From positions 1 through 32,740 of the forward strand of contig CAMLWN010000010.1 of NCBI GenBank assembly GCA_946490195.1: a DNA stretch of 32,740 bases. The letters are read 5' to 3'. A program made the translations under genes and the position numbers. Every line of letters begins with the position of its first letter. The first letter of the stretch is position 1. The DNA is from an uncultured Mycoplasmatota bacterium (lineage in GTDB: Bacteria; Bacillota_I; Bacilli_A; RF39; UBA660). Shown piece after piece: positions 1 to 32,740 of this stretch. A model generated the notes under the pieces. That model did no database searches and was not told where the DNA came from. It was given only the letters and a program-made list of their open reading frames with translations.

Positions 1-127
1 TAAACATTGCTTATGCTGAATATATCAATCAGTCATAAAGTTTAACACAACTTTTTAAATAAAAAAACAATTAAAAAAAATCAAAGTTTTAAAAAATATT
101 TTAAAATTCATGAAAAGCTTAGATAAA

Positions 128-152
128 TAAAAAAGTAGGTTTTGCCCTACTC
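128..152 (-). terminator. Intrinsic terminator of the envelope-acylation operon
   Basis: Read on the minus strand, AGTAGG and CCTACT form a 6-bp stem around a GCAAAA loop, followed by a T run. It lies about 50 bases after the lipoprotein stop codon and closes the four-gene operon. Confidence 0.75.
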
Positions 153-202
153 TAATTTTTACTCATCTAAATCTTTTTAACAAATCTAAATAACTTTTAT
201 TC

Positions 203-676
203 CTAGTTATCTATTACAATACTATATTCAATTCCGATAATAACATCATTTGAAGTATAAAACTGAAGAGTCGTACCATTTTTTGAATAAAGATAGCTTT
301 CTCCTTGTTCAGTGTACTCACTTCCATATACTTCTTTCATTTTAGACACATCATCTGTAATTTTTACACCTTCTTTAGTAGAAACTGTATCATCTAGTAA
401 ATAAATGGAATAGATGCGATCATCTTCTCCATCTGGATAAGTTGTGATTTCGTAATGCTCATATTTAAAAGTCTTATCTAAACCTTCAAATGCACAACTA
501 GCTACTTCTGAATACTCTACTTCTGTTCCAAACTTTTCTCGTGTAAAAATCTCACCTAAAACAAAATCCATATTATTATAAGAAAATGAATATTTTTCTT
601 CTGTTTTTGCAGATTCTTGTCCACATCCAACTAAAAACAATAAACAAATCATTCCTAAAATAAAAACTTTTTTCAT
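203..676 (-). CDS. Small lipoprotein of the acylation operon
   Basis: Unrecognised 157-residue lipoprotein. The preferred start is the ATG at 676, two bases past the upstream stop; a longer frame would begin at 703 inside the previous gene. From this start the protein opens with MKK, a hydrophobic stretch and the lipobox LVGC, with the lipid-modified Cys near residue 18. It should therefore be anchored to the outer face of the membrane. The mature part is acidic and rich in Tyr, Ser and Thr, with a pattern suggesting a small beta-rich domain; no catalytic motif is visible. It is the last gene of an operon with an SGNH protein, an MBOAT acyltransferase and a transglutaminase-like protein, so a role in that envelope process is inferred from position only. 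The start assignment is fairly secure; the function is unknown. Confidence 0.8.
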   Translation of the reverse strand: MKKVFILGMICLLFLVGCGQESAKTEEKYSFSYNNMDFVLGEIFTREKFGTEVEYSEVASCAFEGLDKTFKYEHYEITTYPDGEDDRIYSIYLLDDTVSTKEGVKITDDVSKMKEVYGSEYTEQGESYLYSKNGTTLQFYTSNDVIIGIEYSIVIDN

Positions 677-677
677 A

Positions 678-1688
678 TTACATTCCACTTCCAATCTCTT
701 CATAATATTTTTCTAATTCTTTTTGATAATACGCATTCACCTCTTCATTATCACGGTAATCAGTCAAAGAATATTTCTCTTTTAAAATAGGTGCGAAATA
801 TTTAGAAAGTTTTGTTGCGCCACTCAAATTCAAGTGCAACCCACCATCATATGTATCTACACTATAATCTAAGCCAATTTCTAAAATATTTTCCAAAAAA
901 TTATAATAATCCAAACCATATTTCGAAGCATATTCTTCTATTTGCTCATCATATTCCGTATACCAATATGGATATAAGCTTGGTGCTTTAATTAAAACAA
1001 GTTCAATATTATTTTCTTCACAAAGTTTGCGAATTTTATCTAAATATTCATAAGTAATATCTGCAAATTTTGTTTCTGTTAAAGGTCTTTTTGTAGGCAA
1101 ACTCTCCACACCTTTTACATTTTGATTAATTAAAAATCCATTAAATGTATTTTGTCTTCTTTGAAACAAGTAGGTAAAATCTTCTTTAGTGAGTTCAAAT
1201 ATTCTTGAATGATAACGTAAAATCGGAAATACATAAGACCAAAAATTTTCTTCTTCCGTCATTGACGAAAAAATCATTTCAATTTTTTCTTTGCTCCATT
1301 TCATTTTATCAATGGTTAACCGATTATACGCTTCAGAAACCGGTGTGCTATAGCGCATAGCATTGACATTGAAAATGACGACTTTAGGTTTTTCATACTT
1401 TAAAGTTTCCTTTAAAATACTGTAAGACTGCCAAATCAATTGCTGACTACTACCTCTTATATAAGAAGAAATTCCTTCCTCTTCATAAAGTACCATCGGC
1501 GAAAAATTTGCATACACCTCACAATCTCCTATAAAAAGAACTTCATGATTTTTAGGCGTATCATAATATTCACTAATCATACTTCCTTCAACTAAGCTCT
1601 CCATATATTTAGGACTAACCAAGATATTCAAAAACCAAAAAACACCTAAAAGTAAAAGAACGATAAGACTAACTCGAACAGCTTTCAT
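678..1688 (-). CDS. SGNH/DltD-like membrane-anchored protein with GDCE motif
   Basis: A 336-residue protein with an N-terminal membrane anchor (about residues 5-24) and an extracellular SGNH-hydrolase-like fold. Block I reads VLFIGDCE: Cys56 sits where the nucleophilic Ser of GDS would be. The C-terminal block DGGLHLN (Asp281, His285) matches the DxxH of the family, so a Cys-Asp-His site is possible. Such proteins partner with MBOAT acyltransferases, as DltD does with DltB or AlgX/AlgJ with AlgI, in acylating cell-surface polymers. The MBOAT gene lies just upstream with an 8-base gap, and a good GAGGTG site precedes the ATG. No dltA or dltC is present, so D-alanylation by the classical Dlt route is not supported. 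Family assignment is likely; the substrate is unknown. Confidence 0.8.
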   Translation of the reverse strand: MKAVRVSLIVLLLLGVFWFLNILVSPKYMESLVEGSMISEYYDTPKNHEVLFIGDCEVYANFSPMVLYEEEGISSYIRGSSQQLIWQSYSILKETLKYEKPKVVIFNVNAMRYSTPVSEAYNRLTIDKMKWSKEKIEMIFSSMTEEENFWSYVFPILRYHSRIFELTKEDFTYLFQRRQNTFNGFLINQNVKGVESLPTKRPLTETKFADITYEYLDKIRKLCEENNIELVLIKAPSLYPYWYTEYDEQIEEYASKYGLDYYNFLENILEIGLDYSVDTYDGGLHLNLSGATKLSKYFAPILKEKYSLTDYRDNEEVNAYYQKELEKYYEEIGSGM

Positions 1689-1696
1689 TTTTCACC

Positions 1697-2941
1697 TCAA
1701 AACTTACTATAAATAAAATCATTGACTTCAAAACCAATTCCATAAATACCTAACAAAAGAACCAAAATACATAAAGTTCCTAAAATCAAAATTTTACTTT
1801 CTAAAGAACATTTTTCAAAAAAAGTATGAACATTCTCTTTTTTTAAATCGTAAACCCATAAAAGAAGAACACTTAAAAGTAACACAACATAATTACACAT
1901 ATCTAAACCTAAGCTTAAAAAGTCAATGGTAAATCCATTCGTAAAAATACTTCCAAATTTAGATAACGCCATCAATGTATCTGGATAAACATAGAAAACC
2001 CAAGTCAAAGAAACAAGACAAAAAGTAACCACAGTACTTAACCATTTATGTTTTAAAGGCTTTGAAAAAATAACCAAAAGGCCATGTACAAGTCCCCAAA
2101 CCAAATAATGCGCTCCATGCCAAAATCCTGAAACCAAAAAAGTAAACAAAATATTCATTTTTACACGCCATCTAGAAACACGATTTCCACCTAAAGGAAT
2201 ATATACATAATCTTTTAGCCAATTACTTAAAGTCATATGCCAACGACGCCAAAATTCTTTAACGCTCTTAGAAAAATATGGAGTATCAAAATTTTCTGGC
2301 AAATCTAAATCAAAAATTTTAGAAAATCCCAAAACCATATCAATCCCGCCACTAAAATCGGCATAAAGCAAAATAGAATATAGAAAACATGCAAATAATA
2401 CATATAATCCGTGTAAGTCATTGGTAGTAATTGAAGAAATCAAAATAGAAACACGACCAGCAAGGATAAGTTTTTTACATGCACCAATCAAAATTCTAAA
2501 CAAACCTTGAAAAACATTATTAGCCTTTATTCGTTTCTTTTTTAAAATTTCTTTTTTAAAATCGCCATATCGATTAATCGGTCCTAGAATTAAACATGGA
2601 TAGTAAAAAAGATATAAAGCATAAGTCCATAAATCACTTTCTTTGATTTTTCCACGATATATATCAATCAAATAAGAAAGAATTTCTAAAGTAAAATAAG
2701 AAATACCAAAGAAAGAAATGAAAGAGAAGAAATCAGGATAACTCAAAGAAATTTTCACGAGAACGAGAACAAGTAAAGGAATACTTATTCCTAAAAACAA
2801 AAGACTTTTTTTCTTTTTTTTCTTTAAAATATTTCCAAGAAAATAAGAATAGAAAAAAGAAAAAAGTAAGTAAAGAAAGCTTGGGATATCTGTTAGAAAA
2901 ATAGCAAGTACACTACCAAGAAAAAGAAAAATATTTATCAT
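1697..2941 (-). CDS. MBOAT family O-acyltransferase (DltB/AlgI-like)
   Basis: A 414-residue polytopic membrane protein. The start is the ATG at 2941, which overlaps the upstream TGA as ATGA and has GGAGG seven bases before it; a longer in-frame start at 2959 lies inside the previous gene. Counted from 2941, hallmark MBOAT sequences are EFWRRWHMTLSNWLKDYVY (His235) and SGFWHGAHYLVWG, whose first His (His275) corresponds to the invariant catalytic His. The family moves acyl groups across or at the membrane onto extracellular polysaccharide or teichoic acid. Its neighbours, an SGNH-like protein downstream and a transglutaminase-like protein upstream, form the usual membrane acylation partnership. 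The acceptor polymer cannot be read from sequence, and calling it dltB would be unjustified without dltA and dltC. Confidence 0.92.
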   Translation of the reverse strand: MINIFLFLGSVLAIFLTDIPSFLYLLFSFFYSYFLGNILKKKKKKSLLFLGISIPLLVLVLVKISLSYPDFFSFISFFGISYFTLEILSYLIDIYRGKIKESDLWTYALYLFYYPCLILGPINRYGDFKKEILKKKRIKANNVFQGLFRILIGACKKLILAGRVSILISSITTNDLHGLYVLFACFLYSILLYADFSGGIDMVLGFSKIFDLDLPENFDTPYFSKSVKEFWRRWHMTLSNWLKDYVYIPLGGNRVSRWRVKMNILFTFLVSGFWHGAHYLVWGLVHGLLVIFSKPLKHKWLSTVVTFCLVSLTWVFYVYPDTLMALSKFGSIFTNGFTIDFLSLGLDMCNYVVLLLSVLLLWVYDLKKENVHTFFEKCSLESKILILGTLCILVLLLGIYGIGFEVNDFIYSKF

Positions 2942-4584
2942 GAGTTTGCCTCCGGCCATAAAGACCTATCCCAATCTCGTGGATGCGATTGATACTGAAG
3001 CATTTCATATCTTTTCTCATCATTAGCTAAAATGATTCCTTCTTGCTTCGAACCTGGAGTAGCGTCCGTGTGATACCATTTACCATCTACTTTAACCATA
3101 TTCCAATAGTGTGTTTTATCTGTTGTCCAAATAAGAAGTGTTTCATAACCCTTTTCTTTCAATACAGCTTCCATAACTATAGCGTGTACATAGCAATTGC
3201 CACGGTAATTGGTTAGCCCATACCAAACGGGATCATCATCTCCCCAACTATCAGAATAATAAATACTTGTTTTCACATAATTATTAATTTCAGGAACACT
3301 ATTTCCAGCTTTACTAGCAAATTGTTTCACTTTATTGGCAGTATCTGTTGCATCATGTTTAACCGTAATTTTTCTTGAAGCTTTCTTTTGATTTCCAGCT
3401 TTATCCGTTGCAATATATGTTGCATAGTAAGTACCCGCTTGATTTAAAGAAACTCTACTTGAGTCGACCGTAAAAGAAACTACCCCATCTTTATTGTCTT
3501 TGGCAGTTACTCCACGTTTAAAATCAAAAGAAGAATATTTCGCAACTGTCACATCAGATAATCCATAAAATAATGGAGCTTCTGTATCATGAACAATTTT
3601 TAAAAGAGTTTTTTGTTCGATTTTATTTCCATGAACATCACTTGCTTCAAGTACAATTTCTTGTTCTCCAACAGTTTTATAAGTAATCTCAGTTTTAAGC
3701 GTTGTTGTAAACTCCGAAGCATCAGAAACAGAAGCAATAAAATCCTCCTTAGCAACACCCTCGACATCATCAAAAATCGTCACTTCTTTTAAAACTAAAT
3801 TAGGAGGTAAACTATCTCGAACAAGAATTTTGGAAACAAAAGTTTGACCATTCACTACAGCTTCAATTTCATACTCTCCAATCCCACCTGAATTAATTCT
3901 AGCAATATCTTCATCTTTAATTGAATCGATATCTTTAATATCATAAACCAAATCTTCCTTAGAAAGCTTATTACCTAATTCTAAAGTAAAAGAAGTTTTG
4001 ATTACACCTATATGAAGAGTTCTTTCTTCAGTAGTTACATTTCCATAGGCATCTTTTACTTCAATCTGAACAGGATAATCTCCAAAACCAGTAATTTCTG
4101 GTATGTTTAAAGCATTCACTGTAATTTCAGACAAATCACTCTTCGATTCAATAAAATCATCTACAGAAAAAGTATAATTTGTATATGCATAAACATCTTT
4201 AAAAACAACTTCAGGAGCTGTAGTATCTACAATATGAACATTTACTTTCTTGGTAATTCCTAAATCTTTAATTTCAACAACATAATCGCCAACCTTAGAT
4301 AAATCAATAGTCTTTATATCCGTCACAAATCCATCAAATTGATTTGTTTTTCCATTATAAAAAAAATCGCTTAGGAAAATTTCTTCTGTTCCAAGTTCAA
4401 TATAAACATCTTTTCTGCTTCGCAAGCAAAAAAGAGCTATAAAAATAAGCAAAATTAAAATCACACTTATACTAAGCATACCAATCCAAAGTTTAAAGTA
4501 TCTTTTATCTATTTTTTTAGGACTATCTTCTTTTTTTTCTTCCACTTTTTCTATTCTTTTTTCTTTTTCTATACTTTTACTCAT
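2938..4584 (-). CDS. Membrane-anchored Ig-like repeat protein with transglutaminase-like domain
   Basis: A 548-residue protein: Lys/Glu-rich cytoplasmic tail, one membrane segment near residues 32-52, then an extracellular series of bacterial Ig-like modules. The clearest, of DUF5011 type, runs about 335-410 and contains YIATDKAGN. A C-terminal transglutaminase-like domain covers about 430-540. The papain-like triad is visible as Cys464 in GNCYVHA, His492 in THYWNM and Asp507 in YHTDATPG. Bacterial proteins of this type act outside the cell as thiol proteases or cross-linkers, but the target is unknown. It is the first gene of the operon, overlaps the MBOAT gene by four bases, and has an AAAGGTAG ribosome site before the ATG. 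Domain calls are firm; the biological role is inference. Confidence 0.88.
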   Translation of the reverse strand: MSKSIEKEKRIEKVEEKKEDSPKKIDKRYFKLWIGMLSISVILILLIFIALFCLRSRKDVYIELGTEEIFLSDFFYNGKTNQFDGFVTDIKTIDLSKVGDYVVEIKDLGITKKVNVHIVDTTAPEVVFKDVYAYTNYTFSVDDFIESKSDLSEITVNALNIPEITGFGDYPVQIEVKDAYGNVTTEERTLHIGVIKTSFTLELGNKLSKEDLVYDIKDIDSIKDEDIARINSGGIGEYEIEAVVNGQTFVSKILVRDSLPPNLVLKEVTIFDDVEGVAKEDFIASVSDASEFTTTLKTEITYKTVGEQEIVLEASDVHGNKIEQKTLLKIVHDTEAPLFYGLSDVTVAKYSSFDFKRGVTAKDNKDGVVSFTVDSSRVSLNQAGTYYATYIATDKAGNQKKASRKITVKHDATDTANKVKQFASKAGNSVPEINNYVKTSIYYSDSWGDDDPVWYGLTNYRGNCYVHAIVMEAVLKEKGYETLLIWTTDKTHYWNMVKVDGKWYHTDATPGSKQEGIILANDEKRYEMLQYQSHPRDWDRSLWPEANS

Positions 4585-4628
4585 ACTACCTTTGCTCCAA
4601 TACTTTTCTCAAACTTTATTCTAAAAAG

Positions 4629-4637
4629 ATTATATCA
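4629..4637 (-). promoter_or_regulatory. Extended -10 promoter for the acylation operon
   Basis: On the minus strand TGA-TATAAT (hexamer 4629-4634) gives an extended -10 about 45 bases before the first ATG. The -35 region at correct spacing (TAGATG) is poor, as is common with extended -10 promoters. Confidence 0.5.
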
Positions 4638-4851
4638 AAAAGCACCACACACATCTAGTCCTAAATGAAAGTTCTTTCAAAAATCACAATTTTGTAAAGC
4701 AAACAAGAACAAGAAAAATTTTAAATCCAACTTTAATAACAATTTTTTCTTTTTATATGCCAGTTTTCTTACCAAATACATGATATCATAAAAAAATATA
4801 TTTAGTCTTCTATATAAATAGACAAAGTCTTATGTTAATTAAAAAAATTTT

Positions 4852-4881
4852 TTAACTATTTTTTTAAATTTATGATAAGAT
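4852..4881 (+). promoter_or_regulatory. Candidate promoter for the 80-residue gene
   Basis: TTAACT (4852-4857), an 18-base spacer ending in TGA, and TAAGAT (4876-4881). It resembles an extended -10 promoter and lies about 48 bases before the ATG. Matches to consensus are partial in this AT-rich context. Confidence 0.4.
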
Positions 4882-4928
4882 ATTTTTAGAAAAAAATTTA
4901 TAGATATATATATAAAGAAGGAGAAAGC

Positions 4929-5171
4929 ATGAACGAAGAAAAAAATTTAAAGGATGTTTATAAAAAGGATGTAAACGAATTTGCTATTAAACAGGGTTAT
5001 AAAGGCGCAAAATATATTGGAAATTGGAAAGAATACAGAGTTTATGAACCATATATGATGAGTAATGAAGTTTCCTTTGTAGGATTACCATTAGTAATAT
5101 TAGTAAATGAAAACGGAGAAATTCGCATGTCAACTTCTGATGAGGCAATGGCTTGTTGCGATGTTGAATAA
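4929..5171 (+). CDS. Small protein of unknown function, 80 residues
   Basis: I do not recognise this family. The gene is convincing: AGGAG seven bases before the ATG, a promoter-like sequence upstream and a terminator hairpin directly after it, so it is a single-gene transcript. The product has no signal peptide or membrane segment. It starts with a charged helical stretch (KDVYKKDVNEFAIKQGY), continues into a part that looks like alternating beta strands (YRVYEPYM, LPLVILVNENGEIRM) and ends in an acidic tail containing ACCDVE. The paired cysteines near the C-terminus could bind metal or be redox-active, but that is speculation. It reads toward the CYTH-like gene, which is on the opposite strand, and has no obvious functional link to it. 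Confidence 0.7.
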   Translation: MNEEKNLKDVYKKDVNEFAIKQGYKGAKYIGNWKEYRVYEPYMMSNEVSFVGLPLVILVNENGEIRMSTSDEAMACCDVE

Positions 5172-5196
5172 TATAGTAAAAAACACTAACAAACTA

Positions 5197-5226
5197 AAAC
5201 ATGATATTTTAAAATCATGTTTTTTT
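5197..5226 (+). terminator. Intrinsic terminator after the 80-residue gene
   Basis: The arms AAACATGAT and ATCATGTTT form a 9-bp stem with an 8-base loop, and the T run continues to 5226. It lies 25 bases after the stop codon. Confidence 0.8.
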
Positions 5227-5408
5227 AGTAATTTAGCAAAGCAAATTATAATTCGACTAAACAAATACCCATTATTTTAGTACTGTAGCAAAAATTATCT
5301 ACAATTTTTTTAAAACCAATCATTTTAGACTGAACCATAATAGTAAAGTTCAAATAGTCAAAGAAATTTTCCAATAATGCCCTAAAAAATGTTCAGCAAA
5401 TTTTAAAT

Positions 5409-5981
5409 TTATAAATTCTGATTTTTACTAAAACATTCTTTTTTATAATATAATGTTCTTAATTTATCTAATCCTAATGTATTATAATTAATTTCATCAA
5501 AACCATATGAAACTAACTCATCAATTATTTCTTTTCTTTGCTTATCTAATGTCATATTACAATAAAGCAAATTATCATAATAAACTAATAATCCTATATT
5601 TTCAATTTCTTGTAATTGAATTTTATTAGTCATACCTTCTTTATAGTAATGATGATCATATTTAAGAGTATCAAATATTTTTTTATATCCAAATTCTAAT
5701 AATTTTTTTTCAAATTCTGTTAAGTTTTCAAATGAAACGAAATTTATATCTAATTCTTTTAACAAATTATTTTGAACTTCAAATAAACCATCATTACAAC
5801 TTCTTAATCTAATACAAGCAGCTTTCATTGCATGTTCACTTAAACCATCTAAATTTTTATTAGTATAATAAATATCATGTGTTTTAACATTTAAATCATT
5901 ATCAAATCCATTATTCTTCAAAAGAGTATCATAATACTTAAAACTTTTTTTTAATTTTATACCAACTTCAACAGTTTCCAT
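5409..5981 (-). CDS. CYTH-like (triphosphate tunnel) domain protein
   Basis: A 190-residue soluble protein resembling CYTH/triphosphate tunnel metalloenzymes (class IV adenylate cyclase-like, ThTPase-like). The N-terminus METVEVGIKLK is a variant of the ExExK signature, followed by DIYYTNKNLD, AACIRLR and, near residue 115, KIQLQEIENIG, each fitting strands that line the tunnel. The C-terminus is longer than a minimal domain. Family members hydrolyse or cyclise triphosphates; the substrate here is not predictable, and the incomplete ExExK makes activity uncertain. It stands alone, with its own promoter at 6005-6034. The GGAGG site sits about 12 bases before the ATG, longer than usual, with no better in-frame start. 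No clear terminator follows. Confidence 0.6.
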   Translation of the reverse strand: METVEVGIKLKKSFKYYDTLLKNNGFDNDLNVKTHDIYYTNKNLDGLSEHAMKAACIRLRSCNDGLFEVQNNLLKELDINFVSFENLTEFEKKLLEFGYKKIFDTLKYDHHYYKEGMTNKIQLQEIENIGLLVYYDNLLYCNMTLDKQRKEIIDELVSYGFDEINYNTLGLDKLRTLYYKKECFSKNQNL

Positions 5982-6004
5982 AACTAGTTTTATCCTCCAT
6001 AAAC

Positions 6005-6034
6005 ATTATAAGTTTTCTAAAAATTTTATTGCAA
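6005..6034 (-). promoter_or_regulatory. Promoter for the CYTH-like gene
   Basis: On the minus strand TTGCAA (6029-6034), an 18-base spacer and a perfect TATAAT (6005-6010). It predicts a short leader that includes the GGAGG site. Confidence 0.6.
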
Positions 6035-6113
6035 ATTTCCAATCCAAATATATTTAACAATTTCATCTTTCTTACTTTTTAAATATAAGTCAACATCCTA
6101 ACCAATTTTTAAA

Positions 6114-6815
6114 TTAGGAATACAAACTGAAAGAAATTTTATCACTTGAAGAATCTAAATACAAAATTCCTTGTTTTCCCTCCAGTGAAGCATAAATTTC
6201 AATATACGTATTTAACTTTGACATATTAATTAGATTTACATACACACTATTTCCATCTGTCATTCGAAGAAAAAATCTTGTCTCATCTATCATTACATCA
6301 TTACTCTGCCATGGTTGATATTCAATTTCACTAATCAAAGAAATAACATTCGAATCAATTGTCGCTAAAGTTTCTATAAGTCTTTTATAAAGGGTATCCG
6401 GAACATAGTTAATAAGCGTTGGTACACCATCTAAATCTGTTGAAGAGATTTCTTTTTGATTACTTAAAACAAGCTTATTTGTATTTCGATTAAAAAATAA
6501 AGGTTTTGCTTCTTCTACTTCAATAGTTAATGTTCCAAACAAACTTTTATGAATTTTTACTTCATGAATCTCTTCAATCGTTAAAATTCGAGATGTAATT
6601 TCTTTTGTACTAATACGAAATAAATAAGGATAATTTTTAAAGCCAGATGTTGTAATAATTTCATGGTCACTAACTCTACTATTTCCAGTAATTACAATTC
6701 TTCTTGTTTTAACAAAAAAAAGATAAAGAAAGATAAGAGCCACACAAAAAAGAAGAAAGAATATTTTAAGTACTGCTTTCCACTTAATTCGTCTTTTTAT
6801 TACTTTCTTCTTCAT
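6114..6815 (-). CDS. divIB: Cell division protein DivIB/FtsQ
   Basis: A 233-residue bitopic protein: Lys/Arg-rich cytoplasmic start, membrane segment near residues 16-36, then a POTRA domain beginning RRIVITGNSRVSDHEII and ending with IEVEEAKPLFF, and a beta domain to the C-terminus. DivIB stabilises the FtsL-FtsB complex and regulates septal peptidoglycan synthesis. Length and order fit the Gram-positive form. The start at 6815 has GGTGA five bases upstream; an in-frame ATG at 6827 overlaps the end of murB and has a weaker site. The gene follows murG-murB as in many Firmicutes. A hairpin TCCTAA/TTAGGA lies across the stop codon but lacks a T run, so termination there is doubtful. Confidence 0.88.
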   Translation of the reverse strand: MKKKVIKRRIKWKAVLKIFFLLFCVALIFLYLFFVKTRRIVITGNSRVSDHEIITTSGFKNYPYLFRISTKEITSRILTIEEIHEVKIHKSLFGTLTIEVEEAKPLFFNRNTNKLVLSNQKEISSTDLDGVPTLINYVPDTLYKRLIETLATIDSNVISLISEIEYQPWQSNDVMIDETRFFLRMTDGNSVYVNLINMSKLNTYIEIYASLEGKQGILYLDSSSDKISFSLYS

Positions 6816-6820
6816 ATGCC

Positions 6821-7711
6821 TCACCATTTCTTTATTTCTTGTTCTAAGATAAGGTCAATATGATATACCCTTTCTACCTCATCATGTATTAATTGTATCA
6901 AACTTCGAATATCTTTTCCAGTTGCATTTCCTAAATTGATAATAAAATTCGCATGTTTGACACTTATCATCGCATCTCCTATTCTTTTTCCTTTTAATCC
7001 TAAATCATCAATAAGTTTTCCACTAGGCATATCTGGAGCCGGATTTCTAAATACACTACCAGCACTTGGATATTCTAAAGGTTGTGAGGCTAACCGTCTT
7101 TGAAGTCGATCTTTTATAATAGTCAAAGACTTTTCTTTCTCGCCTTCTGGAAAAACAAAGGTAGCTTCTAAAATGATATACCCTGGATTTTCTTTAAAAA
7201 AACTCGTTCGATAAGCATGAGAAATTTCTTCTTTGAAAGAAGTTTTTATATTACCATCTGGAGTTATATAACGTACACTTTTTAAATATTCAAAAGTAGA
7301 TACTTTATACGCTTCAGCATTACCATATATAGAGCCTCCAACCGTTCCAGGAATACCGCTTGCCCATTCTAAACCGCTTAATCCATGTTCAAGAATATCA
7401 CGAGCCAAAAAGTTAATCATAACTCCCGCACCAACAGTTACTTCATGTTCTTTATATTCAATTTTTTTTAATTGATCAAGCTTTAAAATAACTCCATCAT
7501 ACATCGTGTCTGATAAGATTACATTAGACCCATTTCCTAAAATAAAAAAATCAAGTTCTTTTTCTTTAGCGTATTTAAAAAAATGAAGAACATCTTGTTC
7601 ATTTCGTGGATGAAGTAAATATTTTGTATGAGTTTTAATGCGGTAAGTATTTAATGTTTCTAAAGATACATTCTCTTCTAAAATACCAAACTCCATTAAT
7701 TCTTCTTTCAT
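6821..7711 (-). CDS. murB: UDP-N-acetylenolpyruvoylglucosamine reductase MurB
   Basis: A 296-residue cytoplasmic FAD enzyme that reduces UDP-GlcNAc-enolpyruvate to UDP-MurNAc with NADPH. FAD-binding sequences include LGNGSNVI (59-66) and the segment around SGIPGTVGGSIYGNA (118-132). Ser219 in SAGSVFRNP is the expected proton donor. The C-terminus ISVKHANFIINLGNAT matches the family, and length and insertions fit type II MurB. The ATG overlaps the murG stop as ATGA and has AAAGGAG nine bases upstream, so it is translationally coupled to murG. Its last codons, TGG TGA, show that TGA is a stop here. Confidence 0.97.
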   Translation of the reverse strand: MKEELMEFGILEENVSLETLNTYRIKTHTKYLLHPRNEQDVLHFFKYAKEKELDFFILGNGSNVILSDTMYDGVILKLDQLKKIEYKEHEVTVGAGVMINFLARDILEHGLSGLEWASGIPGTVGGSIYGNAEAYKVSTFEYLKSVRYITPDGNIKTSFKEEISHAYRTSFFKENPGYIILEATFVFPEGEKEKSLTIIKDRLQRRLASQPLEYPSAGSVFRNPAPDMPSGKLIDDLGLKGKRIGDAMISVKHANFIINLGNATGKDIRSLIQLIHDEVERVYHIDLILEQEIKKW

Positions 7712-8784
7712 GATACAAGCTCCTTTATCTCATTATAAATAACTTCTGCACTATTTTTAGTATCTAGACTATGCATTGCATGAATCATTCGAAGTCTTTT
7801 AGCTGTATCACTAAGCATCTGATCAACAAGTGTAAGGATTTTTTCAGTAGTAATTTCTTTTTCTTCAAGCAAACAAATACAATTTTTGTCTGCTAACTCT
7901 TTAGCGTTAAAATACTGATGATTATTGGCTACATTAGGACTAGGAATAATAATAGAAGGAATTTCTAAAGCTAAGATTTCACTTAAACTTCCTGCACCTG
8001 CTCGAGAAATAACCAAATCACTTGTTTTAAGTAAGCCAGGTAAATCTTCCATATATGGAAACACCTTAACATTAGGAGCATAGCTTTCTTTAGTAAAATC
8101 CTCATAATGCGCTTTCCCGGTAATATAACAAATCTCATAATTTTTCTTACCAATACTTTGCAAATATTCTTTCATTTTTTGATTTAGTGAACCGCTACCT
8201 AAGGACCCAGCAACAATCGTAACTAATTTTTTTCCTTTAGTAAATCCTAAACTCTCTTTATCTTTTTTAGGAATATTTAATGCCCATGCTCCACAAGGAT
8301 GTCCTGTATAAACAATTTTTCCTTTGGTCTTTAAATGTTTTTTACTTTCTAAAAAAGTAAGTCCAATAACATCCGCATATTTAGCAATCATTTTATTTGC
8401 CTTTCCAGGAATACTATTTTGTTCATGAATAAATGTTTTAATATGCATTTGATGCGCTGCTTTGATAACAGGATAAGTAACATACCCACCTACCCCAATG
8501 ACAACATCTGGACGAAATTCCTTAAAAATTTCTTTACATTTTTTTATAGCTTTAGAAATTAATACAAGATCTTTAAAATCATTAAGAATATTTTTTGTAA
8601 AGCCATAAATTTCTATACTTTCATAACGAATATTCTTCTTTGGAATCACATCCTTTTCCATTCGATTATGTGTTCCGATATATAAAACCTCTAAATCTTT
8701 TTCTTTTTTCTTAAATTCTTCAATAATGGCTAAAGCTGGATTAATATGACCCATTGTTCCACCAGCAGTTACAACTATTCTCAT
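7708..8784 (-). CDS. murG: Lipid II synthase MurG
   Basis: A 358-residue GT-B glycosyltransferase at the inner membrane face. It transfers GlcNAc from UDP-GlcNAc to lipid I, giving lipid II. The N-terminal glycine loop TAGGTMGHINPALA is typical, as are the conserved segments GVGGYVTYPV and HEQNSIPGKANK. The donor-binding domain shows SRAGAGSLSEILALEIPSIIIP and NHQYFNAKEL. Length matches the family. The ATG at 8784 has GGAG seven bases upstream. It is the first gene of a murG-murB-divIB unit with its own promoter, diverging from ftsW, rather than lying downstream of mraY-murD-ftsW on one strand as in the usual arrangement. Confidence 0.97.
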   Translation of the reverse strand: MRIVVTAGGTMGHINPALAIIEEFKKKEKDLEVLYIGTHNRMEKDVIPKKNIRYESIEIYGFTKNILNDFKDLVLISKAIKKCKEIFKEFRPDVVIGVGGYVTYPVIKAAHQMHIKTFIHEQNSIPGKANKMIAKYADVIGLTFLESKKHLKTKGKIVYTGHPCGAWALNIPKKDKESLGFTKGKKLVTIVAGSLGSGSLNQKMKEYLQSIGKKNYEICYITGKAHYEDFTKESYAPNVKVFPYMEDLPGLLKTSDLVISRAGAGSLSEILALEIPSIIIPSPNVANNHQYFNAKELADKNCICLLEEKEITTEKILTLVDQMLSDTAKRLRMIHAMHSLDTKNSAEVIYNEIKELVS

Positions 8785-8807
8785 CCCATCACTCCATCTG
8801 TTCTTCT

Positions 8808-8813
8808 ATTATA
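8808..8813 (-). promoter_or_regulatory. -10 element for murG-murB-divIB
   Basis: A perfect TATAAT on the minus strand, 24 bases before the murG start. The -35 hexamer is poor. The spacer 8785-8907 must also hold the ftsW promoter; TATACT near 8887-8892 is a candidate for that gene. Confidence 0.45.
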
Positions 8814-8907
8814 CTATATTTTTAAACAAAATTTATAGAACAAATAAAAGAAGTGTAAAGAGGCCTAATTTTTTACTCAAATTCATATACTTTATTGGTG
8901 AAACAAA

Positions 8908-9996
8908 ATGAAAAAAGGAAAAATAGATTATCTTCTTTTTGTCACGGTAATAATCATCAGTATATTCGGAATCATTATGATTTATTCAGCAAGTTCAATC
9001 TGGGCAGAATATAAATTTCAAGACCCTGTAAAATTTGTAAAAAGCCAATCTCTCTTTTTTTTCATTAGTGTTTTCCTTTGTCTTTTTATCAGCAAAATTC
9101 CTTGTTCATTTTGGAAAAAAAACGCGAATAAAATCTTAGGAATTTGTTTTATTCTTCTTGTTCTAGTTCTAATACCAGGAATAGGAACAGTCCGTAACGG
9201 TTCTAGAAGTTGGTTTGGTATCGGTGGTTTAGGTATTCAGCCTTCAGAATTCGCGAAAATCGGATTAATTATTTTTGTTTCAAAATATTTAAGCAACAAT
9301 CAAAAAGATTTAAAAAGTATCAAAAAAGGTGTATTGCCTATTTTAGGAATCATTTTTCTCTTTTTTGGATTAATTATGCTAGAGCCAGACTTTGGTACCG
9401 CAATGGTTATTGTTCTAACTTTACTTAGTTTGATTTTTATTAGTGGAGTTAAAATTTCCTTTTTTGTCAAAATTGGTCTTTTAGGCCTTTTAGGAATTGT
9501 TGGACTAATCATTGTTGCTCCATACAGAATGGCGAGAATCGTTTCATTTCTAAATCCTTGGAGCGATCCATTAGGAAGTGGATTTCAAATCATTCAAAGT
9601 TTGTATGCCATTGGTCCAGGAGGATTATTAGGTCAAGGATTTTTAAATTCTCATCAAAAACACTTTTACTTACCAGAACCTCAAACCGATTTTATCTTTT
9701 CCATTATCAGTGAAGAATTTGGTTTTCTAGGAGTTTTAATTGTTGTTTCTTTCTTTTTCTTTATCTTCTATCGTTCAATCAAAATCTCTTTAAATTCCAA
9801 CGACCTATTTGCAAAATTCTTAAGTTTTGGCTTAGCTATTGGAATACTCATTCAAGCCACCCTAAATCTAGCGGTCGTTATCGGATTAATCCCAGTAACC
9901 GGTGTTACTCTTCCATTCTTCAGTTACGGTGGTTCTAGTTTACTTACAAGTATGATTAGTATTGGCATGATTTTAAATATTTCTAGATATCGCTAA
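8908..9996 (+). CDS. ftsW: Peptidoglycan glycosyltransferase FtsW (SEDS family)
   Basis: A 362-residue SEDS protein with about ten membrane segments that polymerises lipid II at the septum together with its PBP partner. Family signatures include RSWFGIGGLGIQPSEFAKI, NPWSDPLGSGFQIIQSLYAIGPGGLLGQG, LPEPQTDFIFSIISEEFGFLG and, at the end, TLPFFSYGGSSLLTSM. GGTGA precedes the ATG at good spacing. It occupies its usual slot between mraY and murG but is on the opposite strand to all other cell-wall genes here, and murD is missing. It could be a RodA-type paralogue; the wording of the motifs and the location favour FtsW. A decayed copy of its last 25-30 codons lies at 11446-11544. Confidence 0.9.
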   Translation: MKKGKIDYLLFVTVIIISIFGIIMIYSASSIWAEYKFQDPVKFVKSQSLFFFISVFLCLFISKIPCSFWKKNANKILGICFILLVLVLIPGIGTVRNGSRSWFGIGGLGIQPSEFAKIGLIIFVSKYLSNNQKDLKSIKKGVLPILGIIFLFFGLIMLEPDFGTAMVIVLTLLSLIFISGVKISFFVKIGLLGLLGIVGLIIVAPYRMARIVSFLNPWSDPLGSGFQIIQSLYAIGPGGLLGQGFLNSHQKHFYLPEPQTDFIFSIISEEFGFLGVLIVVSFFFFIFYRSIKISLNSNDLFAKFLSFGLAIGILIQATLNLAVVIGLIPVTGVTLPFFSYGGSSLLTSMISIGMILNISRYR

Positions 9997-10092
9997 CGAG
10001 AGCAAAATGTCCAACTTAATTTGAAAATTACCTATTTTGTAACATATTTTTATTAAATAAAGTCTTTACTGTCGATAAGAATTGACACAATT

Positions 10093-10121
10093 TTGACATT
10101 TTTTGCTAAATATGCTACAGT
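10093..10121 (+). promoter_or_regulatory. Promoter for the transglutaminase-like gene
   Basis: Perfect TTGACA (10093-10098), a 17-base spacer ending in TGC, and TACAGT (10116-10121), an extended -10. A GAGGG ribosome site follows, ten bases before the ATG. A second TTGACA lies at 10082-10087. The 12-mer CATTTTTTGCTA inside it recurs at the GH13 promoter. Confidence 0.7.
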
Positions 10122-10147
10122 AATATTCACAAAGAGGGAAAATTAAT

Positions 10148-11227
10148 ATGGATAGATATGATAGTGTAATAAAAAAAGGTATTTTAAATATACAAGTTAT
10201 TAAACCTTTTCCACCAAGACGTAATAAAGCACAAAATTCTATTCCACCTCTTTCTGGAAGAAAGCGTTTGCGGTTTAATATATCCTTTGATAATTTTGCA
10301 AAATATATAAGTGAAATAAGAAGTAGCATTAATACTTCTATGCCAGTGGAATGCATTATTTACGATGAGGATTTAATATCTTGTGATGATGACGTATTAT
10401 TAAGAGTAGCTTTTTTAAAAAGTATCAAAGATTTAAATTTTAGGGAGATTGATTTTAAATTATCCGATTCTACTTTTCCGTTGTATAACACTATAATGGA
10501 TAGAATAAATTGGAAACACGGTAATGTATCATTTTTAGAAATGACTGTAGATAGAAACCCTACTGAAATTAAAGATTTGAGACTTGAAAAAGCAAAAGGA
10601 AAAATATTATTACCAGAAGAAAAACTTCTATGGCAAAGTGATTATGTTTTAAATAAACTAGGAGATAGAATAGAGCCAAAAATTTTGGAAGACACAGATA
10701 AATTAAAATATGTAATCAGACATTATGTTGATGGTTTAGAAAGACACTATAACTTTGATAAACTAACTGATTTTGACAAAGTATGGTTAACATATCATTT
10801 TATTAAAGATAGAGATAAATTAAATATAGAATTTGCATATGAACAAACGCTTTATGGAGCAGATGGTTTACAACATTTGAGACGTTCTGAAGAAAATTGG
10901 GAGTCTAAACCATATGGAACATATATAAGAAGAAAAGGAGTTTGCGAAGGACAAGCAAGATTATTTAGAGTTTTATTAAACAATTGGGATATGCAAGTAG
11001 ATGCAATCACTTTAAATGGTATGTCTCCTATGGGTCCTCACTGTTGGTTAGGCACAGTTATTAATAATAGACTTTATTATTGCTGTACTACTCAATATAA
11101 GTTGTTTGATAAAGTAAATTTTACTCCAAATGATACTGAATATTATCCACAAATATATCAAACATCTTTATTAGATAATGAAGATAAAAAAAGTATAGAG
11201 AGACACATTAAATCATTAAGAAGATAA
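10148..11227 (+). CDS. Cytoplasmic transglutaminase-like protein
   Basis: A 359-residue protein with no signal peptide or membrane segment. Residues about 205-320 resemble the transglutaminase-like/papain-like core: Cys266 in RKGVCEGQARLFRVLL, on a helix as in family members, and His298 in GPHCWLGTVI. The usual third residue, Asp in a D-T motif, is replaced by Cys (YYCCTTQ, residues 311-317), so activity is uncertain. The first 200 residues match nothing I recognise; they contain many strands and a charged stretch near 140-165. Promoter, ribosome site and a terminator make it a single-gene unit. It lies between intact ftsW and a decayed ftsW 3' end and is more AT-rich in codon use than the murein genes, which suggests acquisition. 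Transglutaminase fold likely, function unknown. Confidence 0.72.
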   Translation: MDRYDSVIKKGILNIQVIKPFPPRRNKAQNSIPPLSGRKRLRFNISFDNFAKYISEIRSSINTSMPVECIIYDEDLISCDDDVLLRVAFLKSIKDLNFREIDFKLSDSTFPLYNTIMDRINWKHGNVSFLEMTVDRNPTEIKDLRLEKAKGKILLPEEKLLWQSDYVLNKLGDRIEPKILEDTDKLKYVIRHYVDGLERHYNFDKLTDFDKVWLTYHFIKDRDKLNIEFAYEQTLYGADGLQHLRRSEENWESKPYGTYIRRKGVCEGQARLFRVLLNNWDMQVDAITLNGMSPMGPHCWLGTVINNRLYYCCTTQYKLFDKVNFTPNDTEYYPQIYQTSLLDNEDKKSIERHIKSLRR

Positions 11228-11314
11228 TGCAATAATTTATAATAAATATTCATATAGATTTGTAATTCAAATAAAAAACATAAGTAGAATTATGAGTTGT
11301 AGTAATAGATTAAT

Positions 11315-11346
11315 AAGGGATAATAATAACTGTATCCCTTTTAATT
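11315..11346 (+). terminator. Terminator of the transglutaminase-like gene
   Basis: AAGGGAT (11315-11321) pairs with ATCCCTT (11334-11340) across a 12-base loop, followed by TTAATTTT. It lies about 90 bases after the stop codon. Confidence 0.6.
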
Positions 11347-11445
11347 TTGTTACTATTTTTTATTTCTTTTATAAACTTCTCTGATAAAAGCGTTCCTTGT
11401 AATGCAAAAGACATAGACAATAAGATTTTCACTTGTAAAACTTAA

Positions 11446-11544
11446 GATCTCATTCTTTCCTTCTTTAGTTATGGTGGTTCAAGTTTACTTACAAATATGA
11501 TTAGAATTGGCATGATTTTAGGGATTTCAAGAAGTTGCCATTGA
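11446..11544 (+). pseudogene. ftsW: Decayed ftsW 3'-end fragment
   Basis: From 11461 one frame reads FFSYGGSSLLTNMIRIGMI and then LGISRSCH-stop, clearly the C-terminus of an FtsW/RodA protein. Over 25 codons it matches 64 of 75 bases of the intact gene at 9916-9990. A stop codon at 11443-11445 lies directly upstream in the same frame, and the preceding codons (LILS against VTLP) are only weakly similar. Nothing else of the protein is present and no start or ribosome site fits, so this is a relic. About 15 percent divergence points to an old duplication or to a donor from a related strain. Confidence 0.85.
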
Positions 11545-11671
11545 AAAAAAATGCCGTGAACGTCAAAAATCTTCAACGAAGATTATTGTGAAAGAGATGT
11601 TTTAGTTATCAGCTTGCAATAATTTTTATTAGATAAAAATAGTTTAAATTTATAATGTGGTGTAAAATTTC

Positions 11672-11700
11672 TTGTGATTTTCTCCATTTTTTGCTACATT
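11672..11700 (+). promoter_or_regulatory. Promoter for the GH13 gene
   Basis: TTGTGA (11672-11677), a 17-base spacer ending in TGC, and TACATT (11695-11700). The layout is the same as the promoter at 10093-10121. Transcription would begin almost at the AGGAG site, giving a leader of only about 12 bases, so the perfect TATAAT at 11651-11656 is an alternative despite its poor -35. Confidence 0.5.
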
Positions 11701-11719
11701 TAGATTAGGAGTGATAGAA

Positions 11720-12631
11720 GTGAAAGTTTTACATTTACAAAACTGGAATGCAGATGCGATTAAAGAAAATATTCCAGTAGTAAAAGAACAAGGATTTGAT
11801 GCATGTTTAATCGGACCAGTTCAGCCATTAAAGGAAGATGGCTATAAAGAATGGTGGATGTCCTATCAAATCACTGATTTTAAAATTGGAAATATTTATA
11901 TTTCCAAAGAAGATTTAATTTCAATTTGTGAGTTAGCTCGTCAATATCAATTAGATATTCATGTGGATACGGTTTTAAACCATACCGGAGCTTCCTTAGA
12001 AGACCCATTAAAACCACATCCAAATGTAAATCCAATACTACTTTCTAATCCTGAATATTGGAAAGAAAAAATAAATGTCTCAAATTGGGATGACAGAAAA
12101 GATGTGACATCCCATTGCATGGGTCTTCCTGGATTAAATGTATATCATCCAGACATTCAAAAAATAATTAGCAAATTTTTAAACGAATTAATTGATACAG
12201 GAGTAATGGGTTTTCGCTTTGATGCAGCAAAATCTATAGGACTTCCTAGCGAAGGATATGACTTTTGGCCAAATATCATTTATTGTTTAAAAAAATGGGG
12301 CCTATTCCTCTACGGTGAAATAATATGCGAAAATAATCAACAAGTTTTAGAAGAATATGCCAAATATATCAATGTTTTAGGTAGTTATGTAGCAAATAAT
12401 CCAAATCGTAGTGTTTTATATGCAGAAAGTCACGATTCTTATCTCAGTGACACCAATTTAGGATATACAAAATATAAAACAAGTGAAGAAATCTTAAATG
12501 AATATTGTGCAATGGTATGGCATCACCTAAACACATTATTTTATGTTCGACCATTTGACGATACATGGAAAAGAAAAGAAATTAAAGATGCCCATGAAAA
12601 TGTACTAAAAAGAACAAAAAAAATTGCATAA
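11720..12631 (+). CDS. Minimal GH13 (alpha-amylase fold) protein
   Basis: A 303-residue cytoplasmic protein starting at the GTG at 11720, eight bases after AGGAG; an in-frame GTG at 11711 overlaps that site and is unlikely. All four conserved GH13 regions are present: HVDTVLNHTG (region I, Asp83 and His88), GFRFDAAKS (nucleophile Asp168), YGEII (acid/base Glu200) and AESHDS (His238-Asp239). It should fold as a TIM barrel acting on alpha-glucosidic bonds. It lacks a signal peptide, and at about 300 residues lacks the C-terminal beta domain and has a shortened end; typical enzymes exceed 400 residues. It may be a reduced hydrolase or transferase acting on intracellular alpha-glucan, or a barrel with another role. 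It is convergent with mraY. Confidence 0.85.
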   Translation: MKVLHLQNWNADAIKENIPVVKEQGFDACLIGPVQPLKEDGYKEWWMSYQITDFKIGNIYISKEDLISICELARQYQLDIHVDTVLNHTGASLEDPLKPHPNVNPILLSNPEYWKEKINVSNWDDRKDVTSHCMGLPGLNVYHPDIQKIISKFLNELIDTGVMGFRFDAAKSIGLPSEGYDFWPNIIYCLKKWGLFLYGEIICENNQQVLEEYAKYINVLGSYVANNPNRSVLYAESHDSYLSDTNLGYTKYKTSEEILNEYCAMVWHHLNTLFYVRPFDDTWKRKEIKDAHENVLKRTKKIA

Positions 12632-12644
12632 TCGCAATTTTTTT
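12617..12644. terminator. Bidirectional terminator between GH13 gene and mraY
   Basis: AAAAAAATTGC (12617-12627) and GCAATTTTTTT (12634-12644) form an 11-bp stem with a six-base loop. It overlaps the GH13 stop codon and, read on the minus strand, follows the mraY stop at 12658 with a T run. Confidence 0.8.
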
Positions 12645-12657
12645 AATTTATAAATAT

Positions 12658-13650
12658 TTATATCCATACACCATAAGTAATTGCTGCCATAGCGAGTAAT
12701 AACCCTACAACATAAAACATTTTAACAATATCTGTTTCTTGCCATCCTAACTGTTCAAAATGGTGGTGTAACGGAGCCATTTTAAAGATTTTTCGATGAA
12801 ATTTTCGAATCGCAATAATTTGAATCATACTTGATAAAGTTTCAATGACAAATACTCCTCCAATAACTGCTAAAGATAGTTCATGACGAGTAACAATACA
12901 AATTGCTGCCATCGTAGCCCCTAAAGAAAGACTTCCTAAATCTCCCATAAAAACACGTGCTGGATGTGTATTAAAAAGTAAAAAGCCAAGCAAAGCTCCT
13001 ACTAAAACAAAACAGAATATAGCAACTTCTTGATACCCTTCCATCCAAGTAGTATTCCACGTGATAATACCTAAAGCAACAAAAGCAATCATACTAAGGC
13101 CGCCACACAAACCATCGAGCCCATCTGTAATATTTACTGCATTACTACTTCCAACAAGTAAAAATAAGATAAATAAACCAAAAGTCCATCCCATTGGAAT
13201 AGCAATATTCAAAGAAGTAATATCAATAACAGGTTCTCCACCATTTTTCATAAAAATATAAAAGAAAATCAAAGCAATCAACATTTGTAATAAAAATTTT
13301 GTGGATATTCTGAGTCCTTGGTTATTATGATATCTTACCTTTAACCAATCATCAACAAATCCTAAGGCTGCATAAGATAAGAAAACCAAGAGAACAATAA
13401 TCAAATTATGATTAATTTCTATACTTCCTCTTAAATACAATAAAAACAACGCAATGAGAACAGGAAAGATAAAAATGATTCCTCCCATAGTTGGCGTTCC
13501 CTCTTTTTTCTGATGTCGTTCTCCAATCGTTTCACTTACGTGTTGTCGAAAATTAATTTTTTTTAAAAAAGGGATAAATATGAGTCCACAAATGATGGCA
13601 AAAATAAACCCAAGCATCATCGCTAGTGCCGTTTTTGCTAAAATTAACAT
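12658..13650 (-). CDS. mraY: Phospho-MurNAc-pentapeptide transferase MraY
   Basis: A 330-residue membrane enzyme with about ten membrane segments that makes lipid I from UDP-MurNAc-pentapeptide and undecaprenyl phosphate. Diagnostic sequences are GTPTMGG, DDWLK (active-site Asp pair), NAVNITDGLDGL, MGDLGSLSLG and the HHH motif in PLHHHFE. The start is the ATG at 13650, six to seven bases after AGGTGGG; a GTG three codons earlier overlaps that site. In most Firmicutes murD and ftsW follow in the same direction. Here mraY ends at a bidirectional terminator facing a GH13 gene. A perfect -10 (TATAAT) lies about 20 bases upstream, so it may also have its own promoter 83 bases after the PBP gene. 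Confidence 0.97.
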   Translation of the reverse strand: MLILAKTALAMMLGFIFAIICGLIFIPFLKKINFRQHVSETIGERHQKKEGTPTMGGIIFIFPVLIALFLLYLRGSIEINHNLIIVLLVFLSYAALGFVDDWLKVRYHNNQGLRISTKFLLQMLIALIFFYIFMKNGGEPVIDITSLNIAIPMGWTFGLFILFLLVGSSNAVNITDGLDGLCGGLSMIAFVALGIITWNTTWMEGYQEVAIFCFVLVGALLGFLLFNTHPARVFMGDLGSLSLGATMAAICIVTRHELSLAVIGGVFVIETLSSMIQIIAIRKFHRKIFKMAPLHHHFEQLGWQETDIVKMFYVVGLLLAMAAITYGVWI

Positions 13651-13732
13651 AAATCCCACCTACCTAATCTTATTATACAATATTTTTGAAAAAAACCTCT
13701 CTTTTTTCTTATTTTTGACAATATTTAGACAT

Positions 13733-15637
13733 TTACCCTAAAAGAAGCTTAATTGTCCCATCTTCTTTAACATAACTATTTGCTTCAGGAGTTTGATACA
13801 AGACCGTTTCCCCTGTCCCAGAATATTCTAAAGAATATCCTCTCAAGATTTCTTTAGCTTCATCTAAAGATTTACCAGTTACATCTGGTATTTGATGATA
13901 TTTCACATCCATCCAATTATATTCTTTAGCCATACCTTCAGTACTACTTTTTATATCTAAAGCAGGAATAGCCGCTTCTAAAATAGATTTAGCAATAGGT
14001 GCAGCTACCGTACCACCATATTGGACAACACCTACAGGATGGTCAACTGCCACATAAACAACGATTTCTGGGTCATCAGCAGGCATAAAGCCAATAAAGG
14101 ATAAAATGTAATTCCCATCCATATAATGGCCATCTTGAACTTTTTGAGCGGTTCCTGTCTTTCCTCCAACTCGGTAATTTTCAATATAAGCATTTCTTCC
14201 AGAACCGTTTGCTACAACACTTTCTAAAGCAAATCGTACTAATGAAGAAGTTTCTTCACTAATGACATTAGCTCGCAAATTAGGTTCCTTAGAATAAACC
14301 ACTGTATTTGTCTCTGGTTCAAGCATTTCTTTTACTAAAAACGGTTGATAAAGATTGCCTCCATTAATAGCGGCGGACACAGCAGTAACTTGTTGAATAG
14401 GTGTTACACTTATACCTTGACCAAAACTAGTTGTTGCGAGTTCTACAGGCCCCATTTTATCTATCGAAAATAAGATTCCATTAGATTCGCCATTCAAATC
14501 AATCCCTGTCTTCTCTCCAAATCCAAATTTTGTAATATAGCTCATAAGCGTTTGTGTTCCTAATTTTTGCCCTAGAGTAACAAAACCAGGGTTGCAACTA
14601 TTCTCAACCACATTTAAATAAGTTTGTGCTCCATGTCCCCCACTTTTCCAACAATGAATGGTAGCCCCCTCCACATGAATACTTCCTGAATCATAATAAG
14701 TATCTTCAAACAAATTCACAGTTTTTTCTTCAATACTACTTGTAAGAGTCATAATTTTAAAAGTCGACCCAGGCTCATAAGTCATCCATATTGGTAAATT
14801 TCGATTTATCGTTTCCGTATCATAATCCTGATAATTATTCGGATCAAAATTTGGACGACTTGCCATAGCTAAAATCTCTCCAGTATCTGGATCCATCGCC
14901 ATAATAAGAGCATGTTCTGGTGTATATTTACTCATTACATTATCAAGTTCTCTTTCCGCAGCAAGTTGAATATCTAAATCAATAGTAAGTTGCAAATTCA
15001 TCCCATCTTGTGGTTCTTCATAGACTTCAGAGATTTCCAAACGATTTCCTTTACCATCAGAAAAATAATTAATTGCACCATCTTTACCAGTCAAATATTC
15101 ATCATAAGTAAGTTCTAGTCCAGAAAGCCCTTGATTATCAATTCCAACATACCCCAAAACATGAGACAAAACATTCCCATACGGATAATATCTTTTACTT
15201 TCTTTGACTAAATAAACCCCATCAAATCCTAGTTCATCAATTTGACTCGCAATGTCATAAGAAAGTTGTCTCCCCTCCGGATGTATTCGTTCAATACTTG
15301 TTTTTTTGCTAACATGAGCAAGCATATCTTCATAATCTGAATGTAAAATTTCACTCAAAGCTTTAGCCACTTCTTCCTTGTTTTCAATTTGATTTGGAAT
15401 AACTACCAATGAAGTCGTTGTTAAATTTGTTGCCAAAACTTTTCCATTTCGGTCATAAATTTCTCCGCGGTCTGCTCCAATAGGCAATTTTCTACTCCAC
15501 AAAGATTCAGCTAAAACACTAAGTTTATCATACTCAATAACTTGAATATAAAAAACTCGAATAACAATAATAATAGAAATACATAAAATAAGCAAAAAGA
15601 AAAATCGAATTCTAGTATGGATGTCAGAAAAAAACAT
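13733..15637 (-). CDS. ftsI: Penicillin-binding protein 2B/SpoVD/FtsI type transpeptidase
   Basis: A 634-residue class B PBP: membrane anchor about residues 12-34, dimerisation domain, transpeptidase domain and one C-terminal PASTA domain (about 580-634). Active-site motifs are Ser291-TFK294, Ser347-Cys-Asn349 and Lys493-TG. The SCN form of the second motif and the PASTA domain recall SpoVD/PBP2B. It cross-links septal peptidoglycan as partner of FtsW. The ATG at 15637 follows AGGTGA, but both lie inside a strong hairpin (see 15629-15666). It would usually follow mraZ-rsmH-ftsL; here those genes are absent and a kinase-like gene of an ABC operon precedes it. Whether it serves vegetative division or sporulation cannot be told. 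Confidence 0.93.
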   Translation of the reverse strand: MFFSDIHTRIRFFFLLILCISIIIVIRVFYIQVIEYDKLSVLAESLWSRKLPIGADRGEIYDRNGKVLATNLTTTSLVVIPNQIENKEEVAKALSEILHSDYEDMLAHVSKKTSIERIHPEGRQLSYDIASQIDELGFDGVYLVKESKRYYPYGNVLSHVLGYVGIDNQGLSGLELTYDEYLTGKDGAINYFSDGKGNRLEISEVYEEPQDGMNLQLTIDLDIQLAAERELDNVMSKYTPEHALIMAMDPDTGEILAMASRPNFDPNNYQDYDTETINRNLPIWMTYEPGSTFKIMTLTSSIEEKTVNLFEDTYYDSGSIHVEGATIHCWKSGGHGAQTYLNVVENSCNPGFVTLGQKLGTQTLMSYITKFGFGEKTGIDLNGESNGILFSIDKMGPVELATTSFGQGISVTPIQQVTAVSAAINGGNLYQPFLVKEMLEPETNTVVYSKEPNLRANVISEETSSLVRFALESVVANGSGRNAYIENYRVGGKTGTAQKVQDGHYMDGNYILSFIGFMPADDPEIVVYVAVDHPVGVVQYGGTVAAPIAKSILEAAIPALDIKSSTEGMAKEYNWMDVKYHQIPDVTGKSLDEAKEILRGYSLEYSGTGETVLYQTPEANSYVKEDGTIKLLLG

Positions 15638-15666
15638 AGAATCACCTAATAAATTCTATGTTTTTT
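15629..15666 (-). promoter_or_regulatory. Hairpin enclosing the PBP ribosome site and start codon
   Basis: A perfect 14-bp inverted repeat (15629-15642 with 15653-15666) around a 10-base loop. In the PBP mRNA the loop contains AGGTG and the downstream arm contains the AUG and a run of six U. It could act as a translational switch, or as a terminator-like attenuator for transcripts arriving from upstream. The structure is visible directly; the regulatory role is inference. Confidence 0.55.
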
Positions 15667-15720
15667 AAACCACTTCTATGCTTATTTTTATTCCGTCATA
15701 AGATATTTTCTACTCATAGA

Positions 15721-15751
15721 AAAGCCTCGTTTCCTTTGCCCAAGAAACGAG
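15721..15751 (-). terminator. Terminator of the MarR-ABC-kinase operon
   Basis: On the minus strand CTCGTTTC and GAAACGAG form an 8-bp GC-containing stem with a 10-base loop, followed by GCTTTTCT. It lies 17 bases after the kinase-like gene and separates that operon from the PBP gene. Confidence 0.7.
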
Positions 15752-15768
15752 ATTCACATCAAATATTT

Positions 15769-16380
15769 TTATTCTTTTTCTTGAAATTTTTTTACAATTT
15801 CAACAATCAAATTTATGGTTTCTTCAACACCCAAAACGGAAGAATCAATACAGAAATCATAATCTTCTTTAATTCCCCAAGTATGTCCTTTATTTAAAGA
15901 TTCATAAAATTTCTTACGCATCCTGTCTACTTCATGCATTTTTTCTTTAACTTGTTCATAGCTTAAATTCTCACGTTCCATTTTTCTTCTAATTTTAAAT
16001 TCTTCATCTTTTGCATAGATAAAGAAATGAATTGCATTTTTTTCACTCTTTAAAATTTGATTCGTATCTCTTCCAATAAATACACAAGAAGAAGACTCAG
16101 CAAGTTTTTTAATAGTTTCTTTTACTAAACCATGATATTTTTCTTCTGTAAACATACTATCATTTTCAATGCTAACTAATCCTAAAGACTTTAATAAGGA
16201 AGACTTTGTTTTCTCGTCGAATTCCTCTAGCAAAGCATAGTTACAATCATTGTTTTCATAAATTTCATTAAGAAGTTCCTTATCATAAAATTTATAGTCT
16301 AGTCTCTTTGCAACTTCTTCTCCAATATATTTACCTCCAGAACCGTATTCTCTTTCAATCGTAATTACAATATTTTTCAT
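15769..16380 (-). CDS. Cytidylate kinase-like family protein
   Basis: A 203-residue P-loop protein of the cytidylate kinase-like family common in gut Firmicutes. The N-terminus ITIEREYGSGGKYIGEEVAKRL is the family form of the phosphate-binding loop (GSGGKYIG in place of GxxGxGK), followed by YDKELL, CVFIGRDTN and an Arg-rich lid-like segment near FKIRRKMERE. Members probably phosphorylate a nucleotide or other small molecule; the substrate is not established, and this is not the housekeeping Cmk. It follows the ABC exporter gene by 14 bases with AAGGGG before the ATG, so it belongs to the MarR-controlled operon. The functional link to export is not evident. Confidence 0.82.
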   Translation of the reverse strand: MKNIVITIEREYGSGGKYIGEEVAKRLDYKFYDKELLNEIYENNDCNYALLEEFDEKTKSSLLKSLGLVSIENDSMFTEEKYHGLVKETIKKLAESSSCVFIGRDTNQILKSEKNAIHFFIYAKDEEFKIRRKMERENLSYEQVKEKMHEVDRMRKKFYESLNKGHTWGIKEDYDFCIDSSVLGVEETINLIVEIVKKFQEKE

Positions 16381-16394
16381 GTGTCCCCTTCTTT

Positions 16395-18674
16395 CTATAA
16401 TTCAAATTGACTATTATAAAGTTCTGCATAGAAGCCATTTTTCTTTAACAATTCTTCATGATTACCTTGTTCGATAATATTTCCATCTTTCATAACTAAT
16501 ATTAAGTCAGCATTTTTAATCGTTGATAATCGATGCGCGATGATAAAAGAAGTTTTTCCCTTCATAAGTTCGTCCATAGCCTTACTTACAAGTTCTTCAG
16601 TTCTCGTATCAACATTACTTGTTGCCTCATCCAAAATTAAGAATGGAGACTCATTAATCATCCCTCTTGCAATAGTAAGAAGTTGTTTTTCGCCAGCAGA
16701 TAAATCATCATTCTCACCAATCATAGTATCTAATCCATTTGGCAAAGTTTTAACATAATGATCTAATCCAACCTTTTTTAATACTTCATATATTTGCTTA
16801 TCTGTAACATTTTCTCTGTTATACACAATGTTTTCTCTAATAGTTCCTTCAAATAACCATGTATCTTGTAAAACCATCGTGAACAAATCATGAACGTTTT
16901 CTCTCGTAATTTTCTTTGTGGAAACATTATCAATAAGAATATCTCCACCGTTAATATCATAGAACTTCATTAACAAATTCACCATAGTTGTTTTTCCAGC
17001 ACCCGTAGGTCCAACAATCGCGACTTTTTCTCCTGCTTTTGCTTTAGCAGTGAAATCTTTAATCGTTGGTTCTAATGCATCATCATATTTAAATACAACA
17101 TGTGAAAATTCAATATTTCCTTTTACTTTCTTTTCATCTAAATTTGAAGTAAAGTCTTTTTCACTACTCATTTCTTCTTCATCTAAAAATTCAAATACTC
17201 TTTCACTTGCTGCAGCAGTTGATTGAAGTGAAGTTAAACTTTGAGCAATTTGAGATAATGGTGAAGTAAATAATCTTACATAACTAATAAACGCGATAAT
17301 AACACCAAAAGAAATCACATCATTCACAGTTAAAAGAGCACCAACAATACAAACCATTACATAGCCAAAATTTCCGATAAAATTCATGATTGGCATCATT
17401 AATCCTGAAAGAAATTGACTTTTATAACTACTCTCGCAAACTTTTTGATTAAAGACATCAAATTTTTCATCAGAAGCTTTCTTACCATTATAAACTTTTA
17501 CAACATTTAAACCAGAGTAAATTTCTTCAATATGACCATTTAAATTTCCTAATTCTTCTTGTCTTTTAACAAAGTATTTCTGACTGTTTCTCAAAATAAA
17601 CAACATTCCAACAAAACCAATCAAACTAGAAACTATAGCCGTAAGAGCCAAAATCCAGTTCGTAATAAACATCATGAAAATAGTTCCTAAAAAAAGCGTA
17701 ATACTACTAGCAAGAGAACCTAAAGATTGGTTCATAGATTGATGGATTGTATCTACATCGTTCGTTACCCTAGATAAAGTATCTCCTGTATAATGTTTAT
17801 CAAAATATTTAAGAGGTAATGAGTTGATTTTTTTAGATATTCTCTCTCTCAAATCTCTAGCAAATTTATTGGATACATTCGTCATACAAACAGCTTGAAT
17901 ATACGTAAATAAAGCACTACAAACATACATTCCAATTAATAGATACACAGTTTTTAAAATCGCATCCATATCCATAGTTGGCGCAATTAAGTTTTCAATA
18001 GATGTAGGTAATTCATCCATTTTTTGATAAAGACTAACCGTATCAATATTCTCATCTAAAGTACCCAAAGTGACTAAAAAAGAATACTGCTCTTCACTAG
18101 AAATTGTCGTTCCTAACACTTCGATACTTGGAAAAACTACTCGAATAAATTCATCACTAACATTTGGCTTTTCTCCATGGACAAGACCTAAAAAAGATAT
18201 CTTATCTTCTTTTAAAATTTCAACACCCTCATAAGTTGTAGTTGTAAAAATCTTATTCAAAATATCAGGAGAAAGAGCAGCAAAAGACGAAGCAGAAACA
18301 TTTTCACTCGTTAAGAGATTTTGTAAAGCTTCCTTGTCTTCCGAAGAAATAGCTGGATCTATCAAAATACTTTGAATATTCTCCTCAGTTAAATTTGGAC
18401 GTAAAATTGCTCCAATTCTTTCTTCATTCAAGTTCTCAGTTATTTTTTCACTTATCATCTGCAAGTTATCTGTATTTATCACTAAACCTTCAGAAATCTC
18501 GTCAGTCAAATTTGACAATTGATCTGGAGCTAAAATAGATAAGATAGAACCTAACACAGCTAATGTTAAAGCAATAACAACTAATTTACGATATCCTTTT
18601 AATTCACTAAACAATCTTTTAATGGCATCTTTAAAAGATTTGGCAGGAGCGCCTACATTTCCTTTATTATGCAT
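16395..18674 (-). CDS. ABC exporter subunit with long extracellular insert
   Basis: A 759-residue fusion of a type IV (exporter) membrane domain and an ATPase domain. TM1 is about 31-49 and TM2 about 238-260; between them lie some 185 extracellular residues rich in Ser, Thr, Asn and Glu, where canonical exporters have a short loop. The ATPase has Walker A GPTGAGKT (555-562), a degenerate signature LSAGE (658-662), Walker B LILDE with catalytic Glu683, and switch His714. Its start overlaps the preceding subunit gene by eight bases, with AGGAGGAG upstream. It forms a heterodimer with that subunit. MarR control suggests export of drugs or other toxic compounds; the substrate is unknown. Confidence 0.92.
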   Translation of the reverse strand: MHNKGNVGAPAKSFKDAIKRLFSELKGYRKLVVIALTLAVLGSILSILAPDQLSNLTDEISEGLVINTDNLQMISEKITENLNEERIGAILRPNLTEENIQSILIDPAISSEDKEALQNLLTSENVSASSFAALSPDILNKIFTTTTYEGVEILKEDKISFLGLVHGEKPNVSDEFIRVVFPSIEVLGTTISSEEQYSFLVTLGTLDENIDTVSLYQKMDELPTSIENLIAPTMDMDAILKTVYLLIGMYVCSALFTYIQAVCMTNVSNKFARDLRERISKKINSLPLKYFDKHYTGDTLSRVTNDVDTIHQSMNQSLGSLASSITLFLGTIFMMFITNWILALTAIVSSLIGFVGMLFILRNSQKYFVKRQEELGNLNGHIEEIYSGLNVVKVYNGKKASDEKFDVFNQKVCESSYKSQFLSGLMMPIMNFIGNFGYVMVCIVGALLTVNDVISFGVIIAFISYVRLFTSPLSQIAQSLTSLQSTAAASERVFEFLDEEEMSSEKDFTSNLDEKKVKGNIEFSHVVFKYDDALEPTIKDFTAKAKAGEKVAIVGPTGAGKTTMVNLLMKFYDINGGDILIDNVSTKKITRENVHDLFTMVLQDTWLFEGTIRENIVYNRENVTDKQIYEVLKKVGLDHYVKTLPNGLDTMIGENDDLSAGEKQLLTIARGMINESPFLILDEATSNVDTRTEELVSKAMDELMKGKTSFIIAHRLSTIKNADLILVMKDGNIIEQGNHEELLKKNGFYAELYNSQFEL

Positions 18675-20427
18675 TCTCTAACTCCTCCTTTGACAATTGA
18701 GATAAAGCAATTTGCTTATAAACCTCACAATTTTTTAATAACTCTTTATGTGTACCAATACCTACACATTCCCCATTTTCTAAAACCAGTATCTTATCTG
18801 CATTCATAACCGTACCAATACGTTGAGCAACGATTAATGTAGTTGCATCTTTCGTATATTTTTTCAACTCTTTTCGCAATGTTGCATCTGTTTTATAATC
18901 TAATGCTGAAAAAGAGTCATCAAACAAATAGATTTCTGGATCTCTAGCAATAGCGCGAGCAATAGACAAACGTTGTTTTTGTCCACCTGACACATTGGTA
19001 CCACCTTGAGCAATTGCATGATCATAAGTATCATCTAATTTTAAGACAAAATCGTCTGCTTGAGCAACATGTATAGCTTCTTTCACTTCAGTGTCTGTAA
19101 TATTTTTTCCATTTTCCCCATAAGCAACATTAGATTTAATCGTTCCTTTAAATAAAACAGCTTTTTGAGGAACATATCCTAAAAGATCATGTAAATCTTG
19201 TTGTTTATAGTCTTTAACGTTTACTCCATCTACCAAAACTTCTCCTTCGGTAGCATCATAAAACCGTGGAATTAAATTAAGTAATGTACTCTTTCCTGAA
19301 CCAGTTGAACCTAAAAAGGCAACCGTCTCTCCTTTTTTAGCTTCAAAAGAAATATTTTTTAAAATATATTCATCTGCATCAGCATATTTGAAAGAAACAT
19401 TTTTGAAAGCTACTGTACCCTTTTCCTTAGGTTTCGCACTAACACTTACTAAATCTTGAATTTCAATATTTTCGTCTAAAACTTCATTAATTCTTTTCGC
19501 AGAAACAGAAGCTCTTGGAACAATCATGAATATTACAGCAAGCATTAAGAAAGACATAATTACTTGCATTGCATAAGAACTAAAGACAACCATATCACTA
19601 AATAAGCTTAATTTAATAGAAAGTCCTGCATCTTGAATTAAATAAGCTCCAATAAAATAAATTCCTAAAGTAAGTCCATACATGACTAAATACATAATAG
19701 GTTGCATAATTGCTAATTTCTTTTGATTAAACAATTGTAAATTTGTCAAATCATTATTCACTTTACTAAATTTAGCTTCTTGAAATTCTTCAGCGTTAAA
19801 CGCACGAACAACACGAATACCAGTCAAATTCTCTCTTGTGATTCCATTAATTTTATCAATAAGTTTTTGAACGATTTTAAATTTTGGTAAAATAATAGCA
19901 ATTAAAAAACCAATAACACTTAACAAAATCACAACAGCGACTCCAGTTAAAGCACTCCACTGCCAACTTTTATTTAAAATTTTTGTAATAGCCCAAACAG
20001 CAGTTATTGGAGCTTTAATAAGCATTTGCAACCCCATTGCAATGAGCATTTCAATCTGCGTAACATCATTCGTAGTTCTTGTAATTAAACTACTTGTTGA
20101 AAATTTCTTAACTTCTTGTAAAGAAAAATCTTCAACTTTATCAAAAATTCTTTTACGTAAATCGTGAGAAAAATTTGCTGCAATTTTAGCTACAAAATAT
20201 CCAGTCACAATCGCTGCAAGTAATGAGCCAAAAGCACATAAAAGCATATAGCCACCATTTAGTAAAATATCAGCCATTTCACTGCCTTCAGTTTGAACCA
20301 AAGTGGTAATTTCTGACATATAATCAGGCAATTTCAAATCAAGCCAAACTTGGAATACAATAAATGCAATACAGACTAACACAAGTAGCCAATCTTTTTT
20401 TCTCATTTGCTTAAGTAATTTAAACAT
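18667..20427 (-). CDS. ABC exporter subunit with degenerate ATPase site
   Basis: A 586-residue half-transporter with six membrane segments and a C-terminal ATPase. The start is the ATG at 20427, nine bases after AAGG; the ATG at 20436 abuts that site. Walker A is GSTGSGKST (373-381) and the signature is a canonical VSGGQ (479-483). Walker B ends in Asp-Asp (503-504) in place of Asp-Glu, and the switch His is Gln535. These changes complement the degenerate LSAGE of the partner subunit: the composite site formed by this subunit's Walker motifs and the partner's signature is inactive, and the other is intact. That pattern is known from heterodimeric exporters such as TM287/288 and BmrCD. It lies 34 bases after the marR gene. 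Confidence 0.93.
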   Translation of the reverse strand: MFKLLKQMRKKDWLLVLVCIAFIVFQVWLDLKLPDYMSEITTLVQTEGSEMADILLNGGYMLLCAFGSLLAAIVTGYFVAKIAANFSHDLRKRIFDKVEDFSLQEVKKFSTSSLITRTTNDVTQIEMLIAMGLQMLIKAPITAVWAITKILNKSWQWSALTGVAVVILLSVIGFLIAIILPKFKIVQKLIDKINGITRENLTGIRVVRAFNAEEFQEAKFSKVNNDLTNLQLFNQKKLAIMQPIMYLVMYGLTLGIYFIGAYLIQDAGLSIKLSLFSDMVVFSSYAMQVIMSFLMLAVIFMIVPRASVSAKRINEVLDENIEIQDLVSVSAKPKEKGTVAFKNVSFKYADADEYILKNISFEAKKGETVAFLGSTGSGKSTLLNLIPRFYDATEGEVLVDGVNVKDYKQQDLHDLLGYVPQKAVLFKGTIKSNVAYGENGKNITDTEVKEAIHVAQADDFVLKLDDTYDHAIAQGGTNVSGGQKQRLSIARAIARDPEIYLFDDSFSALDYKTDATLRKELKKYTKDATTLIVAQRIGTVMNADKILVLENGECVGIGTHKELLKNCEVYKQIALSQLSKEELENA

Positions 20428-20461
20428 ACCATCCATCCTTTCATCTAATAAGTCACCATAC

Positions 20462-20920
20462 TTACTTTTTCAAAACACTTTCCATATTTTTTTTCATTTG
20501 ATTTAGTGTTTTCCAAAAGTTTTCTAATTCCTCTTCAGAAATATTTTGCAACAAAATTTGTTCAATCTCTTCAATCTTTGCTTTCCCTTGCAAAAAAATT
20601 TCTTTCGTTTTTTCTTGTAACAAAATCTTTTTCTTTCTTGTATCTGTTTCATCCACTACCCGAGAAATTAAGCCATTTTTTTCCATTGTTTGCAAGACTC
20701 CTGAGATTGTAGCGCGTTTTAAAGAAAAAACATTTTCTAAATCTCTTTGATATACTTCATCGTTCATATGACGAACTAAATACTCAATGATTTGAATCTG
20801 TGTCGGCGTAGGTTTAGAAATTTTTTGATAGGTACAAGTAAGGGAATGATTTTGCAAAAAATACTGATAAATCTTTTGTTCTAAAGATTTTATTTGAAAC
20901 AATATTTTCTCCTCTTTCAT
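20462..20920 (-). CDS. MarR family transcriptional regulator
   Basis: A 152-residue winged-helix regulator. The start is the ATG at 20920, five bases after GGAGG; a longer frame to 20950 would begin at the predicted transcription start. The DNA-binding part shows TPTQIQIIEYL, LENVFSLKRATISGVLQTMEKNGLI (helix-turn-helix) and the wing SRVVDETDTRKKKILL, with flanking helices for dimerisation. MarR repressors usually control their own operon and release DNA on binding a small ligand or on oxidation. It is the first gene before the exporter pair, and a palindrome overlaps its promoter, so autorepression is likely. The C-terminal helix is long and Glu/Lys rich. Confidence 0.93.
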   Translation of the reverse strand: MKEEKILFQIKSLEQKIYQYFLQNHSLTCTYQKISKPTPTQIQIIEYLVRHMNDEVYQRDLENVFSLKRATISGVLQTMEKNGLISRVVDETDTRKKKILLQEKTKEIFLQGKAKIEEIEQILLQNISEEELENFWKTLNQMKKNMESVLKK

Positions 20921-20945
20921 ATTTCCTCCATTTTGTATGGCGCCT

Positions 20946-20984
20946 TGCAATATACATTATATGCAGAAAGATTATGGTTGTCAA
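20946..20984 (-). promoter_or_regulatory. Consensus promoter with candidate MarR operator
   Basis: On the minus strand TTGACA (20979-20984), exactly 17 bases, TATAAT (20956-20961): both hexamers perfect. An imperfect palindrome, TGCATATA-ATG-TATATTGCA, spans 20946-20965 and covers the -10 and the start site, where a repressor would block transcription. The promoter is seen directly; the operator is inference. Confidence 0.8.
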
Positions 20985-20990
20985 TGACCA

Positions 20991-21022
20991 AAAAGAAAAA
21001 AAGAACCGCTCCTGGCTCTTTT
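20991..21022 (-). terminator. Terminator upstream of the marR promoter
   Basis: On the minus strand AAGAGCC and GGTTCTT pair (one G-U) around AGGAGC, followed by a long T-rich tail. It lies 10 bases after the candidate 25-residue peptide and insulates the marR operon. Confidence 0.7.
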
Positions 21023-21031
21023 AGACACATT

Positions 21032-21109
21032 TTATTTTTCTTTAGAAACAATACAACAACAAAAATCTAAAAATAAAATTAGAAAAAACAAAATCCCAAA
21101 AAATTTCAT
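21032..21109 (-). CDS. Candidate 25-residue hydrophobic peptide with Cys triplet
   Basis: A short frame: Met-Lys, about 14 hydrophobic residues (FFGILFFLILFLDF), Cys-Cys-Cys, then IVSKEK. It lies between two terminators, the second 10 bases after its stop, which suggests a transcribed unit. Against it: no good ribosome site precedes the ATG (only TTTTGGT), and AT-rich DNA yields hydrophobic frames by chance. If real it would be a single-pass membrane peptide. Confidence 0.3.
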   Translation of the reverse strand: MKFFGILFFLILFLDFCCCIVSKEK

Positions 21110-21123
21110 ACCAAAATATATGC

Positions 21124-21148
21124 AAGAAAAAACAGGAAAATTCCTGTT
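21124..21148 (-). terminator. Terminator after the YtxH-like gene
   Basis: On the minus strand AACAGGAA and TTCCTGTT flank a minimal centre and are followed by a T run. It lies four bases after the stop codon at 21153. Confidence 0.75.
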
Positions 21149-21152
21149 CTTT

Positions 21153-21326
21153 CTATTTACGACGCATAGTTTTCTTTAAATCACTCATCGCTTCACTAGC
21201 AGAAGTAACCGCGTCATCTATCATTTTATTTGCTTCATGTTTTGTTTTTGGATTTGTTAACATATAGGATGCTACAGCCATTCCACCGGCCATACCTATT
21301 CCCATACCAATAATCATATTTTTCAT
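21153..21326 (-). CDS. Small YtxH-like membrane protein, 57 residues
   Basis: A small gene with GAGGTG eight bases before the ATG and a terminator right after it. The product starts MKNMIIGMGIGMAGGMAVAS, a Gly/Met-rich membrane segment about residues 4-22, followed by a Lys-rich amphipathic helix (HEANKMIDDAVTSASEAM) and a basic end KKTMRRK. This resembles YtxH-type small membrane proteins of Firmicutes, whose role is unclear (envelope stress in some). It lies 47 bases downstream of recD2 with no clear terminator between, so it may be cotranscribed with it. Being an Ala/Lys helix protein, its family assignment is loose, but the coding call is solid. Confidence 0.75.
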   Translation of the reverse strand: MKNMIIGMGIGMAGGMAVASYMLTNPKTKHEANKMIDDAVTSASEAMSDLKKTMRRK

Positions 21327-21373
21327 ACTATTTCACCTCATTTATAGGTTGCCCAAAAAAAGATAAAATATAC

Positions 21374-23569
21374 TTAATTTTTCACATAACTTAAAAGTTT
21401 ATGTAAAAGATTTGTCTTACGATTCGTTGAATAATCATTAGATACAGCCATCAAAAAAGAATTTTCTTCACCAATAATTACCAAACTTTTTTTAGCCCTA
21501 GAAACTCCAGTATAAATAAGCTTATTATAAAGCATTTTATAATAATTTTTACTTATAGGCAAAATCACATGAGGAAACTCACTTCCCTGACTTTTATGAA
21601 TAGTAATAGCATAAGCATGTTTAATATTATTTAAATCTTCTTTAGAATAAACAACCTGATTTCCATCAAAATCAATAAAAATTTCTATTCCCTTTTTATC
21701 AACTTTTTCTTTAATTGCCGTAATATAACCGATATCTCCATTATAAACATTACAATCTGGATTATTTACTAATTGTAAAACTTTGTCTTGTTCGCGATAA
21801 ACAACATCAAAATACGTGGTTTCCTTTTTATTTTCCCCTGCCGGATTAAAAAGTTCTTGCAATAGAAAATTCAAATTATCAATTCCATTTTCGCCTTTAT
21901 ACATAGGAGCTAAAACTTGAATATCATCAACCTTTAATCCCTTACTTATACTCTTCTCAATAATTTGTTTCAAAAGTTCTTTAATTTGTTTACTCTCACA
22001 AGGTATAAAATTATAATCATCTTTCTTTTCTTTAAAAGAAGTATCCAGCTGATGCTCTTTAATTTCCTTAGCTAAAAATGGAATATATGAATTTTCACTT
22101 TGACGATAAATAGTTTGTAAAGAAGTATAAGAAAAAAGATTAGATAAAACTAAATCGTTCAAAATTAATCCTGCTCCAACACTTGGAAGTTGAAAAGTAT
22201 CCCCTACTAAAATAATTTGAGCACTTTCTAAAGTTCCTTTTAAAAGTGATGAAAACAAATAAGTATCAATCATACTCGTTTCATCAACAATAATAAGCTT
22301 ATGATGATTTTTATTTTCTTCATTCACTCCAAAATCATTTGTATCTTTATTCCATTTTAAATAACGATGAATAGTCATAGCTGGAAGATGTGTACTCATT
22401 GACAACTTTTTTGCAGCTCTTCCTGTAGGAGCTATTAAAGCAATGCTTGTTGTAATATCAATCGGACTCAAATGATAAAGTTCAATAAACATTTTCGTAA
22501 TGGCATGAACAATAGTTGTTTTTCCTGTTCCAGGTCCACCAGAAATAATAGAAACAGGATTTTCTAAAGCAGCTTTAATCGCTTCTTTTTGTTCTTTGTT
22601 ATATTTGACTCCTAATAAATTTTCAAGTTCTTGTAATTTTGAAGAAAACTTTTGCAACTCCTTCTTAGGATAAGTAAGTTTTCTTCCCAAAATATGGGCG
22701 ATATCCACTTCCATCTGATAATAACTCATTAAAAATATTTTATCATCTTCTAAAAAAATACGTTCTTTTTGCAACAAAAGTTCAAGAACTTGTTTTAAAT
22801 CTTCATCCAAAAGAAGAATTTTAAAATAAGACGTTAAAGCATCTTTAATTTCATCAAAAAAATAATATGTATCCCCACTACTATTACTTCTTCTTTCCAT
22901 AGCTTCAATAGTACATTCTAAAAGTCTTACCTCATCCATCTCATCATGCGTTTCTAAAAATATTCGATCTAATTTATCAAAAGAAATAAATTCTTTAAAA
23001 AAATAAATATTTTCTTCTAAAAAAACTAAAGTTTTATCTTGATAAACTTTTACAAGTTTAGTAGCTTCTTGCATCGTAAATCCTTTAGCTCGCAAAGTAA
23101 CCAACATATCGTCTATACGTGAATGAGCCAACACACTTAAATAAATATTTGAAGCTTTTTTAGAAGTCATTCCTGGAACTAATAAAAGATTAGCTTGATT
23201 TTCCTTTATAAGTTCCAAAGCATTTTCTCCTAAAGTTTCCACAATCTGTTTAGCAGTTTTACTACCGCATCCTTTAATTAAAGGACTAGCTAAAAAATCA
23301 ATTAAAGCATCTTTTCCTTCTGGAATTTTTTTATCATAACTTTGAAACTGAAACTGATAACCATAACGGTCGTGTTTTTGATAAGTTCCTGATAGTTCAA
23401 AAATTTCTTCTTCATTAGGTTCCAAAAGCAATCCTGTTATAGTTATTGTTTTATTAACCAAATCCTTTAATTCTTCATTTTGAGTTTCTTTAACACGAAA
23501 AGTTCCTACAAAAAAACCGGTGTCACTTTGAAATATCGTTGATTTAATTTTTCCTACAATCTGTTGCAC
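21374..23569 (-). CDS. recD2: RecD2-like SF1 DNA helicase
   Basis: A 731-residue ATP-dependent 5'-3' helicase of the RecD2 (YrrC) family, found in bacteria regardless of RecBCD and linked to replication fork and repair processes. The N-terminal OB-like domain (about 1-85, MQQIVGKIKSTIFQSDTGF) and helix-hairpin-helix region (KGCGSKTAKQIVE, LLVPGMTSKKA) mark RecD2 rather than RecD. Helicase motifs: Walker A GGPGTGKTT near residue 345, LIIVDETSM (motif II), LVGDTFQLPSVGAG (motif III), and YAITIHKSQGSEF with the terminal VSRAKKSLVIIG (motifs V-VI). The start is a GTG six bases after AAGGTGA. It follows a terminator, and the YtxH-like gene lies downstream. Confidence 0.95.
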   Translation of the reverse strand: MQQIVGKIKSTIFQSDTGFFVGTFRVKETQNEELKDLVNKTITITGLLLEPNEEEIFELSGTYQKHDRYGYQFQFQSYDKKIPEGKDALIDFLASPLIKGCGSKTAKQIVETLGENALELIKENQANLLLVPGMTSKKASNIYLSVLAHSRIDDMLVTLRAKGFTMQEATKLVKVYQDKTLVFLEENIYFFKEFISFDKLDRIFLETHDEMDEVRLLECTIEAMERRSNSSGDTYYFFDEIKDALTSYFKILLLDEDLKQVLELLLQKERIFLEDDKIFLMSYYQMEVDIAHILGRKLTYPKKELQKFSSKLQELENLLGVKYNKEQKEAIKAALENPVSIISGGPGTGKTTIVHAITKMFIELYHLSPIDITTSIALIAPTGRAAKKLSMSTHLPAMTIHRYLKWNKDTNDFGVNEENKNHHKLIIVDETSMIDTYLFSSLLKGTLESAQIILVGDTFQLPSVGAGLILNDLVLSNLFSYTSLQTIYRQSENSYIPFLAKEIKEHQLDTSFKEKKDDYNFIPCESKQIKELLKQIIEKSISKGLKVDDIQVLAPMYKGENGIDNLNFLLQELFNPAGENKKETTYFDVVYREQDKVLQLVNNPDCNVYNGDIGYITAIKEKVDKKGIEIFIDFDGNQVVYSKEDLNNIKHAYAITIHKSQGSEFPHVILPISKNYYKMLYNKLIYTGVSRAKKSLVIIGEENSFLMAVSNDYSTNRKTNLLHKLLSYVKN

Positions 23570-23610
23570 TATCCATCACCTTCTTCATTGTATCACATTT
23601 TTTATGGAAA

Positions 23611-23640
23611 AGAAAAAGCCATCTAACTCTGATAGCCTTT
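23611..23640 (-). terminator. Terminator overlapping the stop of the 127-residue gene
   Basis: On the minus strand AAAGGCTATC pairs with GATGGCTTTT (with G-U pairs) around AGAGTTA, then CTTTTTCTTTT. The stem includes the TAG stop at 23623-23625. Confidence 0.75.
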
Positions 23641-24006
23641 CAAGTACAATCGATAAACTAAATCATCATAATAACTAGATATATTCAAATCATTATTTTG
23701 TTTTGCCACAGTAATTTTCTGCCATAATGCATAAAGTTCTTGATACTCTACAATCTTTTGACGTTTCAATTCTGGGTCTTTTCCTTCATTTAAATGCGCA
23801 TAAATATCATTTAAAGATTTCATGATAAAATTATCTAAATAAGCATAATTAACGCGTCCAATTGACAAAATTTCTCTTTTTCCATTTCGTATAAACGGCC
23901 TTGTTGTCTCAGTCTTATAACGGATAAATGGATTATATCTGATCATCCCGCAAAAACGATTACTATCAAATAATTGCAATACTTTTAGTTCAGAAGACTG
24001 AAACAT
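23623..24006 (-). CDS. Conserved-looking protein of unknown function, 127 residues
   Basis: I do not recognise this family. A good AAAGGTGA site seven bases before the ATG and terminators on both sides show a single-gene unit. The product is soluble and basic: an N-terminal half with RFCGMIRYNPFIRYKTETTRPFI, rich in aromatic residues and Arg, then a helical half containing LDNFIMKSLNDIYAHLNEGKDPELKRQKIVEYQELYALWQ. The mixture of surface Arg/Lys and aromatics would suit nucleic acid or partner binding, but this is only an impression. It sits between recD2 and the DUF285 surface protein and shares no obvious pathway with either. Confidence 0.7.
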   Translation of the reverse strand: MFQSSELKVLQLFDSNRFCGMIRYNPFIRYKTETTRPFIRNGKREILSIGRVNYAYLDNFIMKSLNDIYAHLNEGKDPELKRQKIVEYQELYALWQKITVAKQNNDLNISSYYDDLVYRLYLKGYQS

Positions 24007-24067
24007 TTCTAATCACCTTTTATTCTCTACAAATATTTTATCAAATCTAAATAAGAAAATCTAGTCT

Positions 24068-24092
24068 AAAAAAAGTGTATCTCTACACTCTT
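24068..24092 (-). terminator. Terminator of the DUF285 surface protein gene
   Basis: On the minus strand AGTGTA and TACACT around GAGA, followed by seven T. It lies seven bases after the stop region at 24100. Confidence 0.85.
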
Positions 24093-24099
24093 TTACTAT

Positions 24100-25935
24100 T
24101 TATAATACACCTTCCCAAGAAGGATCCGTTGGTCTGTTAGCCGGACAATCATAAAACATGTCATCAACATTCGCGGCGTTTGCATAAACAAAAGCATTTC
24201 CGTAAGTGATAGTATCTAATCTAAATGCACTAGCAAACATATGATTCATATTCGTAACATTCGAAGTATCAAAATTGCTTAAGTCTAATTTGGTTAAAGC
24301 TGTACCTCTAAACATGCCACTCATACCTGTGACATTTGAAGTATCAAAATTGCTTAAATCTAATTGAGTTAAAGCTGTATCAGCAAACATGCCACTCATA
24401 TCTGTGACATTTGACGTATTAAAATTACTTACATCTAGAGAAGTTAAAGAATCCATGTAAGCAAACATTCCTACCATATTCATGACATTCGAAGTATCAA
24501 AATGACTTAAATCTAAGCTTGTTAAGGAGGTCATAGCATAAAACATTTTACTCATATCTGTGACATTTGAAGTATCAAATGAACTTATATCCAATTCTGC
24601 TAATTGCATATTATCAAAGAACATATCACTCATATTCGTAACATTCGAAGTATCAAAATTGCTTAAATCTAATTTGGTTAAGGAACCCACACCTCTAAAC
24701 ATTTCACTCATATTCGTAACATTCGAAGTATCAAAATTGCTTAAATCTAATTGAGTTAAAGCTGTATCAGCAAACATAGAACTCATATCCGTGACATTTG
24801 AAGTATCAAAAGAACTTAGATCTAGATTTGTCAAAGAATATACCTCGTAAAACATCCTACTCATATCCGTGACATTTGAAGTATCAAATGAACTTATATC
24901 CAATTCTGCTAATTGCATATTATCAAAGAACATATCACTCATATTGACTACATAACTTGTGTCTAGATTTTGGAGATTATTGATTTCTGTTAAATTTATA
25001 AACAGTCCAAATAACCATGAACTATCATAATTGGCATAAACTTTACCATTAGACTGAATATACATATCATAGGCAGGAATAAATTCTTCGGTTACAGAAT
25101 TTTGAATTGTACCATTTTCAACTAAATAAGCCATGACACTACCATCTTGATTGGCTGAGATATCATAAGTGTATGCTGCACTATCTTTTGGAGTTAAAGT
25201 GCTTTCAAAAGTGATAGTTTTGACATTCACATTATGTTGCCAAAAGGAATCGCTAATAATCGCACCAGTATCCCAATTTATATCACCTTCTACGGTTTCA
25301 GGATCAATAGTAAAATCTTTAGCCATTATCATATTACTTGGAATAGCTAAATAAGAACTTGTAATTGAAATTTTTCCATTATATATAGCATTCATAACTT
25401 CATCAACAGCAGGCGTATCATAATCTAACCATAGTCTTAACTCAAATGTTTTTTTCTCTTTCCCTTGAATGATTCCTGTATCTAACTTATAAGCTTTTAC
25501 GGCATTTTCTATAGTTTTTTCTACTTCATATTCACTTGTTAAATTATTAGTACTTGTATTAGTACTATTTATCTCAATTAAGTTTGCTTTAATGTATTCA
25601 TCTGGTAATACTTTTACATCACTACCTTGACTCATTGTCTCCAAATTAATTTGGTAGCTTACCGGACTATCACAGGTGTTTTCAATTGTAAAAGTATAAG
25701 GAGTTAAAGAAGATGCTTCATAATCTTTTATTGGATAAGCTTTATCTAATTGAATATCATCTTTTTCTGTAAAAACAATTTCAAAACAACCAGTATTTAC
25801 CAAATTTGTTTCCGTTTGCTGTAAAGTAAGTTTCCAATATGCATAACTAATTCCCACACAGATCATCATCAATAACAAAATTAAAATAAGTATCGCTTTT
25901 TTATTTTCTTTTAAACTAAGCATTTTTTCCTTCAT
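24100..25935 (-). CDS. DUF285 (BspA-like) repeat surface protein
   Basis: A 611-residue cell-surface protein. A Lys-rich start and membrane segment (about 14-34, ending GISYAYW) is followed by a beta-rich domain (about 40-200) with one Cys pair. After an intermediate region come ten repeats of 25-26 residues with core TSNVTDMSxMF, the DUF285/BspA-like leucine-rich type. It ends with a capping segment and RPTDPSWEGVL. No LPXTG is present, so it is probably held by the N-terminal segment. Such repeat proteins in gut Firmicutes and mycoplasmas are thought to bind host or microbial surfaces. Alternative start: the fifth codon, also ATG (25923), after AAGGA. Repeat DNA is nearly identical in places, which favours copy-number change. 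Confidence 0.9.
   Translation of the reverse strand: MKEKMLSLKENKKAILILILLLMMICVGISYAYWKLTLQQTETNLVNTGCFEIVFTEKDDIQLDKAYPIKDYEASSLTPYTFTIENTCDSPVSYQINLETMSQGSDVKVLPDEYIKANLIEINSTNTSTNNLTSEYEVEKTIENAVKAYKLDTGIIQGKEKKTFELRLWLDYDTPAVDEVMNAIYNGKISITSSYLAIPSNMIMAKDFTIDPETVEGDINWDTGAIISDSFWQHNVNVKTITFESTLTPKDSAAYTYDISANQDGSVMAYLVENGTIQNSVTEEFIPAYDMYIQSNGKVYANYDSSWLFGLFINLTEINNLQNLDTSYVVNMSDMFFDNMQLAELDISSFDTSNVTDMSRMFYEVYSLTNLDLSSFDTSNVTDMSSMFADTALTQLDLSNFDTSNVTNMSEMFRGVGSLTKLDLSNFDTSNVTNMSDMFFDNMQLAELDISSFDTSNVTDMSKMFYAMTSLTSLDLSHFDTSNVMNMVGMFAYMDSLTSLDVSNFNTSNVTDMSGMFADTALTQLDLSNFDTSNVTGMSGMFRGTALTKLDLSNFDTSNVTNMNHMFASAFRLDTITYGNAFVYANAANVDDMFYDCPANRPTDPSWEGVL
24230..24970 (-). repeat. Tandem coding repeats of the DUF285 protein
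   Basis: Ten units of about 75-78 bases. Two larger exact direct repeats show higher-order duplication: 77 identical bases at 24560-24636 and 24869-24945 (309 apart, four units), and 53 identical bases at 24338-24390 and 24725-24777 (387 apart, five units). Confidence 0.9.
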
Positions 25936-25956
25936 ACGCTCACCCTATCTTTTCCT

Positions 25957-25962
25957 ATTATA
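25957..25962 (-). promoter_or_regulatory. -10 element for the DUF285 gene
   Basis: A perfect TATAAT on the minus strand, 22 bases before the ATG at 25935, directly after the mtaB terminator. No good -35 is present at the right distance. Confidence 0.45.
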
Positions 25963-25971
25963 TCCTAAAAC

Positions 25972-26004
25972 AAAAAAAATTACTATGAAAATTCATAATA
26001 ATTT
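25972..26004 (-). terminator. Terminator of mtaB
   Basis: On the minus strand a 13-base arm AAATTATTATGAA pairs with TTCATAGTAATTT (one G-U) and is followed by T. It lies nine bases after the mtaB stop. Confidence 0.75.
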
Positions 26005-26012
26005 CTTTAAAT

Positions 26013-27284
26013 TTATTTTAAAACTCTTGTACCATGTAAACAAAAACCGTCATAAGAAAGAATTTTTACAGATATTAAAGCGTTATTTGGAAGATTTTCA
26101 TGTATTTTTACCTTTAAATAATTCGAGGTTGTTCCAATACTTTCATCTCCACTTTTTTCAACTAAAACTTCTAAAGTATGCCCCAAAAACTTTTCAGCAT
26201 ATTCTTTTTCTAAACGAGAAGATAAATCAATAAGTTTTTTACTTCGTTCATGTTTAACTGATTCGTCAATCTGTAAAGGCATCCGACTTGCTGCAGTTCC
26301 TTCTCTTACTGAATATGGAAAAACATGAATTTTACTAAATTGAAACCTTTTAGCAGTTTCTAACGTTTCTTTAAAAAGAGCTTCAGTTTCTCCAGGAAAT
26401 CCCACAATGATATCGGTACTTATAGAAATATCTGGACGAACCTCACGAATTTTTCTAAGAATTTCTTGATACTCATCAAGCATATATTTCCGATTCATTT
26501 TTTCTAAAATAACATTAGAACCAGCTTGTAAAGGAATATGCAAATGATTACAAATTTTAGGATTATTTGCTAACTCACGCAAAAATTTATCTTGAAGTTC
26601 CGTTACTTCAATGGAAGAAATACGAATTCTTTTTAAAAGAGGCAATTTACTAACTTCATGAATCAAATCTGTTAAATCATGTCCATCGCTAAAATAAGAA
26701 CCTGTATGAATTCCAGTAAAAACAATTTCTTGATGACTATTATTTACTAAGGTTTCAACCTCTTGTAAAACTAAATCAAAATCCTTATGACGAATGCTTC
26801 CTCTTACATAAGGAATAATGCAATAACTGCAAAAATTATCACAACCATCTTCGATTTTTACAAAAGCTCTAGTGTGAGTTGTAAATTTTGTAATCGCCAT
26901 ATCTTCAAAAGGGATTTTTCTTTCTTTAGATACATACTGAAACTTCTCTTTCGTTCGAAAATAATTTTGAAGCAAATCTACAATTTCACTTTTCTTTTGA
27001 TTTCCAAGTAAAATGTCGACACCTTCTTTTTCATAAGCTTCTGAATTATTTTGAACAGAACATCCACATACCACAATCGTACTTAAAGGATTTTTTCTTT
27101 TAAAATGTCTAACCATTTTTAAAGATTTATGATCAGCAGTATTTGTCACACTACAAGTGTTAATCAAAACAATATCTGGATTCTCTTCATCATAAATATA
27201 ACCATTTGCTAATAGTTTTTCTTTCATCATCTCAGATTCATACGCATTTACTTTACAACCCAAAGTATATATTTGAAACTTCAT
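26013..27284 (-). CDS. mtaB: tRNA t6A37 methylthiotransferase MtaB
   Basis: A 423-residue radical SAM enzyme that converts t6A to ms2t6A at position 37 of ANN-decoding tRNAs. The start is the ATG at 27284 behind GGGGTGA; a longer frame to 27314 would run through the terminator hairpin. Domains: UPF0004 N-terminal with cluster Cys10 (TLGCKVN), Cys44 (NTCSVTN) and Cys73 or Cys75; radical SAM CxxxCxxC at Cys148, Cys152, Cys155 (DGCDNFCSYC); C-terminal TRAM domain about 360-423. The TLGCKVN form and basic context distinguish MtaB from MiaB and RimO. It stands between unrelated genes, with its own promoter overlapping the preceding terminator. Confidence 0.95.
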   Translation of the reverse strand: MKFQIYTLGCKVNAYESEMMKEKLLANGYIYDEENPDIVLINTCSVTNTADHKSLKMVRHFKRKNPLSTIVVCGCSVQNNSEAYEKEGVDILLGNQKKSEIVDLLQNYFRTKEKFQYVSKERKIPFEDMAITKFTTHTRAFVKIEDGCDNFCSYCIIPYVRGSIRHKDFDLVLQEVETLVNNSHQEIVFTGIHTGSYFSDGHDLTDLIHEVSKLPLLKRIRISSIEVTELQDKFLRELANNPKICNHLHIPLQAGSNVILEKMNRKYMLDEYQEILRKIREVRPDISISTDIIVGFPGETEALFKETLETAKRFQFSKIHVFPYSVREGTAASRMPLQIDESVKHERSKKLIDLSSRLEKEYAEKFLGHTLEVLVEKSGDESIGTTSNYLKVKIHENLPNNALISVKILSYDGFCLHGTRVLK

Positions 27285-27301
27285 CTTTTTCACCCCACAA
27301 A

Positions 27302-27333
27302 AAAAGTTACCCATATTTTAACACGTAACTTTT
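27302..27333 (-). terminator. Terminator of the acidic membrane protein gene
   Basis: On the minus strand AAAAGTTAC pairs with GTAACTTTT over a 14-base loop, and the T run continues. The stem takes in the TAA stop at 27332-27334. Confidence 0.8.
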
Positions 27334-27343
27334 AATTTAACAA
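27315..27343 (-). promoter_or_regulatory. mtaB promoter inside the upstream terminator
   Basis: TTGTTA (27338-27343), 17 bases ending in TGT, TAAAAT (27315-27320): an extended -10 located in the terminator loop. Transcripts starting there lack the left arm of the hairpin and so would not be terminated. Confidence 0.5.
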
Positions 27344-27910
27344 TTCATTTAATTCTTTCAAAGCTTTTAAGAAAGCTTCTTCCTTCTCATAAGAAAACAT
27401 TTTTGAAGAAGTTCTTAGTTCATCTATTTCTATTTTAGGTTCTTTAGGTTTTAAATCCAAATTTTGAATAATTGTCTCACTTTTTACTTTAGGAAGTTCG
27501 ATTGGAGCTGTTTGAATTTTTTTTACAGGAATAACATCATCAATCAATTTTTCTTCATCGTAGGAAATGGTTTTAGAATTTGCACTTTGCAAAAGTTCAT
27601 CATAACTAATAATAGCTTTCCTTTCCTGTTCTTCTTCATAAGCCGTCATATCAATAATTGGTTTAGGACTTTCATCAAGTGTATTCACAATATTCTGTAA
27701 ATCCAACTCTTCATTTAAAGGCATTTTTTCTTGCATCTCATCACTCACATCCTTTAACTCCACTTCTTCACTACTCTCATTTTCATTTTTCATGACATAA
27801 ATCAAAGAAACGATAAGAATAATGAGAGTTACTACAGCAATATATAATATATAATCAACTATACCAAAACTCGTAAAAATATCGATTATGTCTTGAAATA
27901 TATTCATCAT
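27332..27910 (-). CDS. Single-pass membrane protein with acidic cytoplasmic tail
   Basis: Unrecognised 192-residue protein. The ATG at 27910 follows AGGTGAG at good spacing; a GTG three codons earlier lies within that site. A membrane segment covers about residues 16-38 (VDYILYIAVVTLIILIVSLIYVM). The rest is a low-complexity cytoplasmic region rich in Glu, Asp, Lys and Ser with short motifs such as TISYDE and AIISYDELLQ, probably disordered, ending in a predicted helix (EEAFLKALKELNELL). This architecture resembles EzrA/ZipA-like or scaffold tethers only in general shape; no homology is claimed. It is monocistronic, ending in a terminator at its stop codon. Confidence 0.78.
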   Translation of the reverse strand: MMNIFQDIIDIFTSFGIVDYILYIAVVTLIILIVSLIYVMKNENESSEEVELKDVSDEMQEKMPLNEELDLQNIVNTLDESPKPIIDMTAYEEEQERKAIISYDELLQSANSKTISYDEEKLIDDVIPVKKIQTAPIELPKVKSETIIQNLDLKPKEPKIEIDELRTSSKMFSYEKEEAFLKALKELNELLN

Positions 27911-27979
27911 CTTGCTCACCTGTTATTAGTTTACCAAAAAAAATTAAAAATAGTCACTTTTTTCTAACAGTTTACACGA

Positions 27980-28013
27980 GTGTATACATCATTTTTTACA
28001 CAAAAATATACAC
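27980..28013. repeat. Inverted repeat upstream of the acidic membrane protein gene
   Basis: GTGTATA (27980-27986) and TATACAC (28007-28013), 20 bases apart, in a GT/AC-rich patch between a terminator and the next gene. It could be an operator; no convincing promoter hexamers were found with it. Confidence 0.35.
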
Positions 28014-28034
28014 ACACTTGGCACAAATTAACAA

Positions 28035-28060
28035 AAAAGACACATTTTTCTGTGCCTTTT
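28035..28060 (-). terminator. Terminator overlapping the stop of the DUF6273-like gene
   Basis: On the minus strand AAAAGGCACA pairs with TGTGTCTTTT (one G-U) around GAAAAA, with further T. The stem includes part of the TAA stop at 28059-28061. Confidence 0.8.
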
Positions 28061-29297
28061 AAACAATTTGATAAGGATCATCTAAAGTACCTGACCCAGT
28101 AACCTGCGTCTTACGACTTAAAGTTATAACTGGTCTTAAGAAAATAGACGAAGTTTCATCAACATCACGAATTAAAGAACCATTTGTACTTAAAGCCATA
28201 TAAGACATAACATTGTTTTCTCGTTTATTAGGAGTCATCGTCCACCATGAAGCTTGTAAGCCATCTATGTATAAATAATAGCTAGTATTTTCTCCCGCAC
28301 TAGCGCCAGCCATCACCGCTTCATCAGCCGTAAGTAAACCTACTTTCGAAGAAACATTTAAACCTCCACACACATTGCTTGGTAGATAATCTGTAAATAA
28401 TCTAGTATTAGAAAGATAAGAAATTTCTCCAGTATTCGTAGATACACTATTATCAAAACAATAATAAGTACTTGCAACCAACTCATCAAATTCAGTTAAA
28501 TAAGTAGTATACCAACTCGTTAAATTCTGATAAGCAGTACTAGTTAAAAAATCATTATTTCCAGCCAGTTCTGTTACATTCATTGGAGCTAAACTTTCCA
28601 AAGTATTATTTAAAATCAATTTTACAGAATTATCTTCATTTATTTTAACAATTCGCCATAGATTATTTGCAAAAGAAACATAATTATTTGCGACATTTCC
28701 TCTAAAATAATACATATTTCCTAACTCAGTACTCTGTCTTATTAATCCTTCAGTTTCTGTCGCGCTGACATTAAAAGCAGTCATCGTACTTTCTTTAATA
28801 TCATTATCTGTTAAAATCGTATTTGCAAAAGAATTCTCAACAGTTTCAGGAACAATTTCTAATTGAAAAGAAAAATCATGAGAATTAGGATTTAAAATCT
28901 CTAAAGTATATCGATGAGTTACTCCAGGCTCAATCGAAACCCTCGAAGCAATTGCATTCTGTTCTAAATTTCCAATAGCTTCACTAACACTCGGATTATC
29001 TGAAGATAAACGATAAGTAACTTCATCCAAAGAGCCACTTATATTTAAAATATCAATATTATAATATAAAGTTTCATTTAATTGATTTGTAACCGAAAAA
29101 GCTACTTCACTTTCTCTTTTGGTAACGTGAATGTCCGTTCCATTTAAATAATTAATAGACAAGCCCTCTGCTACTTTTATAAAAGCGCTTAAATCTTTTT
29201 CTTCACTTTTATACATTTGATAATGAGCTTCTACACCAGACAAAAGCAAAATCAATATGGCTATCCCTAGTAATGTCACTTTATATTTTTTTCTCAT
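28059..29297 (-). CDS. Surface protein with DUF6273-like C-terminal domain
   Basis: A 412-residue exported protein. The ATG at 29297 lies nine bases after AAAGGA; an upstream TTG at 29306 touches that site. The N-terminus MRKKYKVTLLGIAILILLLSG is a signal anchor. A beta-rich segment (about 35-160) resembles the N-terminal domain seen in many such gut surface proteins. The C-terminal part has signatures shared by DUF6273-type proteins: MYYFRGNVANNYVSFANNLW followed by RIVKINEDNSVKLIL, then VGLLTADEAVMAG, SWWTMTP, FLRPVITL and the end GSGTLDDPYQIV. The domain is of unknown function and lies outside the cell. It has a near-consensus promoter of its own. Paralogous in N-terminal layout, not in sequence, to the DUF285 protein. 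Confidence 0.82.
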   Translation of the reverse strand: MRKKYKVTLLGIAILILLLSGVEAHYQMYKSEEKDLSAFIKVAEGLSINYLNGTDIHVTKRESEVAFSVTNQLNETLYYNIDILNISGSLDEVTYRLSSDNPSVSEAIGNLEQNAIASRVSIEPGVTHRYTLEILNPNSHDFSFQLEIVPETVENSFANTILTDNDIKESTMTAFNVSATETEGLIRQSTELGNMYYFRGNVANNYVSFANNLWRIVKINEDNSVKLILNNTLESLAPMNVTELAGNNDFLTSTAYQNLTSWYTTYLTEFDELVASTYYCFDNSVSTNTGEISYLSNTRLFTDYLPSNVCGGLNVSSKVGLLTADEAVMAGASAGENTSYYLYIDGLQASWWTMTPNKRENNVMSYMALSTNGSLIRDVDETSSIFLRPVITLSRKTQVTGSGTLDDPYQIV

Positions 29298-29322
29298 CCT
29301 AATCAATCCTTTTGTTATTATT

Positions 29323-29351
29323 AGTATACGTAAAGATTAAAAAGATGTCAA
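29323..29351 (-). promoter_or_regulatory. Near-consensus promoter for the DUF6273-like gene
   Basis: On the minus strand perfect TTGACA (29346-29351), 17 bases, TATACT (29323-29328), about 25 bases before the ATG. Confidence 0.8.
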
Positions 29352-29388
29352 TTTATGACACTTTTAAACAGGAAAATTCCCTCAAATT

Positions 29389-29967
29389 TTACATTTGCTT
29401 TATACATTTAATTTTCTTCTTATTAATAAAACGGTAAACAATATAAAGAATATATAAAATAGAAAACAAAAGATAATATGGATAGTGAATTTCTAAGAAA
29501 CTATCACTATTGTTAGCATAAGGATTTAAAAGAAGAAGAATTTCAATAAAAGCAAAAATACACGTTATTCCTATAGAAATATTTTCTTTATTTTCTAAAT
29601 TCAAAACAAAATCATTTCCTAAAATAAGCCAAAAAGAAAATTGTAAAGGAAAGAATATACCTTGGAAAAGAATTCCCCACGAGACAAATGTTTGGGTATA
29701 AATGAGATTCTCATTATATTTGAATCCTCCAACACGAATACTCTGTTGTAAAAGAAGACTAAAAAGAACAATAAGAAGAAAAGTACTAATACAAACTATC
29801 CATTTCTTTTTAGAAAATTTATAAATCAAGAAAATGAGAATTCCAAACACACTTAACAAAATAAGAGAAAAAATCGTACTAACATAAGGAGAATTATGAA
29901 GTATACCTATAAACGAAAAGAAAAGACAAATTGTTGCTAAAGAAAGTTTTAAAAATGTTTTTTTCAT
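29389..29967 (-). CDS. Multi-pass membrane protein, partner of HTH-TM regulator (copy 2)
   Basis: A 192-residue protein with about five or six membrane segments and no catalytic motif I recognise. It starts MKK with a hydrophobic segment and ends with YRFINKKKIKC. Its ATG overlaps the TGA of the upstream HTH gene by four bases (ATGA), so the two are translationally coupled. It is paralogous to the 187-residue protein at 30937-31500: both share the N-terminal pattern, a central FFxLxFxxWLIxGxD segment and the terminal YRxxNK. A ligand-sensing, transport or signal-modulating role with the HTH-TM protein is inferred from conserved pairing. No clear terminator precedes the next gene. Confidence 0.75.
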   Translation of the reverse strand: MKKTFLKLSLATICLFFSFIGILHNSPYVSTIFSLILLSVFGILIFLIYKFSKKKWIVCISTFLLIVLFSLLLQQSIRVGGFKYNENLIYTQTFVSWGILFQGIFFPLQFSFWLILGNDFVLNLENKENISIGITCIFAFIEILLLLNPYANNSDSFLEIHYPYYLLFSILYILYIVYRFINKKKIKCIKQM

Positions 29968-30860
29968 TCTAACCCACCTACCTCTATTATTAAAGACAAA
30001 ACATCTGCATAATAATGATATTTACTGCTAATTAAATATATCGCATTCTCGCCAATTTCTTTATTGGAAAGAATTGGACTAAAAACATTATCTATATAAG
30101 AATTTAATACATTACTTGATCGACGAATACTTGCTTCGCCCAAATTTTCTATTTGAACGTCCGGTTGATATTTTTGTAACGTTTTGCTTATCATCGGATA
30201 ATAATCAAATGAATTTATAGAGACAAACTCTTCTAGACAAGCAAGATGATAAATTTCTTTAAAAGATAAAGCTTTTTTATAGTATAATTCCTTATTTTTT
30301 TGAACGTCTTTTGTAATACGACGCACATACTCAGTTATTTCTTCATACTCTTCATTTATATACTTTCCCTGATTATGTAAAACTTTTAACGCTTTGCTTT
30401 CTACTTCATCAAATATATCTTCATATTCATAAGCTTTTCCTGGAGATGCTTCTTGTATGAATATCCCACCCGAAGATACTCGCGTAGTATATTTCTGATA
30501 AAATCTCCTTTCTACATTTAAAAACATAAATAAAGTAAACAAAAGCAAAAAGCTCATCGCCGTCAAAAGCAATTGATTTACAATCTGTTTTGCTTTTTGC
30601 TTCCTGCTCTCCGTTGCATAAGTAATCGTGGTTTTAATTGCACTTTCTACTTCCTCTTCTCCATTTAACAAGGAAGAGATAGAAACCCCTAAAATATTGG
30701 CCAAATCCTCTAAAAGTGAAATATCTGGACAACATATTCCCCTTTCCCACTTTGAAACAGCTCGATCTGTAACATGCAATTGATCAGCTAATTCTTTTTG
30801 AGTCAAACCTTTTTCTTTGCGCATTTTAGCAATTAAAGCTCCCATCTTCTCAGTATCCAT
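29964..30860 (-). CDS. Membrane-tethered XRE-type HTH regulator (copy 2)
   Basis: A 298-residue protein. Residues 1-65 are a Cro/CI (XRE) helix-turn-helix: GALIAKMRKEKGLTQKELAD, then VTDRAVSKWERGICCPDISLL. A linker (about 66-92) leads to one membrane segment (about 95-115, LLTAMSFLLLFTLFMFLNV). The remaining 180 residues are predicted extracellular, largely helical, with many Tyr and Glu. The layout is that of a one-component membrane regulator that would bind DNA while attached to the membrane. The HTH and linker are almost identical to those of the protein at 31497-32387 (31 identical residues from GVSISSLLN to TESRKQ), but the external domains have diverged. GAGGTAG precedes the ATG. Target genes are unknown. 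Confidence 0.85.
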   Translation of the reverse strand: MDTEKMGALIAKMRKEKGLTQKELADQLHVTDRAVSKWERGICCPDISLLEDLANILGVSISSLLNGEEEVESAIKTTITYATESRKQKAKQIVNQLLLTAMSFLLLFTLFMFLNVERRFYQKYTTRVSSGGIFIQEASPGKAYEYEDIFDEVESKALKVLHNQGKYINEEYEEITEYVRRITKDVQKNKELYYKKALSFKEIYHLACLEEFVSINSFDYYPMISKTLQKYQPDVQIENLGEASIRRSSNVLNSYIDNVFSPILSNKEIGENAIYLISSKYHYYADVLSLIIEVGGLE

Positions 30861-30925
30861 AAACTACCTCTCTTCTAAAATTATTAAATCAAAAAGATAA
30901 AGAAAAGGCAACAAACCTGTGGTTG

Positions 30926-30957
30926 AAAAAAAGAATTCAAGATATACCTGAATTCTT
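30926..30957 (-). terminator. Terminator between the two HTH modules
   Basis: On the minus strand AAGAATTCA and TGAATTCTT form a 9-bp stem around GGTATATCT, followed by T. The stop codon at 30937-30939 lies in the second arm, so the hairpin covers the end of the coding sequence. Confidence 0.85.
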
Positions 30958-31500
30958 ATTCACTAATCTATAAAGAAAATATCCAAAAAAAGAAACGGAA
31001 AAATAAAAGACAAACTGACTAAAATATTCCATAGATTGATAAGAAGTTAAATAAGGATGAAACAAAATCGCAAATTGAATCGCCAAAAGAATGCCAAAAA
31101 TAAGGAAAGAAAGAAAATCACTTTTTCTTGTATTTTGGATATAATCATCACCATGAATTAACCAAAGCAAAAATTCTAAAGAGAAAAACAAACATAAAGA
31201 AAAAGCTTCAAAAGAAAAATTTTTTTGAATATATAAAAAGGTGGTATTTAACATAATTTCTTGATTTTGAACACATGCATTTAGAAGGAAAATTAGAGCT
31301 AAACATTCAACAAGTAAACACCCCGCCACTACTTTTTTTACTTTAGGATATTTATAAATGAAAAACAAAGGAATACCAAACGAGCAAATCAAAAAAAAGA
31401 TAAGCACAGTCACAAAACCATCTGAATTTCGTACAAAAAGATAAAAAGAAAGAAAAAGACAAAGGGATATAAGTAGTAATTTAATGATATTTTTTTTCAC
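30937..31500 (-). CDS. Multi-pass membrane protein, partner of HTH-TM regulator (copy 1)
   Basis: A 187-residue protein with about five or six membrane segments: MKKNIIKLLLISLCLFLSFYLF at the start, a central FFSLEFLLWLIHGDDYIQ and an end of YRLVNKNSGIS. It is paralogous to the protein at 29389-29967 and unrecognised otherwise. The gene overlaps its HTH-TM partner by four bases, the same arrangement as in copy 2. Its last codons form part of a terminator, so module 1 ends here and module 2 has a separate transcript. Function unknown; a membrane sensor or modulator acting with the regulator is a reasonable inference from the repeated pairing. Confidence 0.75.
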   Translation of the reverse strand: MKKNIIKLLLISLCLFLSFYLFVRNSDGFVTVLIFFLICSFGIPLFFIYKYPKVKKVVAGCLLVECLALIFLLNACVQNQEIMLNTTFLYIQKNFSFEAFSLCLFFSLEFLLWLIHGDDYIQNTRKSDFLSFLIFGILLAIQFAILFHPYLTSYQSMEYFSQFVFYFSVSFFGYFLYRLVNKNSGIS

Positions 31501-32387
31501 TTAATTTCACCCACTTTCATTATCGAATCTACAACCTGTACATAATAACCGTATTTATCCTGTAATAAACCAATAACTTTTTCGCCAATTTTTTCATCAC
31601 TTATATCAAGACGATAAATACTGTTAATATACTCTTCAATTTCATTACGATATACAAAAGTAAAACTCAAATCATAAGACGCTTCAAAATTTGAATCATA
31701 TTGCTTTAAAATTTTTTCAACTTTAGAAATCAGATTTTCATATTCTACAGAGCAAAAATAAACAAATTCATCATAAAGAATTTCAGTGAGTTCTTTATAA
31801 GAATAATCTTGCTGATAATAAAGTTTCTTAGCTCCAATCATTTCTTGTTGAATCTTTTTTAGATAATTTTGAATTATCTCATAATCCTTATCTTTAAAAA
31901 TTCCTTGATTTTGTAATACCGTAGTTATTTTCATCTCTAGTTCTTCAAAAACATCCCTAGTATAAGTTTCTTCATTTCCAACAAATATTTGAAAAGAAGA
32001 AATACTACGCGAAGGATATTTTTTTAAAAAACGCATTTCTACTTTAGCAAAATCAGAAATTGCTAGTAATAAGAAAAAAACAATAACAATAATAAAAAGG
32101 AAATTCACCCTTTCTTTTATTCTCTGTTTTCGACTCTCCGTTGCATAAGTAATCGTTGTTTTAATTGCGCTTTCCACTTCCTCTTCTCCATTTAGCAAAG
32201 AAGAAATAGAAACTCCTAAAATTTTAGCCAAATCATCTAAAAGGGAAATATCAGGGCATCCAAGTCCTCTTTCCCATTTTGAAACAGCTCGGTCTGTTAT
32301 ATGTAATTGATTGGCTAATTCTTTCTGAGTTAAACCTTTTTCTTTACGAAGTTTAGCAATTAAAGCCCCAATTTTTTCTGTATCCAT
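31497..32387 (-). CDS. Membrane-tethered XRE-type HTH regulator (copy 1)
   Basis: A 296-residue protein with the same plan as copy 2: XRE helix-turn-helix (1-65, ITDRAVSKWERGLGCPDISLL), linker, one membrane segment near residues 96-115 (FLFIIVIVFFLLLAISDFA) and about 180 extracellular residues rich in Tyr, Glu and Lys. The recognition helix differs from copy 2 mainly at ITD/VTD and GLG/ICC, so both probably bind the same or closely related sites; the external parts differ and may see different signals. GAGGTAG lies six bases before the ATG, within a leader similar to that of copy 2. Autoregulation and cross-regulation are plausible, not shown. Confidence 0.85.
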   Translation of the reverse strand: MDTEKIGALIAKLRKEKGLTQKELANQLHITDRAVSKWERGLGCPDISLLDDLAKILGVSISSLLNGEEEVESAIKTTITYATESRKQRIKERVNFLFIIVIVFFLLLAISDFAKVEMRFLKKYPSRSISSFQIFVGNEETYTRDVFEELEMKITTVLQNQGIFKDKDYEIIQNYLKKIQQEMIGAKKLYYQQDYSYKELTEILYDEFVYFCSVEYENLISKVEKILKQYDSNFEASYDLSFTFVYRNEIEEYINSIYRLDISDEKIGEKVIGLLQDKYGYYVQVVDSIMKVGEIK

Positions 32388-32466
32388 AAACTACCTCTTT
32401 TCTAATTTCATTTAAACAAAAAGGCAGCAAAAATACAACAAACGATTCGTTGATAATAGCAAAAAA

Positions 32467-32495
32467 ATAATACTAATTTATCAAAAGTTCATCAA
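32467..32495 (-). promoter_or_regulatory. Candidate promoter for HTH module 1
   Basis: On the minus strand TTGATG (32490-32495), 17 bases, TATTAT (32467-32472). A second extended -10, TGC-TATTAT, lies at 32453-32461. Repeated TTTGATAA-like sequence surrounds them. Confidence 0.45.
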
Positions 32496-32572
32496 ACAAA
32501 GTCTAAATTATCAAAAAAATTTCTTTAAAAGTAAAAATTTCTACCAATTTTAAAAATCTGTAATATATAAAA

Positions 32573-32622
32573 AACCAATTTAAAAATTTGAAGAAGCAAA
32601 TTTGAAAATTGGTTCTTTTTTT
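32573..32622. terminator. Long bidirectional terminator-like hairpin
   Basis: Two 18-base arms, 32573-32590 and 32597-32614, pair at 16 of 18 positions around AAGAAG. A T run follows on the plus strand (CTTTTTTT), and on the minus strand the arm is followed by TTTT. There is no plus-strand gene directly upstream within the window, so it may end a minus-strand gene outside, or be a relic. Confidence 0.65.
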
Positions 32623-32647
32623 AGATGAAATCTCTGAAATCTGCAGT

Positions 32648-32676
32648 TTGACCTCCCTTTTTCCTTTTGATATAAA
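32648..32676 (+). promoter_or_regulatory. Promoter for the gene at the right edge
   Basis: TTGACC (32648-32653), 17 bases ending in TGA, TATAAA (32671-32676): a strong extended -10 type promoter, followed by AAAGGTGA at 32684-32691. Confidence 0.7.
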
Positions 32677-32697
32677 TGGGACGAAAGGTGAAATTTA

Positions 32698-32740
32698 TTG
32701 AATACAAAAGGTAAAGAAATTAATATGTTAAATGATGCCA
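32698..32740 (+). CDS. 5' end of a gene, possibly Rpn-family nuclease/transposase
   Basis: Only 14 codons are inside the window: start TTG at 32698, six bases after AAAGGTGA, then NTKGKEINMLNDA. The promoter and ribosome site make a real gene likely. The wording NMLNDA resembles the beginning of Rpn-type (PD-(D/E)XK) recombination-promoting nuclease/putative transposase proteins, which often start with a similar LND-(x)-FK segment. With so few residues this is a guess. An ATG at 32725 is a less well placed alternative start. Confidence 0.45.
   Translation, partial: MNTKGKEINMLNDA

Follow-up and report, generated by a model that had tools for sequence, protein, structure and literature searches.

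A repeated 3' end at a spoVE-type gene as a probable scar of site-specific recombination in the dcw cluster of an uncultured bacterium

Why does the 3' end of a SEDS gene occur twice in the same DNA, once in place and once as a relic beyond a transglutaminase-like gene? The question is raised by a stretch of 32,740 nucleotides from an uncultured Mycoplasmatota bacterium, and this whole stretch is called the window here. An earlier note on it had described three collinear blocks duplicated around the transglutaminase-like gene. The first block, a repeat of 25 codons, was exactly as described: 64 of 75 bases were identical between 9916-9990 and 11461-11535, compared with 41 in the best of 200 shuffles. 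The homology was in fact wider, extending over about the last 32 codons of the gene (9901-9996 versus 11446-11544). The two shorter blocks were also present letter for letter, and they occurred jointly and in order in only 1 of 500 shuffles, but comparison with relatives gave them other origins. The copy at 11622-11637 belongs to the final ~50 bp of an AAA_14/DUF4143 ATPase gene, which a sister genome (G015) has in full, and the copy at 11685-11696 lies in the native GH13 promoter, which is also found in relatives free of any insert. Judged from these alignments, one block is duplicated, not three. We consider it probable, at roughly 0.7, that site-specific recombination in the spoVE-type gene of the dcw cluster left the repeat as a scar: an element would have been lost, the gene completed again, and its old C-terminal segment (C segment) left behind. 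All of the genomes used in this analysis are draft assemblies of uncultured bacteria. The features of the locus are collected in Table 1.

Table 1. Features of the window at and around the repeated gene end
Feature	Position	Strand	Remarks
SEDS gene, spoVE-type, complete (read as ftsW)	8908..9996	+	spoVE model 440.9 bits (cut-off 448.8); ftsW model 410.7 (cut-off 337.5)
Present C-terminal segment of the spoVE-type gene	9901..9996	+	Sister-like, then foreign sequence after 9941
Spacer with the accessory-gene promoter	9997..10147	+	From ~10060 common to the L073 homologue (by eye)
Accessory gene, 359 aa, transglutaminase-like	10148..11227	+	Conserved Cys266, His298
Putative decayed right arm of an LSR attachment site, type B	11384..11445	+	In register with the G020 arm, p = 0.006 over 15 arms
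Relic, probable displaced old C-terminal segment	11446..11544	+	Damaged: G1D, V2L, T3I, P5S, S20R versus consensus
Remnant of an AAA_14/DUF4143 ATPase insert: 5' hairpin block plus last ~50 bp of the gene	11539..11655	+	By comparison with G015
Native GH13 promoter region	11656..11710	+	Conserved in empty sites
GH13 gene, alpha-amylase domain	11711..12631	+	Native downstream neighbour in the closest relatives
spoVD	13733..15637	-	721.8 bits (cut-off 688); spoVE partner

The gene had been read as ftsW, and the profile scores spoke against that name. For all orthologues tested, the best-scoring model was spoVE, with scores above the cut-off in two other genomes (G064 and G070) and just below it in the window. 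The PBP encoded next to the spoVE-type gene passed the spoVD cut-off, and Spo0A_C was present in 91 of the 98 family genomes, including that of the window. Two further SEDS paralogues (33-39%) were detected in most other genomes; the window's own genome, 80% complete, yielded a single SEDS gene. A study of Clostridioides difficile reports that its dcw-encoded synthases are sporulation specific (PMC10693644). Since the spoVE model scores best, spoVD is adjacent, and Spo0A is present in the family, the name ftsW is better replaced, and on these profile matches the window gene is best called spoVE. As to the order of the cluster, the spoVE-type gene and the GH13 gene run opposite to murG, mraY, and spoVD in the window (7708-13659), and mraY and the spoVE-type gene have the same direction in other genera (G070, G157, and L073). 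The spoVE-type gene therefore seems to be inverted within the cluster in the window genus. Elsewhere in the window (29389-32387), a pair of genes for an HTH regulator and a membrane protein is present in two tandem copies.

An insertion at the gene end, as the earlier note had proposed, should be visible as variation among relatives, including strains with GH13 immediately downstream of the gene. Both were found. The gene was present at high similarity in 34 of 37 genomes of the same genus, and the stretch between it and mraY contained nothing, an ATPase gene, ORF6N genes, or other genes; the variants at this locus comprise empty sites and ATPase, ORF6N, GNAT, toxin-antitoxin, or transglutaminase-like inserts. 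Four relatives had the gene and then GH13 directly, and in G012, G008, and G010 this arrangement came with no insert and with the GH13 promoter retained. A second copy of the 3' end came after the insert in the window and in G011, G020, and G023; in G025, a contig lacking the gene carried two of them. ORF6N genes were considered as a marker of the spoVE site only and rejected, 8 of the 13 strong copies in the genus being elsewhere. In the window's own genome, tandem ORF6N genes with 82% repeats are located far from spoVE (L163:919-2733, contig C24).

The sister G015 was the most informative for the window. In it, an AAA_14/DUF4143 ATPase gene with a hairpin repeat around it comes next after the spoVE-type gene, directly ahead of GH13, and its identity with the window is 97.6% to the left of the insert and 93.3% to the right. 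After the relic, the window has the hairpin block, the last ~50 bp of the ATPase gene, and then the native GH13 promoter. Within the gene itself, differences between the two genomes numbered 23 in the 994 sites before 9902, zero in 9902-9941, and 11 in the 49 sites of 9942-9990. This jump is abrupt, and therefore the present tail is from elsewhere, with the switch located within the last 32 codons. The proposal of a recombinational insertion that imported a diverged gene end and left direct repeats is thus supported by the lack of such an insert in G015, by the tail switch, and by the empty relatives; what it did not foresee was a wider cause, in which the relic would be a C segment displaced by the serine recombinase elements that split this gene in many genera. 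The hairpin repeat (TTGAAAAAAATGCCGTAAACGGCAAAAATTTTCAATGG) occurs up to twice before AAA_14/DUF4143 genes, being upstream of them in L032, L033, and L046 and at 11539-11598 in the window; it may mark a separate type of mobile gene.

A family-wide search showed that relics of the 3' end recur in about 17 further genera. In G133, G169, G044, G086, G161, G058, and G025, the relic was located 50 to 100 bp after the gene for a large serine recombinase (LSR). These LSRs grouped in a single clade with a support of 100/99, separate from the remaining tested LSRs of the genus, and a search based on the LSR only added G220, G377, and G180, each with a relic. When the clade LSRs (at least 45% identity) with downstream DNA were counted, all 10 were followed by a relic within 50 to 100 bp; this count includes neither G198, whose contig stops at the crossover, nor G064, which is only a fragment. 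No relic was found after any of the three near outgroups (G309, G345, and G185; 40-42%). The dN/dS values of the clade LSRs were about 0.06 to 0.19, and by this measure they are under purifying selection.

The family elements carry their own site-specific recombinase beside the attachment site. Their left and right ends form inverted repeats around GG, an example of type A being AAAAGGGCA-AAGGGTA-TGCCCTTTT. Across genera, the right arms were alike up to the GG (46 of 50 columns invariant) and host-like after it (34 of 67). An nhmmer model built from four LSR ends recovered this arm in G011, L073, G121, and G020, where it closes single-gene inserts, and missed the right arm of the window; with its match to the G020 arm (Table 1), the window's own arm is moderately supported. 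The whole arrangement of N part, element, and C segment was present on single contigs in G161 (~8.6 kb), G220 (14.7 kb), and G180 (7.8 kb). VirD4/TraG was found in G161 and G025; the cargo of G180 and G220 was mostly other, so a simple ICE reading was abandoned and the neutral word "element" is used. A tyrosine integrase in G025 was rejected as the driver because it is the LSR, not the tyrosine enzyme, that recurs beside relics. That integrase belongs to another element of the conjugative type, ~500 bp from the second relic (L068:13638-15431).

In these other genera of the family, the gene is split at ...PVTG|GVTLPF..., and the C segment is found just past the recombinase gene and one arm of the attachment site. 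The upstream gene stops early in the genomes that have LSR elements or element arms, and according to the junctions read, it ends at PVTG plus element-coded residues in at least 12 genera. The protein ends are ...GLIPVTG* in G161, G220, G058, G198, and G086; ...PVTGYALLLYS* in G128, G115, and G096; ...PVTGYA... in G180, G080, and G044; ...PVTGYTLWLYT... in G377; ...PVTGVA... in G169; and ...PVTGVIL... in G059. The 32 residues absent from the split protein are those of the relic. In G044, besides the split at codon 332, there is a second one near codon 240 (L204:3389-8150, contig C14), made by an element of 3.7 kb with a different LSR (a 492-aa recombinase). At element-type loci, the C segment was open and GVTLPFLSYGGSS was kept in 17 loci (one with V2I); at scar-type loci, where the gene is not split, the same stretch was changed in 9 of 12, including the window (Fisher 0.0002), and the scar-type loci of other genera had been found at a stricter threshold that favours intact copies, a bias that opposes the difference. 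With LSR-found loci only, the contrast gave a Fisher value of 0.001. Dead split genes would have decaying C segments; the intact C segments, together with selection on the LSR, thus support the idea that excision rebuilds a needed protein. By analogy with skin in sigK, excision would restore spoVE during sporulation.

As in a sporulation-gene intervening element, the family elements divide a sporulation gene at a single site, and the resulting N and C parts are both intact. The window insert has neither a split gene nor a recombinase: no recombinase gene was found at this locus, and the spoVE-type gene there is complete. It was filed as a scar. In the path that we propose, an element of this family, with its dedicated LSR clade, would use the GG in the codons VT-GG-V, some 32 codons from the stop, as its insertion site. 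The insertion would leave a 330-codon N part ending in element-coded sequence, and the C segment GVTLPF(F/L)SYGGSS... would come to stand beyond the recombinase gene and the attachment arm, from where excision would rejoin it to the N part. In the window lineage, the lost element would have left only its decayed right arm and, at 11446-11544, the old C segment. We infer that this lineage once passed through the split state and that its gene was completed anew, with a different C segment, by homologous exchange inside that segment; the accessory gene would have been brought along in the exchange and now stands between two C segments. The start of the window relic is that of the LSR C segments, and LSR elements in other genera cross over at what is, in the window, the GG of codon 332 (9901-9902). 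Against this reading stand the lack of a recombinase at the window locus, the moderate support for the window's own arm, and the switch after 9941, which is ~40 bp to the right of that crossover point and more in keeping with homologous exchange than with the action of an LSR.

A homologous single crossover within the C segment, the view of the earlier note, would account for the same switch. Here, a circular or other donor DNA with a diverged gene 3' end and the accessory gene would have entered with no recombinase at the window locus, and the two C copies of G157 and G043, near-identical on the left and differing at the 3' end, agree with such an event. Nevertheless, the relic has its left edge at the LSR crossover point, the non-ftsW DNA to the left of the relic is LSR-arm-like in several loci, and such a crossover would not explain why inserts in many genera are concentrated at a single site. 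We regard this alternative as possible, though rather doubtful.

The accessory gene bears on another alternative. In one scan of 85,000 species genomes, its closest homologue (79%) was also located just 3' of a spoVE-type gene, in L073, a lineage of another genus, where the order is the gene, a RelB/ParE pair, a 3'-end relic, and the transglutaminase-like gene. The remoter homologues (36-45%) showed no spoVE link in the short stretches read. Cys266 and His298 were invariant among four homologues, and a transglutaminase-related NCBIfam model matched weakly at the Cys-His region. The protein had no Pfam match, a PDB sequence search with it returned nothing, and its AlphaFold2 model (pLDDT 55.6) was set aside. 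The link to spoVE in two genera could mean that a gene, right arm, and C segment travel together as small circles inserted by the LSR of a resident element, as SCC without ccr may be. Several unrelated genes share the layout of C segment, gene, arm, and C segment, and tandem ORF6N units were found in G023, G025, and G169. We nevertheless think such trans-mobilised cassettes unlikely, given that the junction is a hybrid arm|C site and not a true attP, that no free circle was seen, and that the position of the switch in the window does not fit. A local duplication of the gene end or an error of metagenome assembly, suggested by frequent contig breaks near such sites, is very improbable in view of the same layout with different cargo and shared element arms in independent genomes and of the collinear flanks of the sister.

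The preferred reading, a scar of site-specific recombination, is part of a broader proposal: LSR elements would repeatedly split spoVE across a large family of gut bacteria with small genomes and Spo0A, and by leaving the mother-cell genome when spores form they would rebuild the spore cortex synthase, dead elements being rescued by recombination into single-gene scars like that of the window. We see about even odds for it. The hosts are uncultured gut bacteria whose sporulation has hardly been studied, and if the proposal is true, the scars show what may follow once such an element can no longer leave. The natural splitting of a dcw-cluster SEDS gene in a dozen genera would also be genetic evidence that this gene is dispensable for vegetative division there, as experiments in C. 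difficile have shown (PMC10693644).

Several known systems resemble these loci in part. SCC elements (CcrAB/CcrC at rlmH) and pseudo-SCC likewise have an LSR, a fixed site in a conserved gene, tandem arrays, and recombinase-less remnants (PMC6450365), whereas the family site is inside the gene, which the LSR elements split; the LSR, at 108.8 bits against a CcrB cut-off of 900, scored far too low for a ccr product. There may also be a resemblance to CIME and the tandem accretion of ICE and IME, in which decayed elements keep attachment sites, with further insertion afterwards (PMC5704250). A CIME retains attL and attR after losing its integrase; the window insert has a right-arm match (p = 0.006) and no canonical left arm seen at 9997, its left boundary being the gene end, and it lacks conjugation genes. 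The closest parallel is with the known intervening elements, namely, skin in sigK, vfbin in spoVFB, vrin in spoVR, SPbeta in spsM, gin in gerE, and yin in yabG (PMC5595907, PMC4191935, PMC10747680). Our literature search gave no match for spoVE as a target of such elements and none that joined ftsW or spoVE with them. Like the family elements, they have a serine recombinase and split a sporulation gene at a precise point with the N and C parts intact, and gin also shares a non-phage cargo (PMC5595907, PMC4191935, PMC10747680). The family elements differ in their target, spoVE, in the use of one LSR clade in a dozen genera, in the presence of two elements in one gene (G044), and in scars with a re-completed gene; their excision is predicted to be timed to sporulation. 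If our proposal is true, spoVE joins sigK, spoVFB, spoVR, spsM, gerE, and yabG as a developmental target of mobile DNA.
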